A stretch of 64,000 bases of DNA. Origin: Devosia sp. Root413D1 (lineage in GTDB: Bacteria; Pseudomonadota; Alphaproteobacteria; Rhizobiales; Devosiaceae). The notes under the pieces are model-generated. The model was not told where the DNA came from. It made no database searches and saw nothing but the letters and a program-made list of their open reading frames with translations. This document shows positions 1 through 64,000 of this stretch, piece by piece (position 1 is the first letter of the stretch; the number at the start of each line of letters is the position of its first letter). The translations under genes and the position numbers were made by a program. The DNA lies in the NCBI RefSeq assembly GCF_001425235.1, contig NZ_LMEA01000011.1, positions 865,523 to 929,522 of the forward strand, in the 5' to 3' direction.

Positions 1-83
1 CCACGCAGCACCTCGAGTTTTTGGTAAGACTTCGTCAGGCCCCGCACATGGATTGCGGGGCTCAGAACCTGGTCGGTTCGCAT
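1..83 (-). CDS. ABC transporter ATP-binding protein (N-terminus only)
   Basis: Only the first 27 codons are present; the gene runs off the left edge. The ATG at 83-81 opens a reading frame with the start typical of an ABC ATPase: a short leader, then I-H-V-R-G-L-T-K-S-Y and L-E-V-L-R-G, the strand before Walker A. It begins 22 bases after the DUF1048 stop on the same strand, so it is probably the third gene of the PadR-controlled operon. Walker motifs lie outside the window. Confidence 0.75.
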   Translation of the reverse strand, partial: MRTDQVLSPAIHVRGLTKSYQKLEVLR

Positions 84-105
84 CTTGTCTATCCGTTCTG
101 GCTGG

Positions 106-465
106 TTACGACTTGTCGCCGGCGGCGCTGTCGATGGCGCTGATCAGCCGCTGCCGTTCCCGGGCGCGCCAGTCGCCTTCCGCATAATTGCGGATGAAGG
201 CTTCGATGAATTCGATCGGGTCGTCCCCGACGATGTCGCGGATCGGCGTCTGATTGGCGGCGCTCTGTTCGAACAGGTCGGCAAGGTTTTCGAACAGCGA
301 GGCCGCCGCGTCGGCCTCGACCACCCCACCCGCCACCATCAGGTAGCGCTCGAACGCATCGACCGCGCTGCGATAGGGCTCGGGCAGTTTCTTGACGCGC
401 GCCTTGTACTCGCGCCAACGCTTCTTTTCGCCGATCACTTTGGCGGCGAGCTTGGCAATGGACAT
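106..465 (-). CDS. DUF1048 family protein
   Basis: A 119-aa soluble, helical, charged protein of the DUF1048 type. This family is regularly found next to PadR regulators and ABC exporters; its biochemical role is unknown. The chosen ATG (465) shares one base with the PadR stop (TGATG), indicating translational coupling, and follows AAGGAGAC. A GTG one codon earlier is also possible. The sequence is acidic toward the C-terminus and has no signal peptide or membrane segment. It probably works with the upstream regulator and the downstream ABC transporter. Confidence 0.8.
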   Translation of the reverse strand: MSIAKLAAKVIGEKKRWREYKARVKKLPEPYRSAVDAFERYLMVAGGVVEADAAASLFENLADLFEQSAANQTPIRDIVGDDPIEFIEAFIRNYAEGDWRARERQRLISAIDSAAGDKS

Positions 466-794
466 CACTTGTCTCCTTGGTTGAGCTGGCTGAGGCGATC
501 CGAGAGGAAGCTCCAGGTCCTCCAGAACTCTTCGAGATATTCGCGGCCCTCGGCGTTGAGCGAGTACACCTTGCGCGGTGGCCCTTTCTCGGACGGCACC
601 TTCTCGACATCGACGAAACCACGCTGTTCGATGCGGACCAGCAGCGCGTAGACGGTACCTTCGGCGATGTCGGCAAAACCCTGATCCCGCAACCAGGCGG
701 TGATCTCGTAGCCATAGGCGGCCCGCATCGAGAGGATGGCGAGCACGATCCCCTCCAGCGTTCCCTTCAGCATCTCCGTCATCTGTTTGCCCAC
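465..794 (-). CDS. PadR family transcriptional regulator
   Basis: A 109-aa winged-helix repressor. The N-terminal half carries the PadR pattern (L-K-G-T-L-E-G-I-V-L-A-I-L, then Y-G-Y-E-I, then E-G-T-V-Y-A-L-L-x-R-I-E), followed by the wing with P-P-R-K-V-Y-S-L and a short dimerisation helix. PadR proteins usually repress a neighbouring transporter or detoxification operon and often themselves. The start is a GTG with GAGGTG five bases upstream; an ATG four codons inside is the alternative. It is first in an operon with DUF1048 and an ABC ATPase, and a palindrome lies 27 bases upstream. Confidence 0.88.
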   Translation of the reverse strand: MGKQMTEMLKGTLEGIVLAILSMRAAYGYEITAWLRDQGFADIAEGTVYALLVRIEQRGFVDVEKVPSEKGPPRKVYSLNAEGREYLEEFWRTWSFLSDRLSQLNQGDK

Positions 795-820
795 CGGGGC
801 ACCTCGTGCTAGTCTGCGTT

Positions 821-840
821 ACTGACTACCGGTAGATAGT
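821..840. promoter_or_regulatory. Candidate PadR operator (palindrome)
   Basis: A perfect 10-base palindrome CTACCGGTAG (826-835) is flanked by ACT and AGT arms two bases out, giving an almost perfect 20-base dyad just upstream of the padR start. The position suits autoregulation. Binding by this PadR is inferred. Confidence 0.5.
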
Positions 841-1261
841 ATCGCTTAGTAGTAGAGTCAAGACCCGCCGATCGGCGTGGCTGAGGAGATTCGGTGAGGT
901 CGCCAGCAGCGGCGCTTCACAACGCGACTGGCTCTCCGGCGCAGGCGCATTGGCGGCAAGTCAGAGTCGTGCCCCACCCACCGGGTCACTCCCGCGAAAG
1001 CGGGAACCTCGGTTTTCTTGGCCTTTGCACGATCGCAAAACGGAGTTCCCCGCTTTCGCAGGGACCCAACCCACAGCCCGCGCAGGCGGATGGATGGCGG
1101 ACGAGGGCAGAAGCCCTCGCCGCGAGGTCCCTGCTTTCGCAGGGATGACAGCCGGTGGGTGGGCGCGGTCGTAACTAACGCCTATGGGCGAAGGCCGGGA
1201 TGACTTGGCGCGAACAGGCTGGCCGCGGCGATGACACCACGGCGGCCTGGCATGGTGCCTG
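841..1261. other. Intergenic stretch with hairpin repeat, no gene seen
   Basis: I see no convincing protein gene here. Reading frames in this stretch are arginine/proline-rich and follow the repeat's composition. The main content is the hairpin repeat at 982-1163. Confidence 0.5.
982..1163. repeat. Dispersed GAAA-hairpin repeat, copy 1
   Basis: Contains CCCGC-GAAA-GCGGG (991-1004), the complementary forms CCCCGCTTTCGCAGGG (about 1048-1063) and CCCTGCTTTCGCAGGG (about 1129-1144), and a trailing GATGACAGCCGGTGG. The same building blocks recur at 43119-43196 near the PQQ dehydrogenase. This looks like a non-coding palindromic repeat family; function unknown. Confidence 0.7.
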
Positions 1262-1372
1262 CTACAGCCTTGCCCAGATCATCATGGCAACCAGCCCTGC
1301 CGTCGTTCCCGTGACAATCGCAAGGAAGACGGTGGCGTAAAGCCACCACCGATCTCTCGGTTCTCGGTCCAT
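1262..1372 (-). CDS. Small single-pass membrane protein (36 aa)
   Basis: A 36-residue reading frame: a short charged head (M-D-R-E-P-R-D-R), W-W, then one hydrophobic segment with a Gly/Thr patch and a terminal A-R-L. The layout closely matches the 38-aa frame at 1540-1656 on the same strand: charged head, W-W, single membrane helix, R-L end. The ribosome-binding site (AGCGGA) is weak. Function unknown; the shared design is the main argument that it is real. Confidence 0.45.
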   Translation of the reverse strand: MDREPRDRWWLYATVFLAIVTGTTAGLVAMMIWARL

Positions 1373-1539
1373 TTCCGCTATGACGGCCCCCAAAGCCTAG
1401 TGAGGCAGGTGTCGCTTGCCGACGACTCCTGCCGGTCCCTTCCGCGGCGCGAACGCGGGGACAACGCTCATAGCTTAGCGCCTGGCGCCTGTAGTTTTGC
1501 TGACAGGATGGGCGCTTGTGCGCCTATTTGCGCAGGCAG

Positions 1540-1656
1540 TCACAATCGCGGCGGGATGGAGATCAGCAACCCAAGCGTGACGCCAATGCCGGCCGCCGTC
1601 ACCATGAGGACAAAAAAGGCCGCGAGGACTGCCCACCATGAAAGCTTCGGTTCCAT
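1540..1656 (-). CDS. Small single-pass membrane protein (38 aa)
   Basis: A 38-residue frame beginning M-E-P-K-L-S-W-W followed by one strongly hydrophobic helix and ending P-P-R-L. It resembles the 36-aa frame 170 bases downstream. It lies beyond metE on the same strand. A purine-rich GGGCAGGG directly precedes the ATG, closer than usual for a ribosome-binding site. No function is recognised. Confidence 0.45.
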   Translation of the reverse strand: MEPKLSWWAVLAAFFVLMVTAAGIGVTLGLLISIPPRL

Positions 1657-1735
1657 CCCTGCCCGATAGCACAGCGCGGCTGACAGCTACCTGATCGGCA
1701 GGCCGGCCTGCCTGCGCCAGGGTGACACCTGGGAT

Positions 1736-1759
1736 GGGGGCGCCCGTGGCAGCGCCCCC
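1736..1759 (-). terminator. Hairpin downstream of metE
   Basis: GGGGGCGC (1736-1743) and GCGCCCCC (1752-1759) form a perfect 8-bp GC-rich stem with an 8-base loop, 25 bases beyond the metE stop. There is no T-run after it on the minus strand, so termination is plausible but not certain. Confidence 0.5.
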
Positions 1760-1784
1760 CTCACTTTACGCCCACGCCCGAAGA

Positions 1785-4037
1785 CTAAGCCCGCAACTGT
1801 CGGGCTGTCTCCACGAGGTTGCGCAACGATGCCTCGACCTCCGGCCAGTTGCGGGTCTTGAGGCCGCAATCCGGGTTGACCCAGAGCTGTTCGCCCGGGA
1901 TGCCCTCCGCGGCCTTCCGCAGCAGCGCCAGCATCTCCGGCTGGCTCGGCACGCGCGGCGCGTGGATGTCCCAGACGCCGGGGCCGATCTCGTTGGGGTA
2001 GCGAAAATCGCGGAACGCTTCGAGCAGCTCCATGGCCGAGCGCGAGGTCTCGATCGAGATCACGTCAGCATCCATCTCAGCGATCGAAGGCATGATATCG
2101 TTGAACTCGGCGTAGCACATATGGGTGTGCACCTGTGTCTGGTCGGTGACACCCGAAGCGGTGATGCGGAAGCAATCGACCGCCCAGCGGAGGTATTCCT
2201 GCCAGTCGCTGCGGCGCAGCGGCAGGCCTTCGCGCAGTGCCGGCTCGTCGATCTGGATGATACCGATGCCGGCCGCTTCGAGGTCGAGCACCTCGTCGCG
2301 GATGGCGAGCGCAATCTGCCGGCAGGTTTCGGCGCGCGGCTGGTCGACCCGCACAAAACTCCATTGCAGGATGGTGACCGGGCCGGTGAGCATGCCCTTC
2401 ATCGGCTTGTCGGTGAGCGACGCCGCATAGGCCGACCAGCGCACTGTCATGGCCTGGGGCCGCGACACATCGCCATAAATCACCGGCGGCTTGACGCAGC
2501 GCGAACCGTAGGATTGCACCCAGCCGTTTCTGGTGAAGGCGAAGCCGTCGAGCTGCTCGCCAAAGTACTCGACCATGTCGTTGCGCTCGAACTCGCCATG
2601 CACCAGCACGTCGAGGCCGATCCGCTCCTGGATGCGCACCGCCCGCTCGGTCTCCGTCTCGAGGAACCGTTCATAGGCAGCCGCGTCGATCTGCCCGTGC
2701 TTGAACGCGGCGCGCTGCTCGCGCACTTCCTGCGTCTGCGGAAACGAGCCGATGGTGGTGGTCGGGAAGGCCGGCAGGCCGAAGCGCCGGCGCTGCGCCG
2801 CTCGGCGGATGGCGAACGGACTGGCGCGATTGAGCGGCAGGCTGGCAGCCGCCCTGCCCTTCACCTCGGCGCGGTGGATGCGTGGCGACTGCCGATGCGA
2901 CAGGGCCGCGGCGGCGCTCGCTTCGAAGGCGGCCCTCGCGGCTGCCGGGCCCTTCTGCATGGCGCGGGTCAGCGCCGACACCTCGCCGAGCTTCTGGGTG
3001 GCGAAAGCCAGCCACGACCGTAGCTCGGGGTCGAGCTCGGTTTCTGCCTCGAGATCCACCGGGCTGTGCAGCAGTGAGCAGGACGGGGCGATCTCGAGCC
3101 GATCAGGGCCGACGCTGTCCCATGCCTTGCTGACCAGCGCCAGCTGCCGGTCGAGATCGGCCCGCCAGATATTGCGGCCATCGATGACGCCGACCGACAG
3201 CAGCTTGTCCGCCGGCAGCGCCTTCAGCACCGCGGGGAGCTGTTCGGGGGCGCGGACGAGATCGACATGGAGGCCCGCCACGTGCAGCCCGGCGGCGAAC
3301 TCGGTATTGTCGCCGAGCGCGCCGAAATAGCTGGTGAGCATGATCCGCGGCGCCACGGGCTGCAGCACCTCATAGGCGTGGCGGAGCGCCGCCCGTTGCG
3401 CCACGCTGTGGTCGAGCGCCAGGATCGGCTCGTCGATCTGCACCCACTCAGCGCCAATCGCCTTCAGCGTGCCGAGCAGTTCGGCATAAACCGGCAGCAC
3501 GGCGTCGAGCAGGGTCAGCGGGTCGAGCCCGTCATCCTTGGGCTTGCCGAGGCTCAGCCAGGTGACCGGACCGACCAGCACCGGCCGCGTCTCGATGCCG
3601 AGCGCCCTGGCCTCGAGCACCTCGTCGACCGCCTTGCTCGAGGCGAGGCGGAACTGCTGGCCGCGATACAGCTCGGGCACGATGTAGTGGTAATTGGTGT
3701 CGAACCACTTGGTCATCTCCATTGCCGGCGCTGCGGCCGTGCCGCGCGCCATGGCGAAATAGCGCTCCGTCGGGTCGGCGATGGCCTCGAACCGTGGCGG
3801 GATGGCGCCAAGCGTCGCGGTCATGTCGAGCACGTGGTCGTAAAAGCTGAAATCGTTGGACGGGATCACCTCGATCCCGGCGTCGCGCTGCAACTGCCAA
3901 TGGCGGGCGCGCAGCGCCTGGCCGGAGGCGTCGAGGGCCTCTGCGTCGATCGCCCCCTTCCAGTAGGCTTCAAGGGATTTCTTCAATTCGCGATGGAGGC
4001 CGATACGGGGAAAGCCGAGATTGGCTGAACGGGTCAT
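1785..4037 (-). CDS. metE: Cobalamin-independent methionine synthase
   Basis: Cytosolic enzyme transferring the methyl group of 5-methyltetrahydrofolate (polyglutamate) to homocysteine without B12. 750 aa, the usual length. The N-terminal half begins [12 protein letters not shown]; the C-terminal catalytic half has [23 protein letters not shown] and the zinc ligands in H-T-H-M-C-Y and N-P-D-C-G-L-K. The start at 4037 is chosen because family homology begins there and GGAAA lies six bases upstream; an upstream extension has no family similarity. A full-length cobalamin riboswitch precedes it, so expression should fall when B12 is present. Confidence 0.97.
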
Positions 4038-4272
4038 GGTGTTTTCCGATGCGTGAACGGGCCCGGCGCCGAAAAGCGCGGGCAAAAAAGCTGATCAGGA
4101 TGGAGCCGGTCGCCGGAGCGTTTTCAGGAAAAGTTGTGAGACTTTTCCGGTTCGAAAGCGCGACAACGAAAGGCCGCCGGTTCAGCGACGCATTCGGAAG
4201 TGGTGACGATGGTTCGTCATGGTCTGGTCCTCTCGCCGATCCGCCCGATCGACTGCAAGTGCACAATCACTT

Positions 4273-4440
4273 CCACGGTAGGTCTCCTGGCTCGCGGGGA
4301 TCCTGAACGCTCGCCTTCCCGGCTTCTCGCCAGTGGCTCGTTGAGCGCCCATCACCGCCTACAGTTGCGGGGGCAGCTCCGGACTTGGGGACCACCCCCA
4401 TACCGGATTCCCTGTTATCCCCTTGCGGGGACCATGGACG
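4273..4440 (-). promoter_or_regulatory. Cobalamin riboswitch (full-length) for metE
   Basis: Read on the minus strand, this leader carries the conserved B12 blocks in order: AACAGGGAATCCGGTATG, TCCGGAGCTGCCCCCGCAAC with TGTA, the GCCACTGG...CCGGGAAGGC arm, and AGCCAGGAGACCTACCGTGG. All major elements of the classical aptamer are visible. It ends about 235 bases before metE. B12 control of the B12-independent synthase is a well-established arrangement. Confidence 0.93.
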
Positions 4441-4516
4441 GGGTGAGGTTGCCGCAGGGATGGGGCGCTGTCAACGGGACATAAAGATTCCTTTATATGA
4501 CACCGATGGCCGAAGA

Positions 4517-4544
4517 TTGACGCGAATCTAAATATGCGTAGGTT
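4517..4544 (+). promoter_or_regulatory. Candidate promoter for the first nrd-side riboswitch
   Basis: TTGACG (4517-4522) and TAGGTT (4539-4544) are spaced 16 bases apart, ending just before the first aptamer. A TTGACGCGA block sits at the same offset (35-36 bases) before the second aptamer, which supports the call. Confidence 0.4.
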
Positions 4545-4551
4545 TTGCCCT

Positions 4552-4684
4552 GTGTCGTGGTCGCCTGAGTCGCAAGGACGGGCGATAATAGGGAAGCCGG
4601 TGCGGGCAAATTGCTCCTGTCCGGCGCTGCCCCCGCAACTGTGATAGTCGGCTACGCCGACCAGCCAGATACCTGCCACGACAG
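4552..4684 (+). promoter_or_regulatory. Compact cobalamin riboswitch, copy 1
   Basis: TGTCGTGG (4553-4560) pairs perfectly with CCACGACA (4676-4683) to close the aptamer. Inside are AATAGGGAAGCCGGTGCGGG, GTCCGGCGCTGCCCCCGCAA followed by CTGTGA, and CAGCCAGATACCTG. Unlike the metE aptamer, no GCCACTG...GGGAAGG arm follows the CAACTGT block, so this is a shortened form. A micro-ORF starts 38 bases downstream, and a near-copy of the aptamer follows about 364 bases later, ahead of nrdA. Confidence 0.9.
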
Positions 4685-4722
4685 GTTCAATCAAAAAACC
4701 GAGCAGTTAACGGGGTATCCTT

Positions 4723-4839
4723 GTGACTAGTGATGTCTTGTCGTGGCTTGATGCCGTTCTATCTCATCCATTCCTCCTTGCTGTGGTCCCGGTGGTCGGC
4801 GCGATCATCGTCGCTCGCATGTCGCAGCGGCGGAAATGA
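4723..4839 (+). CDS. Small membrane protein between tandem riboswitches (38 aa)
   Basis: A GTG-started frame of 38 codons with GGGG eight bases upstream. The product has a short amphipathic head (T-S-D-V-L-S-W-L-D), one hydrophobic segment rich in Val/Ala/Ile (about residues 17-31), and a basic tail R-M-S-Q-R-R-K: a single-pass inner-membrane design with cytoplasmic C-terminus. It lies directly downstream of one B12 aptamer and upstream of the next, so it is the natural target of the first switch. No family recognised. A leader remnant without translation is the alternative. Confidence 0.5.
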   Translation: MTSDVLSWLDAVLSHPFLLAVVPVVGAIIVARMSQRRK

Positions 4840-4848
4840 CCCGTGAGT

Positions 4849-4877
4849 GAGGATTGCGTCATCAAGACGTGATCCTC
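4849..4877 (+). terminator. Hairpin between small ORF and second riboswitch
   Basis: GAGGAT-TG-CGTC-ATCAA-GACG-TG-ATCCTC folds into a two-part stem with one small internal bulge, 10 bases after the micro-ORF stop. There is no T-run. It could separate the first transcript from the second promoter. Confidence 0.35.
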
Positions 4878-4879
4878 GC

Positions 4880-4908
4880 TTGACGCGACCCCCGAACGAG
4901 ACCACTAC
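4880..4908 (+). promoter_or_regulatory. Candidate promoter for the second nrd-side riboswitch
   Basis: TTGACG (4880-4885) followed about 18 bases later by ACTACA. The block TTGACGCGA is shared with the region at 4517 and stands at nearly the same distance from its aptamer. The -10 match is weak. Confidence 0.35.
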
Positions 4909-4916
4909 ATCTAGTG

Positions 4917-5046
4917 TGTCGTGGTCACTCGGGTCGCAAGGACGGGTGATAATAGGGAAGCCGGTGCGGGCAATTGCTCCAGTCCGGCGCTGCCCCCGCA
5001 ACTGTGATAGCCGGCGCTGCCGGCCAGCCAGATACCTGCCACGACA
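4917..5046 (+). promoter_or_regulatory. Compact cobalamin riboswitch, copy 2, leading nrdA
   Basis: TGTCGTGG (4917-4924) pairs with CCACGACA (5039-5046). The core is nearly identical to copy 1: GATAATAGGGAAGCCGGTGC, GGCGCTGCCCCCGCAACTGT, CAGCCAGATACCTG. The arm before CAGCCAG differs only in its loop (CCGGCGCTGCCGG against GTCGGCTACGCCGAC). It ends 123 bases before nrdA; a CCCCG...CGGGG hairpin (about 5136-5156) next to the nrdA start region could form the expression platform. Confidence 0.92.
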
Positions 5047-5169
5047 GGTTAGTTCGTCCACGGGCGGGGTGCACCGGTTGGCCGCGAAAACGCTTGGGCC
5101 AGTTGCGCCTGCGCGCCGTTTCGCGACCTCGGAAAGCCCCGCTGCCACTCACGGGGTTACTTGAGGCAC

Positions 5170-8052
5170 ATGTCCACTTCAGAGATCGTCCATTCCGACA
5201 CCGGCCGCCCGGTTGTCGTCACCTCACCCGAGCCGCACGCGGCCAATGCGCCGGGCTTCTCGCTGCTGAAGCGCAATGGCGGCACTGTGCCGTTCGATCA
5301 GAGCAAGATTGCCGTGGCGCTGACCAAGGCGTTCCTGGCGGTCGAAGGCAACAAGGCGGCCGCCTCGCGCCGGGTGCACGAAATCGTCGAGCAACTGACC
5401 GAGGAAGTGGTGGCGGCTTTGGTCCGCCGGGCCAAGGATGGCCGGGTGTTCCATATCGAGGACGTGCAGGATCAGGTCGAGCTGGCGCTGATGCGCGGCG
5501 AACACCAGAAGGTCGCCCGCGCCTATGTGCTCTACCGCGAGGAGCACGCCAAGGCCCGCGCCGACACGGCGGTGGCGCCCGCGTCCCCCGCGATCCGCAT
5601 GGCCGATGGCGCGCCGCTCGACGAAGCGCGCCTCGCCACGGTCATCGCCGAAGCCTCTGCCGGCCTCGACGGCGTGGTCGCCGAGACCATCCTCACCGAG
5701 ACCCGCCGCAACCTCTATGACGGCATTTCCACCGAGGAGCTGGCGCTGGCGCCGATCCTCGCCACCCGCACCCTGGTCGAAACCGAACCCAATTACGCCT
5801 ATGTCTCGGCGCGCCTGCTCAACGACAAGCTGCGCCGCGAAGCGCTGAGCTTTCTCGCCGGCCGCCCCGACCAGGCGACGCAGGCCGAGATGGCGGCCCG
5901 CTATGCCGAGTATTTCCCCGCCTATCTCGAACGCGGCATCGGGCTCGAACTGATCGACCCGGAACTGGGCCGCTTCGACATCGCCCGCATCGCCGCGGCG
6001 CTGCGGCCGGAGCGCGACCAGCAGTTCCAGTATCTGGGGCTGCAGACGCTCTACGACCGCTATTTCCTCCATGCCGCCGGCACGGTGTTCGAGCTGCCGC
6101 AGGCGTTTTTCATGCGCGTCGCCATGGGCCTCGCGGTGCGTGAGATCGACCGCGAAGCCCGCGCCATCGAATTCTACAACCTGCTCTCGAGCTTCGACTT
6201 CATGGCCTCGACCCCGACCTTGTTCAACGCGGGAACGCTGCGGCCGCAGCTCTCGAGCTGCTTTCTCACCACCGTCGCCGACGACCTCGACGGCATCTTC
6301 AAGGCGGTGAAGGACAACGCGCTGCTCGCCAAATATTCCGGCGGGCTCGGCAATGACTGGACCCCGGTGCGGGGGCTCGGTGCCCATATCAAGGGCACCA
6401 ATGGCGAGAGCCAGGGCGTGGTGCCGTTCCTCAAGGTGGCCAACGACACCGCCATCGCCGTGAACCAGGGCGGCAAGCGCAAAGGCGCGGTCTGCGCCTA
6501 TCTCGAGACCTGGCACGTCGATATCGAGGAGTTCCTCGATTTGCGCAAGAACACCGGCGACGACCGCCGCCGCACCCACGACATGAACACTGCCAACTGG
6601 GTACCGGACCTGTTCATGGAGCGCGTCGAAGCCGGCGCCGACTGGACGCTGTTCTCGCCCGACGAAACGCCGGACCTGCACGATCTCTACGGCCCGGCCT
6701 TCAAATCGGCCTATGAAGCCTATGAAGCCAAGGCGGCAGCCGGCCAGATCAAGGTGTTCAAGACGGTCCGGGCGCTCGATCTGTGGCGCAGGATGCTGAC
6801 CATGCTGTTCGAGACCGGCCACCCCTGGGTGACCTTCAAGGACCCCTGCAACATCCGCTCGCCGCAGCAGCATGTCGGCGTGGTGCACTCGTCCAACCTC
6901 TGTACCGAGATCACGCTGAATACCAGCAAGGACGAGGTGGCGGTCTGCAATCTCGGCTCGATCAACCTCCTGGCCCACATCGGCGACCAAGGCCTCGACC
7001 TCGAGCGGCTGCAGCGGACCGTCGCTACCGCGATGCGGATGCTCGACAATGTCGTCGACATCAACTTCTACACCATCCCGGAAGCCCGCCGCTCCAACCT
7101 CCGCCACCGCCCGGTCGGCCTGGGGCTGATGGGCTTTGCCGATGCGCTGCAGGCGCAGGGCATCGCCTATGGCTCGGATGCTGCGGTGGAGTTCGCCGAC
7201 CGCTCGATGGAGGCGATCAGCTACTACGCCATCACCGCCTCGACTAACCTCGCCGAAGAGCGCGGCGCTTACGCCTCGTTCCAGGGCTCACTGTGGTCGA
7301 AGGGCGTACTGCCGATCGACAGCCTCGAAATGCTCGCCGCCACCCGCAGCGAGATCCATATCGACCGCACCCAGCGGCTCGACTGGGAGACGCTCCGCCA
7401 GCGGGTCAAGACGGTTGGGATGCGCAACTCCAACACCATGGCGATTGCCCCGACTGCCACCATCTCGAACATCTGCGGGGTGAGCCAGTCGATCGAGCCG
7501 GGCTACCAGAACCTCTACGTCAAATCGAACATGTCGGGCGATTTCACCGTGGTGAACGCGCTGCTGGTGCGCGACCTCAAGGCCCGTGGCCTGTGGGACG
7601 AGGTGATGATCTCCGACCTCAAATATTTCGACGGCTCGGTCGGCCAGATCGGCCGGGTGCCCGACGACCTCAAGGCCATCTACGCCACGGCGTTCGAGCT
7701 CGATGCGGGCTGGCTGATCGCCGCCGCCTCGCGCCGGCAGAAATGGATCGACCAGGCACAATCGCTGAACCTCTACCTCGCCAACCCCTCGGGCAAGGCG
7801 CTGGACACGCTCTATCGCAGCGCCTGGAAGGCGGGGCTGAAGACCACCTATTACCTGCGTTCGCGCTCGGCGACGCATGTCGAGAAATCGACGCTGAAGG
7901 GGACAGACGGCAAGCTCAACGCCGTGGCGGTGACGCCGGCGGTTGCGGTTGCGCCGGTGGTCGAGGCGCCGAAGAAGCTGGCGTTGGAAATGGCCGTGCT
8001 CGATGGGCCGGCCTGCCTGATCGACGACCCCGACTGCGAAGCCTGCCAGTAA
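5170..8052 (+). CDS. nrdA: Ribonucleotide reductase class I, alpha subunit
   Basis: Reduces ribonucleoside diphosphates to deoxyribonucleotides with NrdB. 960 aa. Residues about 30-125 form an ATP-cone allosteric domain; a further cone-like stretch follows before the barrel. Catalytic residues are visible: C364 (S-S-C-F-L-T), the N576-x-C578-x-E580 site (N-L-C-T-E-I), C593 (V-C-N-L-G-S-I-N), the Y-Y pair in T-T-Y-Y-L-R-S-R, and the C-terminal redox pair C956/C959 two residues from the end. The ATG at 5170 follows TGAGG closely; a TTG three codons earlier is possible. Cobalamin-riboswitch control suggests use when B12 (hence any class II enzyme) is limiting. Confidence 0.96.
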   Translation: MSTSEIVHSDTGRPVVVTSPEPHAANAPGFSLLKRNGGTVPFDQSKIAVALTKAFLAVEGNKAAASRRVHEIVEQLTEEVVAALVRRAKDGRVFHIEDVQDQVELALMRGEHQKVARAYVLYREEHAKARADTAVAPASPAIRMADGAPLDEARLATVIAEASAGLDGVVAETILTETRRNLYDGISTEELALAPILATRTLVETEPNYAYVSARLLNDKLRREALSFLAGRPDQATQAEMAARYAEYFPAYLERGIGLELIDPELGRFDIARIAAALRPERDQQFQYLGLQTLYDRYFLHAAGTVFELPQAFFMRVAMGLAVREIDREARAIEFYNLLSSFDFMASTPTLFNAGTLRPQLSSCFLTTVADDLDGIFKAVKDNALLAKYSGGLGNDWTPVRGLGAHIKGTNGESQGVVPFLKVANDTAIAVNQGGKRKGAVCAYLETWHVDIEEFLDLRKNTGDDRRRTHDMNTANWVPDLFMERVEAGADWTLFSPDETPDLHDLYGPAFKSAYEAYEAKAAAGQIKVFKTVRALDLWRRMLTMLFETGHPWVTFKDPCNIRSPQQHVGVVHSSNLCTEITLNTSKDEVAVCNLGSINLLAHIGDQGLDLERLQRTVATAMRMLDNVVDINFYTIPEARRSNLRHRPVGLGLMGFADALQAQGIAYGSDAAVEFADRSMEAISYYAITASTNLAEERGAYASFQGSLWSKGVLPIDSLEMLAATRSEIHIDRTQRLDWETLRQRVKTVGMRNSNTMAIAPTATISNICGVSQSIEPGYQNLYVKSNMSGDFTVVNALLVRDLKARGLWDEVMISDLKYFDGSVGQIGRVPDDLKAIYATAFELDAGWLIAAASRRQKWIDQAQSLNLYLANPSGKALDTLYRSAWKAGLKTTYYLRSRSATHVEKSTLKGTDGKLNAVAVTPAVAVAPVVEAPKKLALEMAVLDGPACLIDDPDCEACQ

Positions 8053-8063
8053 GTGCTGACCTT

Positions 8064-8167
8064 CCCCTCACCCTAACCCTCTCCCCGGAGGGGAGAGGGG
8101 ACGCAAGCTGAACCGTCACAGCTCCATCGCCCCCTCTCCCCACTGGGGAGAGGGTCGGGGTGAGGGG
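8064..8167. repeat. Inverted-repeat element between nrdA and nrdB
   Basis: CCCTCTCCCC/GGGGAGAGGG hairpins occur twice (about 8078-8100 and 8131-8152). The outer arms CCCCTCACCCT and GGGTCGGGGTGAGGGG are also roughly inverted, so the 100-base spacer can fold as one long structure or two hairpins. It looks like a REP-type insertion inside the nrdAB operon and could affect the NrdA:NrdB ratio. Confidence 0.75.
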
Positions 8168-8193
8168 CAGCAACTAAACAAGGATTTCCCGCC

Positions 8194-9291
8194 ATGTCCC
8201 TCGATTGGTCCCAGGACCTACCCAATAACCACCTCCCCGCCCCTGCTCCCGAAGCCCGCATCGATCGCGCCGGCGGCCGTGTCTCGGTCGACGACAAGGC
8301 GATGATCAACTGCCGCGCCGACGTGAACCAGCTGCTGCCGCTGAAGTACAAATGGGCCTGGGAGAAATACCTCGCCGGCTGCAACAACCACTGGATGCCG
8401 ACCGAAGTCTCCATGCAGGCCGACATCGCACTGTGGAAATCGAAGGATGGCCTCACCGATGACGAGCGCCACACGCTGAAGCGCAATCTCGGCTTCTTTG
8501 CCGCCTCGGAAAGCCTCGTCGCCAACAACATCGTCTTGGCGATCTACCGGCACCTCACCAACCCGGAATGCCGGCAATATCTGCTGCGCCAGGCCTTCGA
8601 GGAGGCGGTGCACACCCACACCTTCCAGTACATCGTCGAGAGCCTCGGCCTCGATGAGGGCGAGCTGTTCAACATGTATCGCGAGGTGCCCTCGATCACC
8701 GACAAGGCGGCCTGGGCACTGAACTTCACCCAGCACCTCGACGATCCGGATTTTACCACCGGCACGCCCGATACCGACCGCGCGTTCGTGCGCGACCTGA
8801 TTGCCTTCTACGTGATCTTCGAGGGCATGTGGTTCTATACCGGCTTCGCGCAGATCCTGTCGCTGGGCCGCCGCAACAAGATGGTCGGCATCGCCGAGCA
8901 GTACCAGTATATCCTGCGCGACGAGAGCATCCATCTGAACTTCGGCATCGACGTGATCAACCAGATCAAGGCGGAGAACCCGCATGTCTGGACGCCCGAG
9001 TTCCAGACCGAAGTGCGCGACATGATCAGGAAGGCCGCCGAGCTCGAAGCCGCCTATAGCCGCGACACCATGCCGAGGGGCTTTCTCGGCCTCAACGCGG
9101 CGCTCTGCGAGCAATACATGCACTTCATCGCCAACCGCCGCTGCGCCCAGCTCGGCCTCGCCTCGGTGTTCGGCGAGACCGAAAACCCGTTCCCCTGGAT
9201 GAGCGAGGCGATGGATCTGAAAAAAGAGAAGAACTTCTTCGAGACCCGCGTCATCGAATACCAGAACGGGGGCGCCCTGAGCTGGGATTGA
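8194..9291 (+). CDS. nrdB: Ribonucleotide reductase class I beta subunit, class Ic-like
   Basis: Radical-generating partner of NrdA, 365 aa, ferritin-like fold. By alignment to E. coli NrdB spacing the metal ligands are E106 (Asp84 in E. coli), E137, H140, E210, E244 and H247. The residue four after H140, which is the radical Tyr122 in E. coli, is F144; a Tyr stands two later (Y146). Glu as first ligand plus Phe at the radical site is the class Ic pattern known from Chlamydia trachomatis, where a Mn/Fe centre stores the oxidant. [12 protein letters not shown] and [10 protein letters not shown] read like that family. AAGGA lies upstream of the ATG. Confidence 0.95.
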
Positions 9292-9298
9292 GCCTTAA

Positions 9299-9331
9299 AG
9301 GGGCGCGTTGCGGCTATGCCCGCGCGCCCCT
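9299..9331 (+). terminator. Hairpin after nrdB
   Basis: AGGGGCGCG (9299-9307) and CGCGCCCCT (9323-9331) form a perfect 9-bp stem eight bases after the nrdB stop. No T-run follows, so it may need Rho or act as an mRNA 3' end stabiliser. Confidence 0.5.
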
Positions 9332-9396
9332 CTGCTGCACGCCCCGACCGGTCACGCCGAGCAGGCTCCAACCTCCCGCAAAACCGTACGCCGCGG

Positions 9397-9918
9397 TCAG
9401 GCGTTGCGGCGACCGAAGACCCGGGAAGCTCTCAGGTGGTCCGGTGCTTTCGGGGCATGGAGCTGCTGCGGTGACATCATCTCGTTCAGGGCAGCAGTGA
9501 GATCGAACCGGTCAGACGGATCGACGGTCGAATGCGGCGCCGCAAAGGGGTTGGGGTGGAGTTTGCCGAGCATGCCATCCTTGACAAAGAGGTGCAGGCG
9601 GAAAACTGCCATCTTGAGCTGTTCGCCCGCGTGAGTTCGCGTCATTTCGCGCAGCTTTTGGAGCACAAATTCGGCCCGCCCCTGCTTGTTCCAGCCATAG
9701 ACGACAAGACCGATACCGCTCTGTCGCATGATTTCCTGGAGCCTGTCGTCGGCGGCATTGAGGGCCGCGACCGTGCGGGCATCGGTGAACAGCAATATCT
9801 TGTTGCCCTTCGACTCCAGCTGGATGCCAAGTTGCTGGAGGATGGATCCTATGTTTGCGTCCTCAAAGACCGCCGGCGGAAAAATGAGCTCAATCTGCGA
9901 CTTGTAACTCAAAGGCAT
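9397..9918 (-). CDS. Hypothetical protein, 173 aa
   Basis: Not a family I recognise. No signal peptide or membrane helix is seen. The first 75 residues alternate hydrophobic strands and helices (I-E-L-I-F-P-P-A-V-F, K-I-L-L-F-T-D-A-R-T-V-A-A-L); a Gly/Trp turn (V-V-Y-G-W-N-K) and a basic helix follow, and the last 60 residues are Pro/His-rich and probably loose. AGGAG lies 10 bases before the ATG. It converges on nrdB. Confidence 0.65.
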   Translation of the reverse strand: MPLSYKSQIELIFPPAVFEDANIGSILQQLGIQLESKGNKILLFTDARTVAALNAADDRLQEIMRQSGIGLVVYGWNKQGRAEFVLQKLREMTRTHAGEQLKMAVFRLHLFVKDGMLGKLHPNPFAAPHSTVDPSDRFDLTAALNEMMSPQQLHAPKAPDHLRASRVFGRRNA

Positions 9919-10232
9919 CCAAGAATCTCTCCTTCTGCAATGGCATCACTTGTCCACAGACAATAGAACAAAGAGTAAAATGGACTTGTTGCTTTGCGTA
10001 GAAGTGAATGAAACCGCTTCCGCAGCAACGTTGCCGGGCTCATGGAGGACGAGCCCTGGGCTCGCCGGCACGATACGCTCAGGCACATCCTCAGCCGGCT
10101 GCCGCAGCTCCCGGGGGGGTAACCAGGGGGAGCAGATCAACGACCTCGGGCAAGATCACTACAATATCTATCGGCTGAGAGGATTTGACGCCAGGGTGGC
10201 GGCCTGCAATACGCTCTTTTCGGGGTCTTTTC
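9919..10232. other. Intergenic stretch, no firm gene
   Basis: Holds the divergent promoters of the 173-aa hypothetical gene and the GT90 gene. A 26-codon frame (ATG near 10039, M-E-D-E-P-W-A-R-R-H) exists but has no supporting signal. I assign nothing. Confidence 0.4.
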
Positions 10233-11279
10233 ATGCCTTCAGCATTTCAGGCGCTGGCGACACGGCTCAGGACAGGTCGGCTGCAGCGGGGGCTAGTTGA
10301 AGCGGCATCGGCGGCAGTGCGCTCACTGGGCCCCGACTTCGTCGTGCCGGTACCGGAGACTGCAATCCGGCTCGATCCGGCAATTGCCTGCCTGTACGAC
10401 GCAGTAATCGGGCGTGGCGCGGCTGGCCTCGAGGTGCGGCTCTCGAGCTTGGACCCCAAGCGGACCCGCCGAAATGGCGCCCCGAGGCTGCGCTCCTACG
10501 TGTACTGGCTGTTGCGCAGCAGCGAGAAGGTCGGCTCGATCAGCGTCACGCTGTCCGATGGTGACCAGCCGTCGGCGGCGACCTTCTCGCCCTCGGCACT
10601 TCTGCCCGACGTCACGCCGCTCCCCGATCCGGCGTTCTTCGAGAACCGCGGCTATGCGGCCGAGCGAAAGCAGAGTCTGGAGCGGGCGTTGCCGTGGAAC
10701 GACCGTAGCGCGGCGCTGGTGTGGCGGGGCGGTATGAACTCCCAGCTCAGCTTCGACCCCGACATGGCGCACAGCCGCCCCGACCTCTGCTCGCAACGGC
10801 TGCTGGCCTGCCTGCTGCTGCGCCACGTGCCCGATACCGACGTGAAGTTTGCCCCGGCCTGGCATCGCCACGCCGGGCCCGCGCTCTACCAGCAGCTTGG
10901 AGTCGTGGGCCTTCAGCTGGCGCCGGACAGCTGGCTGGAGCGGAAATATGCGCTCGACATCGATGGGTTCTCCAACGCCTGGTCGAATCTCTTCACGCGG
11001 TTGCTGTTCGGGTGCTGCGTGCTGAAGGTCGAGAGCCGGCACGGCTTCCGGCAGTGGTACTATGACCGGCTGCGCCCGTGGGAACACTACGTGCCCGTTG
11101 CAGCAGATCTGTCCGATCTCATCGAGCGGTTCGACTGGGTGCGCAGCCACGACGCCGAATGCCGCGATATCGCGCAGCGGGGAAGGCAGCTGGCGCTGGA
11201 GATGACGCTGAGCGCGGCGACAGCGGAGGCCGTCGCGTTGATCGAGGCCAACTGGCAGCGCCAGCGCGGACACCAATGA
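10233..11279 (+). CDS. Glycosyltransferase family 90 (CAP10-like)
   Basis: 348 aa, similar to the lipopolysaccharide/capsule-modifying CAP10 family. The diagnostic part is the C-terminal half: L-V-W-R-G-G, a Y-A-L-D-I-D-G block, N-L-F-T-R-L-L-F-G-C-C-V-L-K-V, W-Y-Y-D-R-L-R-P-W-E-H-Y-V-P-V, and D-L-S-D-L-I-E. Such enzymes usually transfer xylose or glucose to surface glycans. I chose the ATG at 10233 (GGGG eight bases upstream); an in-frame TTG at 10185 is possible. It precedes an autotransporter gene, fitting an envelope role. Confidence 0.82.
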   Translation: MPSAFQALATRLRTGRLQRGLVEAASAAVRSLGPDFVVPVPETAIRLDPAIACLYDAVIGRGAAGLEVRLSSLDPKRTRRNGAPRLRSYVYWLLRSSEKVGSISVTLSDGDQPSAATFSPSALLPDVTPLPDPAFFENRGYAAERKQSLERALPWNDRSAALVWRGGMNSQLSFDPDMAHSRPDLCSQRLLACLLLRHVPDTDVKFAPAWHRHAGPALYQQLGVVGLQLAPDSWLERKYALDIDGFSNAWSNLFTRLLFGCCVLKVESRHGFRQWYYDRLRPWEHYVPVAADLSDLIERFDWVRSHDAECRDIAQRGRQLALEMTLSAATAEAVALIEANWQRQRGHQ

Positions 11280-11405
11280 CCCTGCAGCAAGAAGCGGGGA
11301 TTGCGGGTTGCCTGTTGAAGCTCAGGCCGCCGAGCCGCCCCACCCTTCGATCAAACAATCCCACAACAATCGTCTGACAACGTCCCCTGAGACGACGGGG
11401 GCTCT

Positions 11406-13688
11406 ATGAACACGCGTATGCTGGCCGGATTCTCTTTTGCCGGTCGCCGCGGCAACGTGGGTGTGGCACGACTCTGCTTGCTGGCGCTCTGCTCGGCCCT
11501 GTTGCTGGGGACCATGCTCTCGCCGGCCTCGGCCCAGAGCTTCACCGTCAGCAGCGGCTCGACCGCCGTCACCACGCGGACCATGACCGGGACCGGCAAT
11601 ATCGGGCTGATCGAGCTCGGCGGGACGCTGAAACCGGCGGCCGGCTTGGGCGTCAACATGATCGGCGACGACCAGCGGCTCGACAATTTCGGCCTGATCG
11701 AAACGGTTGGCGCCGGCGCCTATGGCCTCCGGTCGACGGGGCAGAACGTCAGCATCCATAATGCCGGCACCATCGACACCTCAGGCAGCAACGCCAACGG
11801 AATTGACGCAACGGGCGGATCTGCCGACATCGTCAATGACGGGCTGATCCACGTCGATGCGGGGTTCGGCGTCCGCCTCGATGGCGACGCCGCCACGCTT
11901 ACCAACAACGGAACGATCGCTGCCGATGGGTCTTCGCTCGCTGTCTACCTGACCGGGCTGCATGCGAACTTCGTCAACTACGGAACCATCCAATCGACCG
12001 GCAGCAGCGGGGTCGCGGCCAGCGAAGATGGCTACCTCGTCAACTACGGCTCAGTGCTGATCCAGGGATCGAACGGGTTTGGCCTCGCCGTCGGACTGGG
12101 TGGACGGATCGAAAATTATGGCCTCGTCTCCACCACGGGAGATTTCGGCACCGGGATTTTCAACAATACCGGCGGCCTGGACGGCATATACGCCCATAAC
12201 TACGGAACGGTTGTGACGACCGGCCGGTCAGCCAGGGGCATCTATTGGGGCGGCAATAACGGCCACCTCCTCAACGCCGGTACGATCAAGACCAGTGGCC
12301 TGCGCGCGGCGGGGGTGCTGCTGCTGGGCAACGGCATCGTGATGGAAAACGACGGCTCGATCCGCACCACCGGAGATTCCGAGATTGGCATCGCTGCGAA
12401 CGGCATCGAGGCGGCGCCTTTCGCCGATCATGCGCTGATCATCAATCGTGGTTCGATCGCGACGACCGGCATCGGCGCCAGGGGCATCCTGATCGAAGGC
12501 ACCAATGCCAGCATCGTCAATTCCGGCCGCATTGCCTCAGCGCAGTCGAACGCCATCGAGTTCGAGAATGGCGCCGCGCGCCTCGAGCTTCTGGCCGGCA
12601 CGGCGATCGATGGGAACATCCGCTTTACCGGCACCGGCAACACCGTGAGCTTCGGCCCCGGCCTCAACGCCCGGATGAGCTTTATCGGCGCCGGAATGCC
12701 CGGGACGGTGATCGTCGGGGGCAACCCGGCGGTGATCACCGGCAACAGCATCGCGGTGCTCGATCGGGCGGGGTTCGCGCTCGCCGATGACATGAGCCTC
12801 GCCCTCCTCGGCTCCCTCTCGGGCGCTGAAAGAGGTTCCGGCCTGTGCGTCGGGGAAGAGACCGAGGCCGAATGCGACGTCTCCGCCTGGCTCTCAGGGG
12901 CTGGCGGGTTCGATCGGCAAGCGGGCAGCGACGAGCTGGCCGGCTATGGCTATGGCCTCGGTGGGTTGGTCGCCGGCCTCGAGTTCAAGCCGGGCGACGG
13001 GCTCAGCGCCGGCGCCTTCATCGGCGGCGCGGCGGCTGCCGGCGAGGTTGCCGCGAGCCAGGAAACCAACCTGACCGGCGGCATCGTCGGGGCGCATCTG
13101 GGTTTCGCGCGGGGCAGCGTCTTTGCCGATTTCTACGCCGCGCTCGGCATTGTCGGCATCGACAGCCGCCGCAGCGTCGCCGACAACCTGGTTGACGGAG
13201 GCCTCGCCGAGGCGAGCGCCGAGACGGCGGGCTACGCCTTCACCCCAGCGGCGACGCTGGGGTTCAACCTCGATACGCCGCTGGGCGTGCTGACCCCCAG
13301 CCTCAGGGCCCGCTATACGCGGCTGGAGCTCGACGGCTACGCCGAGAGCGGCGCGGCCGACACCCTCGTCGTCGATGCGCGCACCGTGGAACAGGCCGAG
13401 TTGCGGCTGCAACTGGCGCTGACCCTCGCGGCGAGCGATGTGGCGACCACGACCCTCCGCGCCGGGCTCGACCTGACCCACCGCCAGAGCAGCGTCACGG
13501 CGGAACTGGCGGGGCAACCCATCGCCTTCGATCCGGGCAATACCGGCACGCGCTATGGCAGCTTTGCCGGTGTGGACTTCGCCTATCGGCTGGCCGATGG
13601 CGGAAGTCTCGAGGCCCGCTCGGAAGTCGCGTTCGACCCGACCGGCCTCTCCGCCACCGGGCAACTGGGATATCGCAAGCCGTTTTGA
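11406..13688 (+). CDS. Autotransporter with beta-barrel domain
   Basis: Type V secreted surface protein of 760 aa. The signal peptide covers residues 1-43 (A-S-A before Q44), with a long charged n-region. The passenger (about 45-480) has repeated beta-helix units around N-Y-G-T, N-A-G-T-I and N-N-G-T-I with T-T-G or T-S-G turns. The C-terminal barrel (about 495-760) begins W-L-S-G-A-G-G-F-D and ends in Phe, as needed for BAM-dependent insertion. GGGGG is close to the ATG. The passenger shows no catalytic motif, so adhesin or shield roles are guesses. Confidence 0.88.
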   Translation: MNTRMLAGFSFAGRRGNVGVARLCLLALCSALLLGTMLSPASAQSFTVSSGSTAVTTRTMTGTGNIGLIELGGTLKPAAGLGVNMIGDDQRLDNFGLIETVGAGAYGLRSTGQNVSIHNAGTIDTSGSNANGIDATGGSADIVNDGLIHVDAGFGVRLDGDAATLTNNGTIAADGSSLAVYLTGLHANFVNYGTIQSTGSSGVAASEDGYLVNYGSVLIQGSNGFGLAVGLGGRIENYGLVSTTGDFGTGIFNNTGGLDGIYAHNYGTVVTTGRSARGIYWGGNNGHLLNAGTIKTSGLRAAGVLLLGNGIVMENDGSIRTTGDSEIGIAANGIEAAPFADHALIINRGSIATTGIGARGILIEGTNASIVNSGRIASAQSNAIEFENGAARLELLAGTAIDGNIRFTGTGNTVSFGPGLNARMSFIGAGMPGTVIVGGNPAVITGNSIAVLDRAGFALADDMSLALLGSLSGAERGSGLCVGEETEAECDVSAWLSGAGGFDRQAGSDELAGYGYGLGGLVAGLEFKPGDGLSAGAFIGGAAAAGEVAASQETNLTGGIVGAHLGFARGSVFADFYAALGIVGIDSRRSVADNLVDGGLAEASAETAGYAFTPAATLGFNLDTPLGVLTPSLRARYTRLELDGYAESGAADTLVVDARTVEQAELRLQLALTLAASDVATTTLRAGLDLTHRQSSVTAELAGQPIAFDPGNTGTRYGSFAGVDFAYRLADGGSLEARSEVAFDPTGLSATGQLGYRKPF

Positions 13689-13692
13689 GGGC

Positions 13693-14013
13693 TCAGGGCG
13701 CCGAACGCTCTTCGGTCGCCTCGGCTTCGCCTTCGCGTTGCCGCAGTGCATACTCGGCTTCATAAGCCGCGGTGTGGCGGCGCTGCAGGCGCAGCCGGAA
13801 GGCGATGCCGAGGCAGAAGGCGCCGAAGCCCGCGAGGACCAGCGGCACCGGTTGGGCCAGCATGTCGACCTGGTAGAAGCCGCCATAAAGGGCGAGCGCC
13901 AGGGCCAGCAGCGAGACGGCGATCAGGCCATAGGTGAGGGTGGAGCCGTCAGGCTTGGGCGCGTAGCGCGTCGCCGCGGCGCGGGCATTGGCCTTGCGCA
14001 GTTTATCCGGCAC
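13693..14013 (-). CDS. Two-helix membrane protein, 106 aa
   Basis: Basic N-terminus, two hydrophobic segments (about residues 29-45 and 55-72) separated by a short loop, then a basic and finally acidic, probably helical, cytoplasmic tail rich in Glu and Arg. No known domain. It converges on the autotransporter gene with only a few bases between the stops and opens a run of small minus-strand genes. Confidence 0.7.
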   Translation of the reverse strand: MPDKLRKANARAAATRYAPKPDGSTLTYGLIAVSLLALALALYGGFYQVDMLAQPVPLVLAGFGAFCLGIAFRLRLQRRHTAAYEAEYALRQREGEAEATEERSAP

Positions 14014-14067
14014 GGGCGCGCCTCATCGGATGGACAGCCGGCGGCTGCCGGCAGGGCTCGAGCGGGC

Positions 14068-14238
14068 TCAGGGCTGCCGGTAGCGCAGCACGCGCGCCAT
14101 CTCGGCGGCGGTGTCGCGCAGGCCGTTGGCCTTGTCGAGGATGTCCCGCGCCTGCTGGAGCGTCAGGCCAAAGGAGTTGGCGAGAAACCCGGCAGTATAT
14201 TGCTGCTTGGGTTTGGTATCGTTCTGGTCGTCGCTCAT
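14068..14238 (-). CDS. Small helical protein, 56 aa
   Basis: A short soluble protein. The core F-L-A-N-S-F-G-L-T-L-Q-Q-A-R-D-I-L looks like a helix-turn-helix of the sort seen in DUF3606-type stress proteins; that link is a guess. The second of two adjacent ATGs is preferred (AAGGAG six bases upstream). It lies in a group with a response regulator and another small protein on the same strand. Confidence 0.7.
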   Translation of the reverse strand: MSDDQNDTKPKQQYTAGFLANSFGLTLQQARDILDKANGLRDTAAEMARVLRYRQP

Positions 14239-14287
14239 CATGAGCTCCTTGGGTTGGTGTAGGGAATGGCGCCGGCCGAGAGCCGGG

Positions 14288-14671
14288 TTACTGGCCGACA
14301 GCTCGGCGCCACAGGCGCGGCGGCCCAAACACGCTGCGGACCACGCCGACCATGTCCTCCGGCAGAAATGGCTTGCCGAGCACCGGCACGTCCTCGAACT
14401 CCACCGGCAGGTCGTCATCCGCCGTGCAGAAGACGAAGGGGATCAGGCGGACGCGCAGCGACTGGGCGACCTGCAGCGCGGTATTGGTGCCGATGCAATA
14501 GTCGAGAACCGCCGCGTCGAAGGCGAGGTCGTCGATCAGGTGCAGGGCACCGGGGACCGCCTCGGCAAGGTGGACGACATAGCCGGCCTCGGTCAGGCAG
14601 GTTTCGATCAGCACCCCGGTTTGTGGGTCGTCCTCGAGGACGAGAATGCGCTTGGTCTGCTCGTCGCTCAT
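14288..14671 (-). CDS. Single-domain response regulator
   Basis: 127 aa, a receiver domain with no output domain, as in CheY-like phosphorelay or scaffold proteins. Visible features: I-L-V-L-E-D-D near the start (acidic pocket), phospho-acceptor D57 in A-V-L-D-Y, the Thr switch in F-C-T-A-D-D, and the conserved Lys in L-G-K-P-F. AGGAGG precedes twin ATGs; the second gives better spacing. No kinase is nearby, so its partner is elsewhere. Confidence 0.9.
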   Translation of the reverse strand: MSDEQTKRILVLEDDPQTGVLIETCLTEAGYVVHLAEAVPGALHLIDDLAFDAAVLDYCIGTNTALQVAQSLRVRLIPFVFCTADDDLPVEFEDVPVLGKPFLPEDMVGVVRSVFGPPRLWRRAVGQ

Positions 14672-14732
14672 CATTCATCCTCCTCGGGACCTGAGTGTCG
14701 AAAGACGCTTCGGCCGAAAGACTTGGGGGCGC

Positions 14733-14969
14733 TCAGTCTCCCAGCAGCCCCGGCGGCAGGGTGCCAGTGCGGAACAGCAGCTGCGGCTCGTCGTAGGTAT
14801 CGGTTTCCTGATCGATATTGGCCGAGTAGGCCCAGACGCCGGCGCGGGTCGGCCCCATGCGTTCGGCAGCGGCAATGGCCGCCTCCGGGCTTCTGGCCGG
14901 CTGTGGCATATCGGGATCGAGCTTCCGCCCCTTGGCCCTGAAGCCCTGGACGAAATACATCGTGGTCAT
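14733..14969 (-). CDS. Small conserved-looking protein, 78 aa
   Basis: Starts M-T-T-M-Y-F-V-Q-G-F with AGGAGG seven bases upstream, an excellent site that fixes the start well inside a longer frame. The body has S-P-E-A-A-I-A-A-A-E-R and a Y-D-E-P-Q-L-L-F strand, suggesting a small alpha/beta fold. No known function. It is upstream of the response-regulator gene on the same strand. Confidence 0.75.
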   Translation of the reverse strand: MTTMYFVQGFRAKGRKLDPDMPQPARSPEAAIAAAERMGPTRAGVWAYSANIDQETDTYDEPQLLFRTGTLPPGLLGD

Positions 14970-15357
14970 GGCGAAACCTCCTCGAGAAACGCTGCATTGC
15001 AGGCGGTTATGGCGGTGCGACCGCGCTCGGCGCGCACGCACCGGCTGCTTGGTCGCGACAGGCGACAAAGCGACAACGTTGCAAACGAGGGGGACCAGGA
15101 TGGCCGGCGAGCCGGACGATCAGAGCCAACGATGGCTGTAACGTTGCTCCTATATGGCGGCCGACGTCGGTAAAAACAAGGCGATGCGGTTAAAATAAAG
15201 AAACCGACATAGGCAGGTATTTTTCCGACTAATCCTCGGATGTACAAGTATTTTATGACATATACGTGTCCTGCGGAATAGATTGGACATGGCGTCGACA
15301 AGGGCGCATGAATGACGAGCTTTCCGCTGCCCAAGCTGATGTGTCGACGGATGTCCC
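14970..15357. other. AT-richer intergenic region, no gene
   Basis: Divergent promoter region between the small-protein group and the plus-strand frame at 15358. About 15160-15280 is clearly AT-richer than its surroundings. I see no RNA gene or ORF with support. Confidence 0.5.
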
Positions 15358-15732
15358 ATGATTTCATGCGGCGTCGGGCAGACTAAGGATTTTCAAGTGC
15401 TTCTGGAGATTTACGCCACGGGAGACCGCGGTGGAGCACGGGCGTCCGGTCCATCCCTGATTGTCGCTGCCGATAACGTCGCGGCGCTGCCGCGCCACCC
15501 GACGGGCAAATCCTGGCGCTACCTCGCCACCATTTCGGACAGCGACGCGCTGCTTGCCTCCCGTCGCGAGATCATCGAGGCGGCGCTCCAAAGCCATGGC
15601 TACTTTGCCAGCCGGTGGGCGCTTGGTGTCCATGCACCGCGAGCCGCATCGCCGCGACCGGCGGGGCGGAACGGCAACGGCCTCGCCGGCCTCTGGCAAC
15701 GCGCCGAGCTGGCATTCCGGCTGCCCGCCTGA
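15358..15732 (+). CDS. Possible hypothetical protein, 124 aa
   Basis: The frame has plausible content (F-Q-V-L-L-E-I-Y-A-T-G-D, then S-W-R-Y-L-A-T-I-S-D-S-D-A-L-L-A) and a reasonable amino-acid mix up to about residue 90, then turns Pro/Arg-rich. No ribosome-binding site is obvious before the ATG, and an opposite-strand frame covers the same bases. Unrecognised. Confidence 0.4.
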   Translation: MISCGVGQTKDFQVLLEIYATGDRGGARASGPSLIVAADNVAALPRHPTGKSWRYLATISDSDALLASRREIIEAALQSHGYFASRWALGVHAPRAASPRPAGRNGNGLAGLWQRAELAFRLPA

Positions 15733-15789
15733 ACCTTACCACCCCTCAGATCCACCTCACCACGCACTCCGGTGCAGAAGGAGCCCGCT

Positions 15790-15930
15790 ATGGCAAAAGG
15801 CCAGAAACACGGCAATCGCGAAGCCAAAAAGCCCAAGCAGCTGAAGCTTGTCCCCAAGGCTGCGCCGGGAGGCGGGCTGCTCGAGCGGGCGGCGCCCGGC
15901 GGATCGCCAGGAACCCGGAAGACGACTTAG
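15790..15930 (+). CDS. Small basic protein, 46 aa
   Basis: Begins M-A-K-G-Q-K-H-G-N-R-E-A-K-K-P-K, a Lys-rich, probably unstructured peptide of a kind common in alphaproteobacteria, with AAGGAG six bases before the ATG. Function unknown; nucleic-acid or ribosome association would suit the charge. It sits 55 bases upstream of manA and may share its transcript. Confidence 0.75.
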   Translation: MAKGQKHGNREAKKPKQLKLVPKAAPGGGLLERAAPGGSPGTRKTT

Positions 15931-15985
15931 GGGGCCTTGTTTCAAAGCCCCGACACGACGACCCAGTTCAGCTCAGGAGACGACC

Positions 15986-16948
15986 ATGACCATGGAACTT
16001 GCATCCGTCAGGGTGGTCCGCAAACCCTGGGGCAAAACCGATCTGCGCCCGTGGAGCGAGTTCGGCCACGATGGCGCCGCGATCGGCGAACTGTGGTTCC
16101 AGCGCGCTGATAAGCTGGCGCCCGAGCCCAAGCTGCTGCTGAAGCTGCTGTTCACCGATGAGCCGCTATCGGTGCAGGTGCACCCGGACAACACCTTTGC
16201 CCGCGCCATCGGCCTGCCGCACGGCAAGACCGAGGCCTGGTACGTGCTCGCGGCCGACAAGGACGCGAAGGTGGCGTTGGGCCTCAGGCGCGAGCTGACG
16301 CGGCCGCAGCTGCGCGCCGCCATCGAGGACGGCTCGATCGTCGAGCTCATCCACTGGCAGGACGTCACGGTTGGAGAGGGGCTGCTGGTGCCGGCGGGCA
16401 CCATCCACGCCATTGGCGGCGGGCTGGTGCTGGCTGAGATCCAGCAGCGCAGCGACGCGACCTTCCGGATGTTCGACCACGGCCGCCAGCGTGAGCTGCA
16501 TCTCGACAGCGCGGTGGGAGCGGCAGTGGCCGGGCCCGCCATCGCCCAGTCCGCGCCGGTGCGGCTGTCGGAGGCCCGCAATGTCATGGCGCAAAGCGCC
16601 TATTTCGTCCTCGAAACCATCGAGCTGATGCCCAATTCGCATTGGGAGATCGATGCGAGCAGCGAAACCTGGGTGCTGATCCTCGAAGGCGAGGCGGCCT
16701 TCGACCTCACCCAGGTGGCGGCAGGCGAAGCGATGTTCCTCGAGGGGCATCGCGCCACCGTGCGCACCGCAGAACGCGGCGCCAAGGGGTTGATCGCCTA
16801 CGCAGCCAACGCTCCGCTGCCGAACCTCCTGGTCGGCCGCAACGGCATCCCCATCGAGGTGATGGCCGAGCGCTTTCCCGAACTGGGGCTGGGCCGACAG
16901 ATGAAAAAGCCGGGCGCGCCGGCGCGGCCATGGGGGATCCGCTCATGA
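15986..16948 (+). CDS. manA: Mannose-6-phosphate isomerase, class I
   Basis: Interconverts fructose-6-phosphate and mannose-6-phosphate, 320 aa, zinc cupin fold, cytosolic. Seen: W-G early, L-S-V-Q-V-H-P-D-N (zinc ligands), G-K-T-E-A-W-Y-V-L, and V-P-A-G-T-I-H-A-I-G-G-G followed by E-I-Q-Q-R-S-D. AGGAG lies six bases before the ATG. The stop overlaps the next start (ATGA), so it is co-translated with the GT4 gene, pointing to supply of a mannose donor for a glycan made by this operon. Confidence 0.93.
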   Translation: MTMELASVRVVRKPWGKTDLRPWSEFGHDGAAIGELWFQRADKLAPEPKLLLKLLFTDEPLSVQVHPDNTFARAIGLPHGKTEAWYVLAADKDAKVALGLRRELTRPQLRAAIEDGSIVELIHWQDVTVGEGLLVPAGTIHAIGGGLVLAEIQQRSDATFRMFDHGRQRELHLDSAVGAAVAGPAIAQSAPVRLSEARNVMAQSAYFVLETIELMPNSHWEIDASSETWVLILEGEAAFDLTQVAAGEAMFLEGHRATVRTAERGAKGLIAYAANAPLPNLLVGRNGIPIEVMAERFPELGLGRQMKKPGAPARPWGIRS

Positions 16949-19317
16949 GGCCGATCCACCGCGTCGCCTTTATCGGCAATTCGCTGCCGCGCCGCTGCGG
17001 CATCGCCACTTTCACCACCGATCTGCAACGGGCGCTGGCGGGCCGAACCCCTGATATCGAAACCTCGATCATCGCCATTACCGATGCGGGGCTGCACTAC
17101 GATTATCCGCCGGAAGTCGGCTTCGAGGTGCGCCAGGAGGAGTTTGCCGATTATGCCGCGGCCGCCGATTTCATCAATGCGGGTGGCTTCGATGTCGTTT
17201 CGCTGCAGCACGAGTTCGGTATTTTCGGTGGTGAGGCCGGGGACTACATCCTCACCCTGCTCGAGCGGCTGACCGTGCCCGTGGTGACCACCCTCCACAC
17301 CGTGCTGGCCGAACCGAGCGCGGCGCAGCGCCGGGTACTCGAGCAGATTCTCGCGCTCTCCGTCCGGGTCGTGGTGATGGCCGACAAAGGGCGCGAACTG
17401 CTGATCGGCAGCTATGGCGCGGCGGAAGCGCAGATCGAGGTGATCCCGCACGGCATCCCCGATGTCGCCTTCGTCGAGCCGGACGCTGCCAAGGCGCGGC
17501 TCGGCTTTGCCGGCAAGACGGTGATCCTGACGTTTGGCCTGCTCTCCCCCAACAAGGGGATCGAGGTGATGATCGACGCCATGCCGGCGGTGCTCGCGGC
17601 GCGGCCCGACGCCGTCTATGTGGTGCTCGGCGCCACCCACCCGACCCTGGTGCGTGAGCAGGGCGAGGCCTATCGCGAGAGCCTCGTCGCCCGCGCTGCG
17701 AGCCTCGGGATTGCCGAGCACGTGGTGTTCCTCAACCAGTTCGTCGACCGGCCGGCTTTGCTCGACCACATCTCGATGTGCGACGTCTATGTCACGCCCT
17801 ACCTCAACGAGGCGCAGATGACCTCGGGGACGCTGGCCTACAGCTTCGGGCTCGGGCGGGCGGTGGTGTCGACGCCCTATTGGCATGCGCTCGAGCTGCT
17901 CGCCAAGGGCCGCGGGTGCCTGGTGCCGTTCGGTGATGCGGGCGCCATCGGCGCAGAGATCAGCGCATTGCTGAGCGACGAGCCGAGACGCCAGGCGATG
18001 CGGCGGCGGGCCTATGCCACCAGCCGCTCGATGACCTGGGAGCGGGTCGCCGATCGCTATGCGGCGAGCTTTGAGGAGATCCGCGAGCCGCAGCCGCGGC
18101 GCCAGTCGGTGCGGCTGCACCTCGTCACACCGGCCGATGACAGGCCTCGCCTGCCATCGCTGGCTCTCGGGCACCTAAGGGTGATGACCGACGACACCGG
18201 GCTCTACCAGCACGCCATCCACGCGGTGCCGGACCGGGCGCATGGCTATTGCGTCGACGACAATGCCCGCGGCCTGTTGCTGGCGAGCGCGCTCAACCTC
18301 AACCAGTCCGCCCGGCTGCCGGAGACGATGACGGCGACCTACGCTTCCTTCGTGCAATATGCCTTCAATCGCGACACCGGGCGCTTCCGCAACTTCATGT
18401 CGTTCGACCGGCGCTGGCTCGAGGAACAGGGCTCGGAGGATAGCCATGGCCGGACGCTGTGGGCGCTGGGCATGGCGGCGCGGGACGACGTCAGCACCTC
18501 GCGCCGAAGCTGGGCAGCGGAGCTGTTTGCCGCGGCCCTGCCGGTGGTCGAGGGGTTTGCCTCGCCGCGCGCCTGGGCTTTCACCTTGCTCGGCCTCAAT
18601 GGCTACTGCCAGGTGCGCCCCGACGACGATTTCGCCACGCAGCTGCGGCTGCGCCTCGCCTACCGGCTGGTCGAGCTGCTGCGGCAGGTCGAAACGGCCG
18701 GCTGGGTGTGGTTCGAGGCGGGGCTCTCCTACGACAATGCACGCCTCTGCGAGGCGCTGATCCTCACCGGGCGCGCCACCGGGCTCACCGGCTATGTCGA
18801 GGCGGGGTTGCGCACCCTCGCCTGGTTGATGCAGCAGCAGACCAGCCCCGAAGGCCTGTTCAGGCCGGTCGGCACCGCAGGGTTTGCCGATGTGCGGCTG
18901 CCCCCAAAACCCTTCGACCAGCAACCGGTGGAAGCGGCAGCGACCATCGCGGCCTGCTTTGCGGCCTGGTCGCTCACCGGCAGCGCGCTCTGGCAGACGG
19001 GGGCGTCGCGGGCCTTTGGCTGGTTCCTCGGCCGCAACGACCTGGGGCTGCCGCTGATCGATGCCGAGACCGGGGCCTGTCGCGATGGCCTCCACCCCGA
19101 TCGGGTCAACGAGAACCGCGGCGGCGAGTCGGTCGTCTCCTATCTGCTCAGCCTTTCCGACATGCAGCGCTTCGAGCGTGCCGGCACCACTCAACCCCAC
19201 ACGCTGGCGCTGTCGGGCGCCAGCCGAGACATGCACAGGTTTTCCCATCAGCAGTTCCGAGGCCGCCTTGTCGCCAGCGACATTCCTAAACCGGCAGGCA
19301 CTCTACCTGCGCCCTGA
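16945..19317 (+). CDS. GT4 glycosyltransferase fused to a six-hairpin glycosidase-like domain
   Basis: 790 aa. Residues 1-395 are a GT-B glycosyltransferase: G-I-A-T-F-T-T-D-L, L-Q-H-E-F-G-I-F-G-G, L-T-F-G-L-L-S-P-N-K-G-I-E and a nucleotide-sugar site around T-S-G-T-L-A-Y-S-F-G-L-G-R-A-V-V. Residues about 420-740 look like an (alpha/alpha)6 domain: D-D-N-A-R-G-L-L-L, F-D-R-R-W-L-E-E-Q-G-S-E-D-S-H-G-R and N-E-N-R-G-G-E-S-V. The operon (manA before, GH130 after, overlapping at both ends) suggests a mannose-containing polymer with built-in trimming. Substrate is inferred. Confidence 0.88.
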   Translation: MRPIHRVAFIGNSLPRRCGIATFTTDLQRALAGRTPDIETSIIAITDAGLHYDYPPEVGFEVRQEEFADYAAAADFINAGGFDVVSLQHEFGIFGGEAGDYILTLLERLTVPVVTTLHTVLAEPSAAQRRVLEQILALSVRVVVMADKGRELLIGSYGAAEAQIEVIPHGIPDVAFVEPDAAKARLGFAGKTVILTFGLLSPNKGIEVMIDAMPAVLAARPDAVYVVLGATHPTLVREQGEAYRESLVARAASLGIAEHVVFLNQFVDRPALLDHISMCDVYVTPYLNEAQMTSGTLAYSFGLGRAVVSTPYWHALELLAKGRGCLVPFGDAGAIGAEISALLSDEPRRQAMRRRAYATSRSMTWERVADRYAASFEEIREPQPRRQSVRLHLVTPADDRPRLPSLALGHLRVMTDDTGLYQHAIHAVPDRAHGYCVDDNARGLLLASALNLNQSARLPETMTATYASFVQYAFNRDTGRFRNFMSFDRRWLEEQGSEDSHGRTLWALGMAARDDVSTSRRSWAAELFAAALPVVEGFASPRAWAFTLLGLNGYCQVRPDDDFATQLRLRLAYRLVELLRQVETAGWVWFEAGLSYDNARLCEALILTGRATGLTGYVEAGLRTLAWLMQQQTSPEGLFRPVGTAGFADVRLPPKPFDQQPVEAAATIAACFAAWSLTGSALWQTGASRAFGWFLGRNDLGLPLIDAETGACRDGLHPDRVNENRGGESVVSYLLSLSDMQRFERAGTTQPHTLALSGASRDMHRFSHQQFRGRLVASDIPKPAGTLPAP

Positions 19318-20569
19318 TCCGGCCCGGGTGATCGTCCGGCCATTCCGGCCGGCCACCGAGCCGAAGGATCTGAAGCCGACCGACAAGACGCGGGCCAACC
19401 ACATCGTTGACCGCGTGCTGGGACTTGATGCCGAAACCACCGAACGGCAGCTGGCGGCCGTGCTCGAGAATTTCTCGGGGCGGCACCGGAACCTCCTCGC
19501 CACCTTCGAGGCGCGAGCCGACGAGATGGAGGAGGCGCTGGTCGCGCACCTGCCGTTCAGCGTGGCGCAGCGGCGCCTCGTCGGCTCCTACTTCGTGCAC
19601 GAATATTCCTTCGAGGCCTCGGCTTTGTTCAATCCGAGCATCGTGGTGCATCCGGACCAGTCGTTGGCGCCGCCCGGCGGCCTGCGCTTCGTGTTGAGCC
19701 TGCGCGCCGTGGGCGAAGGGCACGTCTCGTCGCTGACTTTTCGGGCCGGCAGCATCGCCAGGGATGGCAGCGTCAGTATCGATCCGACCACGCGGCTCGC
19801 CGCCATGCCGCGCGCCACCGGGCTCGTCCCCTGGCCAGGCGACGCACCGGTCGAACTGGTGTTCAAGGCAGACGAGGATATCAGCGAGCGGGTCATCTTT
19901 CCGGTCACCGGCTGGCAGTCGAACGGCATCGAGGACGCCCGTTTCGTGCGCTTCGAGGATCGTGGCACGCACACTTACTACGCCACCTACACCGCCTATG
20001 ACGGCCGGGCCATCCGTTCGGAACTGCTGCAAACCGACGACTTCGTCACCTTCCGTATGCACCCCCTTGGCGGCAGCGCCGCCCGCAACAAGGGCATGGC
20101 GCTGTTCCCGCGCAAACTCGATGGCCGCTACGCGATGATCGGCCGGCAGGACAACGAGAACCTCTACCTGATCTATTCCGACGACCTCCACACCTGGGAT
20201 GGCGGGCAGCCGATCCTCAGGCCGGAATGGCCCTGGGAATTCGTGCAGATCGGCAACTGCGGCTCGCCGATCGAGCTCGACGAGGGCTGGCTGCTGTTCA
20301 CGCACGGCGTCGGCCCGGTCCGCCGCTATGCCATCGGCGCGGCGCTGCTCGATAAGCGCGACCCGTCCAAGGTCATCGCCCGGTCGCGCGAGCCGCTGGT
20401 GCACCCCGATCCCCAGCAGCGCGAGGGCTATGTGCCCAACGTGGTCTATACTTGCGGCGCCATCCGCCACGGGCCAAGGATCATCCTGCCCTACGCGGTC
20501 TCGGACACCTTCTCCAACTTCGCTACCATCGGCATCGAGGCGCTGCTGGGGGCGATGGAGCCGCAATGA
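19268..20569 (+). CDS. GH130-type mannoside phosphorylase/hydrolase
   Basis: 433 aa five-bladed propeller enzyme of GH130 type, a family acting on beta-mannosides. Family marks: N-G-I-E-D-A-R-F-V-R-F (conserved acidic pair), T-Y-Y-A-T-Y-T-A-Y-D-G, R-N-K-G-M-A-L-F-P-R-K, S-D-D-L-H-T-W and G-N-C-G-S-P-I-E-L. I place the start at TTG 19268, where similarity begins (F-L-N-R-Q-A-L-Y-L-R-P-D) and GAGG stands five bases upstream; it overlaps the GT4 gene by 50 bases. It may remodel or degrade the glycan made by its neighbours. Confidence 0.9.
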   Translation: MSPATFLNRQALYLRPDPARVIVRPFRPATEPKDLKPTDKTRANHIVDRVLGLDAETTERQLAAVLENFSGRHRNLLATFEARADEMEEALVAHLPFSVAQRRLVGSYFVHEYSFEASALFNPSIVVHPDQSLAPPGGLRFVLSLRAVGEGHVSSLTFRAGSIARDGSVSIDPTTRLAAMPRATGLVPWPGDAPVELVFKADEDISERVIFPVTGWQSNGIEDARFVRFEDRGTHTYYATYTAYDGRAIRSELLQTDDFVTFRMHPLGGSAARNKGMALFPRKLDGRYAMIGRQDNENLYLIYSDDLHTWDGGQPILRPEWPWEFVQIGNCGSPIELDEGWLLFTHGVGPVRRYAIGAALLDKRDPSKVIARSREPLVHPDPQQREGYVPNVVYTCGAIRHGPRIILPYAVSDTFSNFATIGIEALLGAMEPQ

Positions 20570-20802
20570 GCTCGACCGAACGGATCACCTTCCGGCACCC
20601 GTTCATGCTGCCTGGGCTCGATCGCCCGCACCAGCCCGGCACCTTCGATATCATCACCGAGCGCGAGACGCTGGATGTGTCGTGGCCGGCCTTCCGGCTG
20701 AGCATGACGCTCCTCCTCACCGAGGCGGGAGGCGTCGAGGCCGTGCCGGTGACGCGCGACGAACTCGACGCGGCGCTCAGGCGCGACAGCGAGCAGCAAT
20801 AG
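20566..20802 (+). CDS. Small protein ending the manA/GT4/GH130 operon, 78 aa
   Basis: Overlaps the GH130 stop by ATGA, so it is clearly the fourth gene of the operon. Content: H-P-F-M-L-P-G-L-D-R-P-H-Q-P-G-T-F-D-I near the start, a strand-turn-strand pattern, then V-T-R-D-E-L-D-A-A-L-R-R. No signal or membrane segment. Unknown function; the tight coupling suggests an accessory to the glycan pathway. Confidence 0.82.
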   Translation: MSSTERITFRHPFMLPGLDRPHQPGTFDIITERETLDVSWPAFRLSMTLLLTEAGGVEAVPVTRDELDAALRRDSEQQ

Positions 20803-20907
20803 TCGGCATATTGTATGCATTCGCCCGGACGGGGCCATGCACCCGTGCTAGTCTCGTCCACTTGCGCGCATTCCGCGCGCTCGTCTGACATAGATCGGAC
20901 ACTTCAA

Positions 20908-21255
20908 ATGCAGATCCCGACTTGGTTGAAACCCGGCCTGATGGGCGCGGGTGCAGGCGCCATCGCCCTTGCCATCGTGGGCTTCAGCTGGGGAGGCTGG
21001 GTCACCGGCGGAGCGGCCCAGGATATGGCGAAGAAAGCCTCCAACGCCGCCGTCGCCTCTGCTCTCATCCCCTATTGTGTCGATCGAGCCGGCGCCGTCG
21101 ACGCCGCAACAGTGCTGACCGAACTCAAGGGCGCCACCACCTATGCGCGCAAGGGCATCGTCGAGAAAGCCGGCTGGGCCACCCCGCTTGGCGCCGACAA
21201 GCCCAACACCGACCTGGCGCAAGCCTGCCAGCTGAAGCTCGCCGAAGCGTTCTAG
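20908..21255 (+). CDS. Small membrane-anchored protein, 115 aa
   Basis: Starts M-Q-I-P-T-W-L-K-P-G, then one Gly/Ala-rich hydrophobic helix (about residues 11-33), then a probably periplasmic helical domain with two Cys (Y-C-V-D-R and A-C-Q-L-K) that could form a disulfide. The ATG at 20908 is chosen because the membrane anchor begins there. Unrecognised. Confidence 0.75.
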   Translation: MQIPTWLKPGLMGAGAGAIALAIVGFSWGGWVTGGAAQDMAKKASNAAVASALIPYCVDRAGAVDAATVLTELKGATTYARKGIVEKAGWATPLGADKPNTDLAQACQLKLAEAF

Positions 21256-21263
21256 GCTTCCCT

Positions 21264-21291
21264 GCCCTGCCGGGCCTGGGTCCGGCAGGGC
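21264..21291. terminator. Bidirectional hairpin between convergent genes
   Basis: GCCCTGCCGG (21264-21273) and CCGGCAGGGC (21282-21291) make a perfect 10-bp stem with an 8-base loop in the 45-base gap between two convergent genes. There is no long T-run either side. Confidence 0.6.
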
Positions 21292-21300
21292 AAGCAGCGG

Positions 21301-22362
21301 CTATCGGTGGCGGTGGCGATGGTGCAGATCCGGGTAGTGCGGATGGGCGTGCCGCAGTTCCCCGTGGCGGTGCCGGTGCGAGTGGGGCTCGGTCGCCGGA
21401 CCATCGTGAGCATGCTGATGGTGCGCGTCATGGACATGAGCATGCTCATGCTCGAGCAGCTCGTGGATATGCTCGTGCTCATGCCGCTCCGCCAGGTGGA
21501 GCCATAGCCCGACCGCCATCAACACCCCGGCGACTGCGAACTGCACCGTCAGGGCCTCCTGAAAAACCATCAGCGAGATCAACGCCCCGATAAACGGAGC
21601 CAGCGAAAAGTAGGCCCCGGTCCGCGCAGTGCCGAGGTGACGCAGCGCCAGCATGAACATGACGAGGCTGACGCCAATGCCGAGGAAACCCGCCAGACCG
21701 CCCGCGACGAGAATTCTCGCAGCAGGCAACTGAGCGCCCAGCAGCAGCGCCAGGGCCAGGTTGGTGGCGCCGGCGGCAAGGCCCTTGATGGTCGCAATCT
21801 GGATGGGGTCGGCGGACGAGAGCTTGCGCGTGAGGTTATTGTCGATACCCCAGGCGAGGCAGGCCCCGGCGATCAGCAGCCCGCCGATGTCGAAGGATGC
21901 GTCCCGCCCCTGCCACGACAGCACCACCGCACCCGCGAGGATTGCCGCAGCGCCAAGCAGCAGCCTCCGGTCGACGTTCTCACGGAACACCAGCCACGCA
22001 ATCCCCATGGTCATCAGACCCTCGAGGTTGAGCAGCAGCGACCCCGATGCCGCCGAGGTAAGCGACAGCCCGAACACCAGCAGCAGCGGCCCCAGCACAC
22101 CACCGAACACGATGACGGCGACCAGCCACGGCAAGTCGGCCCGCCGAAGCGGCGCCTCCCTGCGCCCCAATCCGCTTGCCGCCCGAGCGAAATGGACGAG
22201 GCCGAGCCCAAGGCCGGCCCCGAGGTAAAGCACCCCCGCGAGCAACCAGGGATCCATCGCCCCGACCAGCAGCTTCGAAACCGGCGCCGACGCACCAAAC
22301 AGGATTGCCGAGCCAAGCGCCAGGGGGACGCCGGGCCAGAGATGCGATGCGGGCTGTGACAT
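21301..22362 (-). CDS. DMT (EamA) family transporter with His-rich tail
   Basis: 353 aa inner-membrane protein with ten hydrophobic segments in two EamA repeats, the drug/metabolite transporter architecture. The unusual part is the last 60 or so residues: a cytoplasmic tail dominated by His alternating with Glu, Asp and Ala (H-E-H-E-H, then H-A-H-V-H, ending H-H-R-H-R-H-R). Such tails bind Ni, Zn, Cu or Co in other proteins. The substrate could therefore be metal-linked, or the tail may sense metal. The ATG at 22362 is preferred to a TTG two codons earlier. Confidence 0.88.
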   Translation of the reverse strand: MSQPASHLWPGVPLALGSAILFGASAPVSKLLVGAMDPWLLAGVLYLGAGLGLGLVHFARAASGLGRREAPLRRADLPWLVAVIVFGGVLGPLLLVFGLSLTSAASGSLLLNLEGLMTMGIAWLVFRENVDRRLLLGAAAILAGAVVLSWQGRDASFDIGGLLIAGACLAWGIDNNLTRKLSSADPIQIATIKGLAAGATNLALALLLGAQLPAARILVAGGLAGFLGIGVSLVMFMLALRHLGTARTGAYFSLAPFIGALISLMVFQEALTVQFAVAGVLMAVGLWLHLAERHEHEHIHELLEHEHAHVHDAHHQHAHDGPATEPHSHRHRHGELRHAHPHYPDLHHRHRHR

Positions 22363-22821
22363 GGCCAAACTATGCGCGTACAGCCGAAGCGCCGCAATCG
22401 GCCGTTAGTGCTACAGCGGCAACAGCATGGCCAGAAGCCCGAGGCCGCCCGCCGCTGGAGCTTGTCCCGGTCGAGACGACTGACATCGGCGAGCCGGTCG
22501 TCATTGTCGCCTTAACCGCCGACACGGACATCGACCTGGAACGAGCGCGCACGGCGCTCGAGACCGGCACGGCCTGGACCAGTATCCCCACGACCCGCGC
22601 CGAAACCAACCTCCTCGGCGTCAACCGCATCCTCAAGGAACTAGCCGTCGTCGCCTATACCGGCGCATTCATCACCTCGGGGTCGCGTTGCTGATACTGC
22701 AGCTGGCCCGCCAGGCCGGGCGCGCCGCGCCACCGAAATCGTGACGCGAATAGAACCGAGGCCATGCGCCCCGCAGGTTAAACCGTTTGACTCCGAATAT
22801 GCATCATCATACATATGCACC
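22363..22821. other. Intergenic region, possible eroded coding sequence
   Basis: About 460 bases upstream of both flanking genes. Plus-strand bases about 22470-22694 read through a stretch with coding-like content (E-P-V-V-I-V-A-L-T-A-D-T-D-I-D and E-T-N-L-L-G-V-N-R-I-L-K-E) but without a supported start. It may be a gene tail. The end at 22796-22821 is A/T-rich with a repeated TATGCA and probably holds the arsR-type promoter. Confidence 0.35.
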
Positions 22822-23151
22822 ATGATGCAACAAAGCATGTTCCAGACCTTGGCCGACCCGACGCGGCTTCGTATCGTCGAGGCGCTGGCCGGCGGCGAGC
22901 AGGCGGTGGGCGATCTGGTGCGGGCCGTCGACATCGACCAGTCCGGCGTTTCGCGGCACCTGCGGATCCTCGGCGAAGCCGGCTTCGTCGCGATGCGGCC
23001 TGATGGGGCGAGACGGCTCTACTCGCTCAGGCCCGAGCCGTTCCGGGCGATCGACGACTGGGTCGGCACCTATCGCAAGCTTTGGCAGGGCCGGCTCGAT
23101 CGCTTCGACGCCGCCCTGGCGCGACGGCAGCAACCTGAGGGGCAGAACTGA
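22822..23151 (+). CDS. ArsR family regulator
   Basis: 109-aa winged-helix repressor: M-F-Q-T-L-A-D-P-T-R-L-R-I-V-E-A-L, recognition helix in I-D-Q-S-G-V-S-R-H-L-R-I-L, wing with R-P-D-G-A-R-R-L-Y-S-L. It lacks the Cys pairs of metal-sensing members and belongs to the metal-independent group often paired with SRPBCC proteins. No ribosome-binding site precedes the twin ATGs, so a leaderless transcript is possible. Its stop overlaps the next start (TGATG). Confidence 0.9.
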   Translation: MMQQSMFQTLADPTRLRIVEALAGGEQAVGDLVRAVDIDQSGVSRHLRILGEAGFVAMRPDGARRLYSLRPEPFRAIDDWVGTYRKLWQGRLDRFDAALARRQQPEGQN

Positions 23152-23666
23152 TGGTGGACGCCAGCGCGTTGGGCGCCGATAGCCTCAGGTTCGAGCGGGT
23201 TTACAGCGCTTCGATCGAGGACGTCTGGGCGCTGTGGACCACGAAAGAGGGGCTGGCGGAGTGGTTCGCGCCTGAAGGCATGCGTTTCGAGGTATCGACC
23301 CTGGAGCCCTGGGTCGGTGGGGCATTCGATCACGTGATGACCGCGGTGGGCGCCGAGCAGGTCGCCTACCTCGCCAACCTCAAGCGGCCGACGACGGCGT
23401 GGGTGAGCGGTCGCTTCATCGAGCTGGTCCGCCATCGGCGACTGCGCATCCGCTTCGACATCGACTTCGTCCCCGGCGTCGACTCCTATCCCTACGACAT
23501 GCTGGTCGAGCTCCACGCCGAGGCCGGGCGGGTTCGGATGATCCTCACCGCCGATCGTCACCCCGACCCCGAGATGACCCGCGGCGCAACCATCGGACTG
23601 ACCAGCCAGTTGCAGCGTTTCGAGCTGGCTGTCGCGGCCCGAACAACCAGGGAGCAACGACCCTAA
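23151..23666 (+). CDS. SRPBCC (AHSA1-like) domain protein
   Basis: 171 aa. The pattern F-E-R-V-Y-S-A-S-I-E-D-V-W-A-L-W-T with L-A-E-W-F-A-P-E-G and W-V-G-G-A-F is the START/AHSA1 hydrophobic-ligand fold. In ArsR-SRPBCC operons the partner's ligand is usually unknown; co-chaperone-like or small-molecule roles are proposed. The gene overlaps arsR by one base and the following gene by one base, forming a tight three-gene operon. Confidence 0.88.
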   Translation: MVDASALGADSLRFERVYSASIEDVWALWTTKEGLAEWFAPEGMRFEVSTLEPWVGGAFDHVMTAVGAEQVAYLANLKRPTTAWVSGRFIELVRHRRLRIRFDIDFVPGVDSYPYDMLVELHAEAGRVRMILTADRHPDPEMTRGATIGLTSQLQRFELAVAARTTREQRP

Positions 23667-24238
23667 TGCGACCCCTCCTCTACTCCATCAACGTGACGCT
23701 CGATGGCTGCGTCGACCACAACGCCATACCGCCGGAGGGGCCGCGGCAGGAAGAGGCGCTGCGCGCCATCCACCGCAATGCCACCCAGAGCATCGCCCGG
23801 GCCGACGCCCTGCTGTTTGGGCGCGTCACCTACCAGATGATGGAGGGCGCGTGGCGGCTGGCAACGCGGACCTCGACGCCGCCCGAGTGGACCGAGCCCT
23901 TCGCCCGCACCATCGACGCGATGCAGAAACATGTCGTTTCGAGCACGCTCGACCGGGTCGATTGGAACGCGGAGCTGGTGCGCGGCGACCTGGCCGAGGC
24001 CGTCCTGAAGCTCAAGCAGCAGCCGGGCAAGGCGCTCTTCACCGGCGGCGTTAAGCTGCCGATGGCGCTGGCGGAATTGGGCCTGATCGACGAGTACGAA
24101 TTCGTGCTGCAGCCCGGCATTGCCGGGCATGGCCCCACCTTGTTCGCCGGCCTCTCCAGATATGTCGAGCTGACGCCCATCGACCGCCGCGAGATCGGTG
24201 CAGGCATCGTGGCGCTGCGCTACGCCCCGAGACGCTAG
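23666..24238 (+). CDS. Dihydrofolate reductase-like (RibD C-terminal) protein
   Basis: 190 aa. N-terminal M-R-P-L-L-Y-S-I-N-V-T-L-D-G, then A-D-A-L-L-F-G-R-V-T-Y-Q-M-M, K-H-V-V-S-S-T-L and G-G-V-K-L-P, typical of the RibD-C/DHFR-like NAD(P)H reductases. These are common beside ArsR/SRPBCC genes; the substrate is not known. Its ATG shares a base with the previous stop. Probably not the essential folate enzyme. Confidence 0.88.
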   Translation: MRPLLYSINVTLDGCVDHNAIPPEGPRQEEALRAIHRNATQSIARADALLFGRVTYQMMEGAWRLATRTSTPPEWTEPFARTIDAMQKHVVSSTLDRVDWNAELVRGDLAEAVLKLKQQPGKALFTGGVKLPMALAELGLIDEYEFVLQPGIAGHGPTLFAGLSRYVELTPIDRREIGAGIVALRYAPRR

Positions 24239-24284
24239 GGCCGTCAGCTCGGCGAGCGCTTATCCGCGTCGGTACCATCGAGCT

Positions 24285-25040
24285 TCAACCCACCAGCTCA
24301 TGCAGATATCGGTCGACGTGCGGCTTCCAGAGCGCCGGCTTGAACATCAGCGCATGCCCCATCGGCGCTGCCACGAACTCTCCCTGCCCGCCGGCTGAGA
24401 CGAACCGTTCAAAGTTCCCGCGGCAGTGCCCGATGCTGTAATACTGATCGAAGCTGCCATGCAGCCAAAGCGTTGGAATGCCGCTCGGCGCGCCACGCTC
24501 GAACAGCATCGGGTTGACGCGTTCGTGGGTCGGGCAGCCCCGTCCCAGCCAGCCGCCATTGAAGTTGATGGCGCCGCGGCACGCACCTCGCCTCATCCCG
24601 GCATAGGCGATCGACAGGATGCCGCCGCGCGAGACGCCCCCGATGACCAGCTTGTCGCCGTCAACGTCAGGGCGATTGCGCAGGTGGTCGAGCACGGCGT
24701 CGACATCCTCGACGGCCCGCTCGAAGCCGGCGACCGCAATTGCCATGTCGCACGAATAGCCGGACCCGTCTGCAGCGAGCCCCTCGCCATAGACCCCGCC
24801 CGATTTCCCCCTGCCCCGGCGTTGCGGGAACACCGCCATCCATCCCTGCTCTGCGAAGTAGTTTGCGACCACGGCCGGAGCGACTGTCCTGGAATAGAGG
24901 GACCTGTTCTGCCCCCTGCCCGTCGAGCCGTGGTTGAACACCACCGTGGGGAACGGGCCTTCATCGCTGGGCCTCGCGACAACGACTTCCAGTCGGACGC
25001 CGGGCTCAGCGGAGGGGATGAAGCCCTTTTCAAATTTCAT
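24285..25040 (-). CDS. Alpha/beta hydrolase, dienelactone-hydrolase-like
   Basis: 251 aa, cytosolic. Oxyanion/strand region P-T-V-V-F-N-H-G-S-T-G; nucleophile elbow G-V-S-R-G-G; acid in W-L-H-G-S-F-D-Q-Y-Y; His in P-M-G-H-A-L. Peptidase S9 or dienelactone hydrolase class. Several Cys (S-C-D-M-A, G-C-P-T, H-C-R-G) are unusual for the fold. No clear operon partner. Confidence 0.85.
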   Translation of the reverse strand: MKFEKGFIPSAEPGVRLEVVVARPSDEGPFPTVVFNHGSTGRGQNRSLYSRTVAPAVVANYFAEQGWMAVFPQRRGRGKSGGVYGEGLAADGSGYSCDMAIAVAGFERAVEDVDAVLDHLRNRPDVDGDKLVIGGVSRGGILSIAYAGMRRGACRGAINFNGGWLGRGCPTHERVNPMLFERGAPSGIPTLWLHGSFDQYYSIGHCRGNFERFVSAGGQGEFVAAPMGHALMFKPALWKPHVDRYLHELVG

Positions 25041-25118
25041 TGCGTCTGCCGCCCGAGGTGCATGCCTCGGTCGCAGCTAGCATTTCCTCCAGATCTCCGA
25101 AATGGGGGAGCCGCCTGT

Positions 25119-25165
25119 GGCGCATCGCAAGCTGCTCGGCGGACCGCTCTCGGCCCAAGCGGACG
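25119..25165. repeat. Dispersed 47-base repeat, copy A
   Basis: Reads GGCGCATCGCAAGCTGCTCG onward to GACCGCTCTCGGCCCAAGCG. A clearly related copy lies at 33018-33066, with fragmentary relatives (CCCAAAGCGGACAT near 52059, TGGCGCGAAGCGG near 34213 and 34907). Confidence 0.55.
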
Positions 25166-25194
25166 CCGGCTTGTGAGGCTGGGAACTCGTTGCC

Positions 25195-25398
25195 TTACTT
25201 GCTGGGGTTGGCGCCGGGCCCGAGGACGAACCACCAATGAGCGATCAGGCCGATGCCCCAGCCGAAAAGCGGCCAGACCACCCAGTAGGGTTCGCCCAGG
25301 GTGTAGTTGAGAACGGCGAGGAAAATCATGGTGGCGACGAAGACGAAGGTGTGGATCTGGAATGCCCGCTTCTGGTTCACTGGGCTCGACTGCATCAT
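25195..25398 (-). CDS. 2TM-domain small membrane protein, 67 aa
   Basis: A short cytoplasmic head (N-Q-K-R-A-F-Q-I-H), then two membrane helices joined by a Y-T-L-G-E-P-Y-W turn, matching the bacterial 2TM domain found alone or on histidine kinases. GAGG is upstream of twin ATGs; the longer frame upstream is not family-like. Function unknown. Confidence 0.8.
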   Translation of the reverse strand: MMQSSPVNQKRAFQIHTFVFVATMIFLAVLNYTLGEPYWVVWPLFGWGIGLIAHWWFVLGPGANPSK

Positions 25399-25604
25399 GG
25401 CGACCTCGGGGCTCGAGTTGATGCCACCATGATAGAGCGGCGCGCATCGTCGCTCTTTGCGCTGCTTGCCGCCGATCGGGCCGATATTGCTGACTTTGGC
25501 TTGCGGTAAGCCCCCGCTTGTCGCTCTCGAACGGCCGTGCCACTGATTTCGTCGCGGGACCCCGGGGGCGGGCGCCCTGGGGCAGACGGCGGAGGGACCA
25601 GCCG

Positions 25605-26921
25605 ATGGCAGCAGAGCTAATGCCGGACGAGGCATCGCGCGCGACCGCGCGCGGCTGGTACGCCGTCACCATCCTTTGCCTCGCGCTGCTGGTGTCGTTC
25701 ACCGATCGGCTGGTGATCAACCTGGTCGTCGATCCGATCCGCGCCGAGCTCGGCCTCACGGACTTCCAGATCAGCCTGCTGCAGGGCGCCGGCTTTGCCG
25801 TGATCTTTGCACTGGCGGGCCTCCCCAGTGGCCGGCTCGCCGATCGGGTCAACCGGCGCAACGTCATCGTCGCGGGGATCTCCCTGTGGTCGGCGGCGAC
25901 GATCTGCTGTGGGCTGGCCGGCGATTTCTGGAGCTTCTTCATCGCGCGCGTCGGGGTGGGCCTCGGCGAAGCGGCGCTGATCCCGGCGGCCTCGTCACTG
26001 ATCATCGACTGCTTTTCGGCCCGTCGGCGCGGCACGGCACTCGGCATCTTCTCGCTCGGGGCAACCTTCGGCACCGGCACGGCGCTGTTCGTCGGCGGGG
26101 TGCTGCTGAGCTGGAGTGCCGCCGGCTGGTTCGACGGCGTGCCGCTGATCGGTGGGCTGGCGCCCTGGCGGCAGCTGTTCGTGCTGGTGGGGATCCCCGG
26201 TTTTGCGCTGCTGCCGCTGCTGCTGCTGATCCGCGAACCGCGGCGTGGGCATAGTTCGGGGCTGCTGCCGCTTGGGGCGGTGGCGCGCCAGCTCGTGGCC
26301 GACAATGGCGCGGTGCTGCGCGTCTGCCTCGTCAAAGGGGCGCTCGGCATCGGCGACTACGCGCTGATTTCCTGGTTGCCGACGCTGCTACAACGTTCGC
26401 ATGGCATGACGCCACTCGAGGCCGGCGGGCTCGTCGCGCTGTCGATCACCACTGGCGGCGTCATCGCCTCGGTGGCCGGTGGAGCGCTCTCCGATTGGTT
26501 CGCGCGGCGCTGGGGTATGCCGGCCCGCGTCGTGCTGCTGCTCGGCTGCTACGGCCTGACGCTGGTCGGCGCCGCGGCGATGTTCCTTGCCGGCAGCGGG
26601 CAACATGCGGCGCTCGCCTTCGGCATCTGGGCGCTCGGCTCGATCAGCGGCTACGTGATCGGCCATGTGGTGATGCAGGAAGGGGTGCCCAACGAGATGC
26701 GCGCCACCACCATCGCCCTGTCGCTGACCATCACCGCGCTGCTCGGCATCGGCCTGGGTCCGACGCTGGTGCCGCTGGTGGCCGGACAGCTCTTTGCCGG
26801 CGGGCTGCAGGCGGCGATGGCCAGCGTCGCCCTGGTCGCGGCGCTCTTGGCGCTGCTGATCGTGTGGCCCTCGATCCGGCGGGGGCTGCTGTATCTGCGG
26901 GCGGAGCGGGTGGCGGCCTGA
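25605..26921 (+). CDS. MFS transporter (spinster-like)
   Basis: 438 aa, twelve hydrophobic segments. Marks: D-R-L-V-I-N-L-V-V-D-P-I-R in helix 1, Q-G-A-G-F-A-V-I-F, the loop G-R-L-A-D-R-V-N-R-R-N between helices 2 and 3, R-V-G-V-G-L-G-E-A-A-L-I-P in helix 4, and A-L-S-D-W-F-A-R-R in the second half. Substrate not predictable. The ATG at 25605 follows GGAGGG. It converges with the large regulator gene. Confidence 0.9.
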   Translation: MAAELMPDEASRATARGWYAVTILCLALLVSFTDRLVINLVVDPIRAELGLTDFQISLLQGAGFAVIFALAGLPSGRLADRVNRRNVIVAGISLWSAATICCGLAGDFWSFFIARVGVGLGEAALIPAASSLIIDCFSARRRGTALGIFSLGATFGTGTALFVGGVLLSWSAAGWFDGVPLIGGLAPWRQLFVLVGIPGFALLPLLLLIREPRRGHSSGLLPLGAVARQLVADNGAVLRVCLVKGALGIGDYALISWLPTLLQRSHGMTPLEAGGLVALSITTGGVIASVAGGALSDWFARRWGMPARVVLLLGCYGLTLVGAAAMFLAGSGQHAALAFGIWALGSISGYVIGHVVMQEGVPNEMRATTIALSLTITALLGIGLGPTLVPLVAGQLFAGGLQAAMASVALVAALLALLIVWPSIRRGLLYLRAERVAA

Positions 26922-26934
26922 AGCGAGCGGGGCT

Positions 26935-29784
26935 TTACCCCAACTCGCCAGCCACCAGCAGCCGGGCCCGCTGCACGTCTCCCGTGCCAAACCCCTCGGT
27001 GAAGCGGCCGAGCGTTGCGGCGAGTCCTGCCTCGGCGGCGGCGTCGCCGCCATGCAATCGGGTGAGCTTGACGAGGCTGGTGGCGGCGCGGAGTTCCCAG
27101 CCGAGCGCGTAGTCCCGCCGCGCCAGCTCGATCGCCTGCCGGTACAGCTCGGCGGCGCTCTCCCAGAGGTCGGGGGACTGGAAGCGGATGACGTTGCCCT
27201 TGATCCTCAGGATTTCGGGGATGCCGACGACCTGGCCGGTATCGCGGCAGATGGCGAGCGCCTCGTCGATGGCGGCGAGGCCGGCTTCGAGGTCGCCTTG
27301 CCGGGCCAGCGCCTCGCCAAAATTGGTGAGGTAGTTGGGGTAGCGCATGCGAAAGCCGCCGTCGCGCACTTCGGCGAGCGTATCGCGAAACGCACCCAGA
27401 TCGATCGGGCGGCTGGTGTAGAGATCGAGGCGCGCCCCGCCGCCGGCGGCCATGGCTCGCCAGATCGTCAACCCGTGACGCGTCGCGTGATCGATGCCGC
27501 GCTGGAGAAAATGGCGCGCCCCGACATAGTCCCGGACATACATTGCGATGATCAGCGAGCCGTGCAGCAATGCCGAGCAGAGCGACACTGCGTAGTTGGA
27601 GGCTTCGGCATCAGCGAGCTGCTGCCGCGCCGTTTGAACCGCCTGGTCGGGGAAGCCCTGCAGCCACATCACCGTCGCCAACGCGCCGCGCGCGATGAGC
27701 CGCTGGTCGAACTCGAAGCGCATGGCGTCGGGGCGCTGGCCGGCAGCGAAGGGTTTGTGGGCGATGCCCTCGAGGCGGTGGCGCGCCGCGCCGAGCGCCC
27801 CCAGCCAGTGCAGCGCCGAGCCGGCCTGGGCGTCGGCATCGCCGGCCGCCGCCTGCTGGCCCTGGCCTTCGATCGCGCGGATGCGTTCCGACACGGCCAT
27901 GGCGGCGCGGGAATCGCCGGTCCAGAGCTCATATTCGGAGAGCCCGCGCAGGCATTCGAGCTGCAGGCTGGTGTCGCCCAGTTCCTCGGCGAGGCCAAGC
28001 GCCCGGCTCAACGCGGCCTTCACCGCGAGCAGCGGTCCGCGCGAGTGCAGCAGCGTCGCGCCCAGCGTCAGGTTGAGCAGCAGCTCGTCGCGCGAGCTGC
28101 GATAGGGTGCCAGCCGCGGCTCGAGCGCGCGCTCGACGGCGATGCGGATTTCCTCAATCAGCGACAGCTGCTTGCCGAACGGGATCGCCGCAACGGTCAG
28201 CCGCACGCCCAGGCTGCGGGTCGCCGAACTGTCAAAGGTCCAGCGCAAGGCGGCGCGGATATCGTCCACCTTGCCGGCATAGCGGGTGAGCCAATCGGTG
28301 CGCGACAGCCGCTCGATATCGGCCTCGGCGGCGCTGAGCAGAACGATGCAGTGTTCGGCGAGGCGGCGGCGCACCACGTCGATCTCGCCGCTCTCGGCGA
28401 GCTTTTCGAGCGCATAGGCGCGGGTGGAATCGAGCTGGCGATATGCGATGGCACTGTCATGCACCTCGGCCGTCACCAGCGATTTGGCGACGAGTCGGCC
28501 AAGATCGCGCGTCACCACCGGCCGGTCGACGTCGATGGCGATGCCGCAGGCGGAATTGAGGCTGAAGCTGGCTTGAAACACCGATAGTCGGCGCATCAGC
28601 TTTTGCTCGGAAGCCGAGAGCAGGTGATAGCTCCAGTCGATGGTGGCGAGTAGGGTGCGATGCCGTTCGGGGCCGCCGCGCCGCCCCTCCAGCAAGCTGA
28701 ACCGATCTTCAAGCGCCTGCAGCACGCCGGTGACACCGAGCGCCTCGACATGCGGCGCGGCGAGTTCGATGGCGAGGGCGAGGCCATCGAGCCGGCGGCA
28801 GATTTCGGCGGCGATGGGCGCGTCGCTGTCGGTGAGCGCAAAGGCTTCGTTGCCATCGACGGCGCGATCGACGAACAGCTGGATGGCCGGAAAGTCCAGC
28901 GCCTCGGCGGCGGTGAGCGGCGCCGCGGTGGGAGCAGCGAGGCCGGGCAGACGGCGCACCCGCTCACCCTGGACGCGCAAGGGCTCGCGGCTGGTGGCGA
29001 GAATGGCAGTACCGACGCTTTCAGCGAGGATGCGATCGGCCACGGCCGCAACGCCATCGACGAGGTGCTCGCAGCTGTCGAGCAGCAGCAGCAGGTCGCG
29101 CTCGCGCAGATATTGGCACAAGGCTTCGAGCATGTTGGCCGAGTGGGCGCTCAATCCGATGGCGGTGGCGATGGCATTGGGGATGAGCAGCGGGTCGACC
29201 AGCGGCGACAGATCAACCAGCCAGACACCGTCACGGTGCCGCGCCAGCTCGCCTTCCCCCACGGCCAGCGCCACCGTGGTTTTGCCGATGCCACCGGGGC
29301 CGACCAGCGACACCAGGCGCGCCTCGGCGAGATCGCGATGCGTCGCCTCGATCACCGCGCGGCGCCCGACGATGCGGGTGGTGGGGGTCGGCAGGTTGCT
29401 CGTCCGCGTGACGGCGCCGGGCAGCGCGCCGGCGTCGGAGGCTGCCTCGGAAACGACGGCAGCGACGAAGCGGTAGCCGCGGCCGATGACGGTGGCGACG
29501 TATTGCGCCCCGTCCGGCGCATCGCCCAGGGCGCGGCGCAGCGCGTTCATGTTGACCTTAAGGTTGCTCTCCTCGACGAACAGTGTCGGCCAGACCAGCG
29601 CCATCAGCTCGCGCTTGCCGACCACCTCATCCGAGCGCGCGACCAGCACAGCGAGAATATCGAAGGCGCGGCTGCCGATCCGTACCGGCACCCCGTCGCG
29701 CAGCAGCAGGCGCCGCTGCGGCAGCAGCCGAAACGGTCCGAACCTGTAAGTCCGGTCAGCCTTGCCTCGTGGACTATCGCCCAT
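26935..29784 (-). CDS. Winged-helix regulator with NTPase and TPR-like domain
   Basis: 949 aa. Residues 13-110 are an OmpR/PhoB-type winged helix (L-L-R-D-G-V-P-V, E-L-M-A-L-V-W-P, G-R-G-Y-R-F-V-A). Residues about 138-420 are an NB-ARC-like ATPase with Walker A G-P-G-G-I-G-K-T-T (162-170), Walker B-like L-L-L-L-D-S-C-E-H-L and T-S-R-E-P-L. The remaining 500 residues are helical and TPR-like. This is a one-component ATP-switched activator of the SARP/AfsR-like type, with unknown ligand. GAGGG stands before the ATG. It is divergent from the AraC-hydrolase-MFS unit. Confidence 0.9.
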   Translation of the reverse strand: MGDSPRGKADRTYRFGPFRLLPQRRLLLRDGVPVRIGSRAFDILAVLVARSDEVVGKRELMALVWPTLFVEESNLKVNMNALRRALGDAPDGAQYVATVIGRGYRFVAAVVSEAASDAGALPGAVTRTSNLPTPTTRIVGRRAVIEATHRDLAEARLVSLVGPGGIGKTTVALAVGEGELARHRDGVWLVDLSPLVDPLLIPNAIATAIGLSAHSANMLEALCQYLRERDLLLLLDSCEHLVDGVAAVADRILAESVGTAILATSREPLRVQGERVRRLPGLAAPTAAPLTAAEALDFPAIQLFVDRAVDGNEAFALTDSDAPIAAEICRRLDGLALAIELAAPHVEALGVTGVLQALEDRFSLLEGRRGGPERHRTLLATIDWSYHLLSASEQKLMRRLSVFQASFSLNSACGIAIDVDRPVVTRDLGRLVAKSLVTAEVHDSAIAYRQLDSTRAYALEKLAESGEIDVVRRRLAEHCIVLLSAAEADIERLSRTDWLTRYAGKVDDIRAALRWTFDSSATRSLGVRLTVAAIPFGKQLSLIEEIRIAVERALEPRLAPYRSSRDELLLNLTLGATLLHSRGPLLAVKAALSRALGLAEELGDTSLQLECLRGLSEYELWTGDSRAAMAVSERIRAIEGQGQQAAAGDADAQAGSALHWLGALGAARHRLEGIAHKPFAAGQRPDAMRFEFDQRLIARGALATVMWLQGFPDQAVQTARQQLADAEASNYAVSLCSALLHGSLIIAMYVRDYVGARHFLQRGIDHATRHGLTIWRAMAAGGGARLDLYTSRPIDLGAFRDTLAEVRDGGFRMRYPNYLTNFGEALARQGDLEAGLAAIDEALAICRDTGQVVGIPEILRIKGNVIRFQSPDLWESAAELYRQAIELARRDYALGWELRAATSLVKLTRLHGGDAAAEAGLAATLGRFTEGFGTGDVQRARLLVAGELG

Positions 29785-29913
29785 CGCGTACCCTCGCCCC
29801 CCAGGCGCCACCCCCGGGCGAACCTGCGTTCGGCGCCGAATTAACCGCGCTTAACTCGCCCACGCGGGGGACATGAGCAAAGTTGCGGCGTTCGTTCAAG
29901 CGAGGCGGATCGC

Positions 29914-30819
29914 GTGCCCATGACATCGTCCCCTGAGACCGCAGCGCCGCCGCCGGGCAGCAACAGGCTCACCGGCATGGCGAGTTGGACGGGGCTGCAG
30001 GTCGAGCATCGGCAGATCGGGCCGGGGTCCCATCGCTGCGATCGGCCCGAAATGACCGAACTCGCCTATATCCTTTCGGGCCGCTCGCGCATCCGGCGGC
30101 ACGCCGATGGGCCGTTGCAGGAAGGGCTGGCGCTGCCCGGCACCAGCTGGTTGACGCCCTCGGGCACCGCGGAAAAGCTGCTCGAATTCGATGGCGAGGT
30201 CGAATGCCTGATCCTCTACCTGCCGGCAAAGCTGCTCGAGGATAGCGCGCTGCGTGACCACGACATCGATCCGGGCCAGGCGGAGATCGCCTATGCCGGC
30301 GGCTTTGCCGACCCGACGCTGTCGCAGATCGGCCTTGCCCTCCGCGACCTGATCGAGCGGCCAAGCCAGCCGGTCGATCGGCTGTTCGCCGATGGCTTGC
30401 GCACCGCGCTCGCCGCCCACCTCGTCGGCAACTACCGGGCCGATCGCTGGCAGCCGGCGGAGCGCCAGCCTACGCTCGAGCCGCGGCGGTTGAGGCGCGT
30501 GCTCGACTATATCGAGGCGCGGCTCAGCGAGGCCATTTCGCTCGACGACCTGGCGAGCCAAGCCTGCCTCAGCCCGTTCCACTTCGCCCGGCTGTTCCGC
30601 CGGGCCACGGGCCTGGCGCCGCACCAATACCTGACCGAGCGGCGCATCCGCGGCGCCCAGCAGCTGATCGTCGGCGGCGGCACTTCGCTGGCCGAAGTTG
30701 CGCTCGACAGCGGCTTTGGCTCACAGGCCAGTTTCTGCCGGGCGTTTCGCAAGGCGACCGGCGTCAGCCCCACCGCCTATCGCGACCTCCACCGCCGCCG
30801 GCCGGTGCTGGAGAGCTGA
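29914..30819 (+). CDS. AraC family transcriptional regulator
   Basis: About 301 aa. The N-terminal half is a cupin-like sensing region; the C-terminal 100 residues are the double helix-turn-helix: I-S-L-D-D-L-A-S-Q-A-C-L-S-P-F-H-F-A-R-L-F-R with G-L-A-P-H-Q-Y, then L-A-E-V-A-L-D-S-G-F-G-S-Q-A-S-F-C-R-A-F-R. The GTG at 29914 has GAGG eight bases upstream; an ATG two codons later is the alternative. A 16-codon frame beginning 29873 overlaps the start. It probably controls the hydrolase and MFS genes downstream on the same strand. Confidence 0.92.
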   Translation: MPMTSSPETAAPPPGSNRLTGMASWTGLQVEHRQIGPGSHRCDRPEMTELAYILSGRSRIRRHADGPLQEGLALPGTSWLTPSGTAEKLLEFDGEVECLILYLPAKLLEDSALRDHDIDPGQAEIAYAGGFADPTLSQIGLALRDLIERPSQPVDRLFADGLRTALAAHLVGNYRADRWQPAERQPTLEPRRLRRVLDYIEARLSEAISLDDLASQACLSPFHFARLFRRATGLAPHQYLTERRIRGAQQLIVGGGTSLAEVALDSGFGSQASFCRAFRKATGVSPTAYRDLHRRRPVLES

Positions 30820-30929
30820 ACGGCAATTTCGGTCAATAGCTCGGCAAGAACCGGAAATATCGAAGGACAGGTCTCTGCTCAGCTGAGGGTGTCGCAGCAA
30901 GCGGCAAATCGAAGCCAGGGAGAGTTTCC

Positions 30930-31688
30930 ATGTCGATCAAGACTGCCGTCGCCGCCGCTGCGTTTGGCGCCGCCATCATGGTGCCTGCCGTACACGCGGC
31001 TGATAATCTCAGCGTCGTGCTGGTGCACGGCGCCTGGGCCAACGGTTCCAGCTGGTCCGAGCTGGTGCCGCTGCTGCAACAGCGCGGCCTCCACGTTATC
31101 GCCGTGCACAACCCTGCCTCCTCGTTCGAGGCCGATGTCGCCGCCACCCGGCGGGTCATCGACGATCAGCCGGGCGAGGTGATCCTTGTCGGCCATTCCT
31201 ATGGCGGCGCGGTCATCACCGAGGCGGGCAACAGCGACAAGGTGGTCGGGCTGGTCTATGTCGCCGCCTTCGCGCCCGAGGTCGGCCAATCGGTCAACGC
31301 CATCGTCAGCGCGGCGCCCGAGCCGCCGCCGTGGCAGGGCGAGATCCATGCCGACGCGCAGGGCTGGCTCACCTGGTCGGCCGCCGGCATGGCCAAGTAT
31401 TTCGCGCCCGACATCGCCCCCGAAGCCGCGGCGCTGCTCGCCGCTACCCAGGCGCCGCTGTTCTCGGGTGCCTTCGACGGACAGGTGACCGCCGCCGCGT
31501 TCAGCAGCAAGCCCAGTTGGTACGTGATCGCCGACAACGACCAGATCATCCCGCCCGGGCTGCAGCAGATGTTCGCCGACACCATGAAGGCGACGAGTGT
31601 GCATGTGGCGTCGAGCCATGTGCCGATGCTGTCTCACCCGCAGGTGGTGGCAGACGCCATCCTCGCGGCGGTGGCTGGCGCCCAGTAG
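30930..31688 (+). CDS. Secreted alpha/beta hydrolase
   Basis: 252 aa with a signal peptide (residues 1-23, V-H-A before A24). The fold is clear: V-V-L-V-H-G-A-W-A-N-G-S-S-W, nucleophile elbow G-H-S-Y-G-G, acid in A-D-N-D-Q-I-I-P, His in S-S-H-V-P-M-L-S-H. Esterase-like, acting in the periplasm. It lies between an AraC regulator and an MFS exporter, suggesting a detoxification or small-ester module. Confidence 0.9.
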   Translation: MSIKTAVAAAAFGAAIMVPAVHAADNLSVVLVHGAWANGSSWSELVPLLQQRGLHVIAVHNPASSFEADVAATRRVIDDQPGEVILVGHSYGGAVITEAGNSDKVVGLVYVAAFAPEVGQSVNAIVSAAPEPPPWQGEIHADAQGWLTWSAAGMAKYFAPDIAPEAAALLAATQAPLFSGAFDGQVTAAAFSSKPSWYVIADNDQIIPPGLQQMFADTMKATSVHVASSHVPMLSHPQVVADAILAAVAGAQ

Positions 31689-31764
31689 CGCGCGGCGCCC
31701 CGGCCGGCGACATCGCCTCCCCCCGGTATCGCCGGCCATCCTCCACCAAGTCAGGAGCACCAAA

Positions 31765-32991
31765 GTGTCCGTCATCGATGACGCCGGCCCCGCCATCGCG
31801 GTGGCTGCACCCCCTGCCCGCCGCCGGCTGAGCTTGCTGGCGCTGGCGCTCGGCACGTTCTCAATCGGCACCACCGAGTTCGCCAGCATGGGAATGATCC
31901 AGCTGTTCTCGGCCGAACTCGGCATCGACATTCCGTTGGCCACTCACGCCATCACTGCCTATGCGGTGGGCGTGGTGATCGGTGCGCCGGCTTTGACGCT
32001 GGTGGCAGCCCGTCTCAATCGGCGCACCCTGCTTCTGGCGCTGATCTGCATCTTCGTCATCGGCAACGTGCTCTCGGCAATCGCGAGCAACCTCGAGCTG
32101 TTCATCGCCGCCCGCTTCATCACCGGCTTGCCGCAAGGCGCCTATTTCGGCGCCGGGGCGCTTGTCGCCTCCCATGTGGTAGGCGCCGGCCATGCCGGGC
32201 GAGCCTTTGCCATCGTCATGGCTGGGTTGACCGTCGCCACCATTTTCGGTTCGCCGATTGCGACCTTTCTCGGCCAGAGCATCGGTTGGCGGCAGACCTA
32301 TCTCGCCATCGCCGCCCTGGGCGGCGTGTCGCTCCTGTCGCTGTGGCTGCACGTGCCGCGCAGCGCGGCGCTCAACGGCGCTTCGGTGGTGCACGAGCTG
32401 CATGGGCTGGCAAAGCCCAAGGTGTGGTTGATGATGGGGGTGGCGGCGCTCGGCATTTCCAGCATTTTTGCCGTCTATACCTTCATCGGTCCGTTCGTCA
32501 CCGACCTGTTGCTGCTGTCGCCGCAGACCATCCCGCTGGCACTGGGGTTGTTCGGCATCGGCATGATGCTGGGCAACCTTTATGGCGGGCGCCTGGCCGA
32601 TCGCTACCCCGATCGCGGTATCGTCGCCGGCTACGGCGTCACCCTCGCCGTCCTGGTCGCCATGGGAGTTTTCGGCGGCACCGCCTGGGTGCTGTTCGCT
32701 GGCCTGTTCGGCGTCGGCGCGGCGATGATGGCCGCCATCCCGACCATCCAGGTCCGCCTCGTCGCCCTCGCACCGGAATCGCCGACGCTGATGGGCGCGA
32801 TGAACCTCGCTTCGCTCAACGTGGCCAATGCCCTGGGCGCCTGGGCTGGCGGCATGACCATCGGAGCCGGCTTTGGCCTCTTGTCCACCATCTGGGCCGG
32901 CTTCGCCCTCACCGTCACGGGGCTGCTGCTGTTCATCGCGACCATGGTTCGACGAGCCCCACACACCCGACGCCAGTCTCGACTGGGCTAG
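31765..32991 (+). CDS. MFS efflux transporter (AraJ/sugar-efflux type)
   Basis: 408 aa, twelve membrane segments. The opening G-T-F-S-I-G-T-T-E-F-A-S-M-G and the T-G-L-P-Q-G-A-Y-F-G-A-G-A block are typical of the AraJ/YdhP/arabinose-efflux subgroup of drug:proton antiporters. The start is GTG 31765 with AGGAG seven bases upstream; further upstream the frame is not MFS-like. Follows the secreted hydrolase by 76 bases, likely the same transcript. Confidence 0.92.
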   Translation: MSVIDDAGPAIAVAAPPARRRLSLLALALGTFSIGTTEFASMGMIQLFSAELGIDIPLATHAITAYAVGVVIGAPALTLVAARLNRRTLLLALICIFVIGNVLSAIASNLELFIAARFITGLPQGAYFGAGALVASHVVGAGHAGRAFAIVMAGLTVATIFGSPIATFLGQSIGWRQTYLAIAALGGVSLLSLWLHVPRSAALNGASVVHELHGLAKPKVWLMMGVAALGISSIFAVYTFIGPFVTDLLLLSPQTIPLALGLFGIGMMLGNLYGGRLADRYPDRGIVAGYGVTLAVLVAMGVFGGTAWVLFAGLFGVGAAMMAAIPTIQVRLVALAPESPTLMGAMNLASLNVANALGAWAGGMTIGAGFGLLSTIWAGFALTVTGLLLFIATMVRRAPHTRRQSRLG

Positions 32992-33017
32992 CGCTCGCTT
33001 CGAGACGGGCCGCTCGT

Positions 33018-33066
33018 GGCGCATTGCAACCTGCTTCGGAGGACCGCTCTTGGCCCAAAGTGGACG
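33018..33066. repeat. Dispersed 49-base repeat, copy B
   Basis: Reads GGCGCATTGCAACCTGCTTC onward to GGACCGCTCTTGGCCCAAAG and TGGACG, matching the copy at 25119-25165 with a few substitutions and a 2-base length change. Both lie in intergenic DNA. Confidence 0.55.
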
Positions 33067-33113
33067 TTATCGTCGCGAGGTGCTCGGCTTGAAAGTGGCG
33101 GGCGGTCTGGGAG

Positions 33114-33683
33114 TCACTGGCGCGACCTGGCATAGGTCGATCGAAGTTTGGTGGCTTCGAACACGTAGTAGCCCCCGATCTCGTTGACCCGACAGCCGCC
33201 GAAGATCGCGCCGAGCTTGTTGCGGTACCAGTCGCGTCTCTTCGTGACCATCCACATCGTCCCACCCAGGACCAAGCGGTTGAAGCCCTTCTCGATGAAG
33301 TGTTTCGGAACGGAGAAATCGACATGGTAGGGCGGGTTCGAGATGATCTTGGTGAACCCACTCTCCCGCGTGCCCCTTAAGCCATCTGACAACCCCACCG
33401 TCACATTGGGTACGCCATTGGCATCCGCGTTGCGGCGGGCGATCGCCACAGCGGTCGGATCGTTGTCGACCATGAGCACTTGCGCGGGCGAAACGTGGTG
33501 GGCCGCCAGGATGCCCACGAGGCCATAGCCGCACCCGAGGTCGAGAACCTTGTCTTTTGGATCGAACGTGATCAGCGAGAGCATCGCCAGTGTACCAGCA
33601 TCCGCCCATTGCGGAGAAAAGAGGCCAGGTTCCGTCTGCAGTCGCAGCGTCACCGCGCCGATAGTCACTACCAACATCGTCAT
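33114..33683 (-). CDS. Class I SAM-dependent methyltransferase (RsmC/MTS-like)
   Basis: 189 aa. Motif I is V-L-D-L-G-C-G-Y-G-L-V-G, the acidic loop V-D-N-D-P-T-A-V-A, and motif IV S-N-P-P-Y-H, the N-P-P-Y signature of N6-adenine and N2-guanine methyltransferases of the MTS family. The short length resembles the catalytic half of rRNA guanine-N2 methyltransferases. rRNA as target is an inference. Confidence 0.88.
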   Translation of the reverse strand: MTMLVVTIGAVTLRLQTEPGLFSPQWADAGTLAMLSLITFDPKDKVLDLGCGYGLVGILAAHHVSPAQVLMVDNDPTAVAIARRNADANGVPNVTVGLSDGLRGTRESGFTKIISNPPYHVDFSVPKHFIEKGFNRLVLGGTMWMVTKRRDWYRNKLGAIFGGCRVNEIGGYYVFEATKLRSTYARSRQ

Positions 33684-33829
33684 CCCCTCAAATGGTTTTT
33701 GAGTGGGACCAGTGTTTCCGAGGGGAGGCTGTCGGTTCGCGGCCGCGGCTCGCCGCGCCGCCTACAGCGGAACGCAGCGAGGTCGCGGCATTCACGACCC
33801 GCCCGTTTGGGGCGTGGCGTGAAAATGCG

Positions 33830-33961
33830 CTAACGCAGACGCTTGGCCCAAGCCAAGAGAGAGCTCAGCACCTTGCCGAATACCGATCCGTGATCGATGG
33901 CAAAGCCCGCAATTATTGCGATTGAAGCAGCGAGTCCAACCCAGAGAACGATCTGATCCAT
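33830..33961 (-). CDS. Small single-pass membrane protein, 43 aa
   Basis: Begins M-D-Q-I-V-L-W-V-G-L, with one hydrophobic helix (about residues 4-23) followed by an amphipathic, basic C-terminal helix ending K-R-L-R. A strong GGAGG stands six bases before the ATG. This supports translation. No family recognised. Confidence 0.6.
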   Translation of the reverse strand: MDQIVLWVGLAASIAIIAGFAIDHGSVFGKVLSSLLAWAKRLR

Positions 33962-34286
33962 AGCGGCCTCCGTACCGAATCCAGGGCGAGCAAAAGCGCT
34001 CGCTCGCCTGGCGGCGGAGGGGTGGCTGGGATCAGTAGGCTCTCATTGAGTGCTCCGGATGCGAAGAATTCGCGACGGCAAGATGCCCCGGGCTGAGCCC
34101 TGAATCAAGAACGCACGCGACGCTATGCGAGACAGACCCCATGCGTGGCATGGCGAAACCGAAGGTGTGCTGAACCGGCACTCCAGCCGTTGAGGGTTGG
34201 ACCTCCGCTTCTGGCGCGAAGCGGTCCTCGGCCGGTGTCGCCTCATGGCCCGAAGCGGACGGTCGACGTTGGTAGCACCAAGATGA
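33962..34286. other. Intergenic stretch, no gene
   Basis: No supported ORF. Around 34213-34265 are fragments resembling the dispersed repeat (GGCGCGAAGCGGTCCTCGGC, GGCCCGAAGCGGACG), suggesting decayed copies. Confidence 0.4.
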
Positions 34287-34826
34287 CTAGAGGTTGTCCT
34301 CAACGGGCATAGCGCGGTCGATTGAGGCGAGGAACGCGCCAATCTCCGCCCGCGACTTCAGCCGGTAAACCTGCTTCGCTGCCGCCATGTCACCAACGAG
34401 CTGCCTGTACCGCGGCGTCAAAGCACGATGGCATCGCAACAGCACGCCATAGCTGCTCATCGTGCTGCGCCACAACGGACTGTTCTGCGGCCACCCCTCC
34501 GGCGCGACATAGAGTCCCTTGATCAGGCGCTTGGTCACCCACCAGTAATGCGTGACGAGGGGCAGATCGATGTGGATGAGCGTATCGGCTACGGCGAACC
34601 GCTCCCAGGCGGTCTCGACACTGCCGAAGCCATCGATGATCCAGGTATCTCGACGCAGCAACTCAGCGTGTGCCTTGAGGAACGCCTCGTGCGGGACTGC
34701 AACACCGCCGGCCCCGTATTGCATCTTATCCAATACGTGCAGCGGTAACCGCGTGATCTCGGCCAGGCGTTTGGCGAGCGTAGACTTTCCCCCACCTGCA
34801 TTCCCGAATATCGCAACTCTTTTCAT
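34287..34826 (-). CDS. P-loop kinase (adenylate-kinase/topology-modulation-like)
   Basis: 179 aa. The start M-K-R-V-A-I-F-G-N-A-G-G-G-K-S-T-L-A-K-R-L-A carries Walker A; L-P-L-H-V-L-D-K and W-I-I-D-G-F follow, then an R-x4-R-like arginine region (T-K-R-L-I-K-G). This matches the small AAA-type proteins annotated as DNA topology modulation protein FlaR, which are probably nucleotide kinases of unknown substrate. The ATG at 34826 is where homology begins. Confidence 0.85.
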   Translation of the reverse strand: MKRVAIFGNAGGGKSTLAKRLAEITRLPLHVLDKMQYGAGGVAVPHEAFLKAHAELLRRDTWIIDGFGSVETAWERFAVADTLIHIDLPLVTHYWWVTKRLIKGLYVAPEGWPQNSPLWRSTMSSYGVLLRCHRALTPRYRQLVGDMAAAKQVYRLKSRAEIGAFLASIDRAMPVEDNL

Positions 34827-35097
34827 GGCTGCCCCGGCCGCACGTCTCCAACGACCATAGTGCGACCGGTAGGAAGCGGGAAGGCGCAGCCCGAATGGCC
34901 GCCTCTGGCGCGAAGCGGACGCTCGCAGCGAAACCCGGCGGGCCAACGGTGCTGGGAAATCCGCATCTATGGGTACAACCGCAACATCGCGTGGCGACTG
35001 AGAGACATCTGAGACGCATCCCAACGTTCACCAGCGGAGGCAGTGAATGACTGGTTCCGACCCCGGCGCACAGTATGGCGTCCGCCGTCGCTGCTGT

Positions 35098-36237
35098 TCA
35101 GGTCACTTGTACTGACACCTTCGGCTGGACCCGCGGAGCCAGCAGCAGCACGCCGATCGCGAACGGAATAAGACAGGCGAGCGCTGTGCGCAGGCCCACA
35201 AGGCCGGCGATGAAGCCGACGACCGGCGGGCCGATGACGTAGCCGGAAAAGCAGATCAACGACAGCGCGGCGATGTTCATCGCCGAGGAACGGCCGGGCT
35301 GCCGCGCTGCCGCCGTCACCGAGATCGGGAAGATCAGGGACGCAGCGAATCCCATCAGCGCAAAGCCCAGCAGCGCCGTCCAGACGTTTGGCGCCGCCCA
35401 GATCACCGTCAGCCCCAACAGGCCGGAAACCCCGCAGCACCGTGCGAGAAAGACCGGCCCGAGACGATCGATCAGCCGGTCGCCTGTCAGCCGTGTGCCG
35501 GCCATGATCGCCGCGAAGATGCCAAACCCTGCGCCGGTAAGCGCCGCCTGCGCCCCATGTTCGGTCCTCAGATAGACCGCCGCCCAGTCCGCCATCGCCC
35601 CTTCGAGCACGCAGGCACAGAACGGCAACAGGCAAAGCAGCAGCAGTGGCAGGTCCGGCAGGGTGAGCGCCGGTCCCGGCGCCGACGAGATCGGGGTGCG
35701 AGCCAGCTGGCCTGTCGACAAATAGGCCACCGCCATCAGCACGGGCGCAGCGACGGTGAGCGTGACATTTGCCTCGAGGTGAAACGACAGCGCGAGGCTG
35801 CCCAGAGCCGCGCCGGCGAGGTTGCCGACGCTCCATAGCCCGTGGCAGCTCGACATGATGCGCTTGCCAAGCCGCGTCTCGACGGCATCCGCCGTCGCGT
35901 TCATCGCGACTTCGACCCCGGCGATGCCGGAGCCGTAAAAGAACAATGCGACGGCGAAGCTCGGCAGATCCCACGCCAGCCCAGGCAGGATGGACGTGAG
36001 CGCCAGCCAGGCGAAGGTCAGGCGGATTGCGGCGCGTTCGGACATGCGTGAGGTGACTAAAGTGCCCACCAGCGGCAGCGACGCCATAATGCCCAGCGGC
36101 AAGGCTGCCAGCGCCAGCCCCAGCTGGCCGATATCCAGTCCCAGCTGCGCCTGGATATCTGGCAGGTGCGGCAGCCACTTGGCGATGATTAGTCCGTCCA
36201 GAAAGAAGATCAGTCGAATAGCGGCGATCGGCGACAT
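35098..36237 (-). CDS. MFS transporter (YbjJ-like)
   Basis: 379 aa, twelve hydrophobic segments. The start M-S-P-I-A-A-I-R-L-I-F-F-L-D-G and the block F-F-Y-G-S-G-I-A-G-V-E-V-A-M-N with C-H-G-L-W-S-V-G-N are typical of the inner-membrane MFS group containing E. coli YbjJ. The start at 36237 is favoured since GAGG lies six bases upstream; an ATG four codons earlier is possible. Substrate unknown. Confidence 0.88.
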   Translation of the reverse strand: MSPIAAIRLIFFLDGLIIAKWLPHLPDIQAQLGLDIGQLGLALAALPLGIMASLPLVGTLVTSRMSERAAIRLTFAWLALTSILPGLAWDLPSFAVALFFYGSGIAGVEVAMNATADAVETRLGKRIMSSCHGLWSVGNLAGAALGSLALSFHLEANVTLTVAAPVLMAVAYLSTGQLARTPISSAPGPALTLPDLPLLLLCLLPFCACVLEGAMADWAAVYLRTEHGAQAALTGAGFGIFAAIMAGTRLTGDRLIDRLGPVFLARCCGVSGLLGLTVIWAAPNVWTALLGFALMGFAASLIFPISVTAAARQPGRSSAMNIAALSLICFSGYVIGPPVVGFIAGLVGLRTALACLIPFAIGVLLLAPRVQPKVSVQVT

Positions 36238-36592
36238 TGCGAACCTCATCTACTGACCAGACGGGGAACCTGGGGCGGGGTGATTTGCGCTTGTCGTCCA
36301 CCAGGCGGTGGCGGAGCTTTCGGAGCGTTGCACAACATTGTTGGGCCAATATTTGAATGGTCGTCGGAGCTGTGCTGCCGGCGCTCTGTTTTTTCCCGCG
36401 CACGCTGGTCTGGCGAGAAGCGAACAACTGCCCGTTCGCGAAGCGGCCCGCGGCGAGCGACCGCTCCTGGCGCTGCCGGTCCTCACCGGCCGCAAAAACT
36501 GTGGCCGATCGGCTCGGCAGGTGCGATACGCCGGAGGATCGAGCCTGAGCGGGGACCCCGCGTCCGGCTCCATACCGCGTTGGGGACCGGCC
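36238..36592. other. Intergenic region between MFS gene and purC
   Basis: Divergent promoter region. Frames here lack any recognisable domain, and the purC frame extends upstream only because GC-rich DNA stays open. I see no RNA gene. Confidence 0.4.
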
Positions 36593-37579
36593 ATGTCGAC
36601 GATCGATGAAACCAAGCTCGCGCTCAGCCGGCACCAGGTGCTGAAGGAGGCGATCGACCCGCGGCTGCCCGGGCTCTATCGCGGCAAGGTGCGCGACAAT
36701 TACGACCTGCCGGATGGGCGGCGCATCCTCATCACCTCCGACCGCCTGTCGGCCTTCGATCGGGTGCTGTGCTGTGTCCCGTTCAAGGGCCAGGTGCTCA
36801 ATGGCATTGCCCGCTGGGCCTTCGCCGAGACCGCCGATATCTGCTCCAACCACGTGCTGGACTATCCCGATCCGAACATCGTCGTCGGCCGCCGCCTCGA
36901 CATCCTGCCGGTGGAGATCGTGGTGCGCGGCTACCTCGCCGGCACCACCAGCACCTCGATCCTGACCATGTACAAGGCCGGGCGCCGGCAGATGTACGGG
37001 CGGGTATTCCCCGATGGCCTCGCCGACAACCAGGCGCTCGAGACGCCGATCATCACCCCCACCAGCAAGGCCGCCGACGGGGCGCATGACGAGCCGCTCA
37101 CCGAGGCCGAAATCCTGGAGCGCGGCCTGCTCAGCGCGGCGCAGTGGCAGGAAGTGAGCGAGACCGCGCTCGCCCTGTTCGCCCGCGGCCAGGCGCTCGC
37201 CGCCGCACGCGGGCTGATCCTCGCCGATACCAAATATGAGTTCGGGCTCGATGCCGAGGGCAGGCTTCGCCTCGCCGACGAGATCCACACCCCCGATTCC
37301 AGCCGCTACTGGCGCGCCGATACCTACGAGCAGCGTCTCGCCGGCGGGCAGCGTCCGCACAGCTTCGACAAGGATGTGATCCGCGAATGGGTCGCGGCGC
37401 GATGCGATCCGTACCGCGATGAGGTCCCCGAAATCCCGGCGGAGCTGATCTGGAAAACGGCGCTGACCTATGTCGAAGCCTACCAGCGAATTACCGGCCA
37501 GCCGTTCGAGCCGCCGCCGCCCACCCCGCCGGTGCACGAGCGCGTGCTGGCGGCCCTGGCGAGTTTTCACGGGGACTGA
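36593..37579 (+). CDS. purC: SAICAR synthase (phosphoribosylaminoimidazole-succinocarboxamide synthase)
   Basis: Purine biosynthesis: joins CAIR and aspartate with ATP to give SAICAR. 328 aa, the longer Ade1-like form rather than the ~240-aa E. coli type. Marks: [31 protein letters not shown] and [14 protein letters not shown]. The ATG at 36593 has GGGGA six bases upstream. It stands alone, unlinked to other pur genes, which may mean it is a second copy. Confidence 0.94.
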
Positions 37580-37699
37580 GAGCCAGGCGCGAGGGGAGCT
37601 CCCCTGCACTCCGCGGCACGCTCGAGCTGTTGGCGGCATGCGCTTCGCCAGCGTCAAATTGCGGATCGACTATCGCGGAACGCGGGCGTATCAGGCGAT

Positions 37700-38710
37700 A
37701 TGACTTCGCCGCAGCCCGGCCCCGAGGCCCAGTCCTTGTCCGCAATCGCCATCAGTGTCGATGGACTGAGCGCCGCCTATGCGGGCAAGACCGTGCTCGA
37801 CAACCTGACTTTGGAGATCCGGCGCGGCTCGAGCTTCGCCTTGCTGGGCCCCAATGGCGCCGGCAAGACCACCCTGCTCAATATCCTCTCGACGCTGCGC
37901 CGCCCCGATGGCGGCAGCGCGCGCGTCGCCGGGGCGGACGTGGTGCGCCAGCAGACCGAGGCGCGGCGCTCGCTCGGCGTGGTGTTCCAGGATTCGAGCC
38001 TCGATGATCGCCTGACCGCCTGGGAAAACCTCGAGTTCCACGGTCTCGTCTACGGCATGGCGCCCAAACGCCGGCGCGAGCGCAGCGCCGCGGTGCTGGC
38101 GCTGGTCGAGCTCGAGGACTGGCGCGACGAGATCGTCCGCAGCTTTTCGGGCGGCATGCGGCGCCGGCTGGAGATCGCCCGCGCCCTGTTGCACGAGCCG
38201 CAGATCCTGTTCCTCGACGAGCCGACGGCGGGGCTCGACGCCCAGACCCGGGTGCGGATCTGGCGCTACCTCGATGAGTTGCGACGGGCCCGCGACCTGA
38301 CTGTGCTGACCACCACGCACTATATCGAGGAGGTCGAGGGCGCCGATACGATCTGCATCATCGACCATGGCAAGATCATCGCCCAGGGCTCGCCCGAGGC
38401 GCTGAAGGCCCAGTACGGCAGCCGCTGGCTGCACCTCACCCCGCGCGACCAGGCGGCGCTCGAGGCGATCCAGGCGGCCCGCCCCGATGCGCAGCCGCTC
38501 GGCGCGCATGGCCTTGCGCTCCCCGCCGATGATGGCGCCATGACCGATGCTTTCCTCGCGACTTTCCGCGATCGGCTGGTCGAGGTGCGGTTCCAGGATC
38601 CGACGCTCGAGAGCGTCTTCCTGTCGCTCACCGGCCGCCAGTTGCGCGATCGCGCCGACGACCAGCACAATGCCGACAAGGCCGCCGGCCGGCGCGGAGG
38701 GCGGCGATGA
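37700..38710 (+). CDS. ABC transporter ATPase of a PQQ-dehydrogenase-associated system
   Basis: 336 aa, cytoplasmic. Walker A G-P-N-G-A-G-K-T-T, Q-loop V-V-F-Q-D, signature S-F-S-G-G-M-R-R-R, Walker B I-L-F-L-D-E-P-T-A-G-L-D, and a C-terminal extension as in DrrA-type exporters. With the permease and binding protein behind it (ATGA overlaps) and the PQQ dehydrogenase downstream, it fits the ABC set described next to PQQ alcohol oxidation genes, thought to handle alcohols or their products. Direction of transport is not known. Confidence 0.9.
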   Translation: MTSPQPGPEAQSLSAIAISVDGLSAAYAGKTVLDNLTLEIRRGSSFALLGPNGAGKTTLLNILSTLRRPDGGSARVAGADVVRQQTEARRSLGVVFQDSSLDDRLTAWENLEFHGLVYGMAPKRRRERSAAVLALVELEDWRDEIVRSFSGGMRRRLEIARALLHEPQILFLDEPTAGLDAQTRVRIWRYLDELRRARDLTVLTTTHYIEEVEGADTICIIDHGKIIAQGSPEALKAQYGSRWLHLTPRDQAALEAIQAARPDAQPLGAHGLALPADDGAMTDAFLATFRDRLVEVRFQDPTLESVFLSLTGRQLRDRADDQHNADKAAGRRGGRR

Positions 38711-39519
38711 ACCCGATCGTCATGGCGCTGCGTGGCCTCTATGGCGTCTGGCTGCGCGAAATCACCCGCGCCACGCGCGACCGGGCGCAGCTCATCGGCG
38801 GCATCAGCCGGCCGCTGATCTGGCTGTTGATCCTCGGCGTCGGGCTCAACCCCTATTTCCGCGGCGAGGTCTATGGCGAGGTCCGCTTCGTCATCCCCTA
38901 CACTTACCTGCAGTTCCTGTTCCCGGCCGTCATCGTCCTCAACATCATGTACACCTCGATCCAGTTCGCGGTGTCGGTGATCTGGGATCGCGAATTCGGG
39001 TTCCTGCGCGAAGTGCTGGTGTCGCCCATGCCGCGCTGGCTGATCCTGCTCGGCAAGGTGCTCGGCGGCGCCACCGTGGCGACGCTGCACGGCGCGCTGG
39101 TGCTGATCCTCGCCCGCTTCGCCGACGTTACCCTCAGCCTCGAGCAGGTGGCGCTGGCCCTGCTGCTGATGTTCATCCTGGCGTTCGGGCTCACCAGCTT
39201 CGGGGTGATCCTTGCGGCCCGGGTGCGCAGTTTCGAGGGGTTCGGCGTGTTCTCCAACACGGTGATCCTGCCGCTCTACTTCACCTCTTCGTCGATCTTT
39301 CCGCTCGATCCGGCGCTGACTCGGGCCCAGCAGGCGGTGACCTATCCCGAGTGGCTGGTGTTCCTGGTGCAGATCAACCCGATCACCTATGCCGTCGATG
39401 CGCTGCGCGGCGTGCTGATCAATTTCAACCAGTTCGCCCCCGCAATGGGTGTCGGGGTCATCGTCGCTATGGCGGTGGTGTTCTTTGTCGTCGCCACCAT
39501 CGATTTCGCGCGGCAATGA
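38707..39519 (+). CDS. ABC-2 type permease
   Basis: 270 aa with six hydrophobic segments and the ABC-2 layout: a cytoplasmic amphipathic N-terminus (W-L-R-E-I-T-R), E-F-G-F-L-R-E-V-L-V-S-P between helices 2 and 3, and the C-terminal F-P-L-D-P-A-L-T...N-P-I-T-Y-A-V-D-A-L-R motif. It overlaps the ATPase gene by ATGA and the binding-protein gene by ATGA. Confidence 0.92.
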   Translation: MNPIVMALRGLYGVWLREITRATRDRAQLIGGISRPLIWLLILGVGLNPYFRGEVYGEVRFVIPYTYLQFLFPAVIVLNIMYTSIQFAVSVIWDREFGFLREVLVSPMPRWLILLGKVLGGATVATLHGALVLILARFADVTLSLEQVALALLLMFILAFGLTSFGVILAARVRSFEGFGVFSNTVILPLYFTSSSIFPLDPALTRAQQAVTYPEWLVFLVQINPITYAVDALRGVLINFNQFAPAMGVGVIVAMAVVFFVVATIDFARQ

Positions 39520-40325
39520 AAGGCGGCAGAAATCGCTGGATCCAGCCTGCGATCAACCTGTTGATCACGGTGGCGCTGCTGACGACGCTCAGCTTTTTGC
39601 CGCCCGATACCTCGCTCAGCGATCGGCAGAAGACCGGCGTCTTGAAACTCTGCGTGCCGCCGAGCTACCCGCCCCTCGTCACCGGCGATCCGCAGCAGCC
39701 CGGCTTCGACATTGAGCTCGGGGGTAAGGTGGCGGCAGAGCTGGGGCTGCGGCTCGCCGTCAACACGCTCAGTTCGATCGGCACCGACTTCAATCCGCGC
39801 AACTGGTCGCTGACCCGAGGCCAGTGCGACATCATTGCCGGTGGCGTCGCCGACACGCTGCAGAGCCGCAGTTTCCTCCAGACCATCCCCACGCCGATCG
39901 AGACCGGCTGGGTGGGGGTATCGAAGAGCGGACAACTCCCCGCGGCCGGCGGCTCCGTCGTGGTGCTGCCCGGCACCAGCGGGCTCGACCGGCTGAAACT
40001 GTCGGGCTGGCTCAGACAGCAATCGCGGCAGGTGATTCCCGCCCGGTCGCCGCAGCAATTCGCCGAAACCCTGGCGAGCGGGCGCGCTGCGGCCGGCATC
40101 ACCGAGCGCTTTCTCACGGCTGGCATGGCATTGCCTGAGGGCGTCACGCCGTTCTGGTTGGACGAGGCGCAGTTCCCGCGCTTCCGCATGGCGTTCGGCC
40201 TGTGGAAGGGCGACCAGACGCTCAAGCGGGCCGTCGCCGCGGCGCTGCAGAGGCTAGAGGCCGCCGGCGACATGGCGGCGCTGGAGGCTCGTTATCATAT
40301 TGAAACCATTGAAGAAGCGCCGTGA
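39516..40325 (+). CDS. Periplasmic substrate-binding protein linked to PQQ system
   Basis: 269 aa. One N-terminal hydrophobic segment (signal or anchor, residues about 9-30), then a family 3 solute-binding fold: L-K-L-C-V-P-P-S-Y-P-P, G-F-D-I-E-L-G-G-K-V-A, Q-C-D-I-I-A-G-G-V-A-D-T. Such proteins accompany quinoprotein dehydrogenases. It is co-translated with an ABC-2 permease, which normally would not use a binding protein; a periplasmic assembly or sensing role is possible. Confidence 0.85.
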   Translation: MKGGRNRWIQPAINLLITVALLTTLSFLPPDTSLSDRQKTGVLKLCVPPSYPPLVTGDPQQPGFDIELGGKVAAELGLRLAVNTLSSIGTDFNPRNWSLTRGQCDIIAGGVADTLQSRSFLQTIPTPIETGWVGVSKSGQLPAAGGSVVVLPGTSGLDRLKLSGWLRQQSRQVIPARSPQQFAETLASGRAAAGITERFLTAGMALPEGVTPFWLDEAQFPRFRMAFGLWKGDQTLKRAVAAALQRLEAAGDMAALEARYHIETIEEAP

Positions 40326-40343
40326 ACGCACGGCGCCAGTTTT
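40317..40343 (+). terminator. Hairpin at end of ABC operon
   Basis: GCGCCGT (40317-40323) pairs with ACGGCGC (40330-40336) and is followed by CAGTTTT. The stem overlaps the last codons of the binding-protein gene, separating it from the cytochrome and dehydrogenase unit. Confidence 0.55.
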
Positions 40344-40515
40344 GGTTCCATCACTAAATTTTGCTTCACTATGACGAAAGTCGCATGGGCGTGCGAACCG
40401 ATTATGCATTTTGTGAGATTGAGAGATGGCCGCTGAAATGTCAGTTCCCATAGACGACGTGCCGAACGGAATCTTCCTCCCGGTCGGTGCGCCAGCCCAT
40501 TCTCGGGAGACGAAG

Positions 40516-41136
40516 ATGCCCCTAAAGATCACCCCCCTCGCGGTTGTCGCCCTGGCTGCCGCGTTGTCCGGTGGCGGTGCCCATGCCGCCGGTTTCACCG
40601 CCGAGCAGGCCACTGCCGGCGAAACTGCCTACAACGCCAACTGCGCCCAGTGTCACGGCAAGCAGCTCGAGGGTCCGGATGCTCCCGGTCTCGCGGGCTC
40701 GGACGTGATGCAGAACTGGGCCACGGCCGGCGGGTTGTACGACTTTATTCACGTTGCCATGCCGCCCTCGGCGCCGGGCCAGCTTGGCGATGAGACCTAT
40801 CTCAACATCATTGCTTACATCATGAAGTTCAACGGCGCCCAGCCGGGGGACGAGCCGCTGACATCAGATGCCGCCAAGCTCGCCGCCATTTCTCTGCCGG
40901 CCGAGACCCAGGCAGGCGCTGCCGCGGCGGCGCCCGCCGCAACGGCAACGCCCGACGCCACCACTGCTGCCGCTGCAACTGCCGTTCCGCAGGCTTTCAC
41001 CTGGGGCAAGCAGCTGCCGGGTGGCCCTGCCCCCACCGATGCCGCGGCGCCCGCCGCTGCAACGACTCCCGCAGTTCCGCAGGCCTTCACCTGGGGCAAG
41101 ACGCTCCCCACCGTCGCCGCGCCCGCTGCCAACTGA
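40516..41136 (+). CDS. Cytochrome c with Ala/Pro-rich repeated tail
   Basis: 206 aa. Signal peptide residues 1-23 (A-H-A), then one c-type heme domain with C-A-Q-C-H and a distal Met (V-A-M-P-P). After about residue 125 comes a low-complexity Ala/Pro/Thr linker carrying two copies of V-P-Q-A-F-T-W-G-K-x-L-P. It lies 42 bases before the PQQ dehydrogenase and is its likely electron acceptor. The repeated W-G-K peptides may be docking tags. GGGAG precedes the ATG at 40516. Confidence 0.9.
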   Translation: MPLKITPLAVVALAAALSGGGAHAAGFTAEQATAGETAYNANCAQCHGKQLEGPDAPGLAGSDVMQNWATAGGLYDFIHVAMPPSAPGQLGDETYLNIIAYIMKFNGAQPGDEPLTSDAAKLAAISLPAETQAGAAAAAPAATATPDATTAAAATAVPQAFTWGKQLPGGPAPTDAAAPAAATTPAVPQAFTWGKTLPTVAAPAAN

Positions 41137-41178
41137 GTTATCTGGCGCACTGATGTGTGCCGCTTTTAGGAGGTCTCG

Positions 41179-43017
41179 ATGAAAATCGAACTTTTGAAGT
41201 CCGTGTTGGTCGCCACGACCGCGCTGGCATTGTTTGCTGGCCCTGCCCTCGCACAGAACGCGGCTGCGCCCGCGGCGACCGCGCCCGCTGCGGCTGCACC
41301 CGCCGCCGATGCGGCAGCCACGCCCGCTCCGGAGCGGACCAAGAACTATGTCCCGGTCACGGCCGACATGCTGGCCAATCCGCCTAAGGAAGAGTGGTTG
41401 ATGTTCCGCGGGAACTACAACAACCAGGGCTATAGCCAGCTCGACCTGATCAACAAGGATACCGTTGGCAAGCTGCAGCTCGCCTGGGCCTGGCCGATGG
41501 CCGAAGCCGGCATCCAGGAAACCGCGCCGCTGGTGCACGACGGCATCATGTTCCTGCAGACCAACAACAACATCGTCGAGGCGCTCGACGCCAAGACCGG
41601 TGACCTGGTCTGGCAGTATCGCCCGACGCTGGCCGAGCTGCCCAGCTCCTGGAGCTACCAGATCAACCAGGCGCGCCGGCAGAAGAACTCGATCGCGCTC
41701 TATGAGGACAAGATCATCCTCACCACCGTCGACGCACGCATCGTCGTGCTCAATGCCAAGGACGGCAAGCCGGTGTGGGAGAAGCAGGTCCTCGATACCC
41801 AGAAGGGCTACAGCTACACCGTTGGCCCGCTGATCGCCGACGGCAAGATCATCTCCGCCATTTCCGGCTGCTCGATCGCCGGCACCGCCGGCGGTTGCTT
41901 CATCATGGCGCACGACATCAACACCGGTGAAGAGCTCTGGCGCTTCAACACCATCGACGACCCGGAAAACCCCAAGCAGGGTGAAAGCTGGGGCGATGTG
42001 CCGCCGGAAAACCGCTGGGGCGGCACGCCCTGGACGACCGGCGCCTATGATCCGGCAACCAAGACCACGTTCTGGGGCATCGGTATGCCTGGCCCCTATT
42101 CCGAGCTGATCCGCGGCTCGGGCGAAGGCAGCGTGCTCTACACCAACTCGACGCTCGCCCTCGACGTCGAGACCGGCAAGCTCAAGTGGTACTACCAGCA
42201 CCTGCCGCGCGATAACTGGGACCTCGACAGCCCGTTCGAACGCATCCTGGTCGACCAGGAAGTCGACGGCAAGACGCAGCACCTCCTGATCACCGCCGCC
42301 GGCAAGAACGGCATCGTCTTCGCCCTCGATCGCGATACCGGCAAGTACCTGTGGCACAAGGACACCGTGCAGCAGAACGTCGTGACCGGCGTCGATGCCG
42401 ACGGCACCGTGCAGATCAACACCGACCTTATCTCCAAGGCGGTCGGCGAAGAGCACCTGGTCTGCGCCTCGGTTTCGGGTGGGAAGCTCTGGATGACCGG
42501 CTCGTACAGCCCGCTCACCCAGGCCTATTATGTGCCGCTGACCGAAGCCTGCAACACCGTGGCCCCGACCCAGGTCGAGTTCACCGCCGGCAACGCCGTC
42601 GGCGCCGTCAAGTTCGGGCCGCGCGTGCTGCCCGAAGGCATCACCGATGCGGGCCTGCTCGATGCGGTCGGCATCAACCCGACGCAGGGCGACCACAAGT
42701 GGCAGTATCGCAGCCGCCCGTCGATGACCTCGTCGGTGCTGGCCACGGCCGGCGGCCTGGTGTTCGGCGGCGACGCCGCCCGCAACATCAACGCCTGGGA
42801 TCAGGAGACCGGCGAGGTCGTCTGGTCGCAGCGCCTGAACGCTCCGATCGGCGGCTACCCGTCGACCTACGAGATCGATGGCGAGCAGTACCTCGTGGTG
42901 CCGACCGGTTACTCGAACGCCGCCAGCTCGATCTCCTCGGCCTTCCCGGAGATCCCGCTGCCGACCGGCTCGGGCAACTCGATCTTCGTATTCAAGCTGC
43001 CCAAGTCCGGAAGCTGA
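41179..43017 (+). CDS. PQQ-dependent alcohol dehydrogenase
   Basis: 612 aa periplasmic quinoprotein: signal peptide (1-25, A-L-A before Q26), an Ala/Pro-rich linker to about 52, then the eight-bladed propeller with W-x-x-D/N-x2-T-G tryptophan-docking repeats. The catalytic site is R-D-N-W-D-L-D-S-P with D348 as base and D350 two residues on; Asp at that +2 position is linked to lanthanide use in XoxF/ExaF enzymes. The usual S-G-A-E metal Glu is replaced by S-G-C-S (residues 229-232), and there is no vicinal Cys-Cys pair; C231 and C240 flank a Gly loop instead. Substrate unknown; Devosia strains have PQQ dehydrogenases that oxidise the mycotoxin deoxynivalenol. Confidence 0.93.
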   Translation: MKIELLKSVLVATTALALFAGPALAQNAAAPAATAPAAAAPAADAAATPAPERTKNYVPVTADMLANPPKEEWLMFRGNYNNQGYSQLDLINKDTVGKLQLAWAWPMAEAGIQETAPLVHDGIMFLQTNNNIVEALDAKTGDLVWQYRPTLAELPSSWSYQINQARRQKNSIALYEDKIILTTVDARIVVLNAKDGKPVWEKQVLDTQKGYSYTVGPLIADGKIISAISGCSIAGTAGGCFIMAHDINTGEELWRFNTIDDPENPKQGESWGDVPPENRWGGTPWTTGAYDPATKTTFWGIGMPGPYSELIRGSGEGSVLYTNSTLALDVETGKLKWYYQHLPRDNWDLDSPFERILVDQEVDGKTQHLLITAAGKNGIVFALDRDTGKYLWHKDTVQQNVVTGVDADGTVQINTDLISKAVGEEHLVCASVSGGKLWMTGSYSPLTQAYYVPLTEACNTVAPTQVEFTAGNAVGAVKFGPRVLPEGITDAGLLDAVGINPTQGDHKWQYRSRPSMTSSVLATAGGLVFGGDAARNINAWDQETGEVVWSQRLNAPIGGYPSTYEIDGEQYLVVPTGYSNAASSISSAFPEIPLPTGSGNSIFVFKLPKSGS

Positions 43018-43038
43018 ATGATCTGATCGGAACGAATG

Positions 43039-43067
43039 GGAAAGGGGCCGCTGGCCCCTTTCCTTTT
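43039..43067 (+). terminator. Rho-independent terminator after PQQ dehydrogenase
   Basis: GGAAAGGGGCC-GCT-GGCCCCTTTCC forms a perfect 11-bp stem with a 3-base loop and is followed directly by TTTTT. It starts 22 bases after the stop codon. Confidence 0.92.
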
Positions 43068-43118
43068 TAGATCACGGATGGGTTGAATCACTGCCACTGC
43101 CATCGCCCCACCCTCGAT

Positions 43119-43196
43119 GTCATCCCTGCGAAAGCAGGGACCCAACTCACGGCCCGCGCAGGTGGATGGATGGGTCCCTGCTTTCGCAGGGATGAC
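43119..43196. repeat. GAAA-hairpin repeat, copy 2, with 26-base perfect inverted repeat
   Basis: Bases 43119-43144 are the exact reverse complement of 43171-43196, with a 26-base spacer. Each arm is itself a hairpin: CCCTGC-GAAA-GCAGGG and its complement. The spacer (CCCGCGCAGGTGGATGGA) also resembles copy 1 at 982-1163. It lies between the terminator and the MoxJ-like gene. Confidence 0.85.
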
Positions 43197-43274
43197 AGCC
43201 GGTGGATGGGTCGAAGCTCGAGCACACCCCCTTCTCCGGCGCAGTCCAAAAGTGAAACGACCTAGGAGACTATC

Positions 43275-44099
43275 ATGCTGCTGAAACTGCTCGCCCCGGC
43301 GCTGCTGCTGCTCTCGACCGGCGCCGCCCTCGCCCAGACCTCGGGCGTGCCGCCGGAAGAGTTCGACAATACCCGCCGCCAGGCCGGCGACTCGATCCAG
43401 GTCTGTTTCGACCGCACCAGTCTAGGCCGCGCCTTCGACGAGGCGGTGGCCAAGGCGCTGGGTGATGCGCTGTTTCTCGAGGTGAAGGTGATGGAAGGCT
43501 TTGGCGGCTTTCCGCTCACCGGCGATGGCTTCATGGACGAGCTGAACCTCGCCATGAACAATGACTGTGACATGTTCATGGGGGTCTCGGTGTCGCCCAA
43601 TACGCCCTTGTCTGACAGCTTCTCGATCACCCGCCCTTACGCCACCATCCCGTTTGTCCTCGCCGTCAAGAACCCCGACTGGCAGCGGCTCGGCGATATC
43701 CCCAAAGACCAGCGGCTCGGCACGGCAATCGCCAGCATGGGCGAGATGAACTACATCACCTGGGCGCAGCAGCGCAGCAAGGCCGACCGCTGGGTGCGGC
43801 TGCCCTATGCCGACCCGAACCTGATGGCGACCCGGGTGCTCGACGGCACCATTGCCGGGATGATCCTGTGGCAGCCGGTGCTGGCGCGCCTGCAACAGGA
43901 ACGACCCGAGGCAGCCGCGCTCCGCGTCATCGCCAACGATCCCATCCCCGCTTCCGAGACCCATGTCGGCGCCCTGGTCTCGAGCCGCAACGGCTTTTTG
44001 AGGAGCCAGATCGACCAGGCCATCGACGCCCTCGTCGCCGACGGCACCATCGATGGCCTGCTCAAGCAGTTCGGCTACGCCGGGCGGGCTGGGGAGTAG
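43275..44099 (+). CDS. Quinoprotein-associated periplasmic binding protein (MoxJ-like)
   Basis: 274 aa with a signal peptide (residues 1-20, A-L-A before Q21) and a solute-binding fold: S-I-Q-V-C-F-D-R-T-S-L, D-C-D-M-F-M-G-V-S, G-E-M-N-Y-I-T-W, T-I-A-G-M-I-L-W-Q-P. It resembles the MoxJ/XoxJ-type proteins thought to activate or assemble PQQ dehydrogenases. AGGAG stands six bases before the ATG. It probably belongs to the dehydrogenase system despite the terminator and repeat between them. Confidence 0.82.
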   Translation: MLLKLLAPALLLLSTGAALAQTSGVPPEEFDNTRRQAGDSIQVCFDRTSLGRAFDEAVAKALGDALFLEVKVMEGFGGFPLTGDGFMDELNLAMNNDCDMFMGVSVSPNTPLSDSFSITRPYATIPFVLAVKNPDWQRLGDIPKDQRLGTAIASMGEMNYITWAQQRSKADRWVRLPYADPNLMATRVLDGTIAGMILWQPVLARLQQERPEAAALRVIANDPIPASETHVGALVSSRNGFLRSQIDQAIDALVADGTIDGLLKQFGYAGRAGE

Positions 44100-44171
44100 A
44101 CCCAAGCGCACCGGCCTCTCCGTAATCCTCCCCCGCGTGGCGTGGGAGGATTACCGCACCGCCGGTGCCCC

Positions 44172-44786
44172 CTACGCATTCCCCGTCAAACTCAGATACG
44201 GCAGCACCACCGCCCCAAGGCTCGGGATCAGCCCCGCCACCACTGCGGCCGTGACCGCCGCGAGGCCGAGCGACTGGTAGCGCGGCAGCCGGCGTCCCTG
44301 TTCCGGCCGCACCGCCTGCCAGATGGCTCCGGCGGCCAGCCCCGGGATCGGCAGGAGGTTCAGCAGCACCGATCCGGCCGTCACCAGCTGAAACTGGCCA
44401 ATCACATAGAGCACCACATAGGCGCCGCTCTGTGGCAGCAGCAGCGCCAGCGGCCGCAGCAGGTCGGCCACCGGCACCAGCAGCGCCATGCCAATGAGCC
44501 CGCCCAGCACCACCACCGCGACGCCCCAGCCGCCCAGCCGGTTGCTCGCCACCTCATAGCGCAGCGGCCGCACCCAGCTCATCGCGAACAGCACGCCGAC
44601 GGCCAGGCCCCACAGCGACAGCTGCGCGAACGGATTGGCTGACAACCGGCCATCGAATTGCGGCCGCCGATCGCCAAGCAGGCGCGCCAGGCCCGCCAGC
44701 AACAAGCCCTGCAGCCAGGCGTAGACCAGCACCGCGCCGATCCGCGATACGATGTCACTCATGCTCAGGTCGCGCAGCAGTGTCAT
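44172..44786 (-). CDS. Site-2-protease (M50)-like membrane protein lacking the active site
   Basis: 204 aa, about six hydrophobic segments. L-L-G-D-R-R-P-Q-F-D-G-R-L-S-A-N-P-F-A-Q matches the L-G-D...G-R-L-T-L-N-P block that follows H-E-x-x-H in M50 proteases, and N-L-L-P-I-P-G-L-A-A-G matches N-L-L-P-I-P-P-L-D-G-G. But H-E-x-x-H is replaced by hydrophobic residues (G-L-L-L-A-G-L-A) and the second-motif Asp is lost. So zinc binding looks impossible: a pseudoprotease, perhaps a regulator or chaperone of membrane proteins. Confidence 0.75.
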   Translation of the reverse strand: MTLLRDLSMSDIVSRIGAVLVYAWLQGLLLAGLARLLGDRRPQFDGRLSANPFAQLSLWGLAVGVLFAMSWVRPLRYEVASNRLGGWGVAVVVLGGLIGMALLVPVADLLRPLALLLPQSGAYVVLYVIGQFQLVTAGSVLLNLLPIPGLAAGAIWQAVRPEQGRRLPRYQSLGLAAVTAAVVAGLIPSLGAVVLPYLSLTGNA

Positions 44787-45012
44787 GGCTCTCTCTATCG
44801 CACTTTTCCGCCCGACGGCCGGTCAACCGCTAACGGAAGCGCTTGTTCATGCCTTCTAGATCACCTCACCGATGAGTTGAACCACCTGTCGTGCCATCCC
44901 GCGATGACGGCCGGAGGGTCGTCGGGACGAACCGAGGTTGAGCCGTTCGAGGCTGAGTTTGCCTTCGACCTGCCGAAGGAGTAGTTGGCATGTGGTCGAC
45001 CCGAGACGCCAG

Positions 45013-46092
45013 ATGCAGGCTGATCAGCAAATCGTTGACGAGATCTACGAGGCGGCCGCCATCCCGGAGCTTTGGCCCGATGTTCTGGGCCATATGAGCC
45101 AGGTGGTCGGCGCCAGCGGATCCGGCCTGCTCGTCTTCGACCCCCAGCAGCGCATGCGGTTCACCGCGACCCCCAGCTACCTCCCGGTATTCGAGAGCTT
45201 TGCCTCGCGGGGAGATGCCGGCCGCTATGACAACCAACGCCCCAGGCGGGCCCTTGCGAACGGGCATGTCGGCTTCCAGCACGACCTCGAACTGTTCACC
45301 CAATCCGAGCTCGATACCGACCCGGTGTATCGCGACTTCATCTATCCGCACGCCATTCGCTGGACCGGCGGCACGCTCATCCCGGTGCCGACCGCCGACA
45401 TCCTGGTTTTCGATTTTGCCAGACGAACCGAGCCGTTCGGACGCACCGACATGGAACGGCTGGACCTCTACCGTCCGCACCTGGCGCGTGCCGCCTTGCT
45501 GGCGCACCGGCTGAACCTCAAGGCGGCCCGGGCCGCCACCGACGCGCTTGACGCGCTGGGGCTCCCCGCCGCGGTGCTGCAGAGCGACCGCCGCGTCCTT
45601 TCGGCCAATGACTCGCTCAGAGCATTCGATTCACGCGTGACCATCGGCGCGTTCGATCGGCTGCATCTGGCGACGGCGCACGCCGACAGGCTGCTCGGCC
45701 GCGCGCTCGCCGAACTCGACCACGACAACGTTCGCTCCTTGCCGATGCCGGCGACCGAAGTCCACCCTGCCGTGGTCGCCCACCTGGTCCCGATCCGCCG
45801 CTCGGCCAACGATGTCTTTGCCCGCGGCGAAATGCTCCTGCTGTTCACCCAGGTGACCGCTCCAAATGCGCCGGTCACCGAGGTGCTGACGGGTCTGTTC
45901 GATCTGACGCCGGCCGAAGCGAGGGTGGCCAAGGCCATTTCGCTGGGCGGATCCGTCGAAACCATCGCCACGGCCAGCAACGTGTCGCGGGAGACCGTCC
46001 GCACCCAGCTCAAAGCGGTGATGATGAAAACCGGCACCGCCCGGCAAGCCGAACTCGCGGTCCTCCTCAGCGGCATCAGCCCGTTCAGCTGA
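45013..46092 (+). CDS. LuxR-type transcriptional regulator, paralog 1
   Basis: 359 aa. A long N-terminal sensor (I-Y-E-A-A-A-I-P-E-L-W-P near the start; a Y/F-rich middle) and a C-terminal LuxR helix-turn-helix: D-L-T-P-A-E-A-R-V-A-K-A-I-S-L-G, then S-R-E-T-V-R-T-Q-L-K and T-A-R-Q-A-E-L-A. It is clearly related along its full length to the gene at 46207-47280, which faces it. The start matches the paralog; a GTG at 44992 with AAGGAG upstream is also possible. Confidence 0.9.
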   Translation: MQADQQIVDEIYEAAAIPELWPDVLGHMSQVVGASGSGLLVFDPQQRMRFTATPSYLPVFESFASRGDAGRYDNQRPRRALANGHVGFQHDLELFTQSELDTDPVYRDFIYPHAIRWTGGTLIPVPTADILVFDFARRTEPFGRTDMERLDLYRPHLARAALLAHRLNLKAARAATDALDALGLPAAVLQSDRRVLSANDSLRAFDSRVTIGAFDRLHLATAHADRLLGRALAELDHDNVRSLPMPATEVHPAVVAHLVPIRRSANDVFARGEMLLLFTQVTAPNAPVTEVLTGLFDLTPAEARVAKAISLGGSVETIATASNVSRETVRTQLKAVMMKTGTARQAELAVLLSGISPFS

Positions 46093-46206
46093 CGGGACAC
46101 ACCAAGGCCAGGCGGCCTCTCCGATGTGGTCGCCGCCTGGTTGCAGGGGCTGGTCATCACCCGGCCCGCGAAACGTGATGTCGTCCGCCGGATACCCTGC
46201 CGCCTC

Positions 46207-47280
46207 TCAGAGCGGTCGAAGGCCGCCCAACAGCACTGCGAGCTCGGCCTGGCGGCTCGTGCCGGTCTTCATCATCAGCGACTTGAGCTGGGTACGGATG
46301 GTCTCGCGAGAGATGCCGTGCGAAGCCGCGAGTTGCTCGACCGATCGGCCGACCGAGATGCCGCGGGCGACTTTCGCCTCGGCGGGCGTCAGGTCGAAGA
46401 GCCCGGTCAGCACTTCAGTGAGGGGCGCCGACGGGGCCGTCACCGGGGTGAGGAGCACCAGAACCTCGGCGCGGGCAAAAATGTCGCCGGCGGCGCGTCG
46501 GATCGGGACCACATGAGCGACGATCGCCGGCGCGTTTTCAGTCGCCGCCAGGGGGATCGATCGCACGCCGTTGAAGCTGGAGCTGGACAGTGCCGCAGCA
46601 AAGAGATCGTCGGCTGCCTTGGCCCGCAGGTAGATCCGATCGAAAGCTCCGATCTTCACGCGCGGTGCGAGCGCCAGCAACGACTCGTTTGCTGCGAGGA
46701 CCGCGCGATTTCGCCCGACCACAGCCGCCGGCAGCCCCAGGATGTCGAGGGCTTCGGTCGTCGCCCTGGCCTGCTGCATCCGCAGTCGATGCGCCAGCAG
46801 CGCAGCCCTTGCCAGATGCGGGCGGCATGAATCGAGCCGCTCCATCGCTGCGCGGGTGAAGGGGCCTTTGGTGGTGGACTTGGCCACGTCGTAAACAATC
46901 AGATCGCCACTCGGCACTGGAACGGCGGTACCGGCAGTCCAGCCGAATCCATACGGCCTGATAAACCGGATGTAGATGGGATCAGCATCGAGCTCGGTCT
47001 GTGAACAAACCTCGATGTCATGCGCAAATGCCATCGGCATGCGCTCGAGGCTTCTCTGCGGTCGGATATTGGGCAGGCTTGCGCCATTGGCGGCGTAGTC
47101 CGAAAACGCCGCCTCATAGCTCTTCGTGGTAACATAGCGCAGGCCTGTATCGTGGCCGAAGGCAATCAGCGATGCAGCGTCCCCGTCAGCGAGACTGCCG
47201 ATCTGCTCCAGGATGCGCGGCCAGTATTCCGGAATGACCGCCGCCTCGTATATTCCCTCGACCAGCGTATCCATATCCAT
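46207..47280 (-). CDS. LuxR-type transcriptional regulator, paralog 2
   Basis: 357 aa, same plan as paralog 1: I-Y-E-A-A-V-I-P-E-Y-W-P start, sensor domain, then D-L-T-P-A-E-A-K-V-A-R-G-I and S-R-E-T-I-R-T-Q-L-K-S-L-M-M-K-T. The conserved stretch L-T-E-V-L-T-G-L-F-D-L-T-P-A-E-A is nearly identical in both. Converges on paralog 1 with a 114-base gap. Ligand unknown. No good ribosome-binding site before M-D-M-D; an ATG two codons in is equivalent. Confidence 0.9.
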   Translation of the reverse strand: MDMDTLVEGIYEAAVIPEYWPRILEQIGSLADGDAASLIAFGHDTGLRYVTTKSYEAAFSDYAANGASLPNIRPQRSLERMPMAFAHDIEVCSQTELDADPIYIRFIRPYGFGWTAGTAVPVPSGDLIVYDVAKSTTKGPFTRAAMERLDSCRPHLARAALLAHRLRMQQARATTEALDILGLPAAVVGRNRAVLAANESLLALAPRVKIGAFDRIYLRAKAADDLFAAALSSSSFNGVRSIPLAATENAPAIVAHVVPIRRAAGDIFARAEVLVLLTPVTAPSAPLTEVLTGLFDLTPAEAKVARGISVGRSVEQLAASHGISRETIRTQLKSLMMKTGTSRQAELAVLLGGLRPL

Positions 47281-47527
47281 GGTGCTGCAATCACGACCGT
47301 TTCGTAAGTGCTAGACTTGCACCAACTGCCCTCGCGTTGCCATAGCAGAACGCGGGTTTGAGGAGTGTGTTCACGCTGCGAGGCAACGCCTCCGCACCAG
47401 CATGGACCAGCCCCTCACCCGAATGGGTGACGCCAATTGTTGAAAGACGGCGTCCCTTCCCCACCAGGCATGTCGCTCGGGGCTCGAGAACGCCTCGGCA
47501 GCCCGGTCCGCTTCAGGGAGGGAACCG

Positions 47528-49519
47528 ATGAGAACATTCCTGCGACGCGCATTTGTCCTGCTGCTGCTCGCGCCATGGTTGGCCGTTGCCTCGCCGGCCC
47601 ATGCCGACGTGGCCTGCGTTCAGGAGCAGTTGACGCGACTGGGTTTTGATCCCGGTCCGGTCGATGGCGCGCTGGGAAAGCGGACGATCAACGCCGCGAC
47701 GCTCTTCGCAAGGAACGCCGCGATGCCGCTCGACACGCTCACCACCGAGAATTCCGGTGAGTGGTGTTCGGCGGTGTCGGCTTTCGCCGCTACCCCTGCG
47801 GCGCAGAGCATCGTGACGCTGGACCTGTCGTCGGAGCCGGCCGGCATCCTCTCCGATCGTGATCAGCAGCGGCTCTGGGAAGCCTACACCACTGCTCCCG
47901 AGTGCTTTGAGCACCCGACCTACGGGAAGGGTACGCCCCTCGGCGTGCCGAAGCTGACCGCCGACCAGTTCGGCGCCGAAGCGTGGAAATCGCCCTACAC
48001 TGCGGTGCGCGGCGCCGCCCAGTGCCAGAGCGGCCCGGGCAGCCTGGTCATTCCCCGTCCCATCGCGGTGGTGAAGCTCGATGAAGCCTATGGCGAGCGA
48101 CAGCACGACATCGACATCGCCGCCACCTGGTTCAGGCGGCTGACCACCTACCTGCGTCTCACCGACGATCCGGTGGCGCGCACCCAGCTCAAGCGGGGCG
48201 TCATCGAATGGGCCCGCGCCGGTGCGCTCGGCAAAGGCATCCACGTCAGCTGGGGCGCGCAGCCCGTCGATTACCAGATGATGGCTGCGATCCTCTCCAT
48301 TCTCAGCGCCACGGCGGAGGTGGCTGCCGACTTTTCCGCCGAGGAACGCACCGTCGTCGGCCCGTGGCTCAACCGCCTCGTGGCCGAAATGGGCGCCAGC
48401 CACTGGAAGGATCGCTCCGACAACAAGGCCTACATGCGGACCTATGCCGCTCTCATCTGGGGCCTGATGGTCGGGGATGATCGGCCGGTCCAGGCGGCGA
48501 TCGACGAGTTCAAGCTGGCGATCCATGATATGCGCCCGGACGGCAGCTGGCCAATCGATACCCAGCGCGGCGGCATGGGCCTGCATTACAATTCGGGAAA
48601 CACCGCCCATGTGGTGATGATCGGCACCGCCCTGAAACTGGCTCGCGGCGTCGATCTCTTCAGCTACGAGGTCGATGGGCGATCGGCTCACACCGCCGTG
48701 GAGTTCGTCCTGCGCTCGATCAAGGATCCGGTTGCCACGAACCAGCAATACGCCATCCGCTGCCCCGACGGCGGCGACCGTTTCGGCAGCGTCGACAAGC
48801 CGAGCATGTCGTTCATAGGGGAAGCTGGCTACCTGACGGCCTACGCCAACCTGTTTCCCGAAAGAGACGCCTCTCGGTACATCCTGAACAGTCTGGCCAG
48901 CGAGGTCGACAATGACAGCGAAAAGTCCGGTGGCGTACCCGCCTGCCTCTATGCGCTCACCGGTGGTGTGGTGAACCTCGCGCCCTTGACCATGCCGGAG
49001 CCACCGCCACCGCTGCCGACCCCGGAACACAGCGTCCGCACGCTCGAGGATATCGCGCACCAGGTGGGCAGGTCGGTAAACGTCAACTCGCTGCTGAAAT
49101 CGGAGATCGAGGGCGAAAAGGAGGGAGCGAACGAGCTGGATTTCAACGTCGTCGGCACGTTCAATTATACGACCAGCAGCTTTTTCAGCTTCAGCCTGGT
49201 GATCAACGAGCCACTTGGCGACCGCAAGCCGGATGGCTTGAGCGCGTGCGGCGCGAAGACGCGCACCTACGAGGACAATCTCCACCGCGTCATCATCGAC
49301 TTCGCGATCGATGACACGCAATACCGTGCCAAGCGCGCCGATTGCATCATTGCGGCACTACCCAGGCGCCAGGCTTTCGAGGCGCAGTTCCTGATCGACT
49401 CGTTTGCCGATATCGCCATCGGCCTGGTCGCCTCGGGCGACGTCGAGAACCTGCAGCACGAGGGGCTGCAAACGTTCTTCAAGCGCGTCGCCGCCGGGGA
49501 GATCGTCATCAGCCGATAG
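47528..49519 (+). CDS. Secreted peptidoglycan-binding / alginate-lyase-like fusion
   Basis: 663 aa. Signal peptide (1-26, A-H-A), a peptidoglycan-binding-like domain (about 28-75: V-Q-E-Q-L-T-R-L-G-F-D-P-G-P-V-D-G), then an (alpha/alpha) lyase domain of the alginate lyase (PL5-like) type with N-K-A-Y-M-R-T-Y-A-A-L-I-W-G and D-G-S-W-P-I-D-T-Q-R-G-G-M-G-L-H-Y-N, which hold the likely Asn/His/Tyr catalytic set. After a Pro-rich linker (P-E-P-P-P-P-L-P-T-P) comes an unrecognised 150-residue C-terminal domain with two Cys. It probably degrades a polyuronate near the cell wall. The ATG follows GGGAGG. Confidence 0.87.
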   Translation: MRTFLRRAFVLLLLAPWLAVASPAHADVACVQEQLTRLGFDPGPVDGALGKRTINAATLFARNAAMPLDTLTTENSGEWCSAVSAFAATPAAQSIVTLDLSSEPAGILSDRDQQRLWEAYTTAPECFEHPTYGKGTPLGVPKLTADQFGAEAWKSPYTAVRGAAQCQSGPGSLVIPRPIAVVKLDEAYGERQHDIDIAATWFRRLTTYLRLTDDPVARTQLKRGVIEWARAGALGKGIHVSWGAQPVDYQMMAAILSILSATAEVAADFSAEERTVVGPWLNRLVAEMGASHWKDRSDNKAYMRTYAALIWGLMVGDDRPVQAAIDEFKLAIHDMRPDGSWPIDTQRGGMGLHYNSGNTAHVVMIGTALKLARGVDLFSYEVDGRSAHTAVEFVLRSIKDPVATNQQYAIRCPDGGDRFGSVDKPSMSFIGEAGYLTAYANLFPERDASRYILNSLASEVDNDSEKSGGVPACLYALTGGVVNLAPLTMPEPPPPLPTPEHSVRTLEDIAHQVGRSVNVNSLLKSEIEGEKEGANELDFNVVGTFNYTTSSFFSFSLVINEPLGDRKPDGLSACGAKTRTYEDNLHRVIIDFAIDDTQYRAKRADCIIAALPRRQAFEAQFLIDSFADIAIGLVASGDVENLQHEGLQTFFKRVAAGEIVISR

Positions 49520-49732
49520 GCCATACTCCCGGCGAGGGCCCTGCCCTCGTCCGGCTGGGTAGAGGGTGGGGTGAGCGGCAGATCCAACCACAGCCTGAAT
49601 TCTGCCTGGCGCTGCCGCAGGTGGGGTGAGAGGGAAAGCGGACATCGGCGGCGTCCTCCGCCTGCCGGATGGCCAGCTGTGTGCCGTGGCGGGGTACCTG
49701 GCCTTCACGATGATCCCCTGCCGGGAGCAGGA

Positions 49733-49837
49733 GAGTTCCAGGAAGACGTCGAGTTCACCGAAGCGCAGATCGCTTTTGTGCTCAAGCACGTCATTGGGGC
49801 AGAATCGGTGAATGCAGCAGCCATCCGGATTGGGTAG
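49733..49837 (+). pseudogene. Remnant of an IS3-type transposase OrfA start
   Basis: The frame reads V-E-F-T-E-A-Q-I-A-F-V-L-K-H-V, very like the R-F-T-E-x-Q-I helix that begins IS3-family OrfA proteins, then loses similarity and stops. No inverted repeats or partner ORF remain. The rest of 49520-49885 holds no gene I can support. Confidence 0.4.
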
Positions 49838-49885
49838 GCTGACGCCCAACGAATGGGTTCACAATTCTCGCGAGGGGCTCTGCGG

Positions 49886-50992
49886 GTGAGTATCTACGAA
49901 GACCTGGGCATCAAGCCGATCATCAACGCGTCAGCAACACTCACCAGACTTGGTGGATCGCGCATGCCCAGGGAAGTCCTCGAGGCAATGCATGCGGCTG
50001 CTGGCTCGTTTATCGATCTGCCACTCTTTCAAACAAGGGTCGGCGACCGCATCGCCGAGCTCACCCGGAATGATGCCGCATTCGTTTCCTCGGGTGCAGC
50101 AGCTGGGATCGTGCTCGCGGTCGCCACTCTGATGGCAGCGCCGAACGAACCCGATCCGATGGCGTATCCGATGCTCAAGGGCATCACCAGGAACGAAGTG
50201 ATCGTTTTCACTTCACAGCGCAACGGCTATGACTTCGCCATTCTCCAGACCGGCGCCTCTATCGTTGCGTGCGACGACACCCTCGAATCGTTTGAGTCGG
50301 CCATAACCGGGCGTACAGCGTGCCTGGTCTGGTTTGCCGGGGCGCTGGCAGCGAAATCTCCGCCGATCGAGGATGTCATCGCGATCGCCAGGAAACACCA
50401 CGTCCCGGTTCTGGTTGACGCCGCCGCCCAGATTCCACCGGTTTCGAGTCTCTGGCACTACACCAAGGTCCTCGGCTGCGATGGCGTCGTCTTCAGTGGC
50501 GGCAAAGGGATCCGTGGGCCGCAAGCTGCCGGTCTGGTCCTTGGGACCAGGGAACTGATCGCAGGTTGCCGCCGACTTTCAGCGCCAACGCAGGGCATCG
50601 GTCGACCCATGAAAGTCGGAAAGGAAGAACTCGCCGGAATGCTCGCCGCCGTCCAGTACACACTGGATCGGGACGAGGACGCGATTCTCCAAGGTTACGA
50701 GGCGATCGTCCAGAACTGGATCGAAGAGCTCGCCGGGATCCCGGGAGTGACGACGGAACGCGGCTTCCCAAGTGAAGCTGGTCAACCTCACGCCCGCGCA
50801 ATCGTTCACCTCGATGCCGGTTTCGGCAAGACGCGCGACCAGGTAATTGACGAACTCAGGAACGGCGATGTCTGGATTGAGGTATCTGCACTAGCCGATG
50901 AACCGAATGCCATAGCCCTGAATCCGCAGACGCTGACGAGCGACGAGGCCGGTGTCGTTGCTGCTCGATTGCGACAGGTTCTGACCCGCTAA
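49886..50992 (+). CDS. SelA-like PLP-dependent enzyme
   Basis: 368 aa fold-type I PLP enzyme of the SelA-like/DgaE group. The start I-Y-E-D-L-G-I-K-P-I-I-N-A-S-A-T-L-T-R-L-G-G is the family N-terminus; the PLP lysine is in F-S-G-G-K-G-I-R-G-P-Q, with V-D-A-A-A-Q-I-P-P upstream holding the cofactor Asp. Related enzymes eliminate ammonia from sugar-amino acids (D-glucosaminate-6-phosphate ammonia-lyase); substrate here unproven. GTG 49886 with GAGGGG upstream matches the family start. Codon use is less GC-biased than its neighbours, suggesting transfer. Confidence 0.87.
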   Translation: MSIYEDLGIKPIINASATLTRLGGSRMPREVLEAMHAAAGSFIDLPLFQTRVGDRIAELTRNDAAFVSSGAAAGIVLAVATLMAAPNEPDPMAYPMLKGITRNEVIVFTSQRNGYDFAILQTGASIVACDDTLESFESAITGRTACLVWFAGALAAKSPPIEDVIAIARKHHVPVLVDAAAQIPPVSSLWHYTKVLGCDGVVFSGGKGIRGPQAAGLVLGTRELIAGCRRLSAPTQGIGRPMKVGKEELAGMLAAVQYTLDRDEDAILQGYEAIVQNWIEELAGIPGVTTERGFPSEAGQPHARAIVHLDAGFGKTRDQVIDELRNGDVWIEVSALADEPNAIALNPQTLTSDEAGVVAARLRQVLTR

Positions 50993-51015
50993 TCAAGTCT
51001 CCAGGAACATTATCG

Positions 51016-51540
51016 ATGGCATTCAATGTCAGGAAGCGTGGCAAACTCACCTATTACTATGAAGGCGATCGACCTGTTCTCTCGGCGCTGGTCACCGAGG
51101 AACAGACAGATGGCGACCTTAAAATTCATTTCGCTGGTCTGACAGGTGGCTACTCAGCGAAGGGCGTATTGGGACTCAGCGAACTCGTGTCGATGGATCC
51201 CCATCAGGAAGTCGCACTGGTCTTCAGGTGCTGGGAGAAGTGGCTGGTCGAGGCGGGAATCTGCTCGTCTCTGGAGGATATCGATTTCATTGAGATGCAT
51301 GCGTTCGGTGCCCAACCGAAGACCCCGAACATCCTCGCCGACCCCGCCGGATATGCCGCCGAGCAGGATCGCCTTCGGAAAGCCTATGCCGAGGCGTACT
51401 CATCCTTCTTCGCCGATAACCTTCCCGAAAATGGAGTTCCCTGCCGCTTCACAGTCCATCTGATCGATTTCCCGGACAAGGCGGCCTCGTACGAGTTCTA
51501 TACAACCGCGCTCCTCCAACGCGCATTGCAGAAGGGTTAG
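51016..51540 (+). CDS. Hypothetical protein following the SelA-like gene, 174 aa
   Basis: Not recognised. Soluble; an N-terminal basic strand (F-N-V-R-K-R-G-K-L-T-Y-Y-Y-E-G), an acidic middle with W-E-K-W-L-V-E-A-G-I and two Cys, and a C-terminal strand F-T-V-H-L-I-D-F-P-D-K. AGGAA is nine bases before the ATG, and it begins 23 bases after the SelA-like stop, so the two are probably one operon. It shares that gene's lower-GC style. Confidence 0.72.
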   Translation: MAFNVRKRGKLTYYYEGDRPVLSALVTEEQTDGDLKIHFAGLTGGYSAKGVLGLSELVSMDPHQEVALVFRCWEKWLVEAGICSSLEDIDFIEMHAFGAQPKTPNILADPAGYAAEQDRLRKAYAEAYSSFFADNLPENGVPCRFTVHLIDFPDKAASYEFYTTALLQRALQKG

Positions 51541-51903
51541 TCGTGCTAGCGCACCCGACCCTTGGCACGGGCACCCAGCACGAGATCGCAAGTGGACTAT
51601 CAGGTGCAGGCGGGGTGAGGTGGGGGCGAATGGGAGCAGGCGCCGTTTCACCGGACCGGTGTTGAACAACCTGCCTGCGATGCAGCAGGTCGCCCGGACC
51701 CTCGTATCTCCATAAGTCACCGATTTGCCGAGAGCCAAAGCCCGTCCGCAGGCAACATTGGCAAGTCAGCTCCGCAAGCGCTCCCGGGTCTGCTTTGACT
51801 GGACCGGCTCGGATGGGAAGGCTGCGCCTGCCGGAGGCAACGTTTCAGCCCGCTTGAGCCAACCGGCGCCGGCAACGCCGTGCCGAGGCTGGGCAGAATC
51901 TTC

Positions 51904-52035
51904 ATGATGATACCGCTCGTCTGGATGATCTCGGCGTCAATGATGCCTCTCTCCGAGGTTATCAAAGTGCTGCCGGTCTGGTTCGACATCAGCAAGTGGT
52001 CGCTCGACAACTATTACGAAACGCTGGTCAATTAA
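51904..52035 (+). pseudogene. Fragment of a sugar ABC transporter permease
   Basis: A 43-codon stretch reads I-P-L-V-W-M-I-S-A-S-M-M-P-L-S-E-V-I-K-V, then P-V-W-F-D-I and W-S-L-D-N-Y-Y-E-T-L-V-N before a stop. This is the first periplasmic loop of a MalG-type carbohydrate permease (x-P-L-x-W-M-x-x-x-S-F-K-P...D-N-Y-x-x-L). The rest of the gene is missing, so it is a deletion remnant. Confidence 0.6.
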
Positions 52036-52289
52036 GGCGAACCCCGTCCACACCGCCCAAAGCGGACATCCGGTCTTCCTGAGTACCTGGAACTATGGCC
52101 AGGATCTAAAAGAGCGCTATCTGGCCGGCCGTTACACGAGCCGAGTCATCGATCGCAAAACACACGCTGTTCTGCAAAATGACCGCCTGCTCGGCTGGCC
52201 ACCGATCTCGACCTACCCCTACTGTTTAGTGGGCATGCCCCCGGCGGACTTTCTGTCTACCGTGCGCGCATGATTTGGGGGCCGACTTG
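52036..52289 (+). other. Open frame without a start, probably a gene remnant
   Basis: From about 52046 to 52273 one frame stays open with protein-like content (H-P-V-F-L-S-T-W-N-Y-G-Q-D-L-K-E-R-Y-L, then R-L-L-G-W-P-P-I-S-T-Y-P-Y) but has no plausible start. It follows the permease scrap. Bases 51541-51903 hold no supported feature. Confidence 0.3.
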
Positions 52290-55200
52290 ATGAACCGCTT
52301 TCCGGCAATGCATGGCGTGCAGGGCAAACGCCTGCATGGCCTGACGCGAACGCTCCTCGTTTCCATCGCGTCGCTGGCGATCCTCGCCGCTGGCCCCCTC
52401 GGCACCAGCACCGCCTTCGCCGCCGGCGGCGAAGGTGGCAGCGGCGCGGCCGGGGGCGTGGATTCCAATACCGGCGCGGGCGGGGCCGGCGGTAATGGCG
52501 ACTTGATGTCCGAAGCCGGCGGTGGTGGTGCAGGCCAGACTGGCGGCGCCGGCGGCGACATGATCGGTTTCCCGGGCAATGCCGGTGCTGGCGGACTGGC
52601 GCCGGCACCGGGCACGTTCGTCGGCGGCGATGGCGGCAACGGCACGTCCAGCGGCGGTGGTGGCGGCGGAGCCCACGGCTTTGTCGGCGCCGATTTCAGT
52701 ACGTTGACCGGACCGGCCCAGGGTGGTGACGGTGGCGACGGCGCCAGCGGCGGCGCCGGCGGCTATGGCGTGGTCATCACCGGGACGGGGAACCTGGGCA
52801 ACACCGGTCAGACCGCCACCGGCGGCAACGGCGGCAATGGCGGCAGCGCGTTCCTTTCGGCCGGCGGCGGTGGAAGCGGCGGCACCGGCATGGTGTTCAG
52901 CAATGCGGCTGGAGCGACTGCGAACATCAATGCCATAGTGACGGGCGGCAATGGCGGTGATGGCGGATATACGCAGTTTGCGCAGGGCCCCGGCGGCGCG
53001 GGCGGCGCCGGCGTGGTGTCGCTGAACGGCGGTACCATCACCACCAGCGCGGCGGTCAGCGGCGGCAATGGTGGCAACGACGCCATTGGCGGCGCCGGCA
53101 TCATCTTCGGCGGCACCGGCACGCTCACCACCGGGGCATCCACCACCGGCGGCAACGGCGCCAGCGCCATCGTCGTCACCGGAGCGGCGAACCTCATCGC
53201 CGGCGGCACGGTGACCGGCGGCTTTGGCGCCGCCGGCGTTTCCTTCGGCAGCACCGGCACCTTCACCATCACCGGCACGGTGACCGGCGGCGCCAACGGC
53301 GCCGGCGCCAATGTCACGACCGCCACCACGACCACCATCAACGGCGCCCTCACCGGCGGCGTCGGCAATGCCGGCGGCGTCGGTGAGGACTTCGGCCTTG
53401 GCGGCGAGGCAGGCGCCAGCGGCCTGGTGCAGGGCGCCGGTGGTACCGTGAACGTCAACGCCGCCACAACCGGCGGCAATGGCGGCGCAGGCAGTGGCGG
53501 CTACGTCATCGGCGGCAGCGGCGGCGGCGGTGGCGCCGCCATCGTGCTCAGCAATGGCGGCACGGTGAACGTCGATGCGGCCGTCACTGGCGGGCAAGGT
53601 GGCGCGGGCGGCCTTTCGAGCTTCACCGGCGGCGGCGGCGGCGGCGGCGGCGCTGCCATCTTGCTCAGCAATAGCGGCACGGTGAACGTCGATGCGGCCG
53701 TCACTGGCGGGCAAGGCGGCGCCGGCGGCCCTGCGATCACCGGCGGCAGCGGCGGCGGCGGTGGCGCCGCCATCGTGCTCAGCAATGGCGGCACGGTGAA
53801 CGTCGACGCGGCCGTCACTGGCGGGCAAGGCGGCGCCGGCGGCGCTGCGGACTACGACGGCGGCAGCGGCGGCGGCGGCGGCGCTGCCATCGTGCTCAGC
53901 AATGGCGGCACGGTGAACGTCAATGCGGCCGTCACTGGCGGGCAAGGCGGCGCGGGCGGCCTTTCTAGCTTCGGTGTTGGCAGCCCCGGCGCCGGTGGCG
54001 CCGGCATCTCGGGCGCCGGCATCGACATCGCGATGACCACCCCCGGCAGCGTCGCGAGTGGCGGAGGCGGCACCAACGCCATCACCTTCACCGGTGGCAG
54101 CAACAGCATCACCGGCACTGGCGGCACCATTGCCGGCGCGGTCCGGGTCGATACCGGCGCAAGTCTCGACATCGATGGTGGCATGCTCAGCCTGACGAGC
54201 GCCATCAGCGATATCCAGCTCGGCGGCACGCTGAACCTTTCGGGCAATGTCACCACCAGCGACATCGCGCAGATCACCACCACCGGGTCGGAGATCCACT
54301 ACGCCAACGGTGCTGTGGTCGCGAGCGCCATCGTGCTCAACAGCAACGACACCACCCTCGACGTCGATACCGGCGATGCCGCCGAGCAGTCCGGCAATAT
54401 CACCGAGACCGGCGGGGCCCGACCGATCGAAAAGACCGGCGGCGGCACGCTGGTGCTTTCGGGCAGCAACACCTATACCGGCGCCACCACTGTCAGCGGC
54501 GGCACGCTCGAGCTGCAGAACGGCGCCGCCATCTCCAATACCGGCGCGGTGGTCCTCGACAACACCGCCGGCGTCAACCTGGTGGTGACCGACAGTGAGA
54601 CCATCGGCTCGCTCTCCGGCGGCGGCGCCAGCGGCGGCAATGTAGAGGTCGCGCTGGGCCAGACGCTTTCGACGGGCGGCGCCAATACTTCCACTACGTT
54701 CGCGGGAGTCATCTCCGGCAGCGGCGGGCTCACCAAAGCGGGTTCCGGCACGTTCATCCTGTCGGGCAGCAACAGCTATGGCGGCATCACCACCGTTGCA
54801 GCCGGCGTGCTCGATGTCACCGGCTCGCTCACCGGCACATCGCAGCTTGATATCACCGGCGGCAGCTTCATCGGCTACGGCACGTCGATCTCCGACACCG
54901 CCGCGGTCAATGTCTCGGGCAGCGGCCTCTTCGACCTGCGCGGCAGCGAAACCATCGGCGCGCTAACCAATAACAGCGTCGTTTCGCTCGGCGGGAACAA
55001 CCTCACTGGCGATGTGCTGACCACCGGCGTGCTGTCGGGCACCGGCACGGTGAACCTCGACATTAACCTCCAGACCGGCGCCACCGACCGGCTGCACGTC
55101 GCTTCGGTCGCAGCCGGCGCCAGCACCACTTACGCCTTCGACAATCTGGGCGGCGCCTGGCTGATCCCCGACGTACTGGTGGTCCAGAATGACGCCGCCA

Positions 55201-56303
55201 GCTATGACGGCGCGTTCAGCTCCACCGGCCTGCCGCCGGCCGGCCTCGTCAGCTTCAGCCTGATCGACAATGGCGGTGATCTCTACGTCCACGCCGAAGC
55301 CGACCTCGGCGTATTGGGCGGCATCACCGATGCGGTGACGCTGGCGCAGTCGACCATCGGCGCCATGCTCGATCATGCCCCGGGCCGCGACGGCAGGACG
55401 CTTATCGGCAACGTCCCCGGCAGCGATTGCGGCGTCGGCGCCTGGCAGCGCGGCCTTGGCGGCAGTGCTTCGGCGACGGGCGAAACCTTCACCGACAGCG
55501 GCTCTTCCGCTGGCTCTTCGACGGTTGGCCTCAGCTTCGGCGGCGGCCAGTTCGGCGTCGATGTCGCCTGCGCCGATGTCGGCAGTTCCGGCATCGACGT
55601 AGCGTTGGGCGCGTTCGGCGGCTTTGTCGCCGGCTCCACCACCCAGTCGATCGACGGCATCGTGCCATCGACCACCGGGGCCAGCTTCCAGCAGGGTTCC
55701 GGGGGCATCTATGCGGCCATCGCCAAGGATCAGTTCGCCGCCGAGCTGCAGGCCCGCTACGACGCCACCGACTTCGTGTTCAACAACACCAACGCCAGCT
55801 ACGGCCTGGTCGATGCCGACCTCCACACCGATCGCTACACGCTCAGCGGCTCGGCGAGCTACGCGATATCACTGGGCGAGGTGGACCTGACCCCGCGGGC
55901 CGGCTTCTCGATCAGCCAAACCACCGCCTCGGTGCTCGAATTCCAGAATGGCGAGACCCTCGCCCCCGATGCCGCGTTGAGCCTCGTGGGCTTCATCGGC
56001 GGCACTTTGAGCAAGACCTTCCTGCTCGAGGATCAGCTCACCGCGGTCACCCCGTTCCTCACCGGCACGCTCTACAACGACTTTGCCGATGGCCCGACCT
56101 CGGTGTTTACCGACCAGGTCGGCAACGAACTGAACCTCGTGTCGGAAAACCAGGGGCTGGTCGGGGAAGCGAGCCTCGGCATCGGTGTCTCGCGGCCCTT
56201 CGGCGACAACGCGCAGTTCGACGCCTCCCTAACCCTCAACACCCGCTTCTCCGACCAGCTCGAGGGGTACGGGCTGGCGGCGAAAGCGCGGCTGCAGTTC
56301 TGA
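52290..56303 (+). CDS. Giant Gly-rich autotransporter
   Basis: 1337 aa. A long signal region ends near S-T-A-F-A-A; then about 550 residues of Gly-Gly-Ala/Asn repeats reminiscent of mycobacterial PE_PGRS texture, including several near-identical 38-39-residue units (A-A-I-V-L-S-N-G-G-T-V-N-V-D-A-A). Two passenger-associated repeats follow (K-T-G-G-G-T-L-V-L-S-G-S-N-T-Y and K-A-G-S-G-T-F-I-L-S-G-S-N-S-Y). The C-terminal beta-barrel (about 1050-1337: W-Q-R-G-L-G-G...) ends L-Q-F. It is a surface-displayed or released type V protein. The start at ATG 52290 follows GGGGG. Confidence 0.88.
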   Translation: MNRFPAMHGVQGKRLHGLTRTLLVSIASLAILAAGPLGTSTAFAAGGEGGSGAAGGVDSNTGAGGAGGNGDLMSEAGGGGAGQTGGAGGDMIGFPGNAGAGGLAPAPGTFVGGDGGNGTSSGGGGGGAHGFVGADFSTLTGPAQGGDGGDGASGGAGGYGVVITGTGNLGNTGQTATGGNGGNGGSAFLSAGGGGSGGTGMVFSNAAGATANINAIVTGGNGGDGGYTQFAQGPGGAGGAGVVSLNGGTITTSAAVSGGNGGNDAIGGAGIIFGGTGTLTTGASTTGGNGASAIVVTGAANLIAGGTVTGGFGAAGVSFGSTGTFTITGTVTGGANGAGANVTTATTTTINGALTGGVGNAGGVGEDFGLGGEAGASGLVQGAGGTVNVNAATTGGNGGAGSGGYVIGGSGGGGGAAIVLSNGGTVNVDAAVTGGQGGAGGLSSFTGGGGGGGGAAILLSNSGTVNVDAAVTGGQGGAGGPAITGGSGGGGGAAIVLSNGGTVNVDAAVTGGQGGAGGAADYDGGSGGGGGAAIVLSNGGTVNVNAAVTGGQGGAGGLSSFGVGSPGAGGAGISGAGIDIAMTTPGSVASGGGGTNAITFTGGSNSITGTGGTIAGAVRVDTGASLDIDGGMLSLTSAISDIQLGGTLNLSGNVTTSDIAQITTTGSEIHYANGAVVASAIVLNSNDTTLDVDTGDAAEQSGNITETGGARPIEKTGGGTLVLSGSNTYTGATTVSGGTLELQNGAAISNTGAVVLDNTAGVNLVVTDSETIGSLSGGGASGGNVEVALGQTLSTGGANTSTTFAGVISGSGGLTKAGSGTFILSGSNSYGGITTVAAGVLDVTGSLTGTSQLDITGGSFIGYGTSISDTAAVNVSGSGLFDLRGSETIGALTNNSVVSLGGNNLTGDVLTTGVLSGTGTVNLDINLQTGATDRLHVASVAAGASTTYAFDNLGGAWLIPDVLVVQNDAASYDGAFSSTGLPPAGLVSFSLIDNGGDLYVHAEADLGVLGGITDAVTLAQSTIGAMLDHAPGRDGRTLIGNVPGSDCGVGAWQRGLGGSASATGETFTDSGSSAGSSTVGLSFGGGQFGVDVACADVGSSGIDVALGAFGGFVAGSTTQSIDGIVPSTTGASFQQGSGGIYAAIAKDQFAAELQARYDATDFVFNNTNASYGLVDADLHTDRYTLSGSASYAISLGEVDLTPRAGFSISQTTASVLEFQNGETLAPDAALSLVGFIGGTLSKTFLLEDQLTAVTPFLTGTLYNDFADGPTSVFTDQVGNELNLVSENQGLVGEASLGIGVSRPFGDNAQFDASLTLNTRFSDQLEGYGLAAKARLQF
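53431..53975 (+). repeat. Tandem internal repeats of the Gly-rich autotransporter
   Basis: At least four units of about 114-117 bases beginning near 53530, 53648, 53762 and 53879, each containing GCTCAGCAAT(G/A)GCGGCACGG then TGAACGTC(G/A)A(T/C)GCGGCCGTCACTGGCGGGC. They are nearly identical at DNA level; a diverged fifth unit precedes them. Length change by slippage is likely here. Confidence 0.85.
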
Positions 56304-56308
56304 CCGGC

Positions 56309-56845
56309 GTGGCGAGACACGTGCATTCTTCCCGCTTGCTTGGCGGTCTGCTGCTGCTTGCTCTCGTCACGGGGCCTGTCAGCGCGCAGGACGCGCCGGT
56401 GGCCGCCGAACCGCTGCAGATCGGTCCCGCCAACGACAGCCCGCAGCCATGGGCCATCAACTGCTCCAACGAGGTCGGCCGCGACACCATCGTCTGCACC
56501 ATGACGCAGGCGCTGGTCGCGCGAGACAGCAACCAGCGCATCATAGCGGCGACGATCTACCGGCCCAGTCCCGACGCGGCAGCGCTGCTGCGCATCAACC
56601 TGCCGCACGGCATCCTGCTGCAGCAAGGCGTCGACGTATCGATCGATGCCGGCGCCCCCACCCGGGTGCCCATCACCATTGCCGACCAGAACGGCAGCTA
56701 TGCCACGCTCGAGCTCACGGCCGACCTGCTGGTGGCGCTGCAGGGCGGCGGCCTCGTCACCTTCGGGGTCAAGGCGGCCAACGGCGAAGCGGTTGGCTTC
56801 CAGCTCTCCCTCAAGGGCTTCACCTCGGCCTTCGCGAAACTCTGA
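56309..56845 (+). CDS. Invasion-associated locus B (IalB) family protein
   Basis: 178 aa with signal peptide ending P-V-S-A before Q. Conserved marks: W-A-I-N-C-S, D-T-I-V-C-T-M-T-Q-A-L, L-R-I-N-L-P-H-G-I-L-L-Q-Q-G-V, and F-x-L-S-L-K-G-F-T-S-A near the end. IalB proteins are small periplasmic/outer-membrane proteins of alphaproteobacteria; Bartonella IalB aids erythrocyte entry, elsewhere the role is unclear. GTG 56309 starts five bases after the autotransporter stop, so it is probably co-transcribed. Confidence 0.87.
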   Translation: MARHVHSSRLLGGLLLLALVTGPVSAQDAPVAAEPLQIGPANDSPQPWAINCSNEVGRDTIVCTMTQALVARDSNQRIIAATIYRPSPDAAALLRINLPHGILLQQGVDVSIDAGAPTRVPITIADQNGSYATLELTADLLVALQGGGLVTFGVKAANGEAVGFQLSLKGFTSAFAKL

Positions 56846-56878
56846 AGCCGTCCCGGCTCGCCGGGCAGCCCTCCACCC

Positions 56879-57151
56879 CTACCGCTCCGGCAACCCCGCA
56901 CCGACCATCGCCGCGATAACCCGCGCGCTCGCCGCCACGAACACCGGGCTTGCCCCCGTCGTCGGCGGCGCAACGTTGGCGGCGGTGGTGCCGGGGCGGA
57001 GGGTCAGGGCCTTGGTCAGGGTCGCTTCGGCTTCGGCCTGGCGGCCGAGGCGCTGGTAGGCGGCGGCCAGCAGCATCATCGGGCGGCCCGAGGCCGGGGT
57101 GATGGCGATGGAGCGCTGCAGCCAGTCGATGGCGGCGGCGTCGCGATCCCG
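56879..57151 (-). pseudogene. C-terminal remnant of a TPR protein
   Basis: Minus-strand frame: D-W-L-Q-R-S-I-A-I-T-P-A-S-G-R-P-M-M-L-L-A-A-A-Y-type helix pair, then L-G-R-Q-A-E-A-E-A-T-L and a tail ending L-P-E-R. This is the TPR end seen in CadC-like or adenylate-cyclase-linked proteins. The frame is cut at about 57151, where plus-strand autotransporter sequence begins. Confidence 0.6.
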
Positions 57152-57309
57152 AGGGCACGACGACCACCGGGCTCGAAGGCCGCGTCCAGGCCGGCGTCCG
57201 GCTCAACGTCAGCCCCAGCGCCGCGATCAATCTCGGCGGCGAGTTGGGCGGGCTCGGCTCGGAACAGCGCAGCTGGTCGCTCAATGCCGGGGTCAGCGGC
57301 GGCTTCTAG
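57148..57309 (+). pseudogene. C-terminal remnant of an autotransporter barrel
   Basis: Plus-strand frame: G-L-E-G-R-V-Q-A-G-V-R-L-N-V-S-P-S-A-A-I, then S-W-S-L-N-A-G-V-S-G-G-F and a stop. The alternating pattern and final Phe are the last two strands of an outer-membrane beta-barrel. No upstream part exists; it abuts the TPR remnant. Confidence 0.6.
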
Positions 57310-57323
57310 CCCGCCGCGGGCCC

Positions 57324-58370
57324 TCACGTCGCGAGCACTGGTCGGGTCGAGCCGCGCAGCATCACCTCGACCGGCACCACCATCTCGCGGAAGGGAAAGC
57401 TGCCGGTGTCGAGGCGATGGAACATCGCATTGGCCGCCGCTTCGCCCAGCCGAAACGCCGGTGCGGCGACCGTGGTGAGTTCGGGCGTCGAATAGCGCCC
57501 GAATTCGAGGCCGTTGAAGCCCGCCACCTGGATATCGCCGGGAACATTGCGGCCGACGCCCTGCAGGTAGCGCATCGCGGCAATGGCCATCTGGTCGTTG
57601 CCGCCGATGACCAGGTCAGGTTCGTCGCCCTTGGCCAGAAACGCCCCCAGCGCCGCCTGGCAAGCCTCAAAACCTTCATTCGCCGACTTGACCACGCTGA
57701 GGCGGACCTCGGGCCGGTTGGCGAGAATTTCGCGGATGCCGCCCTCGCGCCGCTGCATGGCGGCCCATTCCAGCGCTGGCACGAGGAACAGCACGTGTCG
57801 CACGTCGCCGGTGACGAGGGCGCGGGCCAGCTCACGCGCCCCGCCCCGGTCATCGAAATGGATCGAGGCCGCATCGCGCACCTCGTCCGGCACTTCTTCC
57901 TGCAGGATCACCAGCGGCTGGTTGGTGGCGGCGATCCGCTCCACCACCCGGCGGCGCGTCGCACGGGAGCCCGACAGCACCATGCAGAAGCCGTCGGTCT
58001 CGATATTGCGCAGGAACGACGCCTGCTCGACCTCGTCGGGGCCGACGCCGTGCAGGATCGTCGAGTAATCGAGCCGATGCAGCGCGGCGGTGAGGCCGGC
58101 CAGCATGGCGGCGGTCAGGGGGTCGGAGAGAAAGAACGGCGACGCATCGACCAGCACCACGCCGATAATCTGGCTGCGCTGCGTCCTGAGCCGCCGCGCC
58201 AGCGCGTGCGGGCGGTAGCCGAGCTCCTGCGCCACGCGCCGCACCCGCGCCGACAGCTCCGGCCCCACGGCGCCCGCCCGATTGTTGAGCACGTTCGAGA
58301 CGGTCATCGGCGTTGTCTGGGCCAGCCGCGCCACGTCCTTGAGCGTTACCGCCTTCTTGCTAGGGGGCAA
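57324..58370 (-). CDS. LacI family transcriptional regulator
   Basis: 348 aa. The headpiece is K-A-V-T-L-K-D-V-A-R-L-A-Q-T-T-P-M-T-V-S-N-V-L-N with the hinge helix R-P-H-A-L-A-R-R-L; the rest is a periplasmic-binding-type sugar-sensing domain ending in D-I-Q-V-A-G-F-N-G-L-E. The start is TTG 58370 with GGAGG four bases before it; no ATG fits. It is the last gene of the minus-strand sugar locus and its probable regulator. Confidence 0.92.
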   Translation of the reverse strand: MPPSKKAVTLKDVARLAQTTPMTVSNVLNNRAGAVGPELSARVRRVAQELGYRPHALARRLRTQRSQIIGVVLVDASPFFLSDPLTAAMLAGLTAALHRLDYSTILHGVGPDEVEQASFLRNIETDGFCMVLSGSRATRRRVVERIAATNQPLVILQEEVPDEVRDAASIHFDDRGGARELARALVTGDVRHVLFLVPALEWAAMQRREGGIREILANRPEVRLSVVKSANEGFEACQAALGAFLAKGDEPDLVIGGNDQMAIAAMRYLQGVGRNVPGDIQVAGFNGLEFGRYSTPELTTVAAPAFRLGEAAANAMFHRLDTGSFPFREMVVPVEVMLRGSTRPVLAT

Positions 58371-58437
58371 GTTTCCTCCGGGGGCATCAGAATCTGCCGT
58401 TTTGAGGCATATTATCCGCTTGAGCTGCCGATGTCTG

Positions 58438-59475
58438 TCAGCTCGCCCAGTCCTGCACCTCGCCGACGATGGCGATGTGCTGGCCCTGGTTGACCCGGGC
58501 GCCCCAGGCTTGTGCGGCGAGCCGCCCGGAGACACCTGCCCTGACCGGCCAGGCCGGCAGTTCCAGCCGCTGGAAATCGTGCAGATAGCCGATCGTCGCT
58601 CCGGCAGTAACAGCGTCGCCCGGCTTGCGGAGCGGCTCATAGTGGCCGTCGAACGGGGCGACGATGGTGCAGTTGCGGTTGACGATCGAGAGTTTCACCT
58701 GGGTGCCGTCGGCATGGTGATCGATCGGCTTGATGGTGCCACGCAACTGTTCCCAGTGGATGGCGGCGGCCCGGATGCCCTGCCGGCCATAGCGCACGCC
58801 GTCGGGATGGATCGAGCGGCCCCAGCCGAGCTCGGCGCCGATAGTGACCTTGCCCTGCCGTTCCGCTTCGCTGGTCAACAGGCCCGGTGTCTCGTTCTGG
58901 TAGACCAGCACCACCGGCGAGCCGAACCAGCGGGCCGATTGTTCGATCCTGAAACTCTGCTCGCGGTCGGCGATCGGGTGAAAGCTGGGGCCGAGCGCGA
59001 ACTGCGCCACCTCGCCCCCGGCATGCAGGTCCAGCACCACATGCACATGCGGCCAGATCGTGGTGCGGACGAAATCGGCGATGCGGTGGGTGATCCGCCC
59101 CAGGCTCGGCGTGCGGCCGGCATCGGCCACGAAGGCGCGGTTGAGGTTGACCCCGTCATCGTTGACCGAATCCCGCGCTCCGGCGCGGAACGCCGCAACG
59201 TTCAGCACCGGCACGAGGATAATGCGGCCGCGCACCTCGCGCATGTCGATCTCGCCGAGCAGGTGCTTGATGGCAATCGGCCCCTCATACTCGTTGCCAT
59301 GGGTCGAACCGAAGGCCACCAGCCCCCTGCCCGGCTGCGCCTCGGGGCCGATGAACACCGTGAGCGGCACCAGGTGGTCGCCCCAGATGCCATCATGCGG
59401 CAGCGCCACCCAATAGTCGCGGCGGCCCGGCGAGGTGAGATCGAGCTCGGCGACGTTGACGATGCGGCGGTCCAT
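58438..59475 (-). CDS. Succinylglutamate desuccinylase/aspartoacylase-like hydrolase
   Basis: 345 aa zinc amidohydrolase of the M14-like AspA/AstE group. Zinc ligands in G-S-T-H-G-N-E-Y-E-G (H-x2-E) and L-D-L-H-A-G-G; R-N near V-N-L-N-R-A-F; a C-terminal beta domain with biotinyl-like turns (P-F-D-G-H-Y-E-P-L-R-K-P-G-D-A-V). These enzymes cut N-acyl bonds. GAGGAG precedes the ATG. Its role in the sugar locus is unclear; perhaps it deacylates a modified substrate. Confidence 0.87.
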   Translation of the reverse strand: MDRRIVNVAELDLTSPGRRDYWVALPHDGIWGDHLVPLTVFIGPEAQPGRGLVAFGSTHGNEYEGPIAIKHLLGEIDMREVRGRIILVPVLNVAAFRAGARDSVNDDGVNLNRAFVADAGRTPSLGRITHRIADFVRTTIWPHVHVVLDLHAGGEVAQFALGPSFHPIADREQSFRIEQSARWFGSPVVLVYQNETPGLLTSEAERQGKVTIGAELGWGRSIHPDGVRYGRQGIRAAAIHWEQLRGTIKPIDHHADGTQVKLSIVNRNCTIVAPFDGHYEPLRKPGDAVTAGATIGYLHDFQRLELPAWPVRAGVSGRLAAQAWGARVNQGQHIAIVGEVQDWAS

Positions 59476-59485
59476 GCTTGTCTCC

Positions 59486-60658
59486 TCAGCGGGCGCGATG
59501 CGCGTCGATGAAATCGGTGTCGACCTCAATGCCGATGCCGACGCCATCCGGGATGGCGATGCAGCCCTCGGCATCGAGGCTCAGCGAGGTCGGCGCGATG
59601 CCTGCCGTCAGTGGGCTCTGGCTGACATTGAACTCGACGAAATGCGCCCGCGGCAAAGTCGCGATCAGCTGCAGGCTGTAGCCGGTCAACAGGTGCGTCA
59701 GCCAGGAGTGCGGCACGAGGTCAATGCCCGCCCGGTTGGCCAGCTGCGCCACCTGTTTCGCCACGCTCAGGCCGCCGCAGCGCGTCAGGTCGGGCTGGAT
59801 GACATCGACGCAGCCGCTCTCGATGAAGCGGGCAAACTCCCACACCGTCGAGACCTGCTCGCCCGCCGCCACCGGCACCGGGCTCGCGGCCCGCACCGCG
59901 GCATACTCGTCGAAATTCTCGGGGTGGATGAAATCCTCGACCCAGCGCACGTCATAGTCGCCGAGCCACTGGCAGAGCCTCTCGTTGTCGGCGCGGCTGC
60001 GCGGCTGCATGCGGTTCGGCGTCACCGTCGGATACCAGCCGGGGTCGACCATCAGGTAGCGGTCGGGCCCGAGCGCCTGCCGCGCGGCGGCCACCAGTTC
60101 GCGGTCTCGCCCCGGATCCTGGCCGAACACCCCCCAGCCGAACTTCACGGCGCGATAGCCCTTGTCGATATAGCCATTGGCGGCGTCGACCATGCCCTCG
60201 GGCGTCGAGCGGAACAGCGTCGAGGCATAGGCCATCACCTTGTCGCGCCGCCGCCCGCCGAGCAGTTCGGCCAGCGGCATGCCGGCGGCCTGCGCCCGGA
60301 TCGACCACAGGCAGTTATCGAGCGCCGAGATGCAGTGCATGGCGATGCCGCGCCGGCCGTAATAGGCGCTGCCGACATAGAGCTTGTCCCACAGCCGCTC
60401 GACATCGAGCGGGTTCTCGCCGACGAGCAGGCTCCCCAGCGTCTGGAAGCCGACCGTCGCCATGCCCTCGCCGGCAATGATGCTGACCGCTGCCGGGGCC
60501 AGCGTTTCGACATCCGACCAGCCGGTGAGGCCCTCGTCGGTGGTGACGCGGATCAGCAATTGCCAGTCGCCATTATCGGTGGCCTCGGCGCCGCTGGCCC
60601 CCGCGCCATAGGCGGCCGTGCCGCGCAACAGGATCGGTTCGACTTCGGTGATCTTCAT
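59486..60658 (-). CDS. Enolase-superfamily sugar-acid dehydratase
   Basis: 390 aa mandelate-racemase-type enzyme. Seen: capping N-terminus, R-A-V-K-F-G-W-G with the catalytic Lys, metal ligands in M-V-D-P-G-W, W-V-E-D-F-I and A-G-E-Q-V, D-V-I-Q-P-D-L-T-R-C-G-G, and catalytic His in L-V-P-H-S-W. Members dehydrate aldonic acids to 2-keto-3-deoxy acids. It is flanked by lactonase-like, aldolase-like and dehydrogenase genes, matching that step. The exact sugar acid cannot be read from sequence. Confidence 0.9.
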   Translation of the reverse strand: MKITEVEPILLRGTAAYGAGASGAEATDNGDWQLLIRVTTDEGLTGWSDVETLAPAAVSIIAGEGMATVGFQTLGSLLVGENPLDVERLWDKLYVGSAYYGRRGIAMHCISALDNCLWSIRAQAAGMPLAELLGGRRRDKVMAYASTLFRSTPEGMVDAANGYIDKGYRAVKFGWGVFGQDPGRDRELVAAARQALGPDRYLMVDPGWYPTVTPNRMQPRSRADNERLCQWLGDYDVRWVEDFIHPENFDEYAAVRAASPVPVAAGEQVSTVWEFARFIESGCVDVIQPDLTRCGGLSVAKQVAQLANRAGIDLVPHSWLTHLLTGYSLQLIATLPRAHFVEFNVSQSPLTAGIAPTSLSLDAEGCIAIPDGVGIGIEVDTDFIDAHRAR

Positions 60659-60683
60659 GTTCTGTCTCGCTTCAGCCTTGGGG

Positions 60684-61544
60684 TCACGACTTGAGGCCGC
60701 CGTGCCACCAATGCTCGAACGGGTTCGCGTAAAGGATTGAATCAATTGTCGTCTGGCTGATCCGTGGCAACCTCGTGCCCTCGACCTGCTCGTTGATGGC
60801 GTTGAGCCCATCGATCGATTCCCGCACCTCGGCGAACGGGAAATCGGTGCCCCAGAAGATCTTGTTGCGGTCGTTCACCCGGTATTCCTGCGCGGTGACC
60901 AGGGTGTTCCAGAACTGCCACGGCCGGTAGAACAGCGCCGACACTTCGGCATAGACATTGGGGCGCTTCCGGATGACCACGATGCACTCCTCGGCCCAGG
61001 GGTGCGCCATGTGCGCCATGATCATCTTAAGGTCCGGGTAGCGCGCCGCGATGTTGTCGACATCGAGCGGCCGGCCATACTCGATCGGCGCGTTCTCGGC
61101 GAAAGTCGTGCCCATATGCATGGTCAGCGGAATATTGCGCTTCACGCAGAACTCGTAGACCGGCACCATCCTGGGGTCGAGCAGCGACACGCCATTGTAG
61201 ATCGGCCCGAACTTGACGCCCTTGAGGCCCAGATCGTCGATGGCGTGCACCAGGAGGTCCATGTAGTCGGGCCGGCGCGGATCCATGGCGGCAAAGCCGA
61301 CGAACTTGTCGGGATATTTCTTCACCGCCGCCGCCGTCACCTCGTCATCGCCGTCGATGCCGGCGCTGTCGCCGTAGCGCAGCGAGAAGATGATGGCTTT
61401 GTCGACCTCCGACATCGCCCTGTAGACCGTGTCGGCATCGGCCAGCTGGCTCACCGAACCCGGCCGCGAGGTGGCGGTGCCGGTGGTCAGCAGCGGACGC
61501 ACATGCTCGGGGTTCCAGATATTGACGTGGCAATCGACGATCAT
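60684..61544 (-). CDS. Amidohydrolase (lactonase-like)
   Basis: 286 aa, amidohydrolase-2 (TIM-barrel) family. First metal strand D-C-H-V-N-I-W (H-x-N instead of the more usual H-x-H), then G-L-K-G-V-K-F-G-P, L-T-M-H-M-G, M-A-H-M-A-H-P-W and W-G-T-D-F-P-F. The family includes fuconolactonase and other sugar lactonases as well as decarboxylases. The locus suggests hydrolysis of the aldonolactone made by the SDR enzyme. Confidence 0.85.
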   Translation of the reverse strand: MIVDCHVNIWNPEHVRPLLTTGTATSRPGSVSQLADADTVYRAMSEVDKAIIFSLRYGDSAGIDGDDEVTAAAVKKYPDKFVGFAAMDPRRPDYMDLLVHAIDDLGLKGVKFGPIYNGVSLLDPRMVPVYEFCVKRNIPLTMHMGTTFAENAPIEYGRPLDVDNIAARYPDLKMIMAHMAHPWAEECIVVIRKRPNVYAEVSALFYRPWQFWNTLVTAQEYRVNDRNKIFWGTDFPFAEVRESIDGLNAINEQVEGTRLPRISQTTIDSILYANPFEHWWHGGLKS

Positions 61545-61551
61545 GGTGCCC

Positions 61552-62232
61552 TCACAAGACGCCGAATTCTTCGTAGACTTCAGCGAGGCTGCGCCCGGCC
61601 AGCAATGCGGCTTTGGTCTTGTTCTCGCCCTTGAGCCGCTCCGTCGCCGCGGCGACCACCTGGGCCTCGATGGCCTGGGGCACTACGACGACGCCATCGC
61701 CATCGCCGAACACGATATCGCCGGGCGAGATGCTGACGCCGCCGCACTGCACCGTGACATCGGTATCGATGACGCGTGCCCGGCCCTTGCTGTCGAGCGG
61801 CCCGATGCCGCCGTGGAACACCGGAAAGCTTAAGGCCCGGATCTCGGCGATATCGCGCACCAGCCCATCCATCAGCGCGCCCGCCGCGCCGCGCACCTTG
61901 GCTGCGGTGCTGAGCAGGCCCCCCCACGGCGCGATCCGGCCCGACGTGCCGCAGGCGCAGACCACCACGTCGTCAGCCGCCAAGCTGTCAATCAGCTTGA
62001 TCTCGCCGGCATGCGGGTTCTCGTCCGGTCCGGGCTGCTGATAGATATCGGCATAGATCATGGTGCGCGCCCGCCCGACCATCTTGAGGGCGTCATCGAG
62101 CGGCCGGATGCGTGATTGGAGCGCCTGGTTGCGATAGCCCAGTTCGTCGAGCACGTCGGAAAGCAGGGCGGAGAAAAAACTCTCGCGCATCAATTGCACC
62201 ACCGGGTCGGAGCTTTGGCGGTCAGCGTTCAT
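61552..62232 (-). CDS. RraA-like aldolase
   Basis: 226 aa RraA/MenG-like protein. The active-site block G-L-L-S-T-A-A-K-V-R-G-A-A-G-A-L-M-D-G and V-R-D-I-A-E-I matches metal-dependent class II pyruvate aldolases of the 4-hydroxy-4-methyl-2-oxoglutarate type rather than the RNase E inhibitor alone; P-G-D-I-V-F-G-D-G-D-G-V-V-V-V-P is also diagnostic. It lies seven bases upstream of the amidohydrolase gene and could cleave the 2-keto-3-deoxy acid of this pathway to pyruvate and an aldehyde. Confidence 0.88.
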   Translation of the reverse strand: MNADRQSSDPVVQLMRESFFSALLSDVLDELGYRNQALQSRIRPLDDALKMVGRARTMIYADIYQQPGPDENPHAGEIKLIDSLAADDVVVCACGTSGRIAPWGGLLSTAAKVRGAAGALMDGLVRDIAEIRALSFPVFHGGIGPLDSKGRARVIDTDVTVQCGGVSISPGDIVFGDGDGVVVVPQAIEAQVVAAATERLKGENKTKAALLAGRSLAEVYEEFGVL

Positions 62233-62276
62233 TTTGGTCAGTTCCGTTGGTAGGAGGTTGGTCGGTAGCGGCCCGG

Positions 62277-63041
62277 TCAGACCCAGCCGGCATCGACGAT
62301 GAAGTTCTGCCCGGCACAGGAGCGGCTCTCGTCGGCGGCGAGGAACAGCACCATGTTGGCGATGTCGGCGGGCTGGATGCGCCGGTTGCTGAGCGACTGG
62401 CGGGTCGAAATCTGCTGCTCGGCGGCATCGTCGATATAGGTGGCGAGCTGCCTCGGGGTCATCACCCAGCCGGGGATGACACAGTTGACCCGGATGTTCT
62501 CGGGCCCCAGTTCACGCGCCATCGAGCGGGTCATGCCTGTGATCGCCGCCTTGGCGGTGGCATAGGCGATGGTCTTGGGGGCGCCGAACAGCCACACGGT
62601 CGAGCCGATATTGATGATCGAGCCGCCCCCCGCCCCGGCCATGGCCGGGCGCACCGCCTGCGCGGCAAAGAAGTGATGCCGGAGGTTACGCGCCATGCGC
62701 TCGTCCCAATAGTCGGGCTCGACCTCGGCGATGGTGTGCGGATCATCGCTCGCGGCATTGTTGACCAGTGTGTTGATCGGGCCGAAGCGTGCGATCACCG
62801 CTGATATCGCGACCCGCAGCGCGGCGATGTCGCGGATATCGCAGTGCTGGTAGAACGGCGCGTGCCCCTCGGCCGCAAGCGCCGCGACCAGCGCCTCGGC
62901 GCTCGTATCGTCGATATCGACGAACGCCGCCTGCGCCCCCTGGCGGGTGAACTGCGCCACCATCTCGGCGCCGATGCCGCTGGCCCCGCCGCTGACGAAA
63001 ACGACTTGGCCCCTGAGGCTCGGATAGCTTGCCCCGGTCAT
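62277..63041 (-). CDS. SDR aldose dehydrogenase, XylB-like
   Basis: 254 aa Rossmann enzyme. Cofactor motif V-S-G-G-A-S-G-I-G, D42 after strand 2 (V-D-I-D) favouring NAD, N-N-A-A, catalytic S147, Y160 and K164. The sequence Y-W-D-E-R-M-A-R-N-L-R-H, preceded by Y-P-S-L-R-G and ending A-G-Q-N-F-I-V-D-A-G-W, is close to Caulobacter D-xylose dehydrogenase XylB. It should oxidise an aldose to its lactone, the first step of the pathway encoded downstream. Confidence 0.9.
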   Translation of the reverse strand: MTGASYPSLRGQVVFVSGGASGIGAEMVAQFTRQGAQAAFVDIDDTSAEALVAALAAEGHAPFYQHCDIRDIAALRVAISAVIARFGPINTLVNNAASDDPHTIAEVEPDYWDERMARNLRHHFFAAQAVRPAMAGAGGGSIINIGSTVWLFGAPKTIAYATAKAAITGMTRSMARELGPENIRVNCVIPGWVMTPRQLATYIDDAAEQQISTRQSLSNRRIQPADIANMVLFLAADESRSCAGQNFIVDAGWV

Positions 63042-63084
63042 TGCCGGTCCTCCCCGCTGCTGTTCTGCGTATTGCTGTCGTCGA

Positions 63085-63936
63085 TCAAGATTTCACCGAC
63101 CCGGCCGTCAGGCCCATCAGGAAGTAGCGCTGGAAGATGGCGAAGACGACGAGCGTCGGCACCATGCTGATCACCGTCTGCGCCGTCATCGCCCCGAGGT
63201 TCTGCGTGTGCTGCAGGCTCTGCGTCGCGATGCCGACAATCAGGGTGCGCTTGTCCTCGCTCTGGGCGATCAGCAGCGGCCAGAGGAAACTGTTCCAGGT
63301 GTTGACGAAGGTGAACACCGCCAGAACGATCGCCGGCTGCCGCGCCAGCGGCACGATGATCTTCAGAAGGATCTGCAGCGGGTTGGCGCCATCGATCTTG
63401 GCCGCCTCGAGCAGCGCGTCGGGGATTTCGGAGATGAACTGCCGCATCAGGTAGACCCCGACCGGCGCCGACAGCAGCGGGATGATGAGGCCGGCATAGC
63501 TGTTGACCAGCCCCAGCCGCGCCACCAGCACGTAATTGGGCAACAGCGTCACCGCGAACGGCACCATGACGGTCGCCAGCATCGCCGAAAGCAACCAGGC
63601 GCTGCCCTTGAACTTCAGCTTGGCGAAGGCATAGCCGGCGAGCATATCGACGATGACGGTGAGGATGGTCACTGCCGTGGTGACGATGATCGAGTTGAGC
63701 AGCCACTGGATCGACACCTTGTCGGCAAACACCCCCAGATAGTTGGCGAGGGTGAACGGCGCCGTGCTGCTCGCCAGCGAGTCGAAGCTGGTGATCGGCT
63801 TGAACGAGGCGACGACGACGAACAGCACCGGGCAGATTGACGCGAGGACCACGAGGATCAGCAGCGTGTGGGTGCGCAGCGCCGCCCAGACCTGGCGGCT
63901 GCTGAGGCGGACCCGTGGGCGCGAGTGCGGTGCCAT
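63085..63936 (-). CDS. Carbohydrate ABC transporter permease (MalG type)
   Basis: 283 aa, six membrane helices. The N-terminal V-V-A-S-F-K-P-I loop and the EAA motif E-A-A-K-I-D-G-A-N-P-L-Q-I-L-L-K-I-I-V-P-L identify a CUT1 sugar permease. It overlaps the preceding permease gene by one base (TGATG). Brings in the sugar metabolised by the downstream genes. Confidence 0.93.
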   Translation of the reverse strand: MAPHSRPRVRLSSRQVWAALRTHTLLILVVLASICPVLFVVVASFKPITSFDSLASSTAPFTLANYLGVFADKVSIQWLLNSIIVTTAVTILTVIVDMLAGYAFAKLKFKGSAWLLSAMLATVMVPFAVTLLPNYVLVARLGLVNSYAGLIIPLLSAPVGVYLMRQFISEIPDALLEAAKIDGANPLQILLKIIVPLARQPAIVLAVFTFVNTWNSFLWPLLIAQSEDKRTLIVGIATQSLQHTQNLGAMTAQTVISMVPTLVVFAIFQRYFLMGLTAGSVKS

Positions 63937-64000
63937 CAGCGCGCCTCCCGGCTGCGGGTGAACAGCACGATCGCGCCGGCGAGAAGGATCGAGAATACCA
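63936..64000 (-). CDS. Sugar ABC transporter permease (C-terminus only)
   Basis: The last 20 or so codons: V-F-S-I-L-L-A-G-A-I-V-L-F-T-R-S-R-E-A-R and a stop that overlaps the next ATG. This is the final helix and basic tail of a MalF-type permease; the rest is off the right edge. Confidence 0.75.
   Translation of the reverse strand, partial: VFSILLAGAIVLFTRSREAR

Follow-up and report, generated by a model that had tools for sequence, protein, structure and literature searches.

Control of a B12-independent RNR by a B12 element in genomes that also carry NrdJ had been proposed by 2004 and was credited to earlier work (PMC545781); in the passages of that study devoted to the point, the example is NrdDG in deltaproteobacteria and the metal class of R2 goes unmentioned. 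In Streptomyces coelicolor, a B12 riboswitch is reported to control nrdABS (Borovok 2006, cited in a section of PMC4991794); that section assigns the enzyme to class Ia and mentions an AraC-like nrdS. Class Ic RNR has also been well described in the relevant parts of three papers (PMC8463856, PMC4118035, PMC9936198), two of which between them give its features as Phe replacing Tyr, Glu as the first ligand and F197 close to the metals (PMC4118035, PMC9936198). Both halves of the system presented here, a class Ic RNR and a backup RNR behind a B12 riboswitch, are already known biology. A statement pairing the two was not found in the open-access listings and passages searched, and one class Ic paper that mentions a riboswitch refers, in the passage concerned, to one of the Mn type (PMC9936198).

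We compared these systems with the nrdAB operon in a window from Devosia sp. Root413D1 (the window is the whole stretch of 64,000 nucleotides analysed). Its logic is like that of the case in PMC545781, and, as far as the published description in PMC4991794 goes, S. coelicolor nrdABS resembles it in that a class I RNR independent of B12 lies behind a B12 riboswitch in a genome that carries NrdJ. The features are as follows.

1785..4085, minus strand: metE, B12-independent methionine synthase, divergent neighbour of nrdAB (NF003556, 1153.5 bits; TIGR01371, 1095.1 bits; each above its cut-off)
4260..4451, minus strand: cobalamin aptamer of metE (RF00174, 118.5 bits)
4517..4522, plus strand: TTGACG, possible -35 ahead of aptamer 1; a good -10 was not found
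4541..4694, plus strand: first cobalamin aptamer (aptamer 1) in the nrdAB leader, the extra copy (RF00174, 73.6 bits; short form without the peripheral arm)
4723..4839, plus strand: possible 38-codon ORF between the aptamers (GTG start, one hydrophobic stretch; may be spurious)
4880..4885, plus strand: TTGACG, likely -35 before aptamer 2; TTGACG also at the matching place in L006, L175 and L177
4905..5057, plus strand: cobalamin aptamer 2, the copy common to other genomes of the genus (RF00174, 79.4 bits)
5127..5166, plus strand: hairpin, likely translational off-switch; likely Shine-Dalgarno GAGG (5163-5166) paired with CCTC (5127-5130)
5170..8052, plus strand: nrdA, class I large subunit, ATG at 5170, one Pfam ATP-cone (NF005544, 1671.1 bits; PF02867, PF00317, PF03477)
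8194..9291, plus strand: nrdB, class Ic-type R2 of 365 aa (NF005550, 676 bits; PDB matches 6y2n and 1syy; assigned with residue map and tree)

It is highly probable that nrdAB serves as a backup RNR of class Ic type beside NrdJ, presumably repressed by B12. The genome of the window (G000, 5.85 Mb) has a single R2 gene, with NrdA also present, and a B12-dependent NrdJ over cut-off (NF005736, 2249.4 bits) whose gene lies on G000:C7. Six RF00174 matches were found in this genome, belonging to nrdAB (two), metE, cbtB-cbtA-cobW, a hupE-like HupE/UreJ gene and an ABC importer, the last of which reached no NCBIfam cut-off. CobN is encoded about 5 kb beyond the riboswitch-preceded cbtB-cbtA-cobW, and its presence makes de novo B12 synthesis likely. 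The cobalamin-sparing role that the initial annotation had proposed for nrdAB is supported by the upstream aptamers, the NrdJ of the genome and the neighbouring metE, which is also behind a B12 aptamer. We propose that nrdAB would act as an oxygen-dependent, B12-independent RNR of class Ic type, backing up the class II NrdJ of the same genome. With adenosylcobalamin plentiful, the leader aptamer or aptamers would bind it, a hairpin would hide the ribosome-binding site, and deoxynucleotides would come from NrdJ; with cobalt or B12 short, nrdAB and the divergent metE would be expressed instead, metE probably having a B12-dependent methionine synthase as its counterpart. Radical transfer to NrdA would start from the metal centre of NrdB, for which the Mn(IV)/Fe(III) form known from Chlamydia is the most likely, instead of from a tyrosyl radical.

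The Shine-Dalgarno hairpin just before nrdA folds in all four leaders compared from the genus with changes on both strands, the pairing being kept where the Shine-Dalgarno differs (L006) and where the partner strand differs (L177); within the genus, aptamer 2 is also conserved, as is the TTGACG before it. The hairpin fold alone is not exceptional (z -1.43), and whole-leader folds were no stabler than shuffles (z -1.35 and 0.35). Since the hairpin is kept and a scan of the plus strand of 4100-5300 gave no terminator-like site, the comparison of these few sequences, four in number, points to translational control.

With flanks, aptamers 1 and 2 are 78.7% identical, and aptamer 2 shares 90.5% identity with the one aptamer that L006 has. 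Aptamer 1 is missing from the leaders of L006, L175 and L177, and no second same-strand aptamer lies within 1 kb of the first in L175, L177 or the 65 aptamer-bearing relatives (of the best 80 of 594 confirmed stretches, described below). When 60 other genomes of the family were searched with the block 4470-4900, its matches outside the aptamer were limited to short ones of 27 and 50 bases. The extra block 4541-4900, made up of an aptamer, its own TTGACG and the possible ORF, was found in no sampled relative. Tandem riboswitches are already known, namely THI elements (PMC545781) and SAM-Cbl (PMC9600662), according to the passages on them, and the doubled aptamer before nrdAB is mildly new. Both leader aptamers are short forms; most of 22 aligned aptamers keep the peripheral arm. 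The nrdA aptamers of the genus (4541-5057 in the window, L006 and L175) are short and without this arm, which suggests a change of aptamer class.

A TTGACG precedes each aptamer, and an ORF with a hydrophobic stretch sits between them, so there may be two transcription units, aptamer 1 controlling the 38-codon ORF and aptamer 2 controlling nrdAB. We regard this arrangement as rather unlikely: the ORF matched no family in Pfam or NCBIfam and has no clear relative, its stretch giving a single partial match of 50 bases at 80% in the 60 other genomes of the family, and aptamer 1 is without a good -10, a generic promoter scan having found no promoter ahead of it.

NrdB is class Ic by sequence. The initial annotation had named E106, E137, H140 and F144, and all four are at these positions in the translated ORF. 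In a three-way alignment with 6y2n and 1syy, using residue numbers and roles that we take to hold for C. trachomatis R2c, the metal ligands E106, E137, H140, E210, E244 and H247 of NrdB fall on E89, E120, H123, E193, E227 and H230 of R2c, the radical-site residue F144 on F127, and W67, Y146, F214, Y239, D243 and Y356 on W51, Y129, F197, Y222, D226 and Y338, so that 13 of 13 mapped residues are identical. By alignment columns and E. coli numbering, E106 and F144 presumably correspond to E. coli Asp84 and Tyr122. NrdB thus has the Phe at the radical position, the Glu first ligand and all six ligands of class Ic, and, with E106 and F144, not the Asp first ligand and Tyr radical site of classes Ia and Ib. 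The same Glu, Glu, His and Phe stand at the four positions in all 80 close relatives (the best 80 of the 594 confirmed stretches), and Asp/Tyr stand at the matching columns in most of a separate sample of 90 R2 genes.

A PDB search with NrdB gave 6y2n at E 1.7e-204, the C. trachomatis R2c entries at 2.3e-136 to 7.1e-136 and the next match at 7.3e-42. The first is the R2 of Saccharopolyspora erythraea, of actinobacterial source, which the relevant passages present as solved in a beamline case study (PMC7467353); NrdB is 85.2% identical to it over 338 positions, with the HTHTF motif in both. Identity to R2c (1syy, 339 positions; further entries 2ani, 4d8f, 4m1h and 4m1i) is 58.4%; the two are alike in radical site, first ligand, mapped residues and clade, whereas the Devosia genome also encodes a class II NrdJ and has nrdAB behind a B12 leader. 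In a midpoint-rooted FastTree tree of 93 sequences, a clade of 17 members (support 0.997) unites NrdB with 6y2n, R2c and 14 of the sampled Glu/Phe genes. This grouping, with Phe and not Tyr aligned at the radical position, upholds the class Ic assignment of the initial annotation.

A second Glu/Phe type of R2 (EANHVMAF or EANHCMSF) is present in three actinobacteria (L211-L213) outside the Chlamydia-type clade, with a B12 riboswitch upstream, and the common ancestor of all Phe types on the tree also includes Glu/Tyr and Asp/Tyr genes. The R2 genes L124, L125, L183, L186 and L172 combine a Glu first ligand with a Tyr radical site, so that the usual pair of residues places them in neither class Ia nor class Ic; the motif LNESIHAE.Y is found in the first four, and L186 is below every NCBIfam cut-off.

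A Mn/Fe centre cannot be concluded from the NrdB residues alone; a review cautions, in its passage on this question, that the first ligand does not dictate metal choice in the R2 fold (PMC4118035). This caution, together with an account of 6y2n whose relevant passages name no metal (PMC7467353), would allow a NrdB that lacks the radical Tyr but holds a high-valent Fe/Fe or Mn/Mn cofactor; we consider such a cofactor improbable, as NrdB is 58% identical to the Chlamydia Mn/Fe enzyme with every mapped residue conserved. A Mn/Fe centre is the cofactor we prefer for NrdB.

Among the 80 close relatives, aptamers were called by a looser B12-box regex, a covariance model and Rfam (a strict B12-box regex missed most of them), and 75 were assessable, too little upstream DNA being present in L005, L009, L037, L061 and L065. 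A same-strand cobalamin aptamer lies 2.4 to 3.8 kb upstream of nrdB, at the start of nrdA, in 65 of the 75: 48 with alphaproteobacterial titles (one given only as Pseudomonadota), 6 Acidobacteria, 10 Actinobacteria and 1 Eremiobacterota MAG. These include L080, whose Rfam-confirmed aptamer (G036:C29) is at 2,388 bases with nrdA just downstream, and L074 and L077, which were settled by Rfam. Rfam found no aptamer in the other ten (L013, L029, L052, L055, L060, L062, L063, L073, L078 and L081). Many named relatives among the matches listed are from genera such as Bradyrhizobium, Kaistia and Mesorhizobium, which are of environmental habit. The operon is patchy, since a full or nearly full nrdB is present in 6 of 19 genomes of the genus and an R2 over cut-off in 14 of 81 genomes of the order sample; class Ic residues were found in 8 of 13 R2 genes fetched from the order. 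Remnants of the 3' end of nrdB occur in two other genomes of the genus (L178, 7004-7156, 51 residues; L179, 3001-3105, 38 residues), in one of which (G155) a full nrdB was not seen, and they are consistent with repeated loss of the operon.

The sample of 90 R2 genes comprised 53 of 59 class-wide rows (leaving out the window's own gene, one fragment and four weak matches), 13 of 15 order rows (leaving out the window's own gene and one weak match), 4 genus loci and 20 of 25 actinobacterial rows (leaving out G034, already present as L077, G278 and three rows of 61-71 bits). With L164, L176, L180 and L183 dropped for less than 4 kb upstream, 86 loci were assessed, riboswitch distance being measured from the R2 domain. 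A riboswitch was upstream of 14 of 15 Glu/Phe, 0 of 4 Glu/Tyr and 18 of 67 Asp/Tyr genes; the Asp/Tyr carriers are 7 of 8 members of an alphaproteobacterial clade, 10 of 10 of an actinobacterial clade, and L191, which exceeds the TIGR04171 cut-off and is a class Ib NrdF. We had also considered that the riboswitch-controlled RNR of Streptomyces is class Ic in general, and dropped this, as 10 of the 15 sampled actinobacterial R2 genes that bear a riboswitch are Asp/Tyr; a Glu/Phe gene behind a riboswitch does occur in L077 (Streptomyces nanshensis). At L159, a Mn2+ riboswitch (2748-2851, minus strand; RF00080, 63.7 bits) is followed by a 196-aa ORF (2048-2638) and then by an Asp/Tyr-type nrdB; it was set aside as a control of nrdB because it precedes this membrane-protein ORF, which we take to resemble a Mn exporter.

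NrdJ was called by TIGR02504 over cut-off in 80 genomes, 42 of which, the window's included, were positive. This scored 79 of the 86 loci; L131, L133 and L174 (no riboswitch) and L175 and L177 (riboswitch) are in genomes outside the search, and L207 and L210 (both with a riboswitch) were left unscored for partial NrdJ matches. Loci with a riboswitch were 28 with NrdJ and 0 without, and loci lacking one were 12 and 39 (Fisher P = 4e-12, genomes treated as independent although they are related); for Tyr-type loci only, the counts were 16 and 0 against 11 and 39 (Fisher P = 1.5e-8, likewise). The 12 NrdJ-positive loci without a riboswitch are 11 of Tyr type and 1 of Phe type, and an Rfam recheck found no upstream cobalamin aptamer at any of them (two being checked also at an unlinked nrdA), nor at the R2 locus of any of the 39 NrdJ-negative loci, in at least 8 of which (L141, L157, L158, L163, L195-L198) nrdA is at least 7 kb off and its own leader lies outside the search. 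A second test drew on 43 class Ic relatives from the 75 named, with all ten riboswitch-free ones deliberately included; some genomes may be shared with the 79 loci. Here 32 riboswitch-bearing relatives had NrdJ and 1 (L033) had none detected, and the riboswitch-free ones were divided 5 and 5 (P = 0.0014, genomes treated as independent); thus 32 of 37 relatives with NrdJ carry the riboswitch, and 5 of 6 without NrdJ are free of it. The nrdAB riboswitch tracks the presence of NrdJ and not the metal type.

That the B12-independent role was given specifically to class Ic because it exchanges cobalt for manganese, with B12 control functionally coupled to this type of enzyme, is hardly likely: the riboswitch does precede 14 of 15 Phe-type against 18 of 71 Tyr-type loci (67 Asp/Tyr and 4 Glu/Tyr), and 12 of 13 against 16 of 27 in NrdJ genomes alone (P = 0.06), but the two Asp/Tyr clades carry it equally regularly, and it is missing from 5 of the 6 class Ic relatives without NrdJ among the 43 searched. 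The special coupling of a Mn-type enzyme to B12 control in the initial annotation is not supported, and the notion that such control is peculiar to class Ic was rejected, as in the loci sampled the riboswitch also precedes Asp/Tyr R2 genes, class Ib included, and follows NrdJ, not Phe or Tyr. The link of metal, oxygen and vitamin status claimed there holds in its vitamin part, through the aptamers, NrdJ and metE; its oxygen part is generic to class I RNRs, and the special Mn-B12 tie finds no support. The reading of nrdAB as a B12-repressed backup to NrdJ is the one we favour.

Class Ic as a common backup RNR is mildly new. We put forward tentatively, at somewhat less than even confidence, that class Ic may be a common backup against cobalt shortage in bacteria of environmental habit from no fewer than three large groups, and not mainly an enzyme of pathogens or extremophiles, the riboswitch being kept with NrdJ and tending to be lost with it, and the metal used for making DNA precursors being switched from cobalt to manganese/iron. 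The findings suggest that class Ic has an ecological role beyond pathogens, and they give a testable rule, that the nrdAB riboswitch accompanies NrdJ and not the metal type. Further, the system of the window is harmless and could be used for class Ic work, and it may be inducible by B12 withdrawal.
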